Source of the DNA: a bacterium | GTDB taxonomy: Bacteria; Pseudomonadota; Alphaproteobacteria; Rhizobiales; JAKIUO01 | Reading direction: 5' to 3' | NCBI GenBank assembly: GCA_024228495.1 | Contig: JAAETJ010001069.1 | Span: 1 to 64,000 of the forward strand | DNA length: 64,000 bases | Part shown: positions 1 to 64,000 of the stretch, piece by piece | Layout of the letters: each line of letters begins with the position of its first letter | Position numbering within the stretch: position 1 is the first letter of the stretch | Made by a program: the position numbers and the translations under genes | The notes under the pieces: model-generated | What the model saw: the letters and a program-made list of their open reading frames with translations, nothing else | Databases searched by the model: none | Told to the model about the DNA's origin: nothing

Positions 1-1
1 C

Positions 2-136
2 GGTCTGGGCAGTTCCTGGAACTGGGGTGATGACAAATATTCGCTTTATAGCGAGGCCTCGGTATCTACCGATATTGAGAACTTTGCTGACAGTTATTCG
101 TTTAACGGAACCATCGGGATCAGGGCACGTTTTTAA
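2..136 (+). CDS. C-terminal end of an outer-membrane beta-barrel/autotransporter-type protein (truncated by window edge)
   Basis: Frame 2 reads GLGSSWNWGDDKYSLYSEASVSTDIENFADSYSFNGTIGIRARF-stop; alternating pattern with terminal Phe typical of a beta-barrel C-terminus. Confidence 0.55.
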   Translation, partial: GLGSSWNWGDDKYSLYSEASVSTDIENFADSYSFNGTIGIRARF

Positions 137-227
137 TGCATCGCCAGATGGTACGGTCGATATAATGGGGTACCTTTTCTAATATCCATTCCATGGCCTA
201 AATCCCCCACCTTCTGATAGGAGCGAA

Positions 228-2048
228 TCAAAACGGCCAGACCCACATGATCATGGGAATGGAGACGGTGATGACGATGATCTCCAGGGGCAGACCCATG
301 CGCCAATAGTCGCCAAAACGATAGCCGCCAGGACCCATGATGAGGGTGTTGTTTTTATGGCCGATGGGAGTGAGGAAGGCGCAACTTGCAGCAACTGCCA
401 CGGCCATCAAAAACGGGTCGGGAGAGACGTGCAGGCGCGAGGCAATATCAATGGCGATGGGGGCGGCGATGACGGTGGTTGCCGTGTTATTCAACACGTC
501 CGACAAGGTCATGGTGACGATCATCAACAAGGTCAGAACGATCATTGGGCCATAGCCAGCCGCCAGATTTACAATGTTGTTGGCGATCAATGCCGTGCCG
601 CCAGAACTTTCCAACGCCGCGCCAATGGGGATCATGGATCCCAGCAGCACGATCACCGGCCATTCGATAGAGGTATATATCTCACGCATGGGGACAATAT
701 TGAACAAGACGAACAGCACGCAAACGGCGGCCAGCGCGGTGGGCAGGTGCAAGATATTAAAACTGGCCAGCGCAATGGCACCAGCGAACAGGGCAACGGC
801 GAGCGAAGCCTTTTGGCGCTGCGCCACTTGCAGCTCGCGTTCCTTGAGCGGCAGCCCACCAATCCAGCCAGCCATTTCACCAAGGCTTTCATTGGGGCCG
901 AGTAACAACAATACATCTCCCGCCTTGATGGTCAGCTTGCGCACCCGCTCATGAAAGCGTCTGCCCTGGCGCGAGACGCCCAGCAGTAGAATGCCGTGGC
1001 GATGCATCAAACGCATTGCCATGGCCGAACGCCCTTCAATGCTGGCACCAACCGGGATCACCACTTCCATCAGCGACAGGCCTTTGCCGGTCAGGCTTTC
1101 ATGTTTTTCAGAACCTACATATTCGAGTTTGAGAGCACCCACAAAACTGTCAATGGCTTTGGCGTCGGCTTCAATGACCAGAATATCATTATGTCTGATA
1201 TCGGCGAGGCGCGCTTGCCCGGGCAATCTGTGACCTGCGCGGACAAGGCCGACAATGGCGATATCATTATCGTCGGCATCGTTGTCAAGATCGCGGACCA
1301 GCTTGCCGATGCAATCGCTGTCTTTGGGGACGCGTACTTCGGCGATATAGTTTTTGATCTCGCTGACGAGCTTTTTGCCAGCGTCTTGTTTGGTGGCGCT
1401 TGAGGGAATGAGCCGCCAGCCAATGGTCGTGATGAAAAAGATGCCGGTGATCGTGGCGACAATACCAACGGCTGAAAAATCAAACATGCCAAATGGTTCA
1501 AGTGTTTCGCACGCCACAAGCTTTGGATTGCAGGTGGGGTCCTTTTGCACAGTGCCGCGAAAGCTGGCAATGATGATATTGGGCGGCGTGCCGATCAGTG
1601 TGACCAAGCCTCCAAGAATGGTGGCAAACGACAAGGGCATCAAAGTGTGGGCGGGGGAGCGTTTGGCCTTGTCAGCGGCTTTTATATCCACCGGCATTAA
1701 CAGCGCCAGCGCCGCCACATTATTCATGACAGCCGATAAAGCTGCTGCAACAATCGAGCTGATGCCGATATGAGCGAACAAGGAGCGGCTCTTGTCGATG
1801 ACCATGGTGCCGATCACGTCAATGGCTCCCGAATTTGACAGGCCGCGCGAAATCACCAGCACGAGCGCAATGATGATGGTGGCTTCATGGCCAAAGCCAT
1901 CAAAGGCTTTTTCGTGAGGCACGACATCGAATATAAGGGCCACGACCAAAGCGCCAAAGGCCACGAGGTCATAGCGAAAGCGTCCCCATATCAACATTCC
2001 AAACACCACAACGAGCAGGGAGAAAAGGATTATTTGATCCGTTGGCAT
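228..2048 (-). CDS. SLC13/DASS-family permease with internal TrkA-C (RCK_C) domains
   Basis: 606-aa multi-TM ORF; motifs IGTPPNIIIA and NNTATTVIAAPIAI; soluble central part resembles TrkA_C pairs. Confidence 0.85.
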   Translation of the reverse strand: MPTDQIILFSLLVVVFGMLIWGRFRYDLVAFGALVVALIFDVVPHEKAFDGFGHEATIIIALVLVISRGLSNSGAIDVIGTMVIDKSRSLFAHIGISSIVAAALSAVMNNVAALALLMPVDIKAADKAKRSPAHTLMPLSFATILGGLVTLIGTPPNIIIASFRGTVQKDPTCNPKLVACETLEPFGMFDFSAVGIVATITGIFFITTIGWRLIPSSATKQDAGKKLVSEIKNYIAEVRVPKDSDCIGKLVRDLDNDADDNDIAIVGLVRAGHRLPGQARLADIRHNDILVIEADAKAIDSFVGALKLEYVGSEKHESLTGKGLSLMEVVIPVGASIEGRSAMAMRLMHRHGILLLGVSRQGRRFHERVRKLTIKAGDVLLLLGPNESLGEMAGWIGGLPLKERELQVAQRQKASLAVALFAGAIALASFNILHLPTALAAVCVLFVLFNIVPMREIYTSIEWPVIVLLGSMIPIGAALESSGGTALIANNIVNLAAGYGPMIVLTLLMIVTMTLSDVLNNTATTVIAAPIAIDIASRLHVSPDPFLMAVAVAASCAFLTPIGHKNNTLIMGPGGYRFGDYWRMGLPLEIIVITVSIPMIMWVWPF

Positions 2049-2142
2049 TGTTCGAAGTCCTCGCTTGTTTTTCTATTGTTGTGGCGGGAAAAAATGCCTA
2101 TCTTGGCCCTAGGTCGTAAACGCCGTAGTTTAAGGGTGTGTC

Positions 2143-2958
2143 ATGAAAATACAAGTGCACGATATCGCAATCGAGTATGAATTTGATGGGCCTGATGATG
2201 CACCGGTTGTTATGCTGCATCATTCCCTCGCCACATCTCACCAGATGTGGGAAGATTTAGCCATTGCCCTGACGCAGGTTAACCGGGTTTTGCGCTTCGA
2301 TGCGCGGGGCCATGGTTTGAGCGATGGGCCGGACGGCACCTATGATTTCGAGATGCTGGCTGGGGATGTGACCGGCTTGATGGATGCTTTGGGAATTAAC
2401 AAAGCGCATCATGTCGGCATCTCCATGGGCGGTATGGTTTCGCAATATCTTGGTATCCATGCGCCTGAGCGTGTGCATAGCCTGACTCTGGTTTCAACCA
2501 CGAGCAATATGGCGCGTGAGGCGGGGCCGATCTGGGCTCAGCGTATAAAAGATGTCAGAGCCAATGGTATGGCTCCGCAGGTCGAGGGGACGATCAAGCG
2601 CTGGTTCACCAAGGATTTTCGCGATATGGGCGATGAGGTGATTGACCAAATAAGCGATCTCATCATGCGCACACCGGTCAATGGCTATTGCGGTTGGGGC
2701 GCCGCTATTCGCGATCTCGCCCTTACCGATCAGCTTGGTAAAATCAGCGCGCCAACGCAGGTTATCGTCGGTGCCAATGACCCCGGTACGCCGCCCGCTG
2801 ATTCGCAAGTGATTGCTGATGGCATTAAAGGGGCAAAACTGCATAATTTTGAGGACGCATCGCACATGCTGCCTTTGCAGCAACCAGACCGGTTCATCGA
2901 AACCTTGATTGATTTTCTCAACGAGCTGGATGAACAAGACGAAGAGGATGCCGCATGA
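2143..2958 (+). CDS. alpha/beta hydrolase, 3-oxoadipate enol-lactonase-like
   Basis: FDARGHGLSD, GISMGGMVSQ nucleophile elbow, C-terminal catalytic His region (DASHMLPLQQPDRF). Confidence 0.8.
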   Translation: MKIQVHDIAIEYEFDGPDDAPVVMLHHSLATSHQMWEDLAIALTQVNRVLRFDARGHGLSDGPDGTYDFEMLAGDVTGLMDALGINKAHHVGISMGGMVSQYLGIHAPERVHSLTLVSTTSNMAREAGPIWAQRIKDVRANGMAPQVEGTIKRWFTKDFRDMGDEVIDQISDLIMRTPVNGYCGWGAAIRDLALTDQLGKISAPTQVIVGANDPGTPPADSQVIADGIKGAKLHNFEDASHMLPLQQPDRFIETLIDFLNELDEQDEEDAA

Positions 2959-3782
2959 CAAGAGCCTGTGTTATTGGCTGGCCCATCAAACATTCGCGCT
3001 CCCCAATGATACATGGGTTCTGGTTGCGCCAGCACGGCATTGAAGGCGACTATGTCAAATGCGCAGTCGAGCCTGACGCGTTGGCTGACTTTCTTGGTAA
3101 TCTTGAGCGCAATGGATTTGGCGGCTGCAACGTCACGGTGCCTCATAAAGAGGCCGCTTTCAAACTGGCCGATGTGGTGGATGAAGCAGCAAGCGCCGTG
3201 CAGGCGGCCAATACACTTTGGTTGGCGGATGGCAAGTTACATGCTTCCAACACAGATGTTTATGGCTTTATGACCCATCTCGAGCAATCGGCACATGCTT
3301 GGCATGAGCCCGGCCGACCGGTGGCATTGCTTGGTGCTGGGGGCGCGGCTCGGGCTATTCTTTACGGGCTCCATCAGGCTGGGGTGAAAGAAATTCGCCT
3401 GTTTAACCGCACCAAATCGCGCGCCGAAGAGCTCAAGGCTTTTTATGAAAGTGGTGTGAGCGTCGTGAATTGGAACGAGCGTCATGAGGGGCTTAAAGAT
3501 TGCACCCTGGTGGTCAATTCAACCACTCTTGGCATGGATGGTTCGTCAGCCCTTGATCTGTCGCTTGATGCTTTGCCAGCAGATGGCGTTGTTGCCGATA
3601 TTGTATATGCACCGCTTGAAACAGATTTGCTAGCCGCAGCCCGTCAAAAGGGATGCCGCACGGTCGATGGGTTGGGGATGTTGTTGCATCAAGCCGTGCC
3701 AGGTTTTGAACGTTGGTTTGGTGTGCAGCCGCAGGTTACAAATGAGTTGCGCGATCTCATCGTAGCGGATCTAGAGGAGTAA
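2955..3782 (+). CDS. aroE: shikimate dehydrogenase
   Basis: GWPIKHSRSPMIHGFWL, NVTVPHKEAA, LLGAGGAARAI motifs; starts overlapping the previous stop. Confidence 0.95.
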   Translation: MTRACVIGWPIKHSRSPMIHGFWLRQHGIEGDYVKCAVEPDALADFLGNLERNGFGGCNVTVPHKEAAFKLADVVDEAASAVQAANTLWLADGKLHASNTDVYGFMTHLEQSAHAWHEPGRPVALLGAGGAARAILYGLHQAGVKEIRLFNRTKSRAEELKAFYESGVSVVNWNERHEGLKDCTLVVNSTTLGMDGSSALDLSLDALPADGVVADIVYAPLETDLLAAARQKGCRTVDGLGMLLHQAVPGFERWFGVQPQVTNELRDLIVADLEE

Positions 3783-3785
3783 ATA

Positions 3786-4418
3786 ATGCTGATTATCGGT
3801 CTAACAGGGTCCATTGCTATGGGTAAAAGTACGGCGGGAGACTATCTTGTGCAGCGCGGTATTCCCTTGTTCAATGCCGATGATGTGGTGCATGAGCTTT
3901 ATCGCAAAGAAGCCGTAGAATCGGTGGGCGCAGTTTTTCCCGGCGCAATCGTCGATCACCGGGTTGATCGAACAAAACTGTCGGAATTGCTGATCAATGA
4001 TCCCGAAAAAATCAGGCTGCTTGAAGCTATCGTACATCCGCTGGTCATCGAAAAGCGCCTAGCATTTATAGAGAAACACCGTTTGCGCGGCACCAAAATG
4101 ATCGTGGTCGATATCCCCTTATTATTCGAAAAACAGTTACAAAACGGTGTTGACGTGATTTTGGTGATGACCGCTCCTCCAGAGGTGCAAGAGGAGCGCG
4201 TGATAAAACGGCCCGGTATGACCGCGGAAAAATTTGCCATGATACATGCGCATCAGATGGATGATGAGCAAAAGCGTCAATTGGCTGATTTTGTTATTGA
4301 TACCGATGGTCCGCTTGAGCAAACCTACAAGCGGCTCGATTCCTTTCTCGAATCACTGCATGATTGGCCCCAGAAAATGCAGGATACGCGAACTCAAAAT
4401 CTCGTGGAGAGGACTTAG
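3786..4418 (+). CDS. coaE: dephospho-CoA kinase
   Basis: IIGLTGSIAMGKST P-loop, FNADDVVHELY, DIPLLFE. Confidence 0.95.
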   Translation: MLIIGLTGSIAMGKSTAGDYLVQRGIPLFNADDVVHELYRKEAVESVGAVFPGAIVDHRVDRTKLSELLINDPEKIRLLEAIVHPLVIEKRLAFIEKHRLRGTKMIVVDIPLLFEKQLQNGVDVILVMTAPPEVQEERVIKRPGMTAEKFAMIHAHQMDDEQKRQLADFVIDTDGPLEQTYKRLDSFLESLHDWPQKMQDTRTQNLVERT

Positions 4419-4421
4419 AGC

Positions 4422-5120
4422 ATGCGCGAAATTATGCTGGATACGGAAACCACTGGGCTGTCGGCAAAAGAGGGGGACCGTATCGTCGAGATTGGCTGTG
4501 TGGAAATAATCGACCGCTTTCCAACAGGCGAGGTTTATCATCAATATGTCAATCCAGAGCGTTCAATGCCAAAACCGGCGTTCGATGTGCATGGCTTGTC
4601 GCAAGAGTTTTTGTCGGACAAACCATTATTTGTAGATCTGGCGGATGGTTTTCTTGAGTTTATCAATGGCGCGAAACTTGTTATTCACAATGCCCCGTTC
4701 GATATTGGCTTTCTTAATTTCGAATTGGAACAGGCCAGCCGCCCCATTATCGCCTGGACCAATGTGATCGATACCTTGCAGATGGCACGCCAGAAATATC
4801 CCGGTGCCGCCAATAATCTTGACGCCCTGTGCCGACGCTTTAATATCGATAATTCATCACGCGAAAAGCATGGCGCCTTGCTTGATAGTGAATTGCTGGC
4901 CGAGGTTTATCTGGAGCTGATTGGCGGCCATCAAGGAGGCTTTGATCTTGGCAACTCGTCTCGCAGTGGTCATGAGGGCGAAGAGCAGTTGGCCAGCAGC
5001 AAGCCGCGCACCAAACCGTTAGCTTCTTTGTTGACGAGTGAAGAACATGAGGCACATGAGGCCTTTGTCAAGACGCTTGGTGACAATCCCATGTGGCATA
5101 AAATTTCATCTAACTCCTGA
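4422..5120 (+). CDS. dnaQ: DNA polymerase III epsilon subunit
   Basis: LDTETTGLSAKEGDRIVEIGCVE exonuclease motif; HGLSQEFL; HNAPFDIGFLN. Confidence 0.95.
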   Translation: MREIMLDTETTGLSAKEGDRIVEIGCVEIIDRFPTGEVYHQYVNPERSMPKPAFDVHGLSQEFLSDKPLFVDLADGFLEFINGAKLVIHNAPFDIGFLNFELEQASRPIIAWTNVIDTLQMARQKYPGAANNLDALCRRFNIDNSSREKHGALLDSELLAEVYLELIGGHQGGFDLGNSSRSGHEGEEQLASSKPRTKPLASLLTSEEHEAHEAFVKTLGDNPMWHKISSNS

Positions 5121-5243
5121 TAGCATTCATGTTTGAGTAGGTATGCATGGCCTGTTCTTTGCATGGTTAATTTCTGATGTTCAAGCGTTTTGTATTTATT
5201 TTAATCTTGAAATGAGACTTAGTTAGATCAAAGGAAAGTAGTT

Positions 5244-5900
5244 ATGTCTATTAGTGGAATGTCAGGTTCGGTACCTGATTTCTCCAGCATGCGCGCCAGA
5301 ATGCAGGAAAATATATCTGAACGATTCAATGCTGGTGACACGGATCAAAGCGGAGGCTTGTCGCTTGATGAGTTTTCGCTGCTGCATAAAGAACACTTAC
5401 TGGGGGGAGTTGGCCAGGAAAAAATTGCCGGAGAACCACCCAAGGCAGGGGAAATCTTTTCCCGCATAGATGAAAATGGTGATGGTCAGATCAGTCAGGA
5501 CGAGTTTGCAGCTGGTCGACCACCGGGGCCGCCACCACCTCCACAGGGAAACTTTTCATCGAATACTCTTGAGATGTTGTTGGCTCTGCAAGAAGAGATT
5601 TCTAGCCTCTTTAATGAAGCCGATAAGGATCAAAGCGGAGGCTTGTCTTTTGACGAGTTTATGGAAGCGGGAGTTGACGGACCTCAAAAACCAGGTGGGC
5701 CTCAAGGTGCGGGTATACCTCCGGCATCGGAAAATATTTTTGCACGACTTGACCAAGATAGTAATGGGGAGGTGACGCTTGATGAGTTCGCGTCTGCCAG
5801 GCCGCCTGGGCCACCTCGTGGTGTGGTTGCCGGATCAGATGGGAATACGGTCTTTGAATCCCTCGCGGCGATATTGATGGCGCAGGAAGATGAAGCCTAA
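5244..5900 (+). CDS. EF-hand calcium-binding protein with four EF-hand loops
   Basis: Four EF loops: DTDQSGGLSLDEF, DENGDGQISQDEF, DKDQSGGLSFDEF, DQDSNGEVTLDEF, separated by Pro/Gly-rich linkers. Confidence 0.85.
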   Translation: MSISGMSGSVPDFSSMRARMQENISERFNAGDTDQSGGLSLDEFSLLHKEHLLGGVGQEKIAGEPPKAGEIFSRIDENGDGQISQDEFAAGRPPGPPPPPQGNFSSNTLEMLLALQEEISSLFNEADKDQSGGLSFDEFMEAGVDGPQKPGGPQGAGIPPASENIFARLDQDSNGEVTLDEFASARPPGPPRGVVAGSDGNTVFESLAAILMAQEDEA

Positions 5901-5936
5901 CGACCATGTGTCAATGGTTTGGTCTTAGATGATCGA

Positions 5937-5963
5937 CGAAAGGCGGTAATTGACCGCCTTTCG
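5937..5963 (+). terminator. Rho-independent terminator after EF-hand gene
   Basis: CGAAAGGCGGT-aattg-ACCGCCTTTCG perfect 11-bp stem followed by CTTTTTT. Confidence 0.85.
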
Positions 5964-5998
5964 CTTTTTTGATGTCGTTGACCTGATGGACTGCGGTT

Positions 5999-6526
5999 CT
6001 AACTATCAGTTTTTTCTTTTTTCTCGGTATTGGCCTTGTCGAGGTTCTGCTTGTAAAGCGACGCGAAATCAATGGGATCGAGCATCAAAGGCGGGAAGCC
6101 ACCTTCTCTTGTTAGATCAGCCACGATGCGGCGCAGGAACGGGAATAAAAGCGTAGGGCAATTGACGAACAGCACGGGATGCTTGATGTGGTCGGGCATG
6201 TTGTGAAGGCGGAACAGTCCGCCATAAACGAGTTCTAGTTTGTAAATGGCACCGGCCTTGTTGACCGCATCAGCGACAAAATTAATGACCACCTCATAGA
6301 CACCATCTTCGATCTTGTCGGCTGCAACCGTTACATCGACCTGCAGGTTGGGATCATCACCGGGGCCACGAAGGGAGGCAGGTGTATTGGGGCTCTCAAA
6401 CGAGAGATCCTTGATGAATTGGGCCAGCACATTGAACCGGGCCTGTTCTGGTGCAACAGAGCCATTGCCATTTTCAGCGCCTTTGGTTTCCTTTTTAGAG
6501 TCTTTGTCTTTTTTGTCATCGCTCAT
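5999..6526 (-). CDS. secB: protein-export chaperone SecB
   Basis: FNVLAQFIKDLSFESPNTP, YGGLFRL, HPVLFVNCPTLLFPFLRRIVADLTREGGFPPLMLDPIDF. Confidence 0.95.
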   Translation of the reverse strand: MSDDKKDKDSKKETKGAENGNGSVAPEQARFNVLAQFIKDLSFESPNTPASLRGPGDDPNLQVDVTVAADKIEDGVYEVVINFVADAVNKAGAIYKLELVYGGLFRLHNMPDHIKHPVLFVNCPTLLFPFLRRIVADLTREGGFPPLMLDPIDFASLYKQNLDKANTEKKEKTDS

Positions 6527-6613
6527 TTTTCTTCTCCCCTTCTGGAGTACAATAAATTTTTTTAATAAAGTTGGCTAACATGGGGCGAGAGCGCTTGCAA
6601 GGTTGGTATTGCT

Positions 6614-6979
6614 TCAACGTGGCAATGATAGATCCAGCCCGTCAATCATCATGGGTTCTCCGCTAAAATACCAATATGCAAGTTCGTCGAGGATTTCCAA
6701 TGATCGATCATAGTAGGGTTGCTGTTGCTTTTCCTTAAATTTGTATTGGGAGATCCAACCTCTTGTAAAACCGGGAATATAATAGAAACCTTCGGCTATC
6801 TGTCTCTCGAGGTGGTGGCTTTTCGAGTTGGTTTCACAGCAGTGTTTCATGGCATTTATCAAAATTTCAAAAGCTTGTGTGTCCCATGTCAGGTCGCAAC
6901 GCAATTGTATCAAGAAGCTACCCTCAGCAGCAGCAAATTCTGCACACAGCTGTTTATGCCAGTCCAAACTAGATTCCAC
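6614..6979 (-). CDS. hypothetical protein, 121 aa, immediately downstream of fxsA
   Basis: ORF begins 3 nt after the FxsA stop on the same strand; no family recognised. Confidence 0.5.
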   Translation of the reverse strand: MESSLDWHKQLCAEFAAAEGSFLIQLRCDLTWDTQAFEILINAMKHCCETNSKSHHLERQIAEGFYYIPGFTRGWISQYKFKEKQQQPYYDRSLEILDELAYWYFSGEPMMIDGLDLSLPR

Positions 6980-6982
6980 TTA

Positions 6983-7528
6983 CTATTGCTCCCACGGAGA
7001 TTTGCCATTTTGGGGACTTTTATTTTTATTTGAGGACGGTTCGGATTCGATCATTTCCCCTTCAATGATAGGGCCTTCTTTTCGTGGTCTGGTATCATAG
7101 TCTGCAGCAAACGGGTCAGGATGGTTCTGGTCGTGCGGGCCATCACCAAACATATCAACTTTGATATTGGCCGATTTTTTGGCCTTGTTAAAGAAATAGC
7201 TGGCGATGCCGTGGCGCACAGCCGGGATCAACAGCGCGAAGCCCAGCGTATCGGTAATCAGCCCTGGGGTCAGCAAAAAGGCTCCCGCCAGCATGAGCCC
7301 TACGGCGTCGGTGATACTGTTAACCGGCAGACGTCCCTCGTTCAACGAGGTTTGAGCACGGGCCAGCGAACTCAAGCCTTGCAAACGCAAGAGATAAACG
7401 CCGATCACCGCCGTGAGAATAATGAGTAAAATAGTCGGCCACAGATCGATATAATCGGCGACCTTGATCAGCAAAGCAATCTCTGCGATGGGAAGGCTTA
7501 TAAACAGAGCTAAAATCAGCAATGGCAT
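6983..7528 (-). CDS. fxsA: FxsA family membrane protein
   Basis: MPLLILALFISLPIAEIALLIKVADYIDLWPTILLIILTAVIGVYLLRLQG; start trimmed to MPLL. Confidence 0.88.
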   Translation of the reverse strand: MPLLILALFISLPIAEIALLIKVADYIDLWPTILLIILTAVIGVYLLRLQGLSSLARAQTSLNEGRLPVNSITDAVGLMLAGAFLLTPGLITDTLGFALLIPAVRHGIASYFFNKAKKSANIKVDMFGDGPHDQNHPDPFAADYDTRPRKEGPIIEGEMIESEPSSNKNKSPQNGKSPWEQ

Positions 7529-7710
7529 TTTTGTTCCTTTTTTATTTCTTAAGAACATATAGTCAATTTTCTTGCATAAACAAATAAGCTTTCTCTGCCC
7601 TTGTCCTTTGGGGGTGAGAAGGTTTATATCAGGAACAAGAGTTTTTTCGATCCTGTCAGACGCATGCTTTTTGAGGTGTCTGAGGGATGTTATGCTGAAA
7701 TTTTGTCATA

Positions 7711-8466
7711 ATGAGTGGAAATATGGATCCGGTCACACTTATTTTTCTTGTCGTTGCGATTATTGTCGGTCTGAAGTTGCGCAGCGTGCTTGGTCAAACC
7801 GACGATGACGATGATCGGCGTCCAATGGATGGATATGGGCCGCGCAAGTCCAATAGTCAACCCTCGGAACAAAGGCGCGGCGGGTCTGATAATGTTGTGA
7901 CCTTGCCTACCAGAACGACCCATGCTGACCAACAAACTCAACCTGATCGTGAGGTCAAGAAAACCATTAATATGGCTGATCAAATTAGAAAATATGCAAA
8001 AAAGGGCAGCGCCTTGGAAAAAGCTCTGCAGGACATTGTTGCGGCTGATAATAGCTTTGAACCCGAGGGCTTTTATAATGGTGCCAAAACGGCCTATGAA
8101 ATGATTGTCATGGCGTTTGCGGAGAGCAATCGCAAGCTCTTGAAACAATTGCTTGCCAAGGAAGTCTATGAGGGTTTTCTGAGTGCCATTGATGCGCGCG
8201 AACATAAAAAACTGATTGTCAGCTCCAGTTTTGTCGGTATTGATGCCGCTGAAATTATCAGTGCAGAACTGCGCTCGGAGCGCACGGCGCGCGTGACCAT
8301 CAAATTTGTCAGCTCGCTTATCACCTCCACTCATAATCGCGATGGAGATGTTGTTGAGGGCGATCCCAAAAAGGTCAGGGAAGTGACCGATATTTGGACC
8401 TTTGCCAGAGATACGCGTTCCAAGGACCCGAACTGGGAACTCGTGGCAACAGAATCAGCTTCTTGA
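7711..8466 (+). CDS. Tim44/TimA-like domain inner-membrane protein
   Basis: N-terminal TM followed by FYNGAKTAYEMIVMAFAESNRKLLKQLL and DIWTFARDTRSKDPNWELVATES. Confidence 0.88.
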   Translation: MSGNMDPVTLIFLVVAIIVGLKLRSVLGQTDDDDDRRPMDGYGPRKSNSQPSEQRRGGSDNVVTLPTRTTHADQQTQPDREVKKTINMADQIRKYAKKGSALEKALQDIVAADNSFEPEGFYNGAKTAYEMIVMAFAESNRKLLKQLLAKEVYEGFLSAIDAREHKKLIVSSSFVGIDAAEIISAELRSERTARVTIKFVSSLITSTHNRDGDVVEGDPKKVREVTDIWTFARDTRSKDPNWELVATESAS

Positions 8467-8591
8467 TCACTGGCTTCCCCGATAATTTTTGACAAACGGA
8501 TCCGTTTTTATGGTCGGATAAACGGATTGATCAGCAAATTGCCCTATTTTGTCCTTAGAATTTCCCAAACGATCATCTGGCGAAGCTTGGG

Positions 8592-9965
8592 TTGGTTGAT
8601 ATGAAACGGTTGAAAATGATTTACAGGGTCGCTTTGGGCTTGTTGGCGTGGACAATAACTGGTGGTCTTGCATCACTAGCGACGATGGAGAGTGCCGTGG
8701 CCCAGCGCTATATAAAATCGCTCAGCTCCAAACCCGTTACATTTACCTCTATTCCTGGCTGGCGGCGTGATGATCACGCCAAGGCGTTTGCCGCGTTTTT
8801 GCTATCTTGCGAGAAGATCAGTCTTGGGCGTGACCGGTTGGCCGTTGCCTGTCGCAAGGCCAAACGATTACCCAAGCAATTATCGAATAATCGGGCGCGG
8901 GTTTTTTTTGAAAGCTATTTTACGGTTCGCAAGGTCCATTCCGGTCGTCGTAGCCTGCTGACTGGGTATTATGAGCCAGAGCTTTACGGTTCGCGTGTAC
9001 GCACCGCAAAATTTAATGTGCCTCTTTATCGCCGCCCTCGTGATCTTGTTGGATTACATAATCGGAGTGCGCGCCGCGCCGCACGTCGCGCTGGCCTGTC
9101 GCGTAAGCTGACCTACGCCAGACGCACTAGAAACGGTCTTAAACCTTATATGACCCGCGAACAAATTGAGAGCGGTGGGCTTAGGGGACAGGGCCTCGAA
9201 ATGATTTGGTTAGCTGACCCAGTGGACGCTTTTTTCCTGCACATTCAAGGGTCTGGCCGCATTATTTTACCAGATGGGTCGCGTATCCGCATCGGCTTTG
9301 ATGGTAAAAATGGCTATGATTACTCGTCTGTGGGCAAGGCGTTGGTTCGTGCCAAACTGATCCCTCGTAACAAGGTCTCGCTCAAAAGCGTCAAATACTG
9401 GCTACGTGCTAACCCCTTGCAGGGTCGCCGTGCTATGTGGCGCAATAAAAGCTTTATCTTTTTTCGCGAGCTGAAAAATCATGCTCTTATAAATGGCCCG
9501 ATTGGGGCCCAGGGTGTTTCACTGATCGGTGGCCGTTCGCTGGCGGTCGATCGTCGTCATTATCGCCTTGGACTACCGATTTTCCTTTCGGTACCAAAAT
9601 TTCGCAAGGACGGCCGTCGCAATCTGCGCCGTTTAATGATCGCGCAAGATACGGGTACGGCGATCAAGGGCGCGAGGCGCGGTGATGTTTTCTGGGGATC
9701 GGGTGGCAAGGCTGGAGAAATCGCCGGTCGGACTTATCACAAGGGTGAGTTCTATGTGTTATTGCCACGCGCCAAACCGATTTTTGTCCGTGCCGCCAAG
9801 GATATGCGGGTTGCAAAGCGCTCAGGAGCAATGAAAATGATCAAGCAAGCGCCGGCTCCAAAAGTCGTGCGAGTGAGCAAGGAACCGCGTGCGCAGAACC
9901 TTGCGCCGGTATTTGAAGTTTATGGTGTCCATGCTTTTAGCCGCTTCAAGTCTGAAAGTAATTGA
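8592..9965 (+). CDS. mltA: membrane-bound lytic murein transglycosylase A
   Basis: LTGYYEPELYGSR, YMTREQIESG, IWLADPVDAFFLHIQGSGRI, DTGTAIKGARRGDVFWGSG motifs of MltA/3D domain. Confidence 0.92.
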   Translation: MVDMKRLKMIYRVALGLLAWTITGGLASLATMESAVAQRYIKSLSSKPVTFTSIPGWRRDDHAKAFAAFLLSCEKISLGRDRLAVACRKAKRLPKQLSNNRARVFFESYFTVRKVHSGRRSLLTGYYEPELYGSRVRTAKFNVPLYRRPRDLVGLHNRSARRAARRAGLSRKLTYARRTRNGLKPYMTREQIESGGLRGQGLEMIWLADPVDAFFLHIQGSGRIILPDGSRIRIGFDGKNGYDYSSVGKALVRAKLIPRNKVSLKSVKYWLRANPLQGRRAMWRNKSFIFFRELKNHALINGPIGAQGVSLIGGRSLAVDRRHYRLGLPIFLSVPKFRKDGRRNLRRLMIAQDTGTAIKGARRGDVFWGSGGKAGEIAGRTYHKGEFYVLLPRAKPIFVRAAKDMRVAKRSGAMKMIKQAPAPKVVRVSKEPRAQNLAPVFEVYGVHAFSRFKSESN

Positions 9966-9968
9966 TTT

Positions 9969-10673
9969 ATGGGGCGGCGTAAATCATCAAAGAAAAACAA
10001 GCGAGGTTCCCTAAAGCAACCACCGACGATCAAAGCGGTGCCCGCGACTAAAACACCCTCATTGCCACAAGAAGATGCTGACCTTTGGGCGCAGGTGACC
10101 ACTAGTCTGACGCCTTTGAGGGGCGATCGTGATCGCTTGCATTTTGGCCCCTTGCTTGATGAAAAACCCGCTGTGACGATGGGACAAGCTGCGCGCTGGC
10201 AAGCGGTCCCGCCACATAAGGCGCCTCCGGGCAAGAACGGCTTGCCAGAGCGGGTAAGCGCGCGCGGTACTCTCAATGCGCGGCCCTTGCCACAGCAACC
10301 AATTCAACCACCGCAGCAGGACAGTTTTTCACGCCGAGAAATGCGCCAGATCAATAAGGGTCATCAACCTATTGAAGCCAGGCTGGATCTGCACGGTCTG
10401 CGCCAGGCCGAGGCGCATATCGCTCTTGTGACCTTTCTCGCCAACGCACAAGCCCAAGGATACCGCCACATATTGGTGATCACCGGCAAGGGGCGGGCAA
10501 ATGTCGACGACGAGAAGATATTTGGCGGGCCAGAGCAAGGTGTTTTACGCAGGATTGTGCCTTTGTGGCTTGGCGAATCCGATCTTCGCTTGATTGTCGC
10601 AGGATTTAGCGATGCACCGCGCAGGCATGGTGGGCCCGGTGCTCTTTATGTGCGTTTACGCCGCAAAAGATAG
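9969..10673 (+). CDS. Smr/MutS2-domain protein
   Basis: LDLHGLRQAEAHIAL...HILVITGKG...GGPGALYVRLRRKR. Confidence 0.88.
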   Translation: MGRRKSSKKNKRGSLKQPPTIKAVPATKTPSLPQEDADLWAQVTTSLTPLRGDRDRLHFGPLLDEKPAVTMGQAARWQAVPPHKAPPGKNGLPERVSARGTLNARPLPQQPIQPPQQDSFSRREMRQINKGHQPIEARLDLHGLRQAEAHIALVTFLANAQAQGYRHILVITGKGRANVDDEKIFGGPEQGVLRRIVPLWLGESDLRLIVAGFSDAPRRHGGPGALYVRLRRKR

Positions 10674-10929
10674 TCTGAAAACTTTCCACAGGATCAATGT
10701 ACACGAAACTGTAATTTCATTTTTATGTACATTTGTCGAGGAATGCGATCCTCGTGTGTCGGTCGGAACGCTAATTCTCTCATTTTGCCTAAAAAGCACC
10801 CTAGAAAATTATTGTCCTGACTTTCGATGTTAAGATGAACGACATTAACCGCCCTTAAAGTTTCATTCTTATCAGTGACATGATTGTCGGTTAAGATTTG
10901 ATCGTGCGTGCAAACGTGCGCAGTCAACG

Positions 10930-11604
10930 ATGCTCAATGGGATGCCCCTTATTATGAACGATCAAAAACAGACGATCATTTCCGCAGAACTGGTGGTGGA
11001 AGGGGAGATCAAGGCCCCAGATAGCCTTGTGGAAGTACATGGTATGGTCAACGGCCAGTTGGATGTAGGCCATCTTGTCATTTATCCAGGCGGCAAGGTA
11101 ATCGGTACTGTGCGTGCAGGCACAATCTCCGCCAATGGTCTCATGCAGGGTGAAATCACCGTCAAGGGCCTGCTTGATATCGGATCGACGGGCTCCGTGA
11201 ATGGCGACGTCATCTATGGCTCAATGGCCATGAAAGAAGGGGCCGAGCTGTCGGCAGATGTGCGCAATGTGCCACCGACCCTCGCTGGTGATATGAAAAT
11301 CACCGTCACCAAGGGCAAGGCTGTGCGCCTGACCACCGATGATTTGACGGCGGTAGATCCAGATGATGATCCCAAAGGTTTGAAATTTACCGTTTCTGAC
11401 ATGAAAAACGGCTATGTCATTTGTACGGACAAACCCAAGATTGCCGCCCAAAACTTCACTCAGGAACAATTGGAAAAAGGAACCATCGTCTTCGTCCACG
11501 ACGGCAAACCAAACTTGTCGGCCAGCTTTGCTGTCACCGTCACAGACGCCGCCGGTGCCAGTTCAGGTGCCCCGCGCACGGTGGATGTTGACGTAAAAAG
11601 TTAA
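10930..11604 (+). CDS. bactofilin-domain protein fused to a cadherin-like/CSPG-type domain
   Basis: N-terminal half VVEGEIKAPDSLVEVHGMVNGQLDVGHLVIYPGGKVIGTVRAGTISANGLMQGEI = bactofilin pattern; C-terminal half DPDDDPKGLKFTVSDMKNGYV...FTQEQLEKGTIVFVHDGK...ASFAVTVTDAAGA = cadherin-like/CSPG pattern. Confidence 0.78.
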   Translation: MLNGMPLIMNDQKQTIISAELVVEGEIKAPDSLVEVHGMVNGQLDVGHLVIYPGGKVIGTVRAGTISANGLMQGEITVKGLLDIGSTGSVNGDVIYGSMAMKEGAELSADVRNVPPTLAGDMKITVTKGKAVRLTTDDLTAVDPDDDPKGLKFTVSDMKNGYVICTDKPKIAAQNFTQEQLEKGTIVFVHDGKPNLSASFAVTVTDAAGASSGAPRTVDVDVKS

Positions 11605-12503
11605 GGCGAAAAGATAAGAAAATATCCTTGCATGTTCAAAAGAACCGAATCGTTACAAGGTTTGGTTTGTTGCCAAGGAGGTGTTTTAATGCTCGGCAAG
11701 TACTGAGCGGGCTCCCAGAAATTGCGGATTTCCCCACGAGTGAGTGGCGTCGTTCTGGCGTTTTTGTGTAGCATGATGTTCGTGTTCGGCGCTTCTCAAT
11801 CTCAGTGACGATCTAACGCAGAACTTCTCTTGCTCGAAATAACGGGTAACTCTTAATAGGAACATAATCACTCGGGACTGGACACCTGGCGGCTGAACTT
11901 TGAGACAGAAATTGCGTCTTCTATCTTGTTTGAAGCAAGGTATGTTTCCCAGTATTCTTCAAAATAGTCAGCGATCTTTTCGACGGTAAGGAATTGCCAT
12001 AAAGTCTGTCTCAATGTGACGCCAAACAGATTGTCGACTTCGATAACCTTGGGCATCCGACCCTTCCCGTCATTCAGAGCAGAATGAAAGAGGTACAAGT
12101 TTATCAACAGTGTTGACTAGCAAAAAAAAGGGCAAAATCTTCACCAACTTAAAAAGGTGCCAACATAACAGGGATGTCGCAAATTCAGCCTCAGGTAAGC
12201 CCCGTATATCTGTTCGAAAGATCAAAAAAACCAAGCAGCCACATCACAATCCCCGCTAACCAAATAAGTTTCTCCATATTCAAGCCTAGCCGATCAGGAT
12301 GGATTTTTGGGTGTTTTTAGAGGTTCCCTTGAGTGTCAGCCCGGAGATATTCTTACCTGTTGTAAGGAGCAAGAATAGATACGCGTTCATCCTTTATATA
12401 CGCTTCCCCGAAAAGTTACTGGAGAATTGGCATTGAAATTGCTAATATAGGTTAGTTAAAGTTTTTTTTGTAAAATCAGTAATTGCGTAAAAGGGGAACA
12501 GTT

Positions 12504-12947
12504 ATGGCCAGTTGTGGCTTGCGTGGAATGATCTCATTGTGTTTTTTGGTTTCAGTATTTGTCATGGGTGGCGGTAATCTTTCTGCCAATGCCGCTTCAT
12601 TGATTGCCAAGGTCGACTTGTCCAGTCAGAGAATGCAGGTTTTCGTCAATGGCAAGAAGCAACATAGCTGGAGCATTGCATCGGGCAAACGTGGTTGGCG
12701 GACGCCGACCGGGCGCTTCACTCCCATCACCTCCTATCGCAAAAAATTTGTCAAAAGATGGAATATGACCTTGCCATATGCGGTTGTCCTTAAATCAAGC
12801 GGTATCGCCGTTCACGGCTCCAACGGCCCAATGGGCAGCCCGCGCTCGCATGGTTGCATCCGTTTGAGCGTTGGTAATGCCGCAAAATTCTACAAGCTGG
12901 TCGGTCGGCATGGTTTGTGGGGCACGAAAGTCATTGTGACTCAATAA
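12504..12947 (+). CDS. L,D-transpeptidase (YkuD family), secreted
   Basis: Signal peptide; HGSNGPMGSPRSHGCIRLSVGNAAKFYKLV contains the HX..SHGCIRL active-site motif; ATG at 12504 preceded by AAAGGGGAACAGTT. Confidence 0.9.
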   Translation: MASCGLRGMISLCFLVSVFVMGGGNLSANAASLIAKVDLSSQRMQVFVNGKKQHSWSIASGKRGWRTPTGRFTPITSYRKKFVKRWNMTLPYAVVLKSSGIAVHGSNGPMGSPRSHGCIRLSVGNAAKFYKLVGRHGLWGTKVIVTQ

Positions 12948-13015
12948 GCGAGCTTTATCGAGGATCGAACCAGATAAGCTGGTTTGATCATTGAAAAGGC
13001 CTACTCGTCACGAGA

Positions 13016-13055
13016 CAAAAATAGCACTCTGCAAAAATGCAGAGTGCTATTTTTG
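13016..13055. terminator. Bidirectional terminator between convergent L,D-transpeptidase and pal
   Basis: CAAAAATAGCACTCTGCA-aaaa-TGCAGAGTGCTATTTTTG, perfect 18-bp stem with A/T tails on both sides. Confidence 0.9.
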
Positions 13056-13084
13056 TGATTAGTTTTATGAGATATTTTTTCTGC

Positions 13085-13627
13085 TTAGCCGCGTTTGTTA
13101 AGCAGGGTCACGCCGCGTCGGTTTTGCGACCAGCATGAGATGTCGTTGCACGTGGTGACGGGGCGTTCTTTGCCATATGACAGGGTGCGCAGGCGGGCTG
13201 AGTTGACGCCCTGGCGCGTCAGAAAACCTTTGATTGTTTGCGCGCGTTTGGCGGCAAGGCCAAGATTATATTCTCTGGTACCACGCTCGTCGGAATGACC
13301 TTCAACCGTGATGGTATGGTTGGGATATTGATTGAGCCATTTGGCCTGATCGCGCAAGGTTGCTTGAGCATCGGATGAGAGGTTGGCGCTATCGGTTTTG
13401 AAGAAGACTTTGTCGCCCACATTTACCGTAAAGTCGCGCTGTGTGCCGGGGGTAACGGGGCCGTTATAGCCTGCTGCATTGGGATCTCCGCCATTTGTGC
13501 TCCCGTTAAGGCCGTATGCACCACCCTTTTTCTTTGATGAACAGGCGCCAAGCACGACGGCAATACTCAATACAGTGATGATGCCAACCATTTTCTTCAT
13601 GTGATCGGCTATGCACAATATGGTCAT
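13085..13627 (-). CDS. pal: peptidoglycan-associated lipoprotein
   Basis: Lipobox VLGAC; OmpA-like VEGHSDERGTREYNLGLAAKRAQTIKGFL. Confidence 0.93.
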   Translation of the reverse strand: MTILCIADHMKKMVGIITVLSIAVVLGACSSKKKGGAYGLNGSTNGGDPNAAGYNGPVTPGTQRDFTVNVGDKVFFKTDSANLSSDAQATLRDQAKWLNQYPNHTITVEGHSDERGTREYNLGLAAKRAQTIKGFLTRQGVNSARLRTLSYGKERPVTTCNDISCWSQNRRGVTLLNKRG

Positions 13628-14113
13628 ATCTTTTCTCCTGGCTCATCTCGTGGCGAGCATCAGTTCGGTTCTAAAAATGACAGTAACGGTTTAACAGGAC
13701 CCCCGAGGCCGTAAACAACACACCCCAATCAAGACTATTGTACTGTGTGCAGGTCGTTCTTGACGATTTGGAGGCAAAAGCGCGGCTCTTGTGTGGTGCT
13801 TTGCTGTTGCCGGGTTGGATATATAGGCGTGCGAGATTAATAAATTGAAAAAACTTATAGTTAACAGGGGGATTTGGTTTTGATGCGGGCTGGAGCAGCC
13901 CAATCATTTGGTGAAAGGGCTGTGTTTGTCGGCGCGGGGAGTAGTTTGAGCAGTCCATTGCCTTGACGTTCATATGTTTACGCCAAAGTCCGCTCTTGCG
14001 AAATAGGGAAAAAGGACGTTCAGGCATAAAAAAACCACACCCCTGAAAAACAGGAAAGTATGGCTTTCTTTAGAGCTATTTTGGCAGGCATCTCGCACTA
14101 CCAAAAAGTCAGG

Positions 14114-14239
14114 TTATTTTACCTGTGAAACAGGTGCAACATACTCACCGATGCCTTTAAGTGGCTCATGACGCTCACGACAAGCACCAAGAACAGCAGC
14201 AGTTGAAATGATAGCAGCAATGATGATAGTTTTTTTCAT
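14114..14239 (-). CDS. putative 41-aa small lipoprotein between tolB and pal
   Basis: Minus-strand MKKTIIIAAIISTAAVLGACRERHEPLKGIGEYVAPVSQVK-stop, lipobox VLGAC, preceded by GGAGAATTATTCG (Shine-Dalgarno-like). Confidence 0.65.
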   Translation of the reverse strand: MKKTIIIAAIISTAAVLGACRERHEPLKGIGEYVAPVSQVK

Positions 14240-14415
14240 CGAATAATTCTCCACGTTTTTTACCAAGAGTTCGCTTCAAACGAATCATTTTATATTCGCT
14301 TCCAACCTTCATACCTTTGTTGGTGGTCTTCAGCAAGGAAATCTGGGGGTAAGGTCTTTTTTCTGCCCCATTTCGACACACCTGATGCAAAAAAGACACG
14401 TCCAATTTGGATGAA

Positions 14416-15894
14416 TTAGTTGATGAGTGGCGACCAGGCGGGGTCTGAGGCGAAGGAGGGCGTGACGACAGGCTGTTCATGATAGCCTGTCAAATCGACA
14501 GAAAATAGCCTGGGACCGCCTGTTTCGGCACGACTTTCGCGAAAGAACATCAGTACACGGCCATTGGGAGCCCAGGTAGGGCCTTCATTATGGAAGCCTT
14601 CAGTCAAGATGCGCTCGCCCGAACCATCGGGGCGCATAACACCGATAAAAAAACGACCGCCAGATTGTTTGGTAAAAGCGATGAGGTCACCGCGCGGAGA
14701 CCAGACCGGCGTCGAATAGCGACCTCCTCCACGCGAGATGCGTCTTGGATTGGAGCCATTGGCTTTCATGACATAGATTTGCTGCAAGCCAGATCGGTCA
14801 GATTCAAAAACGATATCGCGGCCGGAGGGGGAAAAGCATGGAGCGGTGTCAATACTTTTTGTTTTTGTCAGCCTTTTGGTACGCCGCGACCGCAGATCCA
14901 TAACGAAAATATTGGCGCTGTCACTATCTTGCCGGGACATGATGATCTTGTTGCCATCTGGCGAAAAGCGCGGCGCGAAGGTCATGCCGGGAAAGTCTCC
15001 TACCAGCTCTTTTTGCCCTGAATCAATATTAAGCAGATAGACCCGCGGGCGTCCGCCCGCATAAGACATATAAGTGATTTCCTGACGGGTAGGGGAAAAG
15101 CGCGGTGTCAGCACGAGGGCGCGCCCTGAGGTCAGGGTACGTACATTATGGCCATCCTGGTCCATCATGGCGAGGCGCTTTATTCTTTTGTTTTTGGGAC
15201 CGGTTTCATCAATAAACACGATCCTGCTATCGAAATAACCAGATTCCCCGGTCAGTCGTTTGTAGATTGCATCGGCAATAATATGACCAATGCGCCGCCA
15301 GTTGCGCTCATTGGTTGTGAACTGCTCGCCGGTTAACTGACGACCGGAAAAAACATCCCAGAGCCGAAACTCAGCTTTGATGCGGTTCCCTCGTACCAGC
15401 GTAATATTGCCAAGCGCCAGAGCCTCGGCCTTGATGATCTGCCAGTCAGAAAAACGCGGAAGGGAATTGATCGTCGCAATTTTTTCAATATGGGCTTTGC
15501 GATCGATGGGGCGAAACAATCCCGAGTTGGTCAGGTTATTGGTGACGATGTCGGAGATTTTGGCGGCCAGCGCACGATCATTTTCCGACGTTCCAAAAAA
15601 CAATGGAATGGCGATAGGCATGGCGCGCACATTACCGCGCGTAATATCGATTTCAACGACCGCTCGGGCCGGTAGAGCGGATGCAAATCCCATCGTGCAC
15701 ATGATGAGTGCGATTAGAAAAGGTGCGTGTAAGGGGTGAGGGTGACCGTTGGTTTGATAGCGCTTTTGATTATTGTTCATATTACCCGCTTGATCCGTGA
15801 CAATTGCGACTGCTCTGTTGCTGACAATTTCCCTGAAGAAGGCGCAGGGGAAAGCGTTTGCTCCCATTTTTTTGAATACTGAATTTCGAACCAT
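14416..15894 (-). CDS. tolB: Tol-Pal system protein TolB (true start may be Met at 15780)
   Basis: WD40-like repeats: [64 protein letters not shown]; located between tolA and pal. Confidence 0.93.
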
Positions 15895-15960
15895 CTCTTT
15901 ATAGACGCAAACTGATCAAGAATTAAGGCCCAATAATAGCGGAAATCGGGTAATGGCACT

Positions 15961-16845
15961 CTAACCGCCAAACATGTCGCGCGGATCGAAATTGAGGATC
16001 ATGTCCTGCCAGGTAGCGAATTTGTCTTTGGGCATGCGGTATGGCTGACATTGCCAGACGGCGCGCTTGGCGGCTTCCGCGGCGGGACGAAAGAACGGTG
16101 AACCCGAAAAATTGGCCAGTTCGGGTGGTTTTTCCAAGGTGCCGTCCAGTTTGAATTTGATACGCAATTTGACATTGAGATCTCGTGAACCAAGGCCACC
16201 GGTTGGCGGGCGCCAGCATTGCGAGATCTGCGCCTTGAACGCATCGATCTCATTGGCTGACATGGTGTCATCCGCGCCATATCGACGCCCATAGTTGGGT
16301 GGATCGAGCCGGGCTTGTCGTTGTGCACGCGGAGCTGGTTCCAGCTTCACTTTGTAAGATGATTTGGGTGCCGGTTTTTGATCGGGCAACTTGTTGAGCA
16401 AGGCGGCGATGTTTTCCGGGTCAAACTCGCTCTGGCGCTTCGTGACCTTTTTTGGCACCGGCTTTTTCTGCACCTGATTGGGTATTCGTTTTTTGGCTTT
16501 TACGATTTTCTTTTTCACCAGCTTGGGCTTTGGCTTGGCTTTGGCTATTGTCTTGGGCTCAACCTTTTTAGCCACTCTCACCGGTTTTTTTGGCGCAGGT
16601 TTTTTGACAATCTTTTTGACGGGCTTTTTAGCAGGTTTTTTCTTTTTGACGACTGCGGGCTTCTTGATCTTTTTAGCTTCTTTTTTGCCTGCCTTGATCT
16701 TGGTGAATTGCGAAGGGGTCAGAATATCGACGGGCACAGTTATTTTGGCCACCGGTTTGGGTGTGTCGCTGCTCGCAAAATAGCCCAGCGCCCATGTCAG
16801 CAAAGCAATATGAAACAGAATTGATATGGTGATGGCCTTGCGCAC
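15961..16845 (-). CDS. tolA: TolA-like protein with Lys-rich central domain
   Basis: N-terminal TM, long KK/KP/KA-rich segment, C-terminal ISQCWRPPTGG...LRIKFKLDGTL; follows tolR. Confidence 0.88.
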   Translation of the reverse strand: MRKAITISILFHIALLTWALGYFASSDTPKPVAKITVPVDILTPSQFTKIKAGKKEAKKIKKPAVVKKKKPAKKPVKKIVKKPAPKKPVRVAKKVEPKTIAKAKPKPKLVKKKIVKAKKRIPNQVQKKPVPKKVTKRQSEFDPENIAALLNKLPDQKPAPKSSYKVKLEPAPRAQRQARLDPPNYGRRYGADDTMSANEIDAFKAQISQCWRPPTGGLGSRDLNVKLRIKFKLDGTLEKPPELANFSGSPFFRPAAEAAKRAVWQCQPYRMPKDKFATWQDMILNFDPRDMFGG

Positions 16846-16868
16846 TATATGGTCCTCAATTCCATTCT

Positions 16869-17318
16869 TTATCCATTGTCCAGCGTATCGGTAATGACTG
16901 TGATACGGGTGAAACCCGCTCTTGATATACGTCCCATGACTTTGGAAATCTCTCCAAACATCAGTTTTTTGTCACCCTGTATATAGATACGCTCTTTAAA
17001 GCCGCTTTTGGCAATGGCGTTCAGTTTGGCGACGATCTGGTCCATTTTAATCTCGTTTTCCTGCAAGAAGATGCGCCCTTTGGCATCAAGGGAAATGACC
17101 AGTGGCTGCTTGCTGCCCTCCACCTGCCCGGCTTCCGTTTTGGGGAGCTCTATGGGCACGCCAACGGTCATCAATGGTGCGGTGATCATGAACACTATCA
17201 GCAGTACCAGCATCACATCGACAAAGGGTGTGACATTGATTTGCGTCATCGGTTGTGTACGCTGGCGGCGTTTGCGCCCGCTGCCACCAAGCCCACTACC
17301 ACCAATATCCATGCTCAT
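16869..17318 (-). CDS. tolR: biopolymer transport protein TolR/ExbD
   Basis: MTQINVTPFVDVMLVLLIVFMITAPLMTVGVPIELP. Confidence 0.95.
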   Translation of the reverse strand: MSMDIGGSGLGGSGRKRRQRTQPMTQINVTPFVDVMLVLLIVFMITAPLMTVGVPIELPKTEAGQVEGSKQPLVISLDAKGRIFLQENEIKMDQIVAKLNAIAKSGFKERIYIQGDKKLMFGEISKVMGRISRAGFTRITVITDTLDNG

Positions 17319-18052
17319 AGCTTTTCACTCCGCACATCGACCTGGCGTGACAAGATCGCCATGAACTCATTGGAAAAGCTTTCGAGGCGGGCAATGTGCC
17401 GCGACACTTCATGAGAAAATTTATTGTAAAAAATAACCGCCGGAATAGCTGCTAGAAGTCCAAGCGCCGTGGCGAACAAAGCCTCGGCGATCCCCGGCGC
17501 GACAACCGCCAATGAGGTGTTATTGCTCGCCGCTATCGATTGAAAACTCGACATGATGCCCCAGACGGTGCCGAACAGTCCCACAAATGGTGCGGTGGAG
17601 CCAACAGTAGCCAGGAACATCAAGCGGCGCTCAAGGCGGTCAATTTCCGAGGTGATAGTATTGTCCATGACTCTTTGGACGCGCATCAAAACGCCGCCGG
17701 GCAATGATTTGGCGCCATCAATGGAACGTTTCCATTCGCGCATGGCAGCCACGAAAACGGCGGGCAGGGTCTGGTTGGTGCGCTGGGTAAGGACTTGATA
17801 AAGCTCGTCCAGATGCTGGCCAGACCAAAAAGCCTTTTCAAAATCATCGGCTTCTTTTTTTGCATTTTTGAAGGTCGCCGTCTTGTTGACGATCACCGCC
17901 CAGCCCCAAACGGACGAGGCCAACAGCCCCACCATGACCACTTTAACAACGATGTGGGCGGACAAGAACAAGGCAACAAAAGAGAGATCAGAATGGGGCG
18001 CTACCGTTGCTGTGGCCAAGACCCCGTTTAAGACACCTGTCATGATGATCAT
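17315..18052 (-). CDS. tolQ: Tol-Pal system proton channel TolQ
   Basis: LATVGSTAPFVGLFGTVWGIMSSFQSIA, APGIAEALFATALGLLAAIPAVIFYN. Confidence 0.95.
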   Translation of the reverse strand: MIIMTGVLNGVLATATVAPHSDLSFVALFLSAHIVVKVVMVGLLASSVWGWAVIVNKTATFKNAKKEADDFEKAFWSGQHLDELYQVLTQRTNQTLPAVFVAAMREWKRSIDGAKSLPGGVLMRVQRVMDNTITSEIDRLERRLMFLATVGSTAPFVGLFGTVWGIMSSFQSIAASNNTSLAVVAPGIAEALFATALGLLAAIPAVIFYNKFSHEVSRHIARLESFSNEFMAILSRQVDVRSEKL

Positions 18053-18319
18053 TTCCCGTTCCTGTTATTGTTTTTGGCCGCACGCTTTTTATTTCAAACC
18101 GGGAACAACGGCTCGACAAGCAAATATATAACCGATTCGGTCATAAAAAGAGAAATCGCCGCAAACACCTGTGCGCGCAACACCCCTGTCACCATAACGG
18201 ACCAGCCCCCTTATACCACGAATTTAGCCAGCCGAATCTGTCTAAACTAGGGCGTGGGCGGCAGGGCGGTTGTCGCCGACCAATTGCCAGATGATTAACG
18301 GAGTAAAATCAGTGAGCCC

Positions 18320-18372
18320 CTGCACTTCTTGTTCCCTCTCCCCATGGGAGATGGTCGGGGTGAGGAGGCAGG
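18320..18372. repeat. Candidate REP-like intergenic palindromic element
   Basis: ttgttccctctccccatgggagatggtcggggtgaggaggcaggagg; resembles the CCCTCTCCC/GGGAGAGGG-type dispersed repeats of proteobacteria; only one copy noticed here. Confidence 0.35.
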
Positions 18373-18524
18373 AGGAAGCAGTTCACCGCGCCACCGTTTT
18401 CTTCTCATGATAAGGCCAAAGCCCGAACTCGGCATGTCGGGATCGGGGTAAAAATGGATATAATTGAGATTGCGGCTGTTTTGATAGGGTTGTACTTATC
18501 CCAGCGGGCGGGCCAGTGGCAGGT

Positions 18525-19106
18525 CTATCGCTTGATCACCGGACTATCGGGCTTTTCATAGCCGAACACCTTGACCAGATGTTTGGGCAGGCGCTGGGGT
18601 TTGCCTTGATCGGAAATGAGCACGATTTGCACGAGGGCACGCATCAGCAGCTTGCCGTCTCGCTTGATTTCTTGTTTGAGGGTGATGCTGGCGCTGGCCC
18701 ATTCTTTTGTTTGGGTGACGACCTCCAGCACCTCATCGATCTTGGCGGGGGCTTTGAATTTCATGTCCATGTGGCGGACGATGAAAATGAGCCGCGGCGA
18801 GCCATCGAATCCCTTGTAGAGATCATCGTGGGAGACGCCGAGCAGTCGCAGCCAGTCGGAGCGGCCGCGCTCACACCACTGCAAATAGCTGCCATGATAG
18901 ACATAGCCGGTGAAATCGGTGTCTTCGAAATAGACCCGCACCGGCAGTGTGTGGGTATGGCCCTCAATACGGCCAGAAAGGTCCGGCCACTTATCCGTGA
19001 AGCTATCGTTTTTGGTCATGCAAGGGGCTTTCTGTCTGTAAAATACTGCGTTTAAAAAGAGATTCAGCACGGCTTGGTCCCAAGGGTCAATAGACATATG
19101 GTTCAT
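18525..19106 (-). CDS. ybgC: YbgC-type tol-pal-associated acyl-CoA thioesterase
   Basis: LPVRVYFEDTDFTGYVYHGSYLQWCERGRSDWLR hot-dog motif; upstream of tolQ. Confidence 0.93.
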   Translation of the reverse strand: MNHMSIDPWDQAVLNLFLNAVFYRQKAPCMTKNDSFTDKWPDLSGRIEGHTHTLPVRVYFEDTDFTGYVYHGSYLQWCERGRSDWLRLLGVSHDDLYKGFDGSPRLIFIVRHMDMKFKAPAKIDEVLEVVTQTKEWASASITLKQEIKRDGKLLMRALVQIVLISDQGKPQRLPKHLVKVFGYEKPDSPVIKR

Positions 19107-19122
19107 AGTTTGGCCGTATTGG

Positions 19123-20259
19123 TTGCGTCTATTTTATTGGCTCACCCTCAAAACGTTTGCTAGACTGCTACAAGACCATGTAGGAAGGCTCGAGAAAAAC
19201 AATTTGATGAGCCAGTTCAATGAGAAACGGCAACATAAAAAAATGAAACAGTTTTGTTCAGCTAGCCTGATTGCTTGGAGCAAGGGTGCTTTTTCTAGAA
19301 TTTTCATGATGTTTATCGCCTTGGCTTGGCTGCTGGGTAGTGCGGGCGCACAAGATACGAGCAAGCAAAATGAAGAAGCGCCAGCGCAAGTAAATGAGCA
19401 GGCCGGCGCACCAGCAGGCGTTGCGTCAGAAGCGGTTATGGCCCTTGAAAAACGGGTCAAAAATCTTGAACAGGAAATCACCGATTTGCGCACTATGATC
19501 GGCACGTTTGCCAGTATGGGTCGTAGTGGTAATGCTCCGGGTGGCGATCGCGATGGTGCTTCTCTGTCGCAGTTTGGAGCACCAGCATCAGGGCCTCGTT
19601 CTTCCAATCTGCCCTGGCGGGGAGAGGGGCGCCCAGGTGCTGCACCCTTACAACAAGGTATGACCGAGCAAAGACAAGGTGGCGCGGCGTTCGAGGGTGC
19701 GCAATCGCCCTTGTCCCTGCCCCCCCAACGTCCCGATATTCGGAAAGACAGGGCGACCTTAGATCATTTGGCTGCAAAAGGACCTGATAGTGGTTCGGCC
19801 TTGCAAAACAATGCGACCACCAGCGACCCTGTGAAAGAAGCCTCTGTTGGTCCCGTCCTTGTACCTGAAAGCAGTGATGCACAATCGCTCTATAAAGATG
19901 CTTACAGCCATATGCTGCGCCGGGATTATGCGTCAGCACAGAGCGCCTTTGGGGCTCTGATCAAGAACCATCCGCAATCGCGCATGGCTGGCAATGCGCA
20001 GTATTGGCTAGGCGAGACCTATTATGTACGCGGCAAATATCGCCCGGCTGCAGACGCGTTTTTGAAAGCCTATCGCAATTATTCAAACGGCATCAAGGCA
20101 CCGGACAGCTTGATGAAACTCGCTTTTTCACTTTCCCGACTGGGACAAAAAGGGGCGGCTTGTAAAACCTTTGATGAGTTGGACCTCAAATATCCCAACG
20201 CGCCAAATCATGTAAAACAAAGGGCAGGCATGGAGCGACGACGCTCGGGTTGTAACTAA
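19123..20259 (+). CDS. cpoB: cell division coordinator CpoB / YbgF (start codon uncertain)
   Basis: Coiled-coil N-terminus plus TPR region: LYKDAYSHMLRRDYASAQSAFGALIKNHPQSRMAGNAQYWLGETYYVRGKY. Confidence 0.9.
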   Translation: MRLFYWLTLKTFARLLQDHVGRLEKNNLMSQFNEKRQHKKMKQFCSASLIAWSKGAFSRIFMMFIALAWLLGSAGAQDTSKQNEEAPAQVNEQAGAPAGVASEAVMALEKRVKNLEQEITDLRTMIGTFASMGRSGNAPGGDRDGASLSQFGAPASGPRSSNLPWRGEGRPGAAPLQQGMTEQRQGGAAFEGAQSPLSLPPQRPDIRKDRATLDHLAAKGPDSGSALQNNATTSDPVKEASVGPVLVPESSDAQSLYKDAYSHMLRRDYASAQSAFGALIKNHPQSRMAGNAQYWLGETYYVRGKYRPAADAFLKAYRNYSNGIKAPDSLMKLAFSLSRLGQKGAACKTFDELDLKYPNAPNHVKQRAGMERRRSGCN

Positions 20260-20336
20260 AATTGATTGGCCAGCAACAGTCTCCGTTTGGCAGATTGCCC
20301 CTCTAAAGCAAAACAAACGGATTTTCATTCTTAGCC

Positions 20337-21644
20337 ATGTCGGATCAAGACACATTCAATCAAGAAGCGCTGGAAAAGTGCTTTGACAATGTCAGCACAC
20401 AAACTGGCGTAGCAATGGCTGTTTCAGGCGGTCCCGACAGTATGGCGCTGTTGCTGTTGACTGATCGCTGGCGGTGCGCTCGTTTGCAGCAAGGGCAAAG
20501 CGCGCCAGATTTGACAGTTTTTACGGTTGATCATGGCTTACGCCCTGCGGCAGTCGAAGAATGTCAGTTCGTCCTCGAGAAGGCGAAAGCGCTTGGCTAT
20601 GACGCGCATATTTTGCAAAGGGAAGGCGAGCCCCCGACGACGCGCATTCAGGAAATGGCACGGAAAATTCGTTACCAGCTATTGGCAGAGGCATGCCATT
20701 TACGCGGTATCAAAATATTGATGACGGCCCATCATTTGGATGATCAGGCGGAAACGGTTTTGATGCGGCTGGCGCGTGGCAGTGGCGTGGATGGATTAAG
20801 TGCGATGGCACTGCAGAGCCAGCGCTATGGATTGCGATTGCTGCGCCCCTTGCTGGTGTTTGAAAAAACTGAGCTATTGGAACTGCTGCAGGCCAATGAC
20901 TGGAAATATATTAAAGATCCCAGCAACACTGACCCGCGTTTTGAGCGGGTTCGATTGCGCGAGCACGTCAGCGAATTGAAAAAACTGGGTCTGACTGCAA
21001 AGATGATTGGCCTGACCGCAAGGCGACTAGGTCGCGCTAAAATGGCGCTCGACGAGGCATCGAATCAGTTTTTGACCAGCCACGCCTTTGTCAGTGATTA
21101 CGGCACGGCGCGTATCGATCAGCTGGCCCTGTTTGACACCCCCGACGAGATTGCCATTCGCGCCTTGTCGAAGGTTTTGCAGGCGTGCGGTGGCTCTCAA
21201 GAGGTGCCTAACATGGCGCGACTTGAAACGCTTGTCGGCAGATTGAAAGCTGATTTTTCAACCAATCGGACACTGGCAGGGTGTCGTTTGATCGCCAAGG
21301 GTGATTTCTGGCTGATCGCGCGTGAAGCCGGCCGCATTACGGAGCTGGAAAAGCCAATTGTGCCTGGCGGATGCATGCTCTGGGATAATCGCTATATCGT
21401 ATGCGCCGGTAAAAAAGCATCCACTGAAATCATTGCTGTGCCTCTGGGGGAGGGTCGTGAATTGATTGATCTCGCGGAAGAAAGCTTGCTGAAAAATTTC
21501 CCCAAGGACGCTTTGCCAAGCTTGTTGACCTTGCGCAACAAGGGTGAAATTATTGCTGTTCCTGCCTTTGATTATTGGAAAGCGCAGGCCATCAGCGCTG
21601 GATTACAGGCAAGGTTTATCACTTCTGACGATGGTCTAGTTTGA
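20337..21644 (+). CDS. tilS: tRNA(Ile)-lysidine synthase
   Basis: AVSGGPDSMALLLL PP-loop; HHLDDQAETVLMRLARGSGVDGLSAM. Confidence 0.93.
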   Translation: MSDQDTFNQEALEKCFDNVSTQTGVAMAVSGGPDSMALLLLTDRWRCARLQQGQSAPDLTVFTVDHGLRPAAVEECQFVLEKAKALGYDAHILQREGEPPTTRIQEMARKIRYQLLAEACHLRGIKILMTAHHLDDQAETVLMRLARGSGVDGLSAMALQSQRYGLRLLRPLLVFEKTELLELLQANDWKYIKDPSNTDPRFERVRLREHVSELKKLGLTAKMIGLTARRLGRAKMALDEASNQFLTSHAFVSDYGTARIDQLALFDTPDEIAIRALSKVLQACGGSQEVPNMARLETLVGRLKADFSTNRTLAGCRLIAKGDFWLIAREAGRITELEKPIVPGGCMLWDNRYIVCAGKKASTEIIAVPLGEGRELIDLAEESLLKNFPKDALPSLLTLRNKGEIIAVPAFDYWKAQAISAGLQARFITSDDGLV

Positions 21645-22976
21645 TATTTTTTCAAGGATGGCCTTGTTGGGGAAACAGGTAACCTCATGGCCATTTATGC
21701 TTTGCCAATTGCCAATGGAGATGCGGGTTTTATATCCGATCAGTCCATCGGCTCCTCCCACATCAGCACCAATTTTTTCCAGTTTTAACTGCGCGGCTTC
21801 AACTTGGGCTCGCGAGAAGCTCGAAAGGCGTGTCCAGTCTCGTTTGAATTTCGATCCAGCTTTCATGCGATCGGCGACATGGCCGACAAACAGCGCGTAG
21901 ACATCTGATTCATTGTAAGTTTTGAGCACATAAAAATTTTCAGAGACCAAAAAGCGAGGACCAAAACGCCCGGCCGGGAGAAATAGAAAACTGTCTTTCG
22001 ACATATCAGCGTGAGCAAACGGGTGGCCATCGGTGCGCCTCATCCCCTGTTGTTGCCACGCCAAAGTTTTGATCCGTTGATCCGGCCCCTCAAGGGTGCA
22101 TGAAATATTGGCGGGTAGCTGGACTTCAAAGCCCCAGCGCCTTGCAGGGTTCCAGCCGTTCTGATTGAGAAAATTGGCAATCGAGGCGAGAGCATCTGGT
22201 ACCGATGACCAGATGTTTATGGAGCCGTCGCCATCAAAATCAACAGCATATTTCAAGAAGGCCGTAGGCATGAACTGGGGATGACCAAGGGCACCCGCCC
22301 AGGCACTTTTCATGGTGCGCGCCGTGATATGCTTTTGTTGCAAAATGGTCAGTGCCGCCAGCAGTTCTTTTTCAAACAGAGCTTTGCGGCGTCCCATAAA
22401 GGCCTGCGTGGCCAGCACTTCAATGGCACGATAGGGAAGTCTGGCCCGACCAAACGCGGTTTCCTTGCCCCAGATGGCAATTATGACTTCTCGCGGGACT
22501 CCATAGCGTTGCTCTATCTTGTCAAGGGAGTGTTGCCATTTGACGAGCTGTTTGCGTCCCTCGGCAATATTATAGTTTAGTGATCTTGCTTTAAAATATC
22601 CGCCAGGCGCGCGAAATTCACTTTGAACGGGCGGTTTGCGGCGCGGCGCATGGCCTGGCGGACGCAAATCGGGCAGGGACCAGTTGAGCTTGACGTGCTT
22701 GAAGGCATATTGATAAGTGGCGCGCGAAATATTTTTCGAGCGGGCTTTTTGCCAAAGTGGACCTTTGATCCAGTCTGTGAACGCGTGCTCGATCTGGGCC
22801 TTGGATGAGCGTGCAACCGCCGTGGCGTTTTGGGTGACAAGCGAGACAAGCAGACATAAAATAAACCTGGTGATGGTTCTGGTTTTCATAGCGAGGTTCC
22901 GGGCAATATTTTGGGCAAAGGTTCCAGTGTTTGTGTTCTTGTTTGACGGATCAATGTGGTCAAAAGCAAGTTTCAA
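21636..22976 (-). CDS. lytic murein transglycosylase (MltB family) with C-terminal peptidoglycan-binding region
   Basis: [56 protein letters not shown]. Confidence 0.92.
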
Positions 22977-23006
22977 TATGGTTTTTTCAATGAGGGGAAA
23001 ATTTTA

Positions 23007-23528
23007 ATGCCATTATATGGGTTGGACGGGATTGAAGTAGAGCTGCCAGACGATGATTATTATATCGCGCCAACGGCGGCCCTGATTGGTAAAATACGTC
23101 TTTTGCCCGGTGCCAATATCTGGTTCGGCGTGGTGATGCGCGGCGATAATGAGCTAATTGAAATTGGCAATCGCTCCAATGTGCAAGACGGCACGGTCTG
23201 TCATACGGATATAGGATATCCGCTGACCATTGGTGATGACTGTACGGTGGGTCATCGCGCGGTTTTGCATGGCTGTACGGTAGGCGATAATTCTCTGATC
23301 GGCATAAATGCGGTGTTGCTGAACGGCTCAAAAATCGGCAAGAACTGTGTCATAGGCGCGGGGGCGTTGATCACTGAAAACAAGGAGATCCCTGACGGTT
23401 CACTGGTGGTTGGGGCGCCGGGGCGGGTCATGCGCCAATTAAAGTCCTTTGAAATCGACGCCATCAAGGCATCAGCTGCCCACTATGTTGAGAATAGCGG
23501 ACGCTATAAAAGCGGCTTGACGAGCTAG
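23007..23528 (+). CDS. gamma-carbonic anhydrase family protein (hexapeptide repeat)
   Basis: [54 protein letters not shown] left-handed beta-helix. Confidence 0.92.
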
Positions 23529-23546
23529 CATTGCTGGCAAACAGGG

Positions 23547-25469
23547 TTAGTCATCAAGGTCACTCTCGATATTGGGCAGGTTGCCATTGTGGCGGAGCAG
23601 GCTTTGTAACTCGACAAGTACCTGTTGCCAGTTGCCCAAGATTTCAACCAGCCTCTCTTCTTGAGCCTTGCACGCGCACGCGAAAATATTGAGATCACCA
23701 TTATGGATGACGCAGCTAATCGCGATATTGCCGGGATCGACGGGTTTGAACCCTTGATAGAGCACGGTTGGTGAGGCGAGAAAACTGGTATTGAACGCCT
23801 TGTTATGCATGCAGGTCCAGCCTGTAGATTCGAACAGAGCCAGCGCATCGTTGATCTCTAGTTGGGATAGGCCTCCAGAGGTCATGCGAGTCAGGAAATC
23901 CGCTTGAAAATCTTCTGGGTGGCGATTGTATATATTTAGCAATTCGGCCATATGCTGCTCGGCGACATCGCCCTTGCGGCATTCCTTGATGCGGACTTCA
24001 TGTTGCAGAGCAGCCTTTTTGAGGGCCTGGTATTTGTCACGGCTGTCTGCGCCGGTGTTGAGCATTGTGTTAACAAAATCAATTAGTTCCGATGTCAGAA
24101 CCCATAAAGACTGCACGCGGCCAAATGCAAAGTGGCGCATGGTGATATTTTGACCAACAGCAGCTGGGCGTCCAAACAGTCGCCAATGGGTAAGCTGCAA
24201 GGCGCATTGCGCAAAGGCGTCAGGAGAAATGCCATTTTGAGCCAGCAATTTAATATCGAACTCGGTGAATTGCAGGATCTTTGAAGCGATTTCTTGTTGG
24301 CGCTTTTTATACGATCTGGCTGCCCGCATGATTTTTTTCTGGAAGGCCGGGGTGAGATCAAAGGTCAGGTTTTTGCTCAGCGGCGTGCCTTGATCGCTGG
24401 CGCCAGAATATTGATCAATGCTTTGGGGATCAATACCCAGAATATAATCGAGAAAATCAACAATGGTGGCGCGATCCAGACCAGAGTGCTCTATATTGAG
24501 GCCGGCAAAACCATCGTTGAAGATGATAAATTGCAAGGATTTGTCAAACCAGCGATTGCCACTATCTCCGCTCAACAGCTGTTGGCAGGCGGCCAGATTA
24601 TCATCGGGTTTGCATTCTTCGAGTTGAATAGAAAATAGTGCGGTCTCGATCAGCTCCAGATTGAAGGCATTATTTTGTGAGCCTTGTATCAAGCTCTTGC
24701 GGGTGCGCGCCCAATCGGTTCGCGGCAGTGTGGTCAAATGGCCAATTGATCGCCCGCTTGATTGTTCGTCAAGGCTGCTATCGACAATCACTTCAAGGCC
24801 TTTTTCAATATCCTTGAGCGAATGGGGGTGGCCATCTCTCGAGATCAGCTCAAGCAGATAAATATTGCTCCGGCAAAAGACTACAATGTGGCGCGGCATT
24901 GATGAGTTGGCATCCATCCCCTTAATAGGGCTGGCACCACGTAAACTGTCGGTTTGTTCACCCGGAATCCGGGTGGTCGAAAACAGGTTTTTGAGTTGTT
25001 TTTCACACAAGATTGTGTGCCGTTTGGTGGCGATGGGTGTATGACCTTGATCAAGCACCAGCTTGTAGTTTAGCGCGGCAGCAATGAGCGCGGCAGTACG
25101 TTTGATACGGTCGGCCTCACCATGACGGAACAGGCAGAAAAAATTATCATTGATGGCGGTGGAACTGCGCTTTGCAAGAAAGCGGCTTGTCCAATAGTCA
25201 TTGAGCCAATGATTGTCATCATCCATGTCGGCCATGCTTTGCAAGCGCGCATGAAGCTGGCTGCCAAGCCCCTGTGGCTCGATGAAGGCGTTAAGGGCTG
25301 TGCGTGATTTGGCGCGCTGTTCATTGGTGAGAAATGGCGTAAACCAACGCGTCAGACAATCGGCTGAACTGGCAAGAGATGGCAGGGGGAGATGTGGAAG
25401 GGTTTTAGTCTCCTCGTTCGTTTTTCCTGCGGTGTCATCTTTTTCCATTTCTGGCTCATACTTGTTCAT
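23547..25469 (-). CDS. choline/carnitine O-acyltransferase family protein
   Basis: LPHLPLPSL N-terminus; SGNRWFDKSLQFIIFNDGFAGLNIEHSGLDRATIVDFLDYI (family signature including EH catalytic motif); FAFGRVQSLW..TSELIDFV; colinear with remembered eukaryotic carnitine acetyltransferase. Confidence 0.87.
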   Translation of the reverse strand: MNKYEPEMEKDDTAGKTNEETKTLPHLPLPSLASSADCLTRWFTPFLTNEQRAKSRTALNAFIEPQGLGSQLHARLQSMADMDDDNHWLNDYWTSRFLAKRSSTAINDNFFCLFRHGEADRIKRTAALIAAALNYKLVLDQGHTPIATKRHTILCEKQLKNLFSTTRIPGEQTDSLRGASPIKGMDANSSMPRHIVVFCRSNIYLLELISRDGHPHSLKDIEKGLEVIVDSSLDEQSSGRSIGHLTTLPRTDWARTRKSLIQGSQNNAFNLELIETALFSIQLEECKPDDNLAACQQLLSGDSGNRWFDKSLQFIIFNDGFAGLNIEHSGLDRATIVDFLDYILGIDPQSIDQYSGASDQGTPLSKNLTFDLTPAFQKKIMRAARSYKKRQQEIASKILQFTEFDIKLLAQNGISPDAFAQCALQLTHWRLFGRPAAVGQNITMRHFAFGRVQSLWVLTSELIDFVNTMLNTGADSRDKYQALKKAALQHEVRIKECRKGDVAEQHMAELLNIYNRHPEDFQADFLTRMTSGGLSQLEINDALALFESTGWTCMHNKAFNTSFLASPTVLYQGFKPVDPGNIAISCVIHNGDLNIFACACKAQEERLVEILGNWQQVLVELQSLLRHNGNLPNIESDLDD

Positions 25470-25650
25470 TTACACAACAGACCTAACCATACAACAACGT
25501 AACGACCACCCGCTTGCCTTTACCGTTGTGGCTATGATGAGTGCCAACGGCGAATAACAGGCAGGTTGTTTTTACACTGCCAAAGGTTAAAATAAGTGTA
25601 CCATTTTTTGAATGCGACAATTTCTGGTTCGCTCAGCTTAGGAACAAGAC

Positions 25651-26040
25651 GTGACAGATTTTTTACAATATCTCCAGTCCATAAGCGAGAAAATACAAAC
25701 TATCGAGGCCGTTGAGGCCCTGGAGCACCATAAAGCTACGGATATTGGCTTTGTTGATCTGCGCGATGGCTTTGAGCTGCGCGAACATGGCCTGATCCCG
25801 GGGGCCATGCATTGCCCGCGCGGCTCGCTGGAATTTCGTATTTCTGCTAACAGCGAATATCATCATGATTTTTTCACCGGCTTCAAGCGCTTTGTTTTTT
25901 ATTGTTCTCATGGCCAGCGCTCGATTTTGGCCACGCATACGGCGCAAAACCTGGGTCTTCCAAATGTCAGCCATATACGCGGCGGCATGATTGCATGGGT
26001 AAAAGCTGGAGGCGCTGTTGAGCGCTGGACTGGCGCGTGA
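25651..26040 (+). CDS. rhodanese-like domain protein
   Basis: VDLRDGFELREHGLIPGAMHCPRGSLEF, VFYCSHGQRSILAT active-site Cys loop, HIRGGMIAWVKAGG. Confidence 0.92.
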   Translation: MTDFLQYLQSISEKIQTIEAVEALEHHKATDIGFVDLRDGFELREHGLIPGAMHCPRGSLEFRISANSEYHHDFFTGFKRFVFYCSHGQRSILATHTAQNLGLPNVSHIRGGMIAWVKAGGAVERWTGA

Positions 26041-26957
26041 GCAACGGTAACCAGTTGAGCTGGTTCAGTTTCGCCCCGCTCCTTTTTGTTCTCATGTGGG
26101 CGACCGGTTTTATCGGCGCCAAATATGGTTTGCCCCATGCGGGACCCTTGAGCTTTTTGAGTGTGCGCTATGTGATCGTCATTGTGATTTTACTGGTGGT
26201 GGCTTTGTTGGCGCGTGCACCTTGGCCGGGTTCACCAGCGGCATTTATGCACGCTATATTTTCAGGGTTCTTGTTGCACGGTGTCTATCTTGGCGGCGTG
26301 TTTTTGGCCATCTCGCTTGGTATGTCGGCAGGCATCAGCGCCTTGATTGTTGGATTGCAGCCTCTTTTGACATCCGTTTTGTCGGGACCGCTGCTAAAGG
26401 AGCGGATCACGTCCCTGCACTGGCTGGGGGTGATGTTCGGTCTTATCGGCATGTCCTTGGTTTTATGGCCCAGAATATCGGGGAGCGGACAAGGGATCAG
26501 CTCCTTGTCATTGGCGGCATTGGTGGCCGCTTTTGTTGCATTGTTTGGCATGACCCTTGGCACAATCTACCAAAAGGCTTTTGTGGTAAAATATGATTTG
26601 CGTACGGGTGGCGTTTTACAAAATATCGGCGCTCTTGTGCCAACGGGGATAGCCGTTTATCTGTTGGAAGGCTTTGACATCACATGGACATGGGAATTTA
26701 TCGGTGCCTTGTCGTGGCTGGTGCTGGTTTTGTCAATCGGTGCCATTTCTCTTTTGATGCTGATCATTCGCCATGGAGATGTTTCCAAAGTTTCCACGCT
26801 GTTTTATCTCGTGCCACCCGTCACGGTCGTTATGGCGTTTTTTTTATTTGGTGAGCAGATAAACCTGATACAAGCGGTCGGGATTGCTCTGGCCGTTTTC
26901 GGAGTAGGCATGACCCGAAAATCGGCGAAACCATCGAATACCGGAGCGATCAAGTGA
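26037..26957 (+). CDS. EamA/DMT-family transporter
   Basis: About 10 TM segments; FVLMWATGFIGAKYGLP; LLKERITSLHWLGVMFGLIGMSLVL; LFGEQINLIQAVGIALAVFGV. Confidence 0.88.
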   Translation: MSNGNQLSWFSFAPLLFVLMWATGFIGAKYGLPHAGPLSFLSVRYVIVIVILLVVALLARAPWPGSPAAFMHAIFSGFLLHGVYLGGVFLAISLGMSAGISALIVGLQPLLTSVLSGPLLKERITSLHWLGVMFGLIGMSLVLWPRISGSGQGISSLSLAALVAAFVALFGMTLGTIYQKAFVVKYDLRTGGVLQNIGALVPTGIAVYLLEGFDITWTWEFIGALSWLVLVLSIGAISLLMLIIRHGDVSKVSTLFYLVPPVTVVMAFFLFGEQINLIQAVGIALAVFGVGMTRKSAKPSNTGAIK

Positions 26958-26976
26958 CAAGAGGAGCAGACCTGAT

Positions 26977-27858
26977 ATGAGTGGGTTAAATCCCCTTCGC
27001 AGTGTTCTTTATGTGCCCGGTGATAATGAGCGGGCCATGACCAAATCGGCCGGTTTGACGGTTGATGCGATCATATATGATCTTGAAGATGCTGTTGCCC
27101 CTGCAAACAAGCAAGCGGCGCGCGCGCGCGTATGCCGGGCGGTTACCACAAGAGATCAGGATCAGCACGTTATAGCAATCCGTATCAATGATCTTGCCAG
27201 CAATGAGGGTGCCGAAGATTTGCAAGCAGTGCTTGGCGCTGCACCAGATGTACTTGTGTTGCCCAAGGTGCAAACGGCGCAGGATATTGAACACCTTCAT
27301 GCGAGGATAAAATCGTCTGGGGATCAAGGAATGGATCGCGCCCTTGAGATATGGGCGATGATCGAAACGCCATCGGCGATCCTCAATATCAAAGAAATAG
27401 CGGAGCGCTCGCGTATCCAGGGATACCGTCTTGGTGCATTGGTATTGGGCACAAATGATCTGGCCAAGCTGACCGGTGTGAGGCTCGATATGATGGCCTC
27501 CTGGCTGATGGATTGTGTGCTGGTCGCCAAAGCTTATGGCTTGCCGATCATTGACGGGGTTTTTAATAATTATTCTGATCAAGAAGGTTTTGCTGCGGCA
27601 TGTGAACAAGGGCGTGATATGGGGTTTGATGGTAAGACCCTTATTCATCCTTCACAGATCGCCAGTGCCAATCAAGTGTTCGCGCCGAGTAAAGTTCAGT
27701 TGCAAGAGGCATGTGAAGTGGTAGCATTATTCGAGCGTGAAGGGCATGAGAATATGAATGTACTTGAGCTTGATGGCCGCATGGTGGAGCGCTTGCATTA
27801 TCTGATGGCTAAAAAGACGTTGAAAATAGCGCAGATGATCAAGGAGCAAACGGCATGA
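26977..27858 (+). CDS. HpcH/HpaI aldolase / CoA ester lyase (CitE-like)
   Basis: RSVLYVPGDNERAMTKSAGLTVDAIIYDLEDAVAPANK; VRINDL-type motif; MGFDGKTLIHPSQIASANQVFAPS. Confidence 0.92.
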   Translation: MSGLNPLRSVLYVPGDNERAMTKSAGLTVDAIIYDLEDAVAPANKQAARARVCRAVTTRDQDQHVIAIRINDLASNEGAEDLQAVLGAAPDVLVLPKVQTAQDIEHLHARIKSSGDQGMDRALEIWAMIETPSAILNIKEIAERSRIQGYRLGALVLGTNDLAKLTGVRLDMMASWLMDCVLVAKAYGLPIIDGVFNNYSDQEGFAAACEQGRDMGFDGKTLIHPSQIASANQVFAPSKVQLQEACEVVALFEREGHENMNVLELDGRMVERLHYLMAKKTLKIAQMIKEQTA

Positions 27859-28175
27859 AATTAGCGCGTGCGCAGTCCATTGGAGCAGGAGCAGGGTTTG
27901 CGGATGCGCTGTTTGCCGATCTTGCCGAGCAGGTTGACAAGCTGCCGCTTGAGCGCTTTTGCTCCAACGGAGGCTGGCCGTTGAACGTCAAAATCAGCAC
28001 CATTGCCATTTTGGAAGATCGCCCGCAAATATTTAAAGTTATTGTCTATATTGGCTTTACTGAAACGGGCGCTGCCTGCTGCTCTGGCGATAATTTCGAA
28101 CAAGAGCATTTCGAGGAACTGTTACTCGAAATCGATAAAACAGGCTGGACGTGCGATATCCTTGCCACCGTTTAA
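27855..28175 (+). CDS. hypothetical protein, 106 aa, overlapping the CitE-like stop codon
   Basis: ATG overlaps upstream stop (ATGA-type coupling); no family recognised. Confidence 0.55.
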   Translation: MKLARAQSIGAGAGFADALFADLAEQVDKLPLERFCSNGGWPLNVKISTIAILEDRPQIFKVIVYIGFTETGAACCSGDNFEQEHFEELLLEIDKTGWTCDILATV

Positions 28176-28191
28176 TCGGCGTTGCCCATTA

Positions 28192-29586
28192 TTATTGAAT
28201 AATAGTTTTCGATGAGCGTTTGGTATGCGATTTTCGTTTTTTGCGCCATCTGCGTCCCAGTTCATCAAGGGTTAGGATCCATGCGTCCGGTCCCTTGTCG
28301 CGGCGCCAGCTCGCACCAGTGGCCACCAGTTTGCCATTTGGCAATTTCGATAGCCCATATAGCTGATCTGACTTGCCTTCAAAAGAGCGCCTCCATATCA
28401 GTTTTCCGTGCTTGTTGAGACGCAACATCCAAGCGGTTCGAACCGTAATTACAGCCAGATTTTTGGTGGTGCCACCCGCCAGCGCCAGATGCCCGTTAGG
28501 CAGAGCAATCAGCGCCTCGGTGTGATCGTCTCCCGAACCGCCAAGGCGCTTTTCCCAGATCAGCTCACCTGTACCATTGAGCTTGGCAACCCAGATATCA
28601 CGGCCAGTGATGCTGTTTTGTTCAAGTTTCCAGCCAGCGATGGCCAGTTGGTCTTGTTCTAGCTGGGTGATCGCGCGGGCGACATTTTCGGCCGAGCGAT
28701 AGGTTTTGTTCCATAAGGTTTTACCCTTTGGGTCCAGTTGTACGGCCCATGAATTGGTCTTGGCATTTTTATCGGCCTTGGTGCCGCCTGCCGCTGTTAT
28801 CCGGCCATCTGAGCGAATGGTGAGCGCACGCAGCCAGTCGCGGCCCTTGGTGCCAATGGTACGCTCCCAGATCTTCTTGCCCTTACCATTTAGACAAAAC
28901 AGCCAGCCATCAGCATCTCCTGGACCTGCTGATTTGGTGTAACCAGCGACAACGATTTGACCCTTGGGGCTAACTTTAATAGCGTAGGGAATATCATATT
29001 TTGAGCCGCCAAATGTTTTGCGCCATACAAGACTGCCGTTTTTATTGTGGCGCATGATCAGCGCATCGCCTTGACTATTTGGGGTGGGTTGGCTGATGGC
29101 TGCGGTGACAAAGCCTCCATCGGGTAAAACGGCTACGGATGTCGCCATATCGCGCTGGTCGCCGCCATAGGTCTTTTGCCACAATAATGTACCAGAGGCA
29201 TCGAGCCGCAATAACAATATATCGGCATCACCATTTTTTTTGGAGCGTGTATAGCCAACAGAGATGGTGCTGCCATCACGAAAAGAGGCGATCGCGAAAT
29301 TGGTTTCGCGTTTGGGGCCACCAAAAAAACGCTCCCAGTTTTCGTTGGCGCGAGGGTCGCTTATTTTGCGATCTGTGTTGTTGGCAGGAGAGGCGGCGGC
29401 ACACAAAACGGTCATGAGGCTGAACAATAAGGCGAGCGATGAGGCGGCAAAGCGCAGCCTTGAGGCACAGCTCAAGCGAGGCTTTGTTCCTCTATCAAGG
29501 TCAAACTGTTGCGGTTGTTCCTTCATACAATCTCCAGGTCGGGACCATTTGCGGTCAATGTTCACCAGCTTCTTCATTTGCCTCAT
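28192..29586 (-). CDS. secreted beta-propeller-like repeat protein (SBBP/PQQ-like)
   Basis: Signal-like hydrophobic N-terminus; repeated blocks W.K.(Y/F)GG....AI....G....AG.T blocks, e.g. LLWQKTYGGDQRDMATSVAVLPDGGFVTAA, LVWRKTFGGSKYDIPYAIKVSPKGQIVVAGYT. Confidence 0.75.
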   Translation of the reverse strand: MRQMKKLVNIDRKWSRPGDCMKEQPQQFDLDRGTKPRLSCASRLRFAASSLALLFSLMTVLCAAASPANNTDRKISDPRANENWERFFGGPKRETNFAIASFRDGSTISVGYTRSKKNGDADILLLRLDASGTLLWQKTYGGDQRDMATSVAVLPDGGFVTAAISQPTPNSQGDALIMRHNKNGSLVWRKTFGGSKYDIPYAIKVSPKGQIVVAGYTKSAGPGDADGWLFCLNGKGKKIWERTIGTKGRDWLRALTIRSDGRITAAGGTKADKNAKTNSWAVQLDPKGKTLWNKTYRSAENVARAITQLEQDQLAIAGWKLEQNSITGRDIWVAKLNGTGELIWEKRLGGSGDDHTEALIALPNGHLALAGGTTKNLAVITVRTAWMLRLNKHGKLIWRRSFEGKSDQLYGLSKLPNGKLVATGASWRRDKGPDAWILTLDELGRRWRKKRKSHTKRSSKTIIQ

Positions 29587-29750
29587 TGGCTAGCCAGCCA
29601 TTCTCATGGATGGTGTCCTTCGGCAAAGGCCAACCTGTTTATAAGTTTCTACCTTGACACTGTTTGTTCAAAATACGGCACCAGCATGGCTGAAAGTGTC
29701 ACGGGCCACTGATTAGCACGTATGGTTCGATTAGCCACAGGACATCTAGT

Positions 29751-30371
29751 TTATTTTGGCTGCAGGGCGACCAGATAGCGCTCGATTTCATCGCTTGTGC
29801 GAATGATAGGGGCAAGATCGCGCTCATTTTTTGCCAGACCGATACTGCCTTCAACGCATGCCAGAATAAAGGTGGCGACCGAAAGGGGATCTATTTCTTC
29901 AATGATATTGCCAGCCTCAATGCCGCGCTTGAGTACCCCGACAATGGCTTCATGCCATAGATGGAATATTTTATTGATGTGAAGACGAAACTCTTCATTG
30001 ATCGGTGACATTTCCTGCGCAAGATTATTGAGCGGACATCCCAGCATAAGCATTTCCATGCCATAACATTCAGCCGCTTTTTCGAGGGCATCCTGGATGG
30101 CATTGACCGGCTCGTTCGAGTGATTTAGGGTGTTGAGCCAGATTTCGGTAATTTTGCCGTGGATCAATTCATCAACCACGGCCACACCGAGCGCCTGCTT
30201 GCTGGTAAAATGGTGATAGAAAGCCCCTTTGGTGAGAGTGGTTTTTTCGAGAATAGTATCCACCCTCATGCCTTGAAATCCGTGTTTGTGAATTTCATGA
30301 AAGGCGGCCTCCAGCAAGCGTTGGCGGGCATTGGGTTTTTGTGTTTTCGATATGGTGAGTTGATCATTCAT
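29751..30371 (-). CDS. TetR/AcrR-family transcriptional regulator
   Basis: RQRLLEAAFHEIHKHGFQGMRVDTILEKTTLTKGAFYHHFTSKQALGVAVVDELI HTH. Confidence 0.92.
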   Translation of the reverse strand: MNDQLTISKTQKPNARQRLLEAAFHEIHKHGFQGMRVDTILEKTTLTKGAFYHHFTSKQALGVAVVDELIHGKITEIWLNTLNHSNEPVNAIQDALEKAAECYGMEMLMLGCPLNNLAQEMSPINEEFRLHINKIFHLWHEAIVGVLKRGIEAGNIIEEIDPLSVATFILACVEGSIGLAKNERDLAPIIRTSDEIERYLVALQPK

Positions 30372-31136
30372 ACCTCTATTTATGCACCCAAACAGGGTTG
30401 GATTCAATGATTTTGATGATCCAGTTCGCTATCAAGACAGGTTTTTCGGCCTTGACGATGGGGGCAGGTTCGCGGGTTAAAGGTTCATTACCGATTATAG
30501 CGAGGGCTTTGAGGGGAGTAGGAGCAGCGCTTGTGGTGAGTTGTAAAGGTATGTGATGACGAGATCTCAAGCAGGTTTTTGCGGGCAATGGCCAATATTG
30601 AGTGTCCCGCTCTAATTTGGATTGCTTTAGGGAGCCTCAAAAAATTCTCGAGGGTGCATCCTGACCGGCTAGACTGTGAATATGGAGAAACCGATTTGGT
30701 TAGCGGAGATTGTGATAGGACAGCTGGGCTGTGCAAGGCGGCACTGTGGTCGCGGCAGGCCCTGCAGCAACATAAAAGCTGTGTTAAGCAGGCGCGCAAT
30801 CACGCGCAAGATGCCCGAAATCCTTCTCAGGGGCCGGGTGGGTCTCACCTTGAGACCCATCTTAAAACTCCCAGGAAAGAAGCTGTGGGAGAAATCGATA
30901 TGACCAGTGCTTCTGTGGCTGTAACTGGGCGTCCCCACGCGCAATATTAAGTCAAATTACAAATATTGCTGGTTGCAATCACTTATTGTGCAAAAAAGCT
31001 TGTCATTACCGGGACAATCACGCTAAACTTTTCGAGGTTTTAACTTCGATCTATATGACTGATACAAACTGCTTTTTACTCTAATGTGGGAGAGCAGTTC
31101 AGTTTCTTATATTTTTAAAAGTGGTGTGCAATTGCA

Positions 31137-32012
31137 ATGGCGCGTGTGAAACGAGTTTTGTGGGTGGAAAAATTGGGGCAAAAAGTAGCTGGATTACTGC
31201 TATTGATCGCTTTGGTTGTCTTGGTTGTCGGGTTTTCCAGTCCAAAATATTTCTCTGCTAACGCTGCCAATTGGCTTGATCAGGTTTTTGGCAATGCGAA
31301 GATACATTCGCGCCCCAGTTATCGTCGGCAAAAGTCACACCCGATAAGCCAGATGCGTCGCGATGCTTACGCGATCGGCCGTGCTGACAATCAATTGAAA
31401 CGGGTCAGGAAAAAGCGCCGCCTCTATCGTATCCCCAAAGCTGGAAGCAGTGTTTATGCTGCCAGTTACAAGTCCTATCGCACCATGTGTGTGCGAACAT
31501 GTGATGGTTTCTTCTTTCCCGTCAGTTTTGCCACTAGTAAAAATAGCCTGAAGAAAGACGAGCGCGCTTGCAAATCAAGCTGCGGCGCGCCAGCCGAACT
31601 TTATTATTATCCCAATCCCGGTGGGGAAATAGAGAATATGGTCTCTTTTCGAGGCAATAAGAAATACAAGAAGCTGAAATATGCATTTTTGTACAAGACA
31701 AAATTTGTCGCTTCATGCCGGTGTAATCCTGAGCCTTGGACACAAGCGGCCAAACAAACGCATAAAAAATATGCCCGTATTGAGCTGAAAAAGCGCCAGA
31801 AAATCACCTCTCGTAAAAAGGTTCACAAATCGCAGATCGCTAGAAAACGAGCAAAAAGTCGCAGCAAGGGGCGTCGCTATAGCCGCCGGTCATTGCGCAA
31901 CAAACGCCGCGCTTTGCGCACGGTGGGGTTGCATAATCGAGTACGCCGCAAGTCCGCAAGGCACACTTACCGTGTTCGCAAGGCCCGTCAAAAGAATGGC
32001 CGGACTTATTAA
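31137..32012 (+). CDS. DUF2865-type protein with basic C-terminus
   Basis: YRTMCVRTCDGFFFPVSFATSKNSLKKDERACKSSCGAPAELYYYPNPGGEIENMVSFRG is characteristic of DUF2865. Confidence 0.8.
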   Translation: MARVKRVLWVEKLGQKVAGLLLLIALVVLVVGFSSPKYFSANAANWLDQVFGNAKIHSRPSYRRQKSHPISQMRRDAYAIGRADNQLKRVRKKRRLYRIPKAGSSVYAASYKSYRTMCVRTCDGFFFPVSFATSKNSLKKDERACKSSCGAPAELYYYPNPGGEIENMVSFRGNKKYKKLKYAFLYKTKFVASCRCNPEPWTQAAKQTHKKYARIELKKRQKITSRKKVHKSQIARKRAKSRSKGRRYSRRSLRNKRRALRTVGLHNRVRRKSARHTYRVRKARQKNGRTY

Positions 32013-32160
32013 GACTGATCTTCGAACACCGTCTGCCAGAGCAGCTTTATAAGAGCTGCGACCAGATCACCCCTCCCGTCACTATTCGCTTGCGCAATGG
32101 GTGGAAATGTGCGCCCCGAATGCGGTCTGCAAAGACAACTTTCATATAATAAATTGTGAT

Positions 32161-34890
32161 CTAAAACTGCTTGATGAGGCGTTCCAGATAGTCGAGCTCT
32201 GCGGGTGGCCGAGTGCTTTGACCAAGGCGGCGGCGCAGCTCTTCGAGAATATCGCGCGTTCGGCGGGTGTCGATTTTTCCCGGTATTTTGACATCATCGT
32301 CAGCGCCGAACTCGGTGGGCTGCGCCCGCCCAAGGGGATCACGATTGCCGCGTCCCTGTCTTTGTCCCTGTCCTTGACCATTGCGCTGCATTTGTTCGGC
32401 CATTTCAGCAGCCCCTTTACGCAGGTTCGAAAGGGCTTTGCCTTGTTGCTGTCCCGCCCGGTTCATTTGCTCACGGCCAAGTTGGCTTTCGGCCTGGCCC
32501 ATATTGCTGCCAGCGCGCATCAGGTCTTGCGGGATTTTTGAACCGGCACTGCCCATCTGATCCATTAGATCATTTAGCCCGTCCAGAAGTTTGCCCTGGC
32601 GGCGTTTAAGCTCACTTGCGCCGGCTCGTTGCATTTGATCACCAGCACCTCCTGTTTGGCCTCCAGGTTTGCGACCCGGCGATTGGCTATCGCTGTGCCC
32701 CCGTCTTCGCCCCTGTCTTTGGCCATCGCCCCTGTCTTGCCGCTCTCCTTGACGCCCCTCTTGTCGGCCTTGCTGACTTTGCCGGTGGGTTTCGTCTAGA
32801 AGGCGTTGCTGCTGCATGATCATTTTGCCGAGCTGATCGAGTTGCTTGCGGGATTTTTGCGCCTGTGCGGAGGCTTTGGGCTGATTATTTTGCAGGCTTT
32901 CCAGCATTTCGCGCAGCTGGCTGAGCATCTGTTTGGCGGCATCGCGGGCTCCGGTCTTGGCCATATTTTCAATATCGCGCAACATTTGATCGAGCTCTTT
33001 GGAAGTGAGGGTTTTTTGATCTCCGGGCGTTTGTTGCTGGTCGGCCTGTTGCTGTTGCTGATTTTCTTGCTTTGCCATGGCCTGCAGGAATTTGCTGAGG
33101 GCCTGGCGCAGCTCTTTCATTAATTTGGCGATTTCTTTGGGCGAAGCGTTATTGGCCAGGGCATCCATCAATTTGTCCTGAGCACTGCGCAATTCGCGCT
33201 CGGCCCTGGACAGATTGCCATCTTCGATGGTGAGGGCAATCTCCCATAATTGATCAACGGCCGAGCGGATGATGGCGCGCGTATTGGCACCTTGCAGCCG
33301 CCAATAGACGCTGCGCAGAGCAAGATAGGTGCGATTGTCGAGATCAGGATTACGAGAATTGATATTGCGCTTGGTTAGCTGATTGAGGATGCCAGCGACC
33401 GCTTTGCGCTGAATGGGGCTTTCCACCAGCGTGCGGCGCTGGGCAATAATTCTTTGCGCCAGCGGTTTGATGAATTTACGTTCGGGCAGTTTGAAGCGAG
33501 CAATGACGCTTTTACCGGTTTTGCCAGCTTCATCGTGGGCTGTGAGCACCATTTCTGAGTAGAGACCTGCCCAGGGATGAGAGACAAGATCTTTGTATGT
33601 ACTGGTCTCGCCTTTCTTGGATTTTCCCTTGGGAAGCAAGAGGGGGAAGGTTGGCGGTGTGCCAAGAGGTACGATCAGATTATCGGGAGCTGGCGAGGAG
33701 GGAGCGGCGATGTCGCTTGTTTCCTTGCCGAACCGATCGCGCCGTTTCAAGCTTTTGGTGATATGAGCTTTGGCCTCGATGACACCGTAATCATCACTGA
33801 TGCGATAGCTGATGCGCAATGAGCCACGCATGCTGGCATTCGGTTGTTTGGTAAAGGCTATGGTGGGAGGAGTGTCTTTGCCAATGGTAAATTGCCAGTT
33901 TTTGATCGTGCGGCCATTCAGTTGAAGGCGTGCTAAAACGGTGTTGGCAAGTTTGGCGCGAAGCTCATAGACACTGTCTTCTTGTTTGCTGGTAATTTTG
34001 GGAAGTTCGCTTGGCGTAGCATCGCCCTTTATGGCGGGCGGTTGTTGCAGAACAAGATTGGTCTTTTGGGAATTGGGGCCAGATACGTGTATGACGATCT
34101 CGCTAAGTTCTGGCAGCTTGATGAGTTTTAAGGGATCTTGATCGGCATGATCATCTGAAATGGGTTTTGAGCCATCCACCAATATGACAGGCGGATTGCC
34201 CGTATAAAGCGGCGGGGTTACCCAGGCATCGATGCGCAGGTTGTTAAAGTCATCGGCTTTGTAAAAACTAAAGGCTTCAAATAAGCCCGGCTTAAGGCGC
34301 TGCGCTTGCAGACCGATGGTCGCTGCCAGAGCCAGCATCAAGGGAACGCGTAAGGCATGGCGATCAAAGCGCGCGGTCTGCGGGCGTGGCAGGCCGGTCT
34401 TCATGGTCTTGACAAGATCTTTGGCGCGTTTTTTATGGGCGTGCCACAAGGCATCGCTGGGAGCCGGGGCATGATTGCTTAAATTGTCCTCAAGAACGGT
34501 TGCTGGACGATGGGCCAGCCCCGATTTTTTTTCCAGCCAACGGATGGCTTGGGCGCGATTGGCGCGGCGAATTTTCAACAAAGGCACAAGGCTGACAAGA
34601 CCAGCTGCCGCAAATAGCGCCAACACGATCATATGCAAAGGTAGCGGCAGGGCTGGCCATAACCCGAAGGTGGATACCAGTACGAACAAGATGGCGATGC
34701 CGATAGGTAGCCATAAGCGGGGCCAGATCTGCTCTATTGCCACGACGCGTCTAGCCCGCGAGATCTTGCACTCAAACGAGCTATTGGCTGGTTTGTGCTT
34801 TAAGGATTTATCTTCGTTGGCTCGATGGGTCATCCAACGCGTCCTCAATCTTGCTGTTTCGATTCTATTTGAGCCTATCATTGGGCTCAA
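32161..34890 (-). CDS. DUF4175/TIGR02302-type membrane protein
   Basis: Two N-terminal TMs; DAWVTPPLYTGNPPVIL; long Gln/Gly/Arg-rich low-complexity C-terminal region with GAADQMQ-like segments. Confidence 0.82.
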   Translation of the reverse strand: MSPMIGSNRIETARLRTRWMTHRANEDKSLKHKPANSSFECKISRARRVVAIEQIWPRLWLPIGIAILFVLVSTFGLWPALPLPLHMIVLALFAAAGLVSLVPLLKIRRANRAQAIRWLEKKSGLAHRPATVLEDNLSNHAPAPSDALWHAHKKRAKDLVKTMKTGLPRPQTARFDRHALRVPLMLALAATIGLQAQRLKPGLFEAFSFYKADDFNNLRIDAWVTPPLYTGNPPVILVDGSKPISDDHADQDPLKLIKLPELSEIVIHVSGPNSQKTNLVLQQPPAIKGDATPSELPKITSKQEDSVYELRAKLANTVLARLQLNGRTIKNWQFTIGKDTPPTIAFTKQPNASMRGSLRISYRISDDYGVIEAKAHITKSLKRRDRFGKETSDIAAPSSPAPDNLIVPLGTPPTFPLLLPKGKSKKGETSTYKDLVSHPWAGLYSEMVLTAHDEAGKTGKSVIARFKLPERKFIKPLAQRIIAQRRTLVESPIQRKAVAGILNQLTKRNINSRNPDLDNRTYLALRSVYWRLQGANTRAIIRSAVDQLWEIALTIEDGNLSRAERELRSAQDKLMDALANNASPKEIAKLMKELRQALSKFLQAMAKQENQQQQQADQQQTPGDQKTLTSKELDQMLRDIENMAKTGARDAAKQMLSQLREMLESLQNNQPKASAQAQKSRKQLDQLGKMIMQQQRLLDETHRQSQQGRQEGRQGERQDRGDGQRQGRRRGHSDSQSPGRKPGGQTGGAGDQMQRAGASELKRRQGKLLDGLNDLMDQMGSAGSKIPQDLMRAGSNMGQAESQLGREQMNRAGQQQGKALSNLRKGAAEMAEQMQRNGQGQGQRQGRGNRDPLGRAQPTEFGADDDVKIPGKIDTRRTRDILEELRRRLGQSTRPPAELDYLERLIKQF

Positions 34891-35011
34891 TCAAATGCCA
34901 TTCAATCATTGATGATTAGCCCGGTGTATAGTAAGTGAGCACTTGAACGAGACGTCGCAAACGGGGTCTCATATCAATTCGATCAATTCTTTTTATATAT
35001 GGGTCTTCAAG

Positions 35012-36232
35012 ATGAGTTCAAAAAAAGACATAAAAAAGGTCGTGCTTGCTTATTCGGGCGGGCTTGATACCTCGATCATTCTCAAATGGCTGCAAGAAAC
35101 TTATGATTGTGAGGTCGTCACCTTCACGGCAGACCTGGGGCAGGGGGAAGAGTTGGAGCCAGCCCGCAAGACCGCGGAACTTGCTGGCATCAAGGAAATC
35201 TACATTGATGACCTGCGTGAAACCTTTGTGCGCGACTATGTGTTCCCGATGTTTCGTGCCAATGCGGTATATGAAGGTATCTATCTGTTGGGGACCTCGA
35301 TTGCCCGTCCGCTGATTGCCAAGCGCCAGATTGAGATCGCCCGCGAAACGGGTGCAGATGCGGTGGCTCATGGAGCGACCGGCAAGGGCAATGATCAGGT
35401 GCGCTTCGAATTGGGCTATTATGCCCTCGACCCCGATATCAAGGTGATTTCGCCATGGCGCGAATGGGAGATGTCTTCACGTGAAGATCTTATCGCCTTT
35501 GCAGAAAAGCATCAGATCCCGGTGCCAAAAGACAAGCGCGGCGAAGCGCCGTTTTCGTGTGACGCCAATATGTTGCACACCTCTTCCGAAGGCAAAGTGC
35601 TGGAAGACCCGGCTGTTGAGGCACCCGATTATGTGTTCCAGCGCTCGGTGAGCCCGGAACAGGCCCCCGACAAGGCCACTTACATTGAGATTGAGTTCGA
35701 GCGCGGTGACGCGGTGGCAATCGACGGTGTTGCCATGAGCCCTGCAACCTTGTTGGCCGCGTTGAATGATTATGGTCGCGACAATGGCATTGGCCGCATT
35801 GACCTGGTTGAGAACCGCTTTGTTGGCATGAAGTCACGAGGTATCTATGAGACCCCTGGTGGCACTATTCTGCTGGCGGCTCATCGCGGTATCGAGCAGA
35901 TCACGCTTGATCGTGGCGCAGCTCATTTGAAAGACGAACTGATGCCGCGCTATGCCGAGCTGATCTATAATGGTCTGTGGTTTGCTCCTGAACGTGAAAT
36001 GCTGCAAGCCGCCATCGACAAGAGCCAGGATATGGTATCAGGCATGGTACGTCTCAAGCTTTACAAGGGCAATGCAGATGTGGTGGGGCGCAGCTCTCCC
36101 TATTCGCTGTACTCGGAAGATCTCGTGACCTTTGAAGATGATGAAGGAGCCTATGATCAAAAGGATGCAGAAGGTTTTATTAAACTCACTGCCTTGCGTC
36201 TGCGCACATTAGCGGCACGCAAGGGATTGTAG
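35012..36232 (+). CDS. argG: argininosuccinate synthase
   Basis: [38 protein letters not shown]; start trimmed to MSSKKDIKK. Confidence 0.96.
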
Positions 36233-36494
36233 ATTTTTCACAATTTGCGAGCATGTAAAAGCCGGGCATATCACGCCGATCTGCCGGCTTTTTCTAGTGC
36301 TATTAAGGACCTCTACACCAATATTTTAAAAACCTTGTTCATCTTATTGTGTAAAATAAGCAGTTGTAAACAATCTATAAATTGTCTCTTGTTAGTAATT
36401 GTTGCTCAGGAGACTGCTCTTTATTTGCGCTGAAATTACCCCTATATGCAAGGTGGAATAGAGTATTAATACAATTGGAAAAGCCATACAGTTT

Positions 36495-37805
36495 TTGCAA
36501 CGCTTCAAGGCCGCACAAAGAGGTACGACAGCAATTATATTTGGTATCATGGTTGTTCCATTGCTCGCCTTTTCTGGCGGAGTGGTGGACTATGGTCGCG
36601 CAGTCAAAACAAAATCTCAACTAACAGCGGCCCTTGATGGAGCTATTCTTGCGGCGATGAAAGAATATTCACTGGATGTAAGCACAGATTACAAGCAGGT
36701 CATACGTGATTTTATCAATAAGAATCTTGAAGAGAATGGTAAATCCTATCATGGGCTCGCATTGTCAATTGACGTTTCTGATATCGGCGATAACGGTGAA
36801 ATGAAAGCGAGGGTTGAGACCAGCGTAAAAACCAACTTCCTCAGTTTCGTCGGGTTTAATCAGTTTGATATCAATGTGGGCGCTGCGGTCCTGGTTGGTG
36901 GTAAAGATCTCGAAGTTGTCCTTGTTCTTGATAATACCGGATCAATGGGTGGCTCAAAGATTGCCGCTCTAAGAAATTCTGCCGCCGACCTAGTCGATAT
37001 ATTGATGCCCGATGGCGGTGGCGACGATCAGGTTAAAGTCGCTCTGGTACCATTCGCAGAATATGTCAATATTGGATTGGGCAAGAGAAACGAATCCGGG
37101 TTGGAAATCCCAGCCGATTATACCCATCCCGTTTCGGGTGACGATTACAAGTGGTACGGTTGCATGGGATCGCGCAAAGATCCTCTTAATGTTAAAGATG
37201 TGGGCTATGGCAATAAGGTTCCTGGTATCATGATGGTCTCTTCTGGTTCTGGTGATAGTGCGAGCTGGCGTTGTCCTGAGGCTCCCATTGTTGAATTGAC
37301 GGACAATAAAGCGTTGATTACCACCGGTATTGCGGATATGGATGCTTCAGGTTGGACATATATTCCAGGTGGTCTGGCTTGGGGATGGCGCGTGCTATCC
37401 GATACAGCACCGTTCACATCGGGTGTCCCTGATAGCGAAGAAGACACGACAAAAGTCATTGTTCTGATGACCGATGGAGAAAATACCCGGGCACCAGAAA
37501 AGTGGACCACTGGCGCCACAGTCAATCATATTGGCAAAGTCCGGGGACATTCCATACAGAACACCGAGGGGGCGGCGGCAATATCTGACCCACTGACGGC
37601 CGAGTTATGTAAAAATATAAAAGACAAAGAGATCGTTATCTTCACGATTGCTTTTGAGATTCCAGATGGTTCTCCGGTTAAGACTTTGATGAAGAATTGT
37701 GCCGGTAATGGTGGTCTGTTTTTTGATGTGGACGATTCCACGCAATTGGAAAATGCCTTCAAACAAATTGGACTTTCATTGCTGAACATACGATTGAGTC
37801 AGTAG
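36495..37805 (+). CDS. TadE/TadG-like pilus-assembly protein with VWA domain (copy 1; start codon uncertain)
   Basis: GTTAIIFGIMVVPLLAFSGGVVDYGRAVKTKSQLTAALDGAIL (TadG N-terminus); VVLVLDNTGSMGGSKIAALR MIDAS; VIVLMTDGENT; no ATG at the 5' end (TTG at 36495). Confidence 0.85.
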   Translation: MQRFKAAQRGTTAIIFGIMVVPLLAFSGGVVDYGRAVKTKSQLTAALDGAILAAMKEYSLDVSTDYKQVIRDFINKNLEENGKSYHGLALSIDVSDIGDNGEMKARVETSVKTNFLSFVGFNQFDINVGAAVLVGGKDLEVVLVLDNTGSMGGSKIAALRNSAADLVDILMPDGGGDDQVKVALVPFAEYVNIGLGKRNESGLEIPADYTHPVSGDDYKWYGCMGSRKDPLNVKDVGYGNKVPGIMMVSSGSGDSASWRCPEAPIVELTDNKALITTGIADMDASGWTYIPGGLAWGWRVLSDTAPFTSGVPDSEEDTTKVIVLMTDGENTRAPEKWTTGATVNHIGKVRGHSIQNTEGAAAISDPLTAELCKNIKDKEIVIFTIAFEIPDGSPVKTLMKNCAGNGGLFFDVDDSTQLENAFKQIGLSLLNIRLSQ

Positions 37806-38075
37806 CCGGGCGTGATAGCCACTCAAACTTACAAACCCGATACGGCAGTCAAATGCTGGACCGGGTTTTGTCTTTGGCAATTGGTTATTTGCCAGTGGTG
37901 AAAATAATTACATTTTTCTTTAAATCGTTAAGATTTTGTTTGCTAATTTTTGACAAGGCGAGGGCAGGTTTACGAATTTTCAATGATGACCATCCTTAAT
38001 GGGGGTAATAGCGCATTTTTATACATTTCATTGTGAAAGTGCGGGTGTTTTTCTAGTACAAAGTGGTGATACCTG

Positions 38076-39479
38076 ATGGAAATAATCAATAGATTTAAGG
38101 GCTTTTACCAGAGGTTCGTCAAGGAAAGAAAAGGTAATGTGGCTATTATATTTGGCGTTATGATGGTACCGACCATGGTGTTGATGGGGGGGCTCGTTGA
38201 TTATGGCATGGCCATCAAGACCAAATCACAGCTAACCGCGACGCTTGATGCTGCGATGCTGGCGGCTATGTTGCAATATGCTGATGATGAAGACGTTGAC
38301 TATCAAAAGATCATTGAAGATTATATCGACCAGAATTTCACCAGTTCTAAGAAAAAGCTGCATGGTACCGTTACTGAATTAATCGCCGCGGAAATTTCCG
38401 AAGAAGGGGAAATGAGAAGCTCGGTAAAGGCAGTCGTTCCCACCAACTTTTTGAAATTTGTTCACCAGAACGAATTCGAGTTTACGATCTCGGCAGCTGT
38501 TATGGTTGGTGGCTCTTCAATTGAAGTTGCGCTGGTGCTTGATAACACAGGGTCCATGAACGGCAGTAAGATCACTTCGCTCATAGCCTCGGCAAAAAAC
38601 CTCGTAAATACAATCATGGACGACGATGATGATAGCGATCTTGTAAAAATGGCTGTTATACCATTTGCAGATTATGTCAATATAGGGATGGTCAACCGGA
38701 GTGAGCCGGGATTGGATATTCCCGAAGATTATAGTTATTCTTGGATTGAAAAAAAGAAAGGAAAGTGTAAGGGCAAGGGCAAGGGCTGGGGCAAGGGCTG
38801 GGGCAATAGTAAAAAATGCGATGAAGACGTGGAAAAACACGAAGACTACAAGTGGTATGGCTGTATGGGATCTCGTTTGCATGACAATCCGGATGTGGCC
38901 AGTGAGGACTATGATGAGTTGGGCGTTCCCGGTCTTATGACCACGTCAAATACTTGTGGCTACGTTAAAACGGTGACACGTCTTACCAATAGCAAGACAG
39001 ATATTCTCACGGCGCTCACAAATATGAATTCGAGTGGCTCGACTTATATTCCTTCTGGACTGGCATGGGGCTGGCGATCCGTTACAGACCATGCCCCTTT
39101 TGCAGATGGCGTACCTTATTCAGACAAATCGGTGAAAAAGGTCATTGTGTTGATGACGGACGGTGAAAATACGAGTGAAATGAAAAAGGTCGAAGGCAAT
39201 GGTGTATTACATCATACCGGTGACGTCTATGAACATGATTGGGGTTCTACGAATGACGCCAATACCATCACGGCGGAATTGTGCGATGCGATCAAGGCCA
39301 ATGAAATCATTATTTATTCTATTGCCTTTGATGTAGTTGAGGGATCCACAGTCCAGACTTTGATGAAAAATTGTGCTGGTAATGGTGGGCAATATTTTGA
39401 CGCTGATAACAATACGGAATTGGCAGATGCCTTCCGGCAGATTGGGCTGTCTTTGTTGAATCTACGTTTATCAAAGTAA
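38076..39479 (+). CDS. TadE/TadG-like pilus-assembly protein with VWA domain (copy 2)
   Basis: GNVAIIFGVMMVPTMVLMGGLVDYGMAIKTKSQLTATLDAAML; VALVLDNTGSMNGSKI; VIVLMTDGENTSE; colinear with copy 1 along its length apart from an insertion. Confidence 0.87.
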   Translation: MEIINRFKGFYQRFVKERKGNVAIIFGVMMVPTMVLMGGLVDYGMAIKTKSQLTATLDAAMLAAMLQYADDEDVDYQKIIEDYIDQNFTSSKKKLHGTVTELIAAEISEEGEMRSSVKAVVPTNFLKFVHQNEFEFTISAAVMVGGSSIEVALVLDNTGSMNGSKITSLIASAKNLVNTIMDDDDDSDLVKMAVIPFADYVNIGMVNRSEPGLDIPEDYSYSWIEKKKGKCKGKGKGWGKGWGNSKKCDEDVEKHEDYKWYGCMGSRLHDNPDVASEDYDELGVPGLMTTSNTCGYVKTVTRLTNSKTDILTALTNMNSSGSTYIPSGLAWGWRSVTDHAPFADGVPYSDKSVKKVIVLMTDGENTSEMKKVEGNGVLHHTGDVYEHDWGSTNDANTITAELCDAIKANEIIIYSIAFDVVEGSTVQTLMKNCAGNGGQYFDADNNTELADAFRQIGLSLLNLRLSK

Positions 39480-39506
39480 ATTCAGAGAAGATAAATACTG
39501 ATCAAT

Positions 39507-39550
39507 TCCACAGTGATCTGTTACTGTTTCAGATCGCCGTGGATTTTTTT
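39507..39550 (+). terminator. Likely terminator after TadG-like copy 2
   Basis: TCCACAGTGATCTG-ttactgttt-CAGATCGCCGTGGA followed by T-rich run (two G-U-compatible mismatches). Confidence 0.7.
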
Positions 39551-39623
39551 TTGTTTGTGTCTATAGTGAGTAATATGTGTGGGATTGATTGTTTGGTAGT
39601 ATAAGCGGATTGGGAAAGCGCCA

Positions 39624-40148
39624 ATGAGATGCCTTTGTCTGGATAGATGTAAAGCTCTTGCAAAAGTATTTGGCGTTCTGGTTTCATTGTTTTTTCTGGT
39701 ATTTGCCCCCGTGCAGGTCGAAGCACGCGACGGCAATGATAGGCCAAGGCCTCTGGCGCAGGTCTATGAGCTTATCGAGGACTTTGTCCGTGAAGATTAT
39801 CTGTCAAACTGGTTTGCCAGCCCGCGTCTTATCCGCCGCCATTTTGCTGATCCACTCGACTATTACTGGGGCAAAAAAGATGTACCGCTGACCGAGGTGG
39901 TGCGGGATAAGATGGCCTATATTACGCGCTGGCCGCAACGCTATTTTCGGTTGATCAGCGAAAGCCTTGAGGTCATTCGGACCCCGGAAGATCCCTATAT
40001 TTATGCGGTCAGATTTCGATATGAATTTGAAACCAAGCGTAAGGGTGATGAAAAGGCTGGGCTTGGCCAAACCTCTTTACTACTGGAGTTGTTCAATAAG
40101 CGCGTCATGATCCGCGGCGAAGGCGGCAAGGTCCTGGAGCGGTATTGA
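39624..40148 (+). CDS. secreted hypothetical protein, 174 aa
   Basis: Hydrophobic signal peptide VFGVLVSLFFLVFAPVQVEA; no family recognised with confidence. Confidence 0.6.
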   Translation: MRCLCLDRCKALAKVFGVLVSLFFLVFAPVQVEARDGNDRPRPLAQVYELIEDFVREDYLSNWFASPRLIRRHFADPLDYYWGKKDVPLTEVVRDKMAYITRWPQRYFRLISESLEVIRTPEDPYIYAVRFRYEFETKRKGDEKAGLGQTSLLLELFNKRVMIRGEGGKVLERY

Positions 40149-40155
40149 CGCGAAT

Positions 40156-40542
40156 TTACAATCCGTTGATCATGTCTTGCAACATCTCACGGACCGACCC
40201 GGCAATATCACCTAGTTCTGCATTATCGATGGCTTGCATACTGGCGGCCGGGTCTACGGCTGAAACCTCTATCTTACCGGCCTCGTTCTGCTGTACAATG
40301 ACATTGCAGGGCAGCATCGTGCCGATTTTGTTTTCCATCAATAGTGCCTTGTGGGCAAAGCCAGGGTTGCAGGCGCCAAGGATCACATAGGGCGGGAAAT
40401 CGACATCGATTTTCTTTTTAAGAGTAGTGCTAACATCGATCGTGGTCAAAACTCCAAAGCCTTTGTCAGCAAGCGCTGCGGTGACTTTCTCAACTGCGGC
40501 ATCAAAGGGCAGATCGATGGTTGTGGTAAAGTGATAGCTCAT
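40156..40542 (-). CDS. DUF302 domain protein
   Basis: FDAAVEKVTAALADKGFGVLTTIDVSTTLKKKIDVDFPPYVILGACNPGFAHKALLMENKIGTMLPCNVIV. Confidence 0.92.
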   Translation of the reverse strand: MSYHFTTTIDLPFDAAVEKVTAALADKGFGVLTTIDVSTTLKKKIDVDFPPYVILGACNPGFAHKALLMENKIGTMLPCNVIVQQNEAGKIEVSAVDPAASMQAIDNAELGDIAGSVREMLQDMINGL

Positions 40543-40582
40543 CGGGAGGATCTTTTTTGTTGAAGGGGCTGGTATATATACT

Positions 40583-41167
40583 CTAGTCGAGATCGTCGGT
40601 CAGAGAATCGTGGATATTTGGTGCGATGGGGCTGACCGAGTGGCGATAATGCTCGTGGTCGATACCCGCATTCAAGGGCGTCCCGTTTTTGAGCGCGTCG
40701 ATCATTTCTTTGCTCAGTTGGAACCGCATGAAATGTACGCTTGAGGTTTTATTCTCTGTTTCGCGGTCAAGATCTTCATTGGTGATTGGCGTGACCTTGT
40801 CAAAGCCCTCAACCTGCATCCAGGTAACCTTCTCGATGCCCAAAAGCTTGCCCAGCATGACCTGGCGCTCTTCAACATCATCATATTCGATCATGAAGGT
40901 GGCTTTCCAGTTGTTCCCATCGGGGATCAGTGGGTTATAGGCTTCAAGCTCGTCATCAATACCGGCCTGCTCGAAAATCTTTTCGATGCGCAACATTTCC
41001 TGGACCTGATACTGCATGGTTTGCTGATCTTCAAAATACAGCGTCGCATTGGGACCGATGGACAGGGCGCGGTTCTTTTTGTGGGCCATGATGGTAGCAC
41101 GGTAGTCGGTGCGGATCCTGGCATACTCCTCAAGACTGTAAAGATCGCTTGTAGTCAGATGTGGCAT
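40583..41167 (-). CDS. DUF3501 family protein
   Basis: YARIRTDYRATIMAHKKNRALSIGPNATLYFEDQQTMQYQVQEMLRIEKIFE. Confidence 0.85.
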   Translation of the reverse strand: MPHLTTSDLYSLEEYARIRTDYRATIMAHKKNRALSIGPNATLYFEDQQTMQYQVQEMLRIEKIFEQAGIDDELEAYNPLIPDGNNWKATFMIEYDDVEERQVMLGKLLGIEKVTWMQVEGFDKVTPITNEDLDRETENKTSSVHFMRFQLSKEMIDALKNGTPLNAGIDHEHYRHSVSPIAPNIHDSLTDDLD

Positions 41168-41179
41168 TAGTTTTCTCGT

Positions 41180-41467
41180 TTATTTGTGGGCGATAGGTTT
41201 GTCGGTGAACAGAAAATCTTTGAGTTCCTTGTCAAAAACATTGTTTTTCCGGCGGATCCACTCAAGGACCATGGCCGCATGTTCGATTTCCTCGTCGCGG
41301 TTATGGGCAAGAATAGCCTTTAGCTCCTCATCCTTGCAGGCGTCGACCCGCTGATTGTACCAGTCAACGGCTTCCAGCTCTTCCATCAACGAGGTGATGG
41401 CGCGATGCATGTCACGGGTCTCATCGGATAGTTCGTCTATCGGTTCGTGATAACCTTCATTCGACAT
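41180..41467 (-). CDS. EncFtn-like (encapsulated ferritin-type) ferritin-like protein, 95 aa
   Basis: MHRAITSLMEELEAVDWYNQRVDACKDEELKAILAHNRDEEIEHAAMVLEWIRR closely resembles the Rhodospirillum rubrum EncFtn core as remembered; start trimmed to MSNEGYHEP from the longer ORF in the track. Confidence 0.82.
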   Translation of the reverse strand: MSNEGYHEPIDELSDETRDMHRAITSLMEELEAVDWYNQRVDACKDEELKAILAHNRDEEIEHAAMVLEWIRRKNNVFDKELKDFLFTDKPIAHK

Positions 41468-41498
41468 TCTAAAACTCTCCGTTTGCTTGTCTAGTTGT

Positions 41499-42839
41499 TT
41501 AGATCCCGTAGGCCGCCCGTAGTAGGCTGATCGGGTGCTCTGTTTTTTGCCCGGTTTCAAGGCTGTTTTCGATATGGTGACCAGCCATCGGGCAATCAGA
41601 CCCATAGTGATCAGGATCGGCCTGTGTGACTTTCCGCACCACAGGGCGCACAATTTTTTCGGCAGACTCGCGGAATTCGGATTTTACGGCATAAGTACCA
41701 TCATGGCCAGAGCATCTCTCAATGATTTGCACATCTGTATCTGGGACAAGCGCCAATAGCTCGCGTGTTTTCTGCCCTATATTCTGAACCCGTTGATGAC
41801 AGGCGGCATGATAGGAAATTTTTCCCAGTGGATTTTCAAAATCCACATTGAGTTTGCCTTCTTTGTGCCGCAACATCAAATACTCAAAGGGATCGAAAAA
41901 CGCTGCGGCGACTTTTTGCACATCCTGATCATCTGGAAACATAAGTGGTAATTCCTGGCGAAACATCAAGGCGCAGGACGGTACCGGGGCAATCAGGTCA
42001 TAGCCTTGCTTAACAAGTTTCACCAGATTGGGGATATTGGCCTCTTTGGCTTTTTCAACGGCGTCAAGATCTCCGAGTTCCAGCTTGGGCATGCCACAAC
42101 ATTTTTCTTTTTCGGCAAGCCTCATTTCAATATTGTTATGCTTGAAAACGGCAAACAGATCTTCACCCAGGTGTGGCTCTGAATAATTGCCATAGCAAGT
42201 GGTATAGAGTGCTACTTTCCCTGTTGTTTTTTCGGTTACCTCGGGTGTATCGCTTTCAAGCTTACCCTCGGCAGCCAGGCGCTGACGCATGGTTTTTGTG
42301 GCATATTCGGGTAACCAGGCCTTGTCGGAGATGTTCATGCTCTTGTCGAGCACTTTGCGTAATGCAGGCACCTTGTTGACGCCGTTGACGATACTGGCAA
42401 TTACCGGGCGGGCCAGTGCAATCCCCATCATATCGGTGTTAGTCAACAAGCGGTCGCGGAAGTTGGCGCCTTGTTTTTTGTGTTTGACGGCTTTGGCACG
42501 CAACATCAAATGGGGGAAGTCGATATTCCATTCATGTGGCGGTGTGTAGGGGCATTTGGTCATGAAGCACAAATCACATAAATAGCAGTGATCAATGACT
42601 TTCCAGTAATCTTTTTTGTCAACACCATCAACCTCGAATGTGTCTGACTCATCTACCAGATCAAACAGGGTCGGGAAGCTGGCGCAAAGGCTCACGCAAC
42701 GGCGGCAGCCATGACACAGATCAAACACGCGTTCGAGTTCGTGGTTGAGATCACCCTCATCATAAAAGCTGTCGTTTTTCCAATCCAGAGGGTGACGGGT
42801 CGGGGCTTGAAGATTGCCCTCTTTGGGAGGAAAGGCCAT
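41499..42839 (-). CDS. Fe-S oxidoreductase with two 4Fe-4S motifs and CCG domains (GlpC/HdrD-like)
   Basis: CHGCRRCVSLC and CYLCDLCFMTKCP ferredoxin motifs; KEKCCGMPKLELGD and SYHAACHQRVQNIG...ERCSGHDGTYAVK CCG domain. Confidence 0.9.
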   Translation of the reverse strand: MAFPPKEGNLQAPTRHPLDWKNDSFYDEGDLNHELERVFDLCHGCRRCVSLCASFPTLFDLVDESDTFEVDGVDKKDYWKVIDHCYLCDLCFMTKCPYTPPHEWNIDFPHLMLRAKAVKHKKQGANFRDRLLTNTDMMGIALARPVIASIVNGVNKVPALRKVLDKSMNISDKAWLPEYATKTMRQRLAAEGKLESDTPEVTEKTTGKVALYTTCYGNYSEPHLGEDLFAVFKHNNIEMRLAEKEKCCGMPKLELGDLDAVEKAKEANIPNLVKLVKQGYDLIAPVPSCALMFRQELPLMFPDDQDVQKVAAAFFDPFEYLMLRHKEGKLNVDFENPLGKISYHAACHQRVQNIGQKTRELLALVPDTDVQIIERCSGHDGTYAVKSEFRESAEKIVRPVVRKVTQADPDHYGSDCPMAGHHIENSLETGQKTEHPISLLRAAYGI

Positions 42840-42996
42840 GATAGTGTATCTCGTTGATTTAGGGAGGGTGCCTTGGCAAGAATGTCCTCATATTGCGTCC
42901 GCGGTAGGACAAACTAAAATATTCTCTCCAGGCAGGTAGTCTGCGCGGCTTGCGGCAGGGGATGATCCCCTGTACCCCATATTGAAGTTCGGGATG

Positions 42997-43014
42997 AAAG
43001 GGGCTGGCCCCTTT
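42997..43014 (-). terminator. Possible hairpin downstream of rubrerythrin
   Basis: AAAGGGGC-tg-GCCCCTTT inverted repeat 3' of the minus-strand rubrerythrin gene; no strong T-tract. Confidence 0.4.
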
Positions 43015-43055
43015 TCGCTAACCGCGTAGATTTTCTGTCCGAAAGGGCAATTTAG

Positions 43056-43475
43056 TTAGGCGTCCAGTTCATTTAGCATTTTCTGGAAGCGGTTGGCGTG
43101 AGAGCGCTCGGCTTTCGCGAGGGTCTCGAACCAATCGGCGATTTCATCGAAACCTTCTTCACGGGCAGCTTTGGCCATACCGGGGTACATATCGGTATAT
43201 TCGTGAGTTTCACCGGCAATCGCGGTTTTCAGATTGGCGTCTGTTGAACCAAAAGGCATGCCCGTTGCAGGGTCGCCGCTGGCTTCGAGATATTCCAGAT
43301 GGCCGTGGGCATGACCGGTTTCTCCTTCAGCAGTTGAACGGAAAACGGTTGCAGCATCATTGTAGCCTTCGATATCGGCTTTGGCTGCGAAATACAGATA
43401 ACGACGGTTGGCTTGGCTTTCACCAGCAAATGCATCTTTGAGGCTTTGCTCTGTTTTGCTACCTTTAAGGTCCAT
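43056..43475 (-). CDS. rubrerythrin family protein (no rubredoxin domain)
   Basis: [28 protein letters not shown] ... [17 protein letters not shown] ... [42 protein letters not shown]. Confidence 0.93.
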
Positions 43476-43544
43476 GATTAATTTCCTTCTGATTTGGGTA
43501 TTTGACGGTTGTATAAATTCTAATATATACGACCTGTGGCATAG

Positions 43545-43559
43545 TTAGAATAGTTCTAA
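43545..43559. promoter_or_regulatory. Candidate Irr/ICE-type iron-responsive operator upstream of rubrerythrin
   Basis: Perfect inverted repeat TTAGAA-TAG-TTCTAA about 70 nt upstream of the rubrerythrin start codon. Confidence 0.6.
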
Positions 43560-43599
43560 AAAAATGTCCAGCAGGATTCTTGAATTATATGGAAAAAAA

Positions 43600-45075
43600 T
43601 TATTTCCAAAAACTGGGCAGCAGGAAGATCAGCACCGCGAAGATTTCAAGACGTCCCAATAGCATGGTGTAGGATAAAATCCATTTCACGCCGTTTGGTA
43701 AATCCTTGAAATTTCCGGCCGGACCCACATCGCCAAGCCCTGGGCCGACATTGGCGAGCGAAGTGGCGGCAGCTGAAAGCGCCGTGATAATATCGAGACC
43801 AAACAACGTCAGGACAAATGCCACGGCCAGAAAACTGACAACGAATAAAAAAAGGAAGGTCATCACCGACTGGATGACATTATCGTTTAATTTTTGGCGA
43901 TTATAGGTGGGGATAAAAATGCCATGGGGATGCAGCATGCGGCGCGCGCCGGTTTTAAGATTGGTATATACCACCTGAAATCGGAACACCTTGATCCCGC
44001 AAGAGGTGGAACCGGAGCAACCGCCGATAAACATGATGATAAAAAACAAGGAGATGGCGAAGGCTCCCCACTTGCTATAGTCGACCGTCGTATATCCCGT
44101 TCCCGTCATGATAGAGACAACGGAAAAGGCAGCATCGCGCAATTCCAGTAGGCCCGGCTCGTGGCCGCTGGTGGCCTGAGCGGTCCAGGCAAGGAAGATG
44201 GCCAGCACGACAATCTTGAGAAAGCCGATGACCTGATGGTCGGTGATCAAAGACAGCTTATGACCTTGCATCATTTTGACGTATAGCAGAAAGGGCAGGC
44301 TACCCAATATCATGAAAACAATGGCAATCAGCTCGATATAGAGGCTGTCAAAATGACCAAATGAGGCGTCGTGAGTAGACATACCGCCCGTTGCTACCGT
44401 GGTCATTGCGTGCACAATGGCATCAAAGCGGTCCATGCCGGCTAGATTATATGAGATAGCACAGACCAGCGTTAAAATGAGATAGACCAGCGACAGGGCA
44501 CCGGAGATTTGCGTGGCGCGGGGCAGGATTTTGCCCGAAGTATCAAATGATTCCACTCGAAAAAATTGCATGCCGCCGACTTTCAGGATCGGCAGCACCG
44601 CCACTGCCATGACAATCACGCCAAGGCCGCCAATCCATTGCAGCTCTCCACGCCATAGCAAGATGCCGCGCGGTGCCTTGTCGAGCCTGGTGATAACTGT
44701 TGATCCTGTGGTAGTGATCCCGGACATGGCTTCAAAGAATGCGTCGGTGTAACTCATTTGCATGAGCGGCGAAATGACAAAGGGGATAGCGCCAAAGGCG
44801 GTCAGGGCGACCCAGGAGCCAGCAGTCAGGACAAAGGCCTGACGGATCGAAATGGTGCCTGTATGCCCTCCTGAGGCCAGCGTCATGACAATGCCGAAAA
44901 ACAGCGTGATGGTCGCCGAATAGGCAAATACCGGCCAATGATCATCGCCGATGCTGAGCTCATAGATGGCTGGCAGTATCTCGGCACAACCAAGGCTGGT
45001 GAGTAAAATGCCGATCACCAGCAATATGGGGCGAAGATTGGTCATCGTTAAGCCAGCTTTATTGCCAGAGGGCAA
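43600..45075 (-). CDS. trkH: Trk potassium uptake protein TrkH
   Basis: DAFFEAMSGITTTGSTVI, GGMSTHDASFGHF, GGCSGSTSCGIKVFRFQ selectivity-filter repeats. Confidence 0.93.
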   Translation of the reverse strand: MPSGNKAGLTMTNLRPILLVIGILLTSLGCAEILPAIYELSIGDDHWPVFAYSATITLFFGIVMTLASGGHTGTISIRQAFVLTAGSWVALTAFGAIPFVISPLMQMSYTDAFFEAMSGITTTGSTVITRLDKAPRGILLWRGELQWIGGLGVIVMAVAVLPILKVGGMQFFRVESFDTSGKILPRATQISGALSLVYLILTLVCAISYNLAGMDRFDAIVHAMTTVATGGMSTHDASFGHFDSLYIELIAIVFMILGSLPFLLYVKMMQGHKLSLITDHQVIGFLKIVVLAIFLAWTAQATSGHEPGLLELRDAAFSVVSIMTGTGYTTVDYSKWGAFAISLFFIIMFIGGCSGSTSCGIKVFRFQVVYTNLKTGARRMLHPHGIFIPTYNRQKLNDNVIQSVMTFLFLFVVSFLAVAFVLTLFGLDIITALSAAATSLANVGPGLGDVGPAGNFKDLPNGVKWILSYTMLLGRLEIFAVLIFLLPSFWK

Positions 45076-45257
45076 TCTCGGGCGGGAGATCGCTGTTTAT
45101 GGTTACAAGTTGGAATCATCGCGCCATATTATCCGTTTCATGACATTGAGCAAGCGGCGAGGCTGTGATAACTCACACTGCTTGATCGAACAGGTCAAAT
45201 CAGGCAGTTAAGACCCTATGCAACAATCGAACCTATCGACGTTAAAGGAGCATCTAT

Positions 45258-45863
45258 ATGCTGAAAAAGGGCGACAGGCTGGTGGTGGCCACCCATAATC
45301 GGGGCAAAGTGCGAGAGATCGGCGATTTGTTGGCACCCTTTGGCATGCAGGCCGTGCCGGCCGGGGAACTGAATATCTCGGAACCTTATGAAACCGGCGA
45401 CACATTCGCGGAAAATGCTTGCCAGAAAGCGCTTCATTCGGCCAAAAGCAGCGGCTTGCCAGCGCTTGCCGATGACAGCGGGCTGGAAGTCGACGCACTT
45501 GGCGGCCAACCCGGCATTTATTCCGCTCGGTGGGGTGGCCCTGACAAGGATTTCGCAATGGCCATGGCGCGCGTGCAAAAAGAACTCGAAGCAGCTGGTG
45601 CCACGACAATCGAGCAGCGCGCCGCCAATTTTATCTGCGTGCTGGCGCTGTCTTTGCCTGATGGCACTTGCTCGACTTACGAGGGTAAGGTGTTTGGCTC
45701 CATTGCCTGGCCCATGCGCGGTAAACACGGATTTGGCTATGATCCGATTTTTGTGCCAAAAGATCACGAAATCACCTTTGGCGAGATGGATCCAGCTAAA
45801 AAGCACCTGATGTCCCATCGCGCCCGTGCGTTCGAACTTTTCACACGTGAATGTCTGTCCTAG
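45258..45863 (+). CDS. rdgB: RdgB/HAM1 non-canonical purine NTP pyrophosphatase
   Basis: LVVATHNRGKVREI, LADDSGLEVDALGGQPGIYSARWGG, HGFGYDPIFVP. Confidence 0.95.
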   Translation: MLKKGDRLVVATHNRGKVREIGDLLAPFGMQAVPAGELNISEPYETGDTFAENACQKALHSAKSSGLPALADDSGLEVDALGGQPGIYSARWGGPDKDFAMAMARVQKELEAAGATTIEQRAANFICVLALSLPDGTCSTYEGKVFGSIAWPMRGKHGFGYDPIFVPKDHEITFGEMDPAKKHLMSHRARAFELFTRECLS

Positions 45864-45883
45864 GGATGTTTGGCATAAACAAA

Positions 45884-45923
45884 AAACCGACACATGCCCT
45901 CTTGGGAGACATGTGCCGGCTTA
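45884..45923. terminator. Inverted repeat between convergent rdgB and a secreted-protein gene
   Basis: CCGACACATG...CATGTGCCGG stem; the minus strand ends in TTTTTTGT. Confidence 0.65.
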
Positions 45924-45971
45924 AAGCTATCTCGCCAGCGAACTGTGCGAGAAGCGTTGTAGTGCATCAAG

Positions 45972-46343
45972 TTAGCGACGTGCGACGCTCAAACCTTTGC
46001 GGCAAGGACGAGCCTGTACTTTGCAGGTCCATGAGGTTCTGGAGGCTTTTTCGCAATTTGCGGAGCGATGGGAGGCGCGGTTGTAATGACCCCAGTCGGT
46101 GCCATATTCAGCCACTGTAAAGGTCACCCAGTGATTGACAGCTGTCTTATACGCTTTATCGCGGCTGGGAAAAGCGCGTGGGCTTTTGCCGTAATGAAAA
46201 TGGCCAACCAGGCAGACCTGGGCTTTTTCGCTGCGCAAAGTATGCAGCATGGAGGCAACGCCAGTATCAGTGGCGGAAGCTGGAGCAGAAATGAGAAGGG
46301 AGAAAATTGTGGCGATGACGCCGAAGCGAAGTGTTTTGAACAT
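45972..46343 (-). CDS. secreted hypothetical protein
   Basis: MFKTLRFGVIATIFSLLISAPASA signal peptide; conserved-looking HFHYGKSP...AVNHWVTFTVAEYGTDWGHY...WTCKVQARPCR. Confidence 0.65.
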   Translation of the reverse strand: MFKTLRFGVIATIFSLLISAPASATDTGVASMLHTLRSEKAQVCLVGHFHYGKSPRAFPSRDKAYKTAVNHWVTFTVAEYGTDWGHYNRASHRSANCEKASRTSWTCKVQARPCRKGLSVARR

Positions 46344-46455
46344 GTTACAATACCTTAACTGACAACTAACATTACAAACTAACTGACCGGGACAAAACGC
46401 CCAAAAAAAACTTTGAGGCGGACACAAACTTACCCGGCTACTGGGTGCCTTGAAT

Positions 46456-47682
46456 ATGAACAAGAATGGTAAACAGGTGATTAACCAGGTTTACAACGAT
46501 GCCAGCAATGACCTCTTGCCAGGGCTTTATATGCATTGGCCCTATTGTGTTTCAAAATGCCCTTATTGCGATTTTAACTCCCATGTCCGGCAGGTTTTCG
46601 ATGAACGCCAATATGTTGAAGCGATCTGCTCGGAACTCGAATATTTGGCTACCCTTCAAGGGGATAGGGACTGCAGTAAACCCTTGTTGGGAAGTATTTT
46701 CTTTGGCGGCGGGACACCAAGTCTGATGCAGCCAGAAACGGTGGGCGCGCTGCTCGATTATGTACGATCAAGATTTTCTCTTGTCCCTGATGTCGAAATT
46801 ACACTGGAAGCCAATCCTTCCTCCGTTGAGGCGGCGCGTTTTCAGGCGCTTGGTGGGGCTGGGATCAATCGTGTTTCGCTGGGGGTACAGGCCCTGCATG
46901 ATAAGGATTTACAGGTCTTGGGGCGGGCGCATGGGGTGAACGAAGCGCTGGCTGCCGTTGCGCTTGCGCAGCAGAGTTTTGCGCGCTCCAGCTTTGATCT
47001 GATTTATGGCCGCCACGGGCAGCAATTGGCGCAATGGCGCGATGAGCTGAAACGAGGCATCGATCTCTCAAACGGTCATCTATCGCTTTATCAACTGACC
47101 ATCGAAGAGGGCACACAATATAAAAACCTGTTTGATCGCGGTGAGTTGAATCTGCCATCCAATGATCGCTCGGTACGGTTTTTTGAAGAGACCCGTAACA
47201 TCTGCGAAGCAGCTGGTCTGGATGCCTATGAGATTTCAAATTATGCTGCGGCGGGCGAACAATCGCGGCACAATCTGGTTTATTGGCGCTACGGCACCTA
47301 TATGGGGGTTGGCCCGGGGGCGCATGGGCGCATCGAGCGGGGCGGGCACAAGGTGGCAACCGCTGCCATACGCTCGCCAAAGCGCTGGATGGCGCAGGTG
47401 AAGGAGCTTGGCCACGGCATTGAGACCATGGACAAGCTCTTGCAAAGCGAGATGGCTGATGAGATGCTGTTGATGGGATTACGCCTGACAAAAGGCGTCG
47501 ATCTGGCTCATTTGCAGGCGCTTTGTGGTCGCTCTATCAAGCCACAGAAAATCAATGAACTGGTGAGCGCTGGCCTGTGCGAGATGTCTGAAAAAGAAGA
47601 TTTTTTTCGTGTCAGTGATCGCGGTATTTGCGTTCTTAACCAGATCGTTGCACAGCTTTCAGGTGCTCTGGATCCTGTCTAG
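46456..47682 (+). CDS. hemW: radical SAM heme chaperone HemW (coproporphyrinogen III oxidase-like)
   Basis: LYMHWPYCVSKCPYCDFNSHV (CX3CX2C), FFGGGTPSLM, LEANPSSVE. Confidence 0.95.
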   Translation: MNKNGKQVINQVYNDASNDLLPGLYMHWPYCVSKCPYCDFNSHVRQVFDERQYVEAICSELEYLATLQGDRDCSKPLLGSIFFGGGTPSLMQPETVGALLDYVRSRFSLVPDVEITLEANPSSVEAARFQALGGAGINRVSLGVQALHDKDLQVLGRAHGVNEALAAVALAQQSFARSSFDLIYGRHGQQLAQWRDELKRGIDLSNGHLSLYQLTIEEGTQYKNLFDRGELNLPSNDRSVRFFEETRNICEAAGLDAYEISNYAAAGEQSRHNLVYWRYGTYMGVGPGAHGRIERGGHKVATAAIRSPKRWMAQVKELGHGIETMDKLLQSEMADEMLLMGLRLTKGVDLAHLQALCGRSIKPQKINELVSAGLCEMSEKEDFFRVSDRGICVLNQIVAQLSGALDPV

Positions 47683-48002
47683 ACAAATTGACCAACATGT
47701 ATGTCATGTTCGGGCTTTTGTTGCGCGAGTGATGGTAGATCACGAGGCCCAAAAAGCGTTTATAAAACAAAGAGGTTGAGACTGGATTATAGAGCGTCCA
47801 GGTGCGTTCACGAACGGACCGATAACGGGGGATTACAAACACGGATTTGCGTCGACGGTGAATGATCTGAAGCTGAAAATATCACGCACCGATGTTGCCA
47901 GTTTTATGTTGGCACAATTATCCGGCGATCTGTATTTACACTGCACACCGGGTTTGTCTTACTGATCGGCGACGAGAATGGCAATGTGCGGTCTGGTTGA
48001 AT

Positions 48003-48845
48003 TTAAGGAACCAGATTATCTAGTAAAAGTACTGACATATCAGACCAGTGGGTTGCGTTCTCACTGTCGCGGGCGGCTTCGATGGATTTGAGACAGGCGT
48101 GGCAAAAGGCGAAGGTCAACAAGCGGTCTTTGTTCAAGGACAGATTATTGGCAATGCGAGTTGCTCTGGTGGAAAGGCGGAGTCGAATTTCGCGAGAATC
48201 TCGCTGCTCGCCTTTATGGCACAAGGCGCTGGCAAATTCATAATGCAAATCACCGCAAATGCCTTGCGGGGCGATGGTTAGCCAGCCACGTTTGGAATGG
48301 TGCATGACTTTGTCAAAATGCAGATTTCCATGCAGGGGCAGGGGCGTTTTGGTGGTTTGCAACAGATGCCGGATAAGCCGTGCGCCGTGGCGATGAACAA
48401 GATTTTCCGAATATTTTTGCGCCAGTAAGGGATGCATGGTGGACCCAAGTGGGATCAGCCGTGCTTTTAGCGGCGTGCGTTTAGGTGCTTGCAGCTTGGC
48501 GATCACATCGCTAAGCGTATCAATAGCCTGGTTATCTTCCTCTTCGTCGACAAGATTGGAAAGAGCTGGGCCGTCAATCCATTCCAGCAATTGCACGTTT
48601 TTTTGTTTTTTGAGAATATTGGCGCTGCCAGATCCTTCGTACCAGCGTAGCAGGCTTGAAGAGGTCGTAAAGCTTTTGCCCTCGCTCGCTCGTTTTAACA
48701 TTGCAGGACCAAAGGCTGTACTGACAGGCGCTAGCAAGGTTTCATCACGCCAAATCGGGGTGCCATGAGCCGACAATTGCCAGCTTTTTGGATATTTTTC
48801 CAATATTGTTTCTGATCGTCCACCAGTCATCTGGTCTAGCTCCAA
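48003..48845 (-). CDS. APH(6)/hydroxyurea-kinase-like protein with degenerate catalytic motifs (putative pseudokinase)
   Basis: LKRASEGKSFTTSSSLLRWYEGSGSANILKKQKNVQLLEWIDGPALS and LPLHGNLHFDKVMHHSKRGWLTIAPQGICGDLHYEFASALC match the family layout. Confidence 0.72.
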   Translation of the reverse strand: MELDQMTGGRSETILEKYPKSWQLSAHGTPIWRDETLLAPVSTAFGPAMLKRASEGKSFTTSSSLLRWYEGSGSANILKKQKNVQLLEWIDGPALSNLVDEEEDNQAIDTLSDVIAKLQAPKRTPLKARLIPLGSTMHPLLAQKYSENLVHRHGARLIRHLLQTTKTPLPLHGNLHFDKVMHHSKRGWLTIAPQGICGDLHYEFASALCHKGEQRDSREIRLRLSTRATRIANNLSLNKDRLLTFAFCHACLKSIEAARDSENATHWSDMSVLLLDNLVP

Positions 48846-48905
48846 AAATATTTAAATAATAGCTCTGGTAATGACATCGCACGCAGGTAGTTGACAGAAA
48901 GTAAA

Positions 48906-48943
48906 AGCCCATCCTGATTTTTGGTTAAAAATCAGGATGGGCT
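48906..48943 (-). terminator. Rho-independent terminator after the 23-aa-repeat gene
   Basis: AGCCCATCCTGATTTTT-ggtt-AAAAATCAGGATGGGCT perfect 17-bp stem. Confidence 0.88.
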
Positions 48944-48985
48944 GTTTGTAGCCTACGCACAGGGGGTGTACGCTTAAATTATTTT

Positions 48986-50509
48986 CTAGCTACAATGGCG
49001 ATTTTTAGTGCAAGCCCGATAGCGTACACGCCGTACGCAAGGCCGTCTGGTGGCTTTGCGTGCTCTGATGGAGCGCCGACGTATTACCCGGGCGGGCCGG
49101 ACAATTACGCGTGAGGTGTGCCATCCATACAAAGCCGGCTTATGAGTGCGGTAGCTGTAGGCATTGCGCACCTTGACGCGTACCTTGCGGCTCGAATAAA
49201 CCGCCGGGCTATGAATCCTTTGTTGGCTTGCATGGCGGACAATCACCCGCTTCTTGCGCCAGCTATAAACGGCTGGTGCGTGGGTGCTATAGCTGCGGGC
49301 CCGCTTGATTTTTACACGCACCGTCCGGCTCGCATATTTTGCGGGCGTATGGACGCTAACCCGTTTGGCGGGGCGAATTCGTACCCGTTCCTTGCGCCAG
49401 CTATAAACGGCTGGTGTGTGAGTACGATAAGAGCTGGCTGGGCGTACTTTGATCCGAACAGACCGCGTTGAATATAGAGCTGGAGTGCGTACGCTAACCC
49501 GTTTGGCAGGGCGAATTTGCACCCGTTCTGTACGCCAGCTATAGACAGCTGGGGTGCGCGTGCGCGTGGTGCTGGCTTTTTGAACTAGTACGCGTACCTT
49601 GCGAGTGGAATAGACTGCTGGAGTGCGCACACTATAACGGCGGCCAGAGCGGATTTTTACCTGGTGGCTCGTATAGCCAACCGTTCGCACTGGGGTGCGT
49701 ATCCTGCAATAGGTGACACAGCTATTACAGCTGCGCGTCTTGATGGTGCGCGTCCGGCACGTCGTTGTGACATGACGCTTTTTAACGGTCTTGTAGACAG
49801 CAGGTTCGCTGCGGTGGCTCACTGAGGCGCGGCGCACGAGCACCCGTTCACTGCGGGTTTTATAAATGGCTGGTTGTCGGTGCACTCTGGTTGATGCCGG
49901 GCGGACCTTGACGCGTATTTTGCGCATGGAGTATACGGCTGGTTCTATGCGAGTTTTTACGGAAGCGCGGCGGACCATGACCCGTTCGCGGCGTATTTTA
50001 TACACAGCAGGTTTATGATGGGTTTTTGTTGAGGCGCGGCGTATCAGCACACGGTTTTTGCGTGTCCTATAGACGGCTGGTTTGGTATGGGTTCTGGTGG
50101 AAGCACGGCGTGTCATGAAGCGTTCGCGCCTTGTTTCGTAGACGGCTGGCTCATGATGGACGCGGCTTGAAGCGGCGCGAACTTTTACTTTTTGTTTGCG
50201 CCAGCCATATGTGGCGGGCTTGCGAATGATTTTCGTGGAGGCGCGGCGCACCAGAACACGCTCGCGGCGGGTTTTGTAAACGGCTGGTTTATGATGAGTA
50301 CGTGTCGAAGCGGCGCGGATCAAATAGCGTTTGCGGCGTGTTTTATATTGGCCAGGTTTTCGGACTGTTCTGGTGCAGCTTACTCTTGATGAGCAGGTTT
50401 TGACGGTTTTGCACGCTGAGCGAGCACCACATCCAGCGGTCGCCACATTGCTCGTGAAAGCCAGCGTAGCGAACGTTGCTGTGACAAGAGCGATAAATTT
50501 ATAGTTCAT
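48986..50509 (-). CDS. secreted, highly basic tandem-repeat protein (23-aa repeats, P-A-x-Y core)
   Basis: Signal peptide MNYKFIALVTATFATLAFTSNVATAG; about 16 repeats of type HHKPAVYKTRRERVLVRRASTKT, interrupted by a Cys-containing segment TTTCRTRTIKTRSCNSCVTYC. Confidence 0.85.
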   Translation of the reverse strand: MNYKFIALVTATFATLAFTSNVATAGCGARSACKTVKTCSSRVSCTRTVRKPGQYKTRRKRYLIRAASTRTHHKPAVYKTRRERVLVRRASTKIIRKPATYGWRKQKVKVRAASSRVHHEPAVYETRRERFMTRRASTRTHTKPAVYRTRKNRVLIRRASTKTHHKPAVYKIRRERVMVRRASVKTRIEPAVYSMRKIRVKVRPASTRVHRQPAIYKTRSERVLVRRASVSHRSEPAVYKTVKKRHVTTTCRTRTIKTRSCNSCVTYCRIRTPVRTVGYTSHQVKIRSGRRYSVRTPAVYSTRKVRVLVQKASTTRTRTPAVYSWRTERVQIRPAKRVSVRTPALYSTRSVRIKVRPASSYRTHTPAVYSWRKERVRIRPAKRVSVHTPAKYASRTVRVKIKRARSYSTHAPAVYSWRKKRVIVRHASQQRIHSPAVYSSRKVRVKVRNAYSYRTHKPALYGWHTSRVIVRPARVIRRRSIRARKATRRPCVRRVRYRACTKNRHCS

Positions 50510-50923
50510 GATAAGATAAGTCTCCCTGATCGATTGAGATCGTCAAGCATCTCTATAGAAGCTGCTTTGAGGGGACTATTTTTTGTTTGGCTGTCCCTGC
50601 TCACACAAGCACCCCCCAAACTCATCCGTTAAACCGAAGTCAAAATCACCTTTCCGCTCACGGATCAGGGAGAATTCCTCGTTTTATCAATCGTGTACGA
50701 GATACTGTTTAAAGGCTACCCCAATCAGAAGAGGCAATGCAATAGAGGAACTAACCTATTGGTGTAAAAAGCACTAATTGCGTGTAATTAGGTTAACGTC
50801 AGCAGGCAGTCGACCTGTTCAAGGTGCGACCATGGTTTGTTTCTTGGTGTTCCCGAAACATCTGCTATGATCACGCGAGAAAATAAACGAGATCACAGAC
50901 AGATTAGTTAGGAGAATTGCCAA

Positions 50924-51541
50924 ATGGCTCATCCTTCACTCGTTGCGACACTACGCAACGTCACCTTATTGCTTTCTTTGTATGTATTGAGCACGCTCTT
51001 GAGTGGTTGTGGCATCAATAATATTCCGACCTATGAGGAAAACGCGAAGGCCAAATGGAGTCAGGTTCTGAACCAGTATCAACGCCGCTCTGATCTCGTT
51101 CCAAATATTGTAAAAACCGTCAAAGGCTTTGCAGCTCATGAAAAAGATGTGCTGATCTCGGTCGTCAATGCGCGTGCCAAGGCAACGTCGCTGAACTTGC
51201 CAGCAGGAGCTACTCCCACTGCTGAGCAGCTGCAAAAACTGCAGGCCGTACAAGGGCAGTTGTCTGGTGCCCTGTCGAAATTATTGCTGGTAGTGGAGCG
51301 CTATCCCGATTTGAAATCAAATCAGAATTTCCTGCAATTGCAAACCGCTTTGGAGGGCACTGAAAATCGTATCGGCGTAGCGCGGCGTGATTATATCGAA
51401 GCAGTGAGAGCCTATAATACAGAGCTTAAAACCATTCCCGGGCGCTGGTGGAAGCAGGCCATGTATCCAACCAATGAGCCGCTGGCAACCTTTACAGTTG
51501 CCAAAGAAAAAACCATGGTTCCAGAGGTCAAGTTCAATTAG
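50924..51541 (+). CDS. LemA family lipoprotein
   Basis: LLSGCG lipobox; WSQVLNQYQRRSDLVPNIVKTVKGFAAHEKDVLISVVNARAKA; RRDYIEAVRAYNTELKTIPGRWW. Confidence 0.93.
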   Translation: MAHPSLVATLRNVTLLLSLYVLSTLLSGCGINNIPTYEENAKAKWSQVLNQYQRRSDLVPNIVKTVKGFAAHEKDVLISVVNARAKATSLNLPAGATPTAEQLQKLQAVQGQLSGALSKLLLVVERYPDLKSNQNFLQLQTALEGTENRIGVARRDYIEAVRAYNTELKTIPGRWWKQAMYPTNEPLATFTVAKEKTMVPEVKFN

Positions 51542-51557
51542 CCGGACAGGGATCTCG

Positions 51558-52382
51558 ATGGTCAAGATGAGCGATTTTTTCTCTATTGCGAACGTGCAGA
51601 TACGCAAGTTTTCTTTGCTGCTGGCCGGTCTTGTTACGGTTGCTGTTTTGTTCGTGGGGCATGCGCACCTTGCCCTTGCCGATCCTGTTTTTCCCAAACT
51701 TTCGGGACGGGTAGTTGATGGCGCAAATATGCTGGGGCAGGCGGACCGCCAATTGATCACCGAGCAGCTCGCCCAGTTGGAAGAAAAATCAACCGACCAG
51801 CTGGTACTTGTTACTTTGCCAAGTCTGCAAGGCTATGACATCGCCGATTTTGGCGTGCGTCTGGCGCGTCATTGGCAAATCGGTCAAAGAGACAAGAACA
51901 ATGGTGTGTTGTTGATCGTCGCGCCCAAGGATCGCAAGGTGCGCATCGAGGTCGGCTATGGCCTGGAGGGCACGCTCACCGATACGTTGGCTGGCAATAT
52001 TGTTCACAACCGTATCCTGCCCTTGTTTCGCAAGGGCGATATGCCTGAGGGTATCAGGCGCGGCATCACTGACATTATTGATGTGCTGACCGGTGATGCG
52101 GCTGGCGTGGCGCAGCGTGCCAAAGGCAAGCGGCGATCGTCAAAAGGCGAACTCGACTTGACCGGTTTGTTTATTCTGGGGCTATGGGCCTTCATGTTTT
52201 TTGGCGGTATTGGTAGAGCTATTTTTGGTGCTGGCCGCGGCGGCGTCATTATTGTGCCGGTGGGCGAGGCCACAAGCCATTGGTCCGGCGGTCGTGGCGG
52301 TGGTGGCTTTGGAGGCGGCGGTGGAGGATTTTCCGGTGGCGGCGGCAGCTTTGGCGGTGGTGGCTCGTCTGGCGGCTGGTAA
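51558..52382 (+). CDS. TPM-domain (YgcG-like) membrane protein with Gly-rich tail
   Basis: GRVVDGANMLGQADRQLITEQLAQLEEKSTDQLVLVTLPSLQGYDIADFGVRLARHWQIGQRDKNNGVLLIVAPKDRKVRIEVGYGLEG; terminal GGGGFGGGGGGFSGGGGSFGGGGSSGGW. Confidence 0.93.
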   Translation: MVKMSDFFSIANVQIRKFSLLLAGLVTVAVLFVGHAHLALADPVFPKLSGRVVDGANMLGQADRQLITEQLAQLEEKSTDQLVLVTLPSLQGYDIADFGVRLARHWQIGQRDKNNGVLLIVAPKDRKVRIEVGYGLEGTLTDTLAGNIVHNRILPLFRKGDMPEGIRRGITDIIDVLTGDAAGVAQRAKGKRRSSKGELDLTGLFILGLWAFMFFGGIGRAIFGAGRGGVIIVPVGEATSHWSGGRGGGGFGGGGGGFSGGGGSFGGGGSSGGW

Positions 52383-52547
52383 AGAGGAATGAGATTGTTG
52401 AGGCTACTTTTGCTATCGCCGGGCAGGCGTGCTGTGCTCATCGCGTTGGGGACTAATTTCCAAATCCCTTGTTATTGGGGGTGTCGTGAAGCAGTTTCTG
52501 CCGTTGGCGGTGAGCAAGTCGAGAAAGTTGTTTAGATAGGAGACGGC

Positions 52548-53198
52548 ATGTCTGTATTTTCCAGTGACGACAAGCAGCGTATATCGCAAGCGATCACCAA
52601 GGCCGAGGCGTCCACCAGTGGCGAAATCGTTGTGGTAGTGGCCAAGCGCAGCGATGATTACCGTTTCACGGTCTTGATGTGGGCGGCCCTCATTGCGCTC
52701 ACCTTGCCTCTCGTGCTGATTTATGCGCCCCTACCGAATGGCTGGCGGCTGGCCTTTTCTGGACCAGAAGTGCTTTATCTCATTCAACTCATCTGGTTTA
52801 TCGTGTTGGCTCTATTGTTTCAGCTGCCGGTGATCCGACATGCGCTGGTGCCGCAAAGCATCAAGGCGCTCCGCACGCGCCGCGCTGCCATCGAACAATT
52901 CATCGCCCAGGATTTGCACACCACCCCAAAACGTACCGGCGTGCTCATTTATGTCTCTCTCGCCGAGCGCCAGGCAGAAATCATCGCCGACGACGGCATC
53001 AATAAAAAAGTCGATCAGTTAGTCTGGCAAAATGCGGTTGATGCCCTGACCGCGCAGATGGGCAATGGCAACCCGGCGGATGGTTTCATTAGCGCCATCA
53101 ACCAGTGCGGTACCGCTATGGCCACCCATTATCCTCCAGGCGCCCCGGATACTAACGAGCACCCCAATCATCTCATTGAGTTGGATGATGGGGGTTGA
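52548..53198 (+). CDS. second TPM-domain membrane protein
   Basis: ISQAITKAEASTSGEIVVVVAKRSDDY, two TMs, HTTPKRTGVLIYVSLAERQAEIIADDGI. Confidence 0.88.
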   Translation: MSVFSSDDKQRISQAITKAEASTSGEIVVVVAKRSDDYRFTVLMWAALIALTLPLVLIYAPLPNGWRLAFSGPEVLYLIQLIWFIVLALLFQLPVIRHALVPQSIKALRTRRAAIEQFIAQDLHTTPKRTGVLIYVSLAERQAEIIADDGINKKVDQLVWQNAVDALTAQMGNGNPADGFISAINQCGTAMATHYPPGAPDTNEHPNHLIELDDGG

Positions 53199-53252
53199 GG
53201 GGGGGGGCGTGCAGATTGTCGATCCGAGCAACACCTCATCGGATTTTTTTGG

Positions 53253-53480
53253 GCCGACAGCGTTTACCGCTCGCAAAAGATCGAATGCGAGCTGGAGGAC
53301 AAGGGAATTCGCAGCCACATTCATCACAAGGGCAAGCGCGGCAAACCACTCACCGAACGTCAGAAAAAGGCCAATAAAACCCGTCCGAAGGTGCGGGTTT
53401 GCGTCGAGCATGTATTTGGTTTTAAAGAGCAATCCATGGGCAGTAAGCTGATCCATTCAATCGGTATGGCTCTTTTTTAG
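53253..53480 (+). pseudogene. IS5-type transposase C-terminal remnant
   Basis: Frame from 53253 reads ADSVYRSQKIECELEDKGIRSHIHHKGKRGKPLTERQKKANKTRPKVRVCVEHVFGFKEQSMGSKLIHSIGMALF-stop, no start codon or N-terminal part. Confidence 0.82.
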
Positions 53481-53493
53481 TTGAGCGTTGGTT

Positions 53494-53838
53494 TCAGCCA
53501 AGTGCAGCGGCAAGGGTGGTTTGCGGGGTGATTTTGTCCTCGCCTTTTTCCAACCAGCGCCGCCAGCCCAGATAGCTTTGCAGATATTTGGTGGTCATGC
53601 CGTTGAACCGGTCCAGCCATTGCTTGAAGCAGCGGCCACAGGCATTGACGTTTTGTACGTGCAGTACTTTTTCATGCACATGTTCTTCGTTGCTGGCAAC
53701 GATCAGTTCATATTCGAGCCCCTCACTTTTTGCAAGGCTTAGTTCTGCCATCGCTTTTTGCGCAAATTGTTTCGCCTTGGCCTTGCCCTCTCCTTCCAGA
53801 CGCCCGGCGAACAGGGGAATAAACGTAGAGGTGAACAA
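53494..53838 (-). pseudogene. IS1595/ISXO2-like transposase C-terminal remnant
   Basis: HVQNVNACGRCFKQWLDRFNGMTTKYLQSYLGWRRWLEKGEDKITPQTTLAAALG; short, N-terminal part missing. Confidence 0.75.
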
Positions 53839-54020
53839 CCACCTGCTTTTGCCGGTGGTTGTTCACATGCAAAAGGGAACCTATAAAAATTCCTCAAGGT
53901 GCATTCTAATCACCGGGCAGTCGGGCAATCATCACCGTTTTAAAAACACGAACCTTTTCGCCAAGATATGACACTGACTAATGTCATGGAATATTCTCCT
54001 TTTGCCGCTATATTCAAAAT

Positions 54021-54749
54021 ATGAAAAGCAACAAACCTGATCAGGCAGAAGGAATTTTCCGCACGCAGGATCTCACCAAGACCTATATCTCGGGGGAAAC
54101 CGAAATTCATGCCCTTCGCGGCGTCAATCTGACCCTGTACAAGGAGGAATTAGCGGTACTTCTGGGGGCGTCTGGATCGGGGAAATCCACCTTGCTAAAC
54201 ATTCTTGGCGGGCTCGATCATGCCACAAGTGGTCATGTTTGGTATCAAAATACCGATCTCAGCCTGCTGGGCGAAAATGCTCTGACCACTTATCGCCGCG
54301 ATCATGTCGGGTTTGTTTTTCAGTTCTATAATCTCATTCCAAGCCTCACGGCCCACGAAAATGTAGCACTGGTCACAGAGGTTTCGAAAAACCCCATGAC
54401 CCCGCAAGAGGCTCTTGAAGCCGTTGATCTGGGGCATCGCATGGACCACTTCCCGGCCCAGCTTTCAGGAGGAGAACAACAGCGAGTGGCGATCGCCAGA
54501 GCCATTGCCAAACGCCCTGAAGTACTATTTTGCGATGAACCAACCGGGGCGCTCGACTCAAAAACGGGCACGCAGATTTTACGAGCGATTGTCAATGTGA
54601 ACGAGCAGTTTGGCACCACCACGGCGCTCATTACCCACAATGCCGGTATTCAGAAAATTGCCCACCGGGTCATCCGTTTTAGCGATGGTCAGGTGATTGA
54701 GGAGCGTATCAATAAAACCCGTATTGAACCGGAGGATGTCGTCTGGTGA
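54021..54749 (+). CDS. ABC transporter ATP-binding protein (MacB/LolD-type)
   Basis: [20 protein letters not shown] Walker [34 protein letters not shown] signature/Walker B. Confidence 0.95.
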
Positions 54750-57115
54750 ATGTCCTTGATAAAAAACTGTTGCGGGATTTCAATCGCCTCAAAGGTCAAG
54801 GGCTGGCGATTGCTCTCGTGATGGCTTCAGGCATCGCCGTGTTGGTGATGGCCATCGGCACCCACCGTTCCTTGTCGCAAATCCGCGATACCTATTATGA
54901 ACGCTACCAATTCGCTCATATTTTTGCTCAGGTGAAGCGCGCCCCCAAACGCCTTGTCAGCAAGATCGCGCTGATCCCCGGCGTCACCAAGGTAGAACCA
55001 CGCATTGTCGGTAGTGTCATTCTCGATATTGAAGGCATGAAAACACCTGCTTCAGGACGCCTCGTTTCGCTGCCCATAAGCCGCTCAAAAAACGGCCAGC
55101 CTAGTCTCAACAGGCTTTATATTCGCATCGGACGCCTGCCCGCCGCCGGGGCACACAATGAGGTCGTTATCAATGAAGCCTTTGCCAATGCTCATGGTTT
55201 TGCGCCGGGCATGACCCTTGGTGCCATTATTAATGGCCGTCGGCGAGATGTAAGAATTGTCGGTATTGCCCTGTCGCCAGAATTTATTTATGCGGTCGGC
55301 CCTGGCGAAATGATTCCGGACGATAAGAAATTCGGCATTTTATGGATGGCTGAGGTTCAGGCCGAAGCGGTTTTTGACATGCAAGGTGCTTTTAACTCTG
55401 TTGTTTTGCTGCTTCGCCGTGATGCTCGCGAAAAACGGGTGTTAGAACAGTTGGACCGCATTCTGGACCGCTATGGTGGTTTTGGTGGCTTTGAGAGAAA
55501 AGACCAGCAATCTCATGCGTTCATTGATGCCGAACTCACACAATTGAAGGGCATGGCCCTTGTCCTCCCACCGATTTTCTTACTCGTGGCAGCATTTTTG
55601 ATCAATATCACGCTGTCGCGCCTGATTACTCTTGAGCGCGAACAAATAGGCCTGCTCAAAGCCATCGGCTATTTCCCCTTTGGGGTGGCCACCCATTACC
55701 TCAAGCTAGTACTGGCCATTACCGTTGCAGGATTACTCATAGGCATTCTGCTTGGTGGTTGGCTTGGGCAGGGCCTTACAAGCATCTACACCCAGTTTTA
55801 CCATTTTCCTTTCTTGCTCTATATTAATCCCCTTGATGCTTACATGATTAGCATTGTCGTCTCGCTTCTAGCAGCTTTGGTGGGAGCTCTTCGGGCTGTT
55901 TGGCAGGTGGTCAATTTACCGGCAGCTGTTGCCATGTCGCCCCCCGCACCAACGCGCTACAAAAAGGGTGTTACCGAGCGTTTCCTCGCGGGTCTGCCGC
56001 AATCAACCACCATGATCATCCGCCATATGATCCGCTTTCCGGTCCGCACTGCACTCACCTCCCTTGGCATCGCGGGCGGCGTTGCGCTGCTCACTGCAGC
56101 GCTCTCCATAATCGACAGTATGAATTTCATGATCGACGTCACCTATTTCAGGTCTCTGCGCTATGACAGCTCTGTCGAATTTACCGGGCTGCGCGATCAC
56201 AGGATCATCAACGAGATCGCACATTTGCCGGGAGTCTTGCGAGCTGAGCCACACCGCACCGTTTCAGTTGTTCTACGCAATGAGAACCGCTCCCGGCGCC
56301 TTGGCCTGACAGGCATCAAATCAAGCAATCGCCTGCGCGGCGTGCTAGATCCTGAGCTCCAGCCCTTGACGCTGCCAGATAGCGGTCTTGCCGTCGCTGA
56401 AAAAGTTGCCGAACTGCTTCACCTCAAACGGGGGGATATAGTGCGTATCGAGGTCAAGGAAGGGCGCAAAAGAGTGCTCAACTTACCGGTCAGCGCCATC
56501 ATGCAAGGCTATCTCGGCTTATCGGTCTATATGGACCTTGATCTACTCAATGCATTATTGGGTGATGGTAATGCCATATCGGGCGTCACCATGTCTATTG
56601 ACCAAAAATTCGAAAATGACCTCTATGCAAAGCTCAAAACTTTTCCAGCAGTCGCCGGGATCACCATGTTACGTGCTTCCCAGGAAAAATTTCGCGATAC
56701 ACTGGCTGAAAATATAAATATTATCCGATCAGTTTATGTGTTGATGGCCGTGATTATCACTTTTGGTGTCATTTATAATTCCGCCCGCATTAATCTTTCA
56801 GAGCGAGGCCGCGAGCTGGCCAGCCTGCGGGTGCTGGGTTTTTCCAAGGGCGAGGTCTCTTACATTTTACTCGGAGAACTCGCGCTCATTGTCCTTATCG
56901 CCATTCCGCCGGGCTGGCTCATGGGCATTGGCCTGAAATGGATGATCGTACAAAGCCTTGACAATGAGCTTTATCGTGTTCCCTTCCATATAGTACGCGA
57001 CAAACTTTTCTACGCCGCCGGAATCTGTATTCTTGCCGCTGGTGTTTCAGCATTCATCGTACACAAACGCATTGATAGACTGGACCTTATCAAGGTTCTG
57101 AAAACGAGAGAGTAG
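54746..57115 (+). CDS. FtsX-like ABC transporter permease (two FtsX domains)
   Basis: GTG start overlaps ATPase stop; [76 protein letters not shown]. Confidence 0.93.
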
Positions 57116-57120
57116 CCCCG

Positions 57121-58344
57121 ATGATCCAACTCACAAAAAACCAGCTATTGATTGCCGGTACGCTCACAGTTGTTGCCCTGGCCTTCACTTGGGGATTGCG
57201 TACGCAGCCCATTGCCGTTGACTTGGCGACGATTGAGCACGGCGATCTGTTTGTCACCGTCAACGAAGAAGGGGTGTCGCGTATCCGTGAAATTTATACG
57301 GTATCAGCCCCGATTTCCGGGCTAGTGCGCCGCCTTTCATTAAAAGTGGGAGATCGCGTTCAAAAAGCCAAAACCATTGTCGCCGTTCTCGAACCTATTG
57401 CCCCGGCCTTTCAGGATGAGCGCTCCATAAGCGTCCTGCGCGCCAATGTAAAAAGCGCTCAGGCTGCCCTCGCCTTGTCACATGCCGAATTAAGCCGTGT
57501 GCAGGCTGACTATGATTATGCCAAGGCTGATTTTCAACGCACCGCTCGCCTTTATAAAAAACGCATTTTATCACGTAAGCTCTACGACAAAGCAGCGGCC
57601 AGCAAAAAGATGGCACAAGCCGCCATTGATGCCGCCAAAGCCAATGTAGAAGTCCGCAGCAAAGAACTCGAAAGCATTGAAGTAAAACTCATTCAGCCTG
57701 GCAAGCGCAAAAAAAAGATACAATTAAAAGAAAGCTGCTGCCTGTCAATCCTCGCGCCTGTTACGGGTCGCGTTCTGAGCCTGAAACACAAAAGTGAAAA
57801 AGTCGTCACAGCCGGCACACCCTTGCTTGAAATCGGCAATGACCACGAGCTTGAGATCGTTGTCGATCTGATGTCGGCAGATGCGGTAAAAATCAAAAAA
57901 GGCGCCAGTGCAACGATTGATGGCTGGGGGGGGCAACAGGCCCTTATGGCCGTCGTACGCCATATAGAACCGGCGGGCTTCACCAAAGTCTCGGCGCTAG
58001 GCATTGAAGAGCAGAGAGTAAAAACCGTGCTGGACCTTGTCAAAACGCCAGAACATGCAAAGCGGTTGGGGCATGATTTTAGAGTGTTCGTCCATATCAA
58101 AATCTGGGAGGGAACCGATCTGCTGCTTACTCCCTTGTCGGCGCTGTTCCGTAAGGGCAATGACTGGGTCGTCTTTACGGTCCAAGACAAAAGAGCAGTT
58201 CTCAAAAAAATCCAGATCGACCATCGCAATCAGGATTTTGCACATGTCATAAAGGGCTTGAAAAAAGGCGACCGCGTCATACTTCATCCCTCAGACAATA
58301 TCAAAGAAGGCACCTTGATCAACGACCGTGCCTTAACGCAATAG
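57121..58344 (+). CDS. HlyD-family periplasmic adaptor
   Basis: One N-terminal TM, biotinyl-lipoyl-like halves around a coiled coil (SVLRANVKSAQAALALSHAELSRVQADYDYAKADFQRTARLYKKRILSRKLYDKAAASKKMAQ), APVTGRVLSL. Confidence 0.92.
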   Translation: MIQLTKNQLLIAGTLTVVALAFTWGLRTQPIAVDLATIEHGDLFVTVNEEGVSRIREIYTVSAPISGLVRRLSLKVGDRVQKAKTIVAVLEPIAPAFQDERSISVLRANVKSAQAALALSHAELSRVQADYDYAKADFQRTARLYKKRILSRKLYDKAAASKKMAQAAIDAAKANVEVRSKELESIEVKLIQPGKRKKKIQLKESCCLSILAPVTGRVLSLKHKSEKVVTAGTPLLEIGNDHELEIVVDLMSADAVKIKKGASATIDGWGGQQALMAVVRHIEPAGFTKVSALGIEEQRVKTVLDLVKTPEHAKRLGHDFRVFVHIKIWEGTDLLLTPLSALFRKGNDWVVFTVQDKRAVLKKIQIDHRNQDFAHVIKGLKKGDRVILHPSDNIKEGTLINDRALTQ

Positions 58345-58638
58345 ACATATGGAACAAAGGAAAATCCAAGGGGAAGTTACTCATTTGGACTGAAGTTGAT
58401 CAAAGACGAACTGTCGAACGCGTATAGACATGGGAACTGTGTCATGAACACTTGAACCGCATGTCATGTTATAGGTGGCAAAAAACCTTGCTACGGTACT
58501 AGACTCTCAAATACCAGTTTCGGGTATAGCTCGTTGCTTCGTCGAAAACGGGATAGGTTAAAAATCTGAACTTCAGAAGTGAGACATTTCTATCTCAAAT
58601 CTGAGACATTACTAAATAGCCTTAACAATCCTCCGTTC

Positions 58639-58656
58639 GCCTAATCATGATTAGGC
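58639..58656. repeat. 18-bp perfect palindrome GCCTAATCATGATTAGGC
   Basis: Self-complementary over its full length, in the intergenic region 3' of the SNF2 gene. Confidence 0.6.
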
Positions 58657-58679
58657 CAGGTGAAGGGCTGTTTTCACGC

Positions 58680-61600
58680 CTATTCTGCCAGTAAATTCAT
58701 CAATTCGCTGGCCGAGATACGACCGGTCTGGTCAGTGCCTTCGAGCAGGGTGTCGGCGAGGTCGCGTTTGGTTTTGTGCAGGGCAAGAATTTTTTCTTCA
58801 ATACTATCCTTGACCACCAGCCGGTAGATGGTAACGGGCTGTTTCTGGCCGATGCGATGAGCGCGGTCCGAGGCTTGGTCCTCGACCGCCGGGTTCCACC
58901 ACGGGTCCATATGAATAACATAGTTGGCCGCTGTCAGGTTGAGCCCGGAGCCGCCCGCTCTCAGGGAAATCAAAAAACAGTCGCCTTCGCCGTTCTGGAA
59001 ATCACGCACCGCCCTCTGGCGTTTTTTAACCGGCGTCGAGCCATCCAGATATTGATAGCTGATCTGTACCTCATCAAGCCAGTCTTTAATGAGCGCAAGG
59101 TGGCCGACAAACTGACTAAAAATCAGCACCTTGTGATCGCCAGCGCGCAATTCGCGCAGCAGGTTTTGCAACTGCTCGAACTTGGCGCTGTCCAGTGGCA
59201 GTTTTTCGTCGACCAGTCTGGGATGACAGCAAGCCCGACGCAGACGCATGATTTCTGCCAGGATCTTGACATGAGACGGTTGCTTTTGATCTGCTAAGGT
59301 GGCCAGTTTTTCAACCGCATCCCGGCGCAGGCTTTCATAGAAGGCTCGCTCCTGCGGGCTGAGCTCGATATTAAGGGTGATTTCCGTTTTGGGCGGCAGC
59401 TCTGTCAGCACTTCAGATTTTTTGCGCCGCAGAATAAAGGGCTGGATCAGACTTTTCAGGGTGGCCCTGGCATTCGTCTCATGGCCCCCCTCAATCGGCG
59501 TGATAAAACGCTGGGTGAATTTGTCGTACGAACCCAGAAAGCCCGGCGTGATAAATCTGAAAATGCTCCATAGTTCGCCCAGATGATTTTCCATCGGCGT
59601 GCCGGTCGTCACCAGTTTGAAATCAGCTTTCAGTGAAAAAGCGGCGCTGGCCCGCTTTGTTGTGTGGTTCTTAATGGCCTGCGCCTCGTCCAGTACCACC
59701 ATGTCCCAGTTGACCTTGGCGAGATTCTCCTGATCTGGCGCGAGCACGCCATAGCTGCATAAAACCACATCAAAAGGACCAAGCTCTTGCAGCATTTTTT
59801 TGCGTTTTGCTGCCCCGCCAATCATCCAGACAGGACTGAGCGTTGGTGCAAAACGAGCCATTTCATCGATCCAGTTGGGTACAACCGACACCGGAGCGAC
59901 CACCAGCGCCGGGCCGTTTTTAGCCCGCGACAGCAAGATGGCCAGCGCCTGCATGGTTTTGCCCAGCCCCATATCGTCGGCGAGACAGGCCCCGATATTC
60001 AACGAGGATAAACGCGCCAGCCAGTTGAAGCCGACCAGCTGATAATCGCGTAAATCGGCTTGCAGAGTGGAGGGTAAAGCATGGGTTTGATCAAATGAGC
60101 GCTCCCAACTCGATTGGTGGTCCTTCCAGTATTTTGAACTTTTCAACTTGCCCGCATTCTCGCCAATCTCGGCCAGAACACTGGAGGCCAGCGCATGAAC
60201 CCTGTCATCCTGCGCAATGCCCGAAAGCCGTTTCAACTGAGCGAACAGGTTCTGCTCCAGCGCCAGAAAACCCTTCTCCCCCATATCCAGAAAACGCGAT
60301 GAACTTTGATCAACATGTTTGAGCAGTTGCGCTATGCTCATCATGGTTTTATCGTCGATCTCAATCTCACCGCTCACCTCAAACCAGTCGGTGCCGCTTT
60401 TCTTGATATTGATCGACAGCTGGGAAAAATTCAGCTGTTGGTGCAGGCGCAGCTTTTCGCCTTCCGGCCATTTGACATTGACCGTTTGCGGATCGCAGGA
60501 TTTCAGTGCATCAAGCAGCTCAAGACATTGGCGTGGGCCATCGGCATAAAAGCGAAACGGCTCTTCCTCCATATCACGAAGGACGTCCGAGCTGTGCAAA
60601 ACATCGCGATAATGCTTGTGCTCTTTTTTAAGATCGCGCTCAGTCTGGAGTTTTTTACTGCCCAACTCCACCAATATATGGCCGCCGCCCTTGCCCGGAT
60701 GAAACAGCTTGCCACTTTTGTCGATGGGTTCCACCAGAAACTCGGCGGCAAATCCTTCATCCACCGGTCCTAGATGCACCTGCAGGGTGGAACAGGCCTC
60801 CACGCTCGAAAGCTCGTTGCTGGTCCCCGCCAGATCGGATTGCACCGGCACTAAAGGGGCTAGGTCCGACACCAGTGATTGCAATTGTTTGACACCCTCA
60901 TGAGGGACGGTGAGCTTAGGGCCTATTTTTTTAACGATCTCGCAATGCTGCGCGGAAATCTCCAGAACCTCAATGCGATGATCATTGCGCTTCTTGATTG
61001 AACTGCCGGGTTTTGCCGGGATAGTTTGCGAAAAAGTAAGTGAATAGCTTTCATCGCGGTTTTTTTTGATCACCAGATCCGGCACTGACACGTTGATCTC
61101 GACGGGGCGTCCATCAAGAGCAATGGCGGCTGGATGTCCGGCCAGAAGAGGAATGGCCTTTTGCGCATCCACTTCATAGCTTGTTTCATTTCCCCAGCCG
61201 TTATAGTCATAGCTGACCTCAATGCAGGAGATGATTTTCATGTCCTGTACGCTTAATTCAGCCTCAGTAAACGCGCCTTTTGCCAGTTTTTTGAGGGCAA
61301 TATTGCGCCCCTTGGTCCAGCCTCCCGCCTTGGTTCGCTTCTGCAATTTTGGCTGGACGGTGGAATAGTGCTCTTCACAGGTCACAAGCCAGGCGACCCG
61401 CGCCTCATTGCTCTTTTTTGCGGCTGTCTTCCCAGCCTTTGGATGAACAAGCTGTTCAAGACGTGTCAAGGCACGCTGCCAGTCTTCGCCGACGGGGCGT
61501 GGAGGGGCCAGCACTGCCCCCTTTTTCTGCTCCGTAAGATCGGTCAAATGATGTAATATGCCCTCAAAGCCCTGCGCTTGCAGTTTGGCTTTTGTCTTCG

Positions 61601-62840
61601 ACCAGAGGGGTAATATTTTCAATTTTGTGCTGTTATTTCCCCAGCACATCAGGACAGTATAGACGATAACATCCAGAATGCTGCCCTTTAACCAGTTCTC
61701 ACTCGGAGCCCGGTCCGCATAGGAAAATTCCTCGCGCTCCTCATCCTGATTTTTGAATATTAGATCCAGCAGACGGAAATACTGCCTGTCATAGCTTTGC
61801 TCGACTTGCCCGACTGTGAGAAAGGCCTTTATTCTGGCGTGGTATTTATCAATATCCTCCTGCATCATCGCCAGCACGTAAAACAGTCCGGCTGTATAGG
61901 GAAAATAGTCTTTGCGCTTGCGCGTCTGTTTTTTGTATTCTCGCAAGGCCTGCTCAAACAGCTCGATAGCCCCTGTCCTGTCGCCCTCAAGATATTTGTG
62001 CAGCCCGTTGAGACTATTAATCCAGCCAAACCTCACATGCGCGGAGCCGGTATTTTCTAAAATGCTGCCGGCCTTGCGCAGATTGCCCATGAGCATATAA
62101 AGTTCGGCTAGGGCGAACCAGCAAATATCGGGCATATCGTCTTTTGTCAGCTTTTCGAGGGAGACGATCTCTTGATCTAATGCGAGGACACGCGCTTTAT
62201 GGCTCGCAAAAAACAGGAACTTCTGCTTGTCGTCGAGCACTGGCCATATCTTTTGTGGACTATCGCTTAATCCCTCGAGATTTTTATAAAACTCTTGTAC
62301 AAGCTGATCGTTTTGCTCAAGGGACTGCAACTGTTCCTGAAAGGCCAGTTTCTTTTGCTGATTGGAGTATTCCGGGTTGTGCAAGATCAGTTTGAAAGGT
62401 TGCATGACAAGCGCTTCTTTCATGTCGTCCGACAGGGATCGATAGTCCCATGGATTGCTGGTATGGCTTTTCAGCGCCGTATTGAGGGCTTTCTGGATAT
62501 CCGGCAACCAGTGATTATAGTTTTCCTGTACAAACGGATGCCCCAGGAGGCTTTGCGCCTGTTTTTCAACATGCCATGGATGACCGGTCCGGCCACTGAT
62601 CAGTCCTTTATTCTCAACCCTCCGTAGAATATCGCCCAATTGCATGGAGGTCAGGTTTTTGCCTGTTTCCAGGTTTTTCAGCCCGGCAAAAGATACAGTC
62701 TGTAAAAACCGACTCATGCTGACCGGCAGGCCATACATCAACAAAAGAGCAAAGATCTTCTTGTGCTCATCGAGTAGTTTTTCAAAATTTTTGGTCTGTT
62801 CATTCATGAAATCAATTCTTGTCAAAAGCGTCGCAAACAT
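58680..62840 (-). CDS. SWI2/SNF2-type helicase-like ATPase, 1386 aa, with long N-terminal extension
   Basis: GACLADDMGLGKTMQALAILL (motif I), VVLDEAQAIKNH (DEAQ), LVTTGTPMENHLGELWSIFRFI, ISLRAGGSGLNLTAANYVIHMDPWWNPAVEDQASDRAHRIGQ. Confidence 0.95.
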   Translation of the reverse strand: MFATLLTRIDFMNEQTKNFEKLLDEHKKIFALLLMYGLPVSMSRFLQTVSFAGLKNLETGKNLTSMQLGDILRRVENKGLISGRTGHPWHVEKQAQSLLGHPFVQENYNHWLPDIQKALNTALKSHTSNPWDYRSLSDDMKEALVMQPFKLILHNPEYSNQQKKLAFQEQLQSLEQNDQLVQEFYKNLEGLSDSPQKIWPVLDDKQKFLFFASHKARVLALDQEIVSLEKLTKDDMPDICWFALAELYMLMGNLRKAGSILENTGSAHVRFGWINSLNGLHKYLEGDRTGAIELFEQALREYKKQTRKRKDYFPYTAGLFYVLAMMQEDIDKYHARIKAFLTVGQVEQSYDRQYFRLLDLIFKNQDEEREEFSYADRAPSENWLKGSILDVIVYTVLMCWGNNSTKLKILPLWSKTKAKLQAQGFEGILHHLTDLTEQKKGAVLAPPRPVGEDWQRALTRLEQLVHPKAGKTAAKKSNEARVAWLVTCEEHYSTVQPKLQKRTKAGGWTKGRNIALKKLAKGAFTEAELSVQDMKIISCIEVSYDYNGWGNETSYEVDAQKAIPLLAGHPAAIALDGRPVEINVSVPDLVIKKNRDESYSLTFSQTIPAKPGSSIKKRNDHRIEVLEISAQHCEIVKKIGPKLTVPHEGVKQLQSLVSDLAPLVPVQSDLAGTSNELSSVEACSTLQVHLGPVDEGFAAEFLVEPIDKSGKLFHPGKGGGHILVELGSKKLQTERDLKKEHKHYRDVLHSSDVLRDMEEEPFRFYADGPRQCLELLDALKSCDPQTVNVKWPEGEKLRLHQQLNFSQLSINIKKSGTDWFEVSGEIEIDDKTMMSIAQLLKHVDQSSSRFLDMGEKGFLALEQNLFAQLKRLSGIAQDDRVHALASSVLAEIGENAGKLKSSKYWKDHQSSWERSFDQTHALPSTLQADLRDYQLVGFNWLARLSSLNIGACLADDMGLGKTMQALAILLSRAKNGPALVVAPVSVVPNWIDEMARFAPTLSPVWMIGGAAKRKKMLQELGPFDVVLCSYGVLAPDQENLAKVNWDMVVLDEAQAIKNHTTKRASAAFSLKADFKLVTTGTPMENHLGELWSIFRFITPGFLGSYDKFTQRFITPIEGGHETNARATLKSLIQPFILRRKKSEVLTELPPKTEITLNIELSPQERAFYESLRRDAVEKLATLADQKQPSHVKILAEIMRLRRACCHPRLVDEKLPLDSAKFEQLQNLLRELRAGDHKVLIFSQFVGHLALIKDWLDEVQISYQYLDGSTPVKKRQRAVRDFQNGEGDCFLISLRAGGSGLNLTAANYVIHMDPWWNPAVEDQASDRAHRIGQKQPVTIYRLVVKDSIEEKILALHKTKRDLADTLLEGTDQTGRISASELMNLLAE

Positions 62841-63235
62841 CTGTTCCCAGATAAGACAGAAACACTTGTAGCGTCAAGAAGCTGTTGAAAGAGCGCGGGG
62901 CAACACCATCGATTGCAAACAAAACGTTACCGACGAGACAACCTAGTTCAAGCGGGTGTTACATTAATTACTTTTATATATCAATAAGATATCGAGTTTC
63001 ATTCTTGCGAATGCTTCAAGGCCATGCAACTACCGGCATTTTCTGCGTCAAGGTTTAGGAAAGGTTTTGCTGCGTTGTTCGTATTGTAACCCGAGCTCAT
63101 TGATTTTTTTAGAATACGTGAGAGTGTTAGGATTTTGCTAACGATTGATGGGTATGCCCTGGAAAGTATGAAGACGGTCTTGTGTTTGATTTTAGGAAAT
63201 GAATGTTTTGGGTTTCAGATCCCTCCCGGTCAGAA

Positions 63236-63481
63236 CTATCCAGCATCACGACCACCAACCAGATAGGAAACGATCAGCTTGCTATCAGCATCAAGAGCAG
63301 TCCATGTCCAAACATCGCCAGCACCTTCCGGTGCGGCCTTGGCTGCTTTGACATTCTTTTTTTTGGCGTAGCAGAAAGACCATATTTCATCGCACTGGAT
63401 GCGAGAGGCGGTGACGTTTACCACATGCTCATTGTGATAGGCAGCGCAAGCCTCGCCAGCGTCAATAAGGGTCTCCGTCAA
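63236..63481 (-). pseudogene. IS1-family-like transposase fragment
   Basis: RIQCDEIWSFCYAKKKNVKAAKAAPEGAGDVWTWTALDADSKLIVSYLVGGRDAG; truncated at both ends. Confidence 0.8.
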
Positions 63482-63708
63482 TCCTGTTGATTGGTAATCC
63501 GCAATACGGGGCTAAGGGCATCGGTCATGCACGGTAGGGGGCCGGGTTGATGGATTGGGCCTGTAGTATCGTCAGATTTCTTCTGACTATCAGAAGGCAT
63601 AGCACTAGCTATTTTGAGTTTTTTTGAACACTATCCCGGCCATAACCAAGAACAACCCAATTCATTTCATGTCAATGCTATGAGCCCAGACTTTTCAAAT
63701 TGAATAGC

Positions 63709-63996
63709 TTACCCAGCCCGCACCTGAGAGATAAATTTTTCAACTTCACCTTTCAGCAATTTTGCTTGCTGTGAAAGTTCACCCGCTGCTGACATGACTT
63801 CCCCCGAAGCGGCTCCAGCTTCTTGTGAAGCCTCGCTTACCGATGCGATATTGTCATTGACCTGCTGGGTGCCGACTGCCGCCTGATTGACGCTGGAAGC
63901 GATTTCCTGCGTGGCGGCACTTTGCTCTTCCATAGCCGCTGCAATGGCCGTGGAGATTTCATCAACCTTGCTGATGGCCTCTGTAACATTATCCAT
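63709..63996 (-). CDS. methyl-accepting chemotaxis protein, C-terminal part (runs off window edge)
   Basis: STAIAAAMEEQSAATQEIASSVNQAAVGTQQVNDNIASVSEASQEAGAASGEVMSAAGELSQQA. Confidence 0.9.
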   Translation of the reverse strand: MDNVTEAISKVDEISTAIAAAMEEQSAATQEIASSVNQAAVGTQQVNDNIASVSEASQEAGAASGEVMSAAGELSQQAKLLKGEVEKFISQVRAG

Positions 63997-64000
63997 AGAG

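What the first reader, a model, noticed from the sequence alone, without database searches (positions are those of the whole stretch)
23547..25469. Bacterial choline/carnitine O-acyltransferase homologue
The 640-aa minus-strand ORF is colinear with carnitine acetyltransferase-type enzymes, from the LPxLPxPxL start through SGNRWFDKSLQFIIFNDGFAGLNIEHSGLDRATIVDFLDY to the C-terminal domain. The EH catalytic motif is kept. The later GRT(D/E)TIRS-type motif is changed to GRVQSLWVLTS, so the acyl acceptor may not be carnitine. This family is mainly known from eukaryotes and sporadic bacteria, so its presence between a gamma-carbonic anhydrase and a rhodanese gene is unexpected.
Basis: partly seen in the sequence, partly recalled or inferred. 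Interest (0 to 1): 0.65.

Follow-up and report, generated by a model that had tools for sequence, protein, structure and literature searches.

The report
Bacterial carnitine-acyltransferase relative, altered active site
A rare bacterial relative of the animal enzymes that move acyl groups on and off carnitine has been kept intact across one marine alphaproteobacterial genus although most of the residues that normally hold carnitine, and in one species the catalytic histidine itself, have been replaced, so it probably does a different job.

Summary
Window 23547-25469 (-) encodes a full-length, 640-aa member of the choline/carnitine O-acyltransferase family (PF00755, E 3e-120). A predicted model matches the whole two-domain fold of carnitine acetyltransferase (TM 0.82-0.88). 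The family is rare in the sampled relatives: 3 of 141 genera of the order and under 1% of the class and phylum samples. All five held species of this genus have it, always divergent from the same rhodanese gene.

Tyr452, Thr465, the Arg of 'TIRS', Glu453 and Lys423 of mouse CrAT are Gly/Ser, Val/Ile, Trp, Gln and Ala/Ser here. Arg518 is Gln, already so in the sister clade. One congener (G003) also has Gln for the catalytic His. The sister clade (~40% identical) keeps the other motifs, constrains its pocket strongly (omega 0.023), and sits in a three-gene cluster with a HalD-like Fe/2OG oxygenase and a methyltransferase-like protein; detectable homologues of both are absent from this genus. At matched divergence the window genus has lost that extra pocket constraint (omega 0.074) but not overall constraint (dN/dS 0.08-0.10).

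Best reading: a repurposed acyltransferase fold, no longer a carnitine enzyme and possibly non-catalytic. An active enzyme with a new acceptor is a close rival.

The parts
23547..25469 (-). Choline/carnitine O-acyltransferase family protein, 640 aa, single copy
   Evidence: PF00755 E 3.1e-120; AlphaFold2 model mean pLDDT 83.3, pTM 0.85; Foldseek hits to CrAT/CROT/ChAT/CPT2 with TM 0.79-0.88
24484..24486 (-). His328 codon (CAC), equivalent to catalytic His343 of mouse CrAT; CAG (Gln) in congener G003
   Evidence: codon alignment, residue mapping; minus-strand position from residue number
24472..24474 (-). Asp332, equivalent to Glu347 of CrAT (Asp in CROT), partner of the catalytic His; kept in all five species
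   Evidence: residue mapping
24106..24153 (-). Altered acceptor motif Gly439..Val452-Gln-Ser-Leu-Trp456 (CrAT Tyr452..Thr465-Asp-Thr-Ile-Arg469)
   Evidence: residue mapping; W, Q and S of QSLW identical in all five congeners
23953..23955 (-). Gln505, equivalent to CrAT Arg518; also Gln in the sister clade
   Evidence: residue mapping
24238..24252 (-). Coenzyme A 3'-phosphate loop: Ile406 and Ala410 in place of Lys419 and Lys423; Lys407 next door is kept in all five species
   Evidence: residue mapping and alignment
23782..23790 (-). Asn560-Thr561-Ser562, equivalent to the Ser-Thr-Ser motif (552-554) of CrAT
   Evidence: residue mapping
22956..23528 (+). Neighbour: hexapeptide-repeat, gamma-carbonic-anhydrase-type protein, converging on the gene
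   Evidence: PF00132 E 3e-16; conserved next to the gene in G001, G002, G004
25651..26040 (+). Neighbour: rhodanese-domain protein, divergent from the gene
   Evidence: PF00581 E 6e-14; adjacent and divergent in all five species

Best explanation
The protein is a repurposed carnitine-acyltransferase fold. Its ancestor, shared with the sister clade, was a His-dependent O-acyltransferase that already lacked the carnitine-carboxylate Arg and so probably used another hydroxyl acceptor. In the line leading to this genus the acceptor pocket was rebuilt (Tyr to Gly/Ser, Thr to Val/Ile, Arg to Trp), part of the CoA site was lost, and in one species the catalytic His became Gln. The protein stayed under strong purifying selection for its overall fold. 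I infer that it now works mainly by binding, either an acyl-CoA or acyl-pantetheine type ligand or a partner protein, with little or no acyl transfer. Shown: family, fold, residue changes, conservation pattern, rarity, synteny. Inferred: loss or strong reduction of catalysis, and the binding role. The ligand is not identified.
For: Substitutions at Y452, E453, T465, R469, R518 and K423 mapped against CrAT. Of 30 positions invariant across seven other lineages (bacterial and animal), the window protein lost seven, including Y452, T465 and R469; G003 lost nine, including H343. Catalytic codon CAC/CAT in four species, CAG in G003. Overall dN/dS 0.08-0.10 among the four close species. At matched divergence, pocket segments vary at 39/203 sites here against 10/203 in the sister clade (p 1e-5), while the rest of the protein does not differ (p 0.13); omega pocket/rest 0.074/0.103 here and 0.023/0.093 in the sister clade. 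Stem branch of the genus 1.0 against 0.25 for the sister clade. The sister's two conserved gene partners were not detected in this genus.
Against: Four of five species keep the His, and all five keep Asp332 and Ser562. The His loop is more conserved than the rest (39/42, p 0.007). Lys407, adjacent to the lost Lys position, is kept in all five and could replace it. The His-to-Gln change rests on one base in one draft genome, and a sister draft (G001) has rpoB split over two frames, so base errors do occur. Pocket omega is still slightly below the rest.
Confidence: 0.47

Rival explanations
1. It is an active His328-dependent O-acyltransferase with a new acceptor, and perhaps acyl-ACP or acyl-pantetheine as donor; activity was lost only in the G003 lineage.
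For: His328, Asp332 and Ser562 kept in this species; His loop conserved above background (39/42); QSLW fixed in all five species; the sister clade shows that this lineage can use a non-carnitine pocket (R518Q with the other motifs kept).
Against: No extra constraint on pocket segments other than the His loop (125/161 against 327/437, p 0.52); His lost in a congener at the same locus; no biosynthetic partner genes next to it.
Confidence: 0.38
2. It is a choline-type or other uncharged-acceptor acetyltransferase: two specificity positions resemble choline acetyltransferase (Val for Thr465; Gln, an amide like ChAT Asn, for Arg518).
For: ChAT has GRVDNIRSAT and DNHLLAL; ChAT engineered at V459, D460, N461 and N514 gains carnitine use (PMC5054688).
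Against: ChAT keeps the 'IRS' Arg, which is Trp here; Tyr452 is lost here; no choline-linked neighbours.
Confidence: 0.05
3. It is an ordinary carnitine acyltransferase.
For: Family and fold.
Against: Tyr452, Thr465, Arg469 and Arg518 equivalents all changed.
Confidence: 0.03
4. It is a decaying pseudogene or eukaryotic contamination.
For: Fast divergence of the stem branch.
Against: Intact in five species, dN/dS 0.08-0.10, bacterial synteny, composition like its surroundings, no introns.
Confidence: 0.02

Closest known systems
Carnitine O-acetyltransferase (CrAT; 1nm8, 1ndb, 2h3p) and carnitine octanoyltransferase (1xl7)
   Same: Full two-domain fold (TM 0.81-0.88), 27-29% identity, catalytic His kept in this species, Asp430 and Ser554 equivalents kept
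   Different: Tyr452, Glu453, Thr465, Arg469, Arg518, Lys419 and Lys423 all replaced; 640 aa with a distinct region before the STS motif shared only with the sister clade
Choline O-acetyltransferase (2fy2, 1q6x)
   Same: Fold (TM 0.79-0.86); Val at the CrAT Thr465 position; amide residue at the Arg518 position
   Different: Loses the Tyr and the IRS Arg; QSLW in place of DNIR
Sister alphaproteobacterial clade (G036, G077, G111, G191, G233)
   Same: About 40% identity, monophyletic with the window genus (support 100/99), same GLSxxE..EQH..ELLNIYNR region, Gln at the Arg518 position
   Different: Keeps Tyr452, Glu453, Thr465, Arg469, Lys423 and STS; lies in a three-gene cluster with a HalD-like oxygenase and a methyltransferase-like protein
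Carnitine-acyltransferase release domains of fungal highly reducing PKSs
   Same: Same family, used on non-carnitine acceptors (cited in PMC6158276, ref. 36; that paper itself was not held)
   Different: No PKS near the window gene; the PKS-linked bacterial homologues (G199, G768) are only 24-25% identical

Membership tests
PF00755 choline/carnitine O-acyltransferase family | Profile match above curated cut-off over nearly full length | tested here: met
   402.9 bits against 22.3; positions 1-568 of 574
PF00755 choline/carnitine O-acyltransferase family | Two-domain CrAT fold | tested here: met
   Foldseek TM 0.82/0.88 to 1nm8
PF00755 choline/carnitine O-acyltransferase family | Catalytic His with acidic partner | tested here: met
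   His328 and Asp332 present in the window protein; His is Gln in G003
PF00755 choline/carnitine O-acyltransferase family | CoA 3'-phosphate lysines (K419, K423; PMC11852590) | tested here: not met
   Ile406 and Ala410; a neighbouring Lys407 might substitute. Other bacterial members also vary at K419
Carnitine acyltransferase (CrAT/CROT/CPT) | Carnitine-carboxylate residues Tyr452, Thr465, Arg518 (own knowledge of the CrAT structure) | tested here: not met
   Gly439, Val452, Gln505
Choline acetyltransferase | GRVDNIRS motif and Asn at the Arg518 position | tested here: not met
   GRVQSLWV and Gln505
Any acyltransferase (as an activity) | Measured acyl transfer | not testable with these tools
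   Needs purified protein

The most novel reading that the evidence does not exclude
A genus-wide bacterial pseudo-acyltransferase: a carnitine-acyltransferase fold kept under strong purifying selection for a non-catalytic role after loss of the acceptor pocket, and of the catalytic His in one species, derived from an ancestor whose sister lineage makes an acylated, hydroxylated and possibly methylated small molecule.
Probability: 0.35. Interest if true: 0.6.

Novelty: new variant of a known kind. Interest (0 to 1): 0.45.

Why it matters
Carnitine acyltransferases are studied almost entirely in eukaryotes. This pair of bacterial clades offers a natural comparison: one keeps a constrained active site inside a small hydroxylase/methyltransferase gene cluster, and the other has kept the fold but released the active site. 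That makes it testable what the fold can do without carnitine, and it points to a possible bacterial pathway for carnitine-like acyl esters in the sister clade.

Tried and rejected
Viral origin: an alignment scan of viral contigs found no relative. Recent acquisition or contamination: rejected by synteny and composition. Widespread vertical alphaproteobacterial enzyme: rejected by sampling. Simple vertical descent from a common ancestor of the two families only: the rpoB tree puts both in one larger supported group (99/98) but not as sisters, and other members of that group (G005, G006, G012, G028) lack the gene, so transfer and multiple loss cannot be told apart (the first version had two wrong reading frames and is superseded). 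Paper searches on bacterial carnitine acyltransferases returned nothing useful, which shows only that the held library lacks them. First HalD search in the genus had no positive control; repeated with one. A second structure prediction and other phyla were not run: the genome-contig scan was limited to one and returned only the near relative L007.

Full report
What is there. The ORF at 23547-25469 (-) is exactly as described: 640 aa, one copy in a 5.1 Mb draft genome. It matches Pfam Carn_acyltransf over essentially the whole profile (E 3.1e-120) and solved CROT, CrAT, ChAT and CPT2 by sequence. An AlphaFold2 model from 14 bacterial homologues (pLDDT 83.3, pTM 0.85) matches human and mouse CrAT over both domains (TM 0.82 and 0.87-0.88). 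It is therefore a true member of the family, not a chance resemblance.

Distribution. The search of whole genomes found the family in 11 of 398 sampled genomes of the order (3 of 141 genera), 2 of 385 of the class sample and 3 of 399 of the phylum sample, each count including the window's own genome. All five held species of the window's genus carry it. Five of eight species of a second family in the order carry its nearest relatives. No relative was found in viral contigs. One near-identical record is a metagenome-assembled genome, Alphaproteobacteria bacterium isolate Dive100_bin1.47; 'Dive100' is a sample name in a study of Southwest Indian Ridge hydrothermal chimneys (PMC9769843), though that bin itself was not named in the text.

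Genomic setting. The gene is divergent from a rhodanese gene in all five species, and converges on a gamma-carbonic-anhydrase-type gene in four; the fifth (G003) has a different neighbour there. Further genes (transporter, CitE-like lyase) are also syntenic. None suggests a substrate.

Active site. Residues were mapped by alignment onto mouse CrAT; numbering was anchored at His343. Roles of His343, Lys419, Lys423, Asp430 and Glu453 are from PMC11852590; roles of Tyr452, Thr465 and Arg518 in holding carnitine are from my knowledge of the CrAT structures. Window protein: His328 and Asp332 kept, Asp417 kept, Ser562 kept; Tyr452 is Gly, Glu453 Gln, Thr465 Val, Arg469 Trp, Arg518 Gln, Lys419 Ile, Lys423 Ala, Ser552 Asn. 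The sister clade has Gln at Arg518 too but keeps Tyr452, Glu453, Thr465, Arg469, Lys423 and Ser552. So the ancestor had probably already left carnitine, and the rest was lost on the stem of this genus. A Lys next to the Lys419 position (Lys407) is present in both clades and might still contact CoA. G003, 56% identical and at the syntenic rhodanese locus, has Gln (CAG) for the catalytic His. This is one base in a draft genome; the same genus has a draft with rpoB split across two frames, so an assembly error is possible.

Selection. Among four species 82-91% identical, dN/dS is 0.08-0.10, so the protein is not decaying. I then compared conservation in segments that line the CrAT active site with the rest of the protein, using four sister-clade proteins of the same mutual identity as control. 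In the sister clade 193 of 203 pocket-segment sites are invariant against 296 of 423 elsewhere (p 1e-14); in the window genus 164 of 203 against 327 of 437 (p 0.11). Omega in pocket segments is 0.023 against 0.074. The direct contrast between clades is significant in the pocket (p 1e-5) and not elsewhere (p 0.13). Within the window genus only the loop around the His is conserved above background (39/42, p 0.007). Pocket segments were chosen from the sequence motifs, not from coordinates, so this is a coarse test; sites within a gene are not independent, and the p values are indicative.

Phylogeny. The window genus and the sister clade form one group (100/99), and the genus stem is four times as long (1.0 against 0.25); deeper placement relative to animal CrAT/CROT is unsure because of long branches. 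In an rpoB tree the two host families fall in one supported larger group but are not sisters. Transfer and repeated loss remain open.

Sister clade. In all five members the acyltransferase is flanked by a HalD-like Fe(II)/2-oxoglutarate oxygenase (Pfam E about 1e-10; HxD facial motif HPWH(F/Y)D, so hydroxylase-type rather than halogenase-type) and a protein with a methyltransferase-like VDLGSSYG-type motif that no profile named. Neither was detected in the five genomes of the window genus, with positive controls in the sister genomes. G168, a relative without the acyltransferase, also lacks the oxygenase match. A reasonable inference is that the sister enzyme acylates a hydroxylated small molecule made by its neighbours.

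Mechanism. I commit, with 0.47 confidence, to a repurposed fold with little or no acyl transfer, working by binding. The close rival (0.38) is an active enzyme on a new acceptor. They differ in what happens when His328 is removed.

Novelty. Family and fold are known; the combination of genus-wide retention with a rebuilt, weakly constrained active site and one natural His loss is a new variant. I found no report of it, but the held literature on bacterial members is almost empty and other bacterial phyla were not sampled.

Noticed in passing
L020 7288-11026; L021 7726-11482; L022 8098-11822; L023 1244-4967; L024 7752-11677: Conserved three-gene cluster in the sister clade: methyltransferase-like protein, carnitine-type acyltransferase, HalD-like Fe/2OG oxygenase with a hydroxylase-type HxD motif. 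It may make an acylated, hydroxylated small molecule.
   Followed up: partly
L025 2154-11339 and L027 1879-12645: Two distant homologues (G199, G768) lie beside similar large hybrid synthases (thioesterase, AMP-binding, KS, AT, KR, carrier domains), suggesting bacterial polyketide release or capture by a carnitine-type acyltransferase.
   Followed up: partly
L018 4498-6414: Congener G003 has Gln (CAG) at the catalytic His position; single draft genome.
   Followed up: partly
L058 (G001:C24 4161-8206): rpoB of G001 is split across two overlapping frames, probably an assembly error; a caution for single-base claims in these drafts.
   Followed up: no
window 26977-28175: CitE/RipC-like C-C lyase followed by a small unnamed protein, syntenic in the genus; family cut-offs are not met, so its substrate is open.
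   Followed up: no
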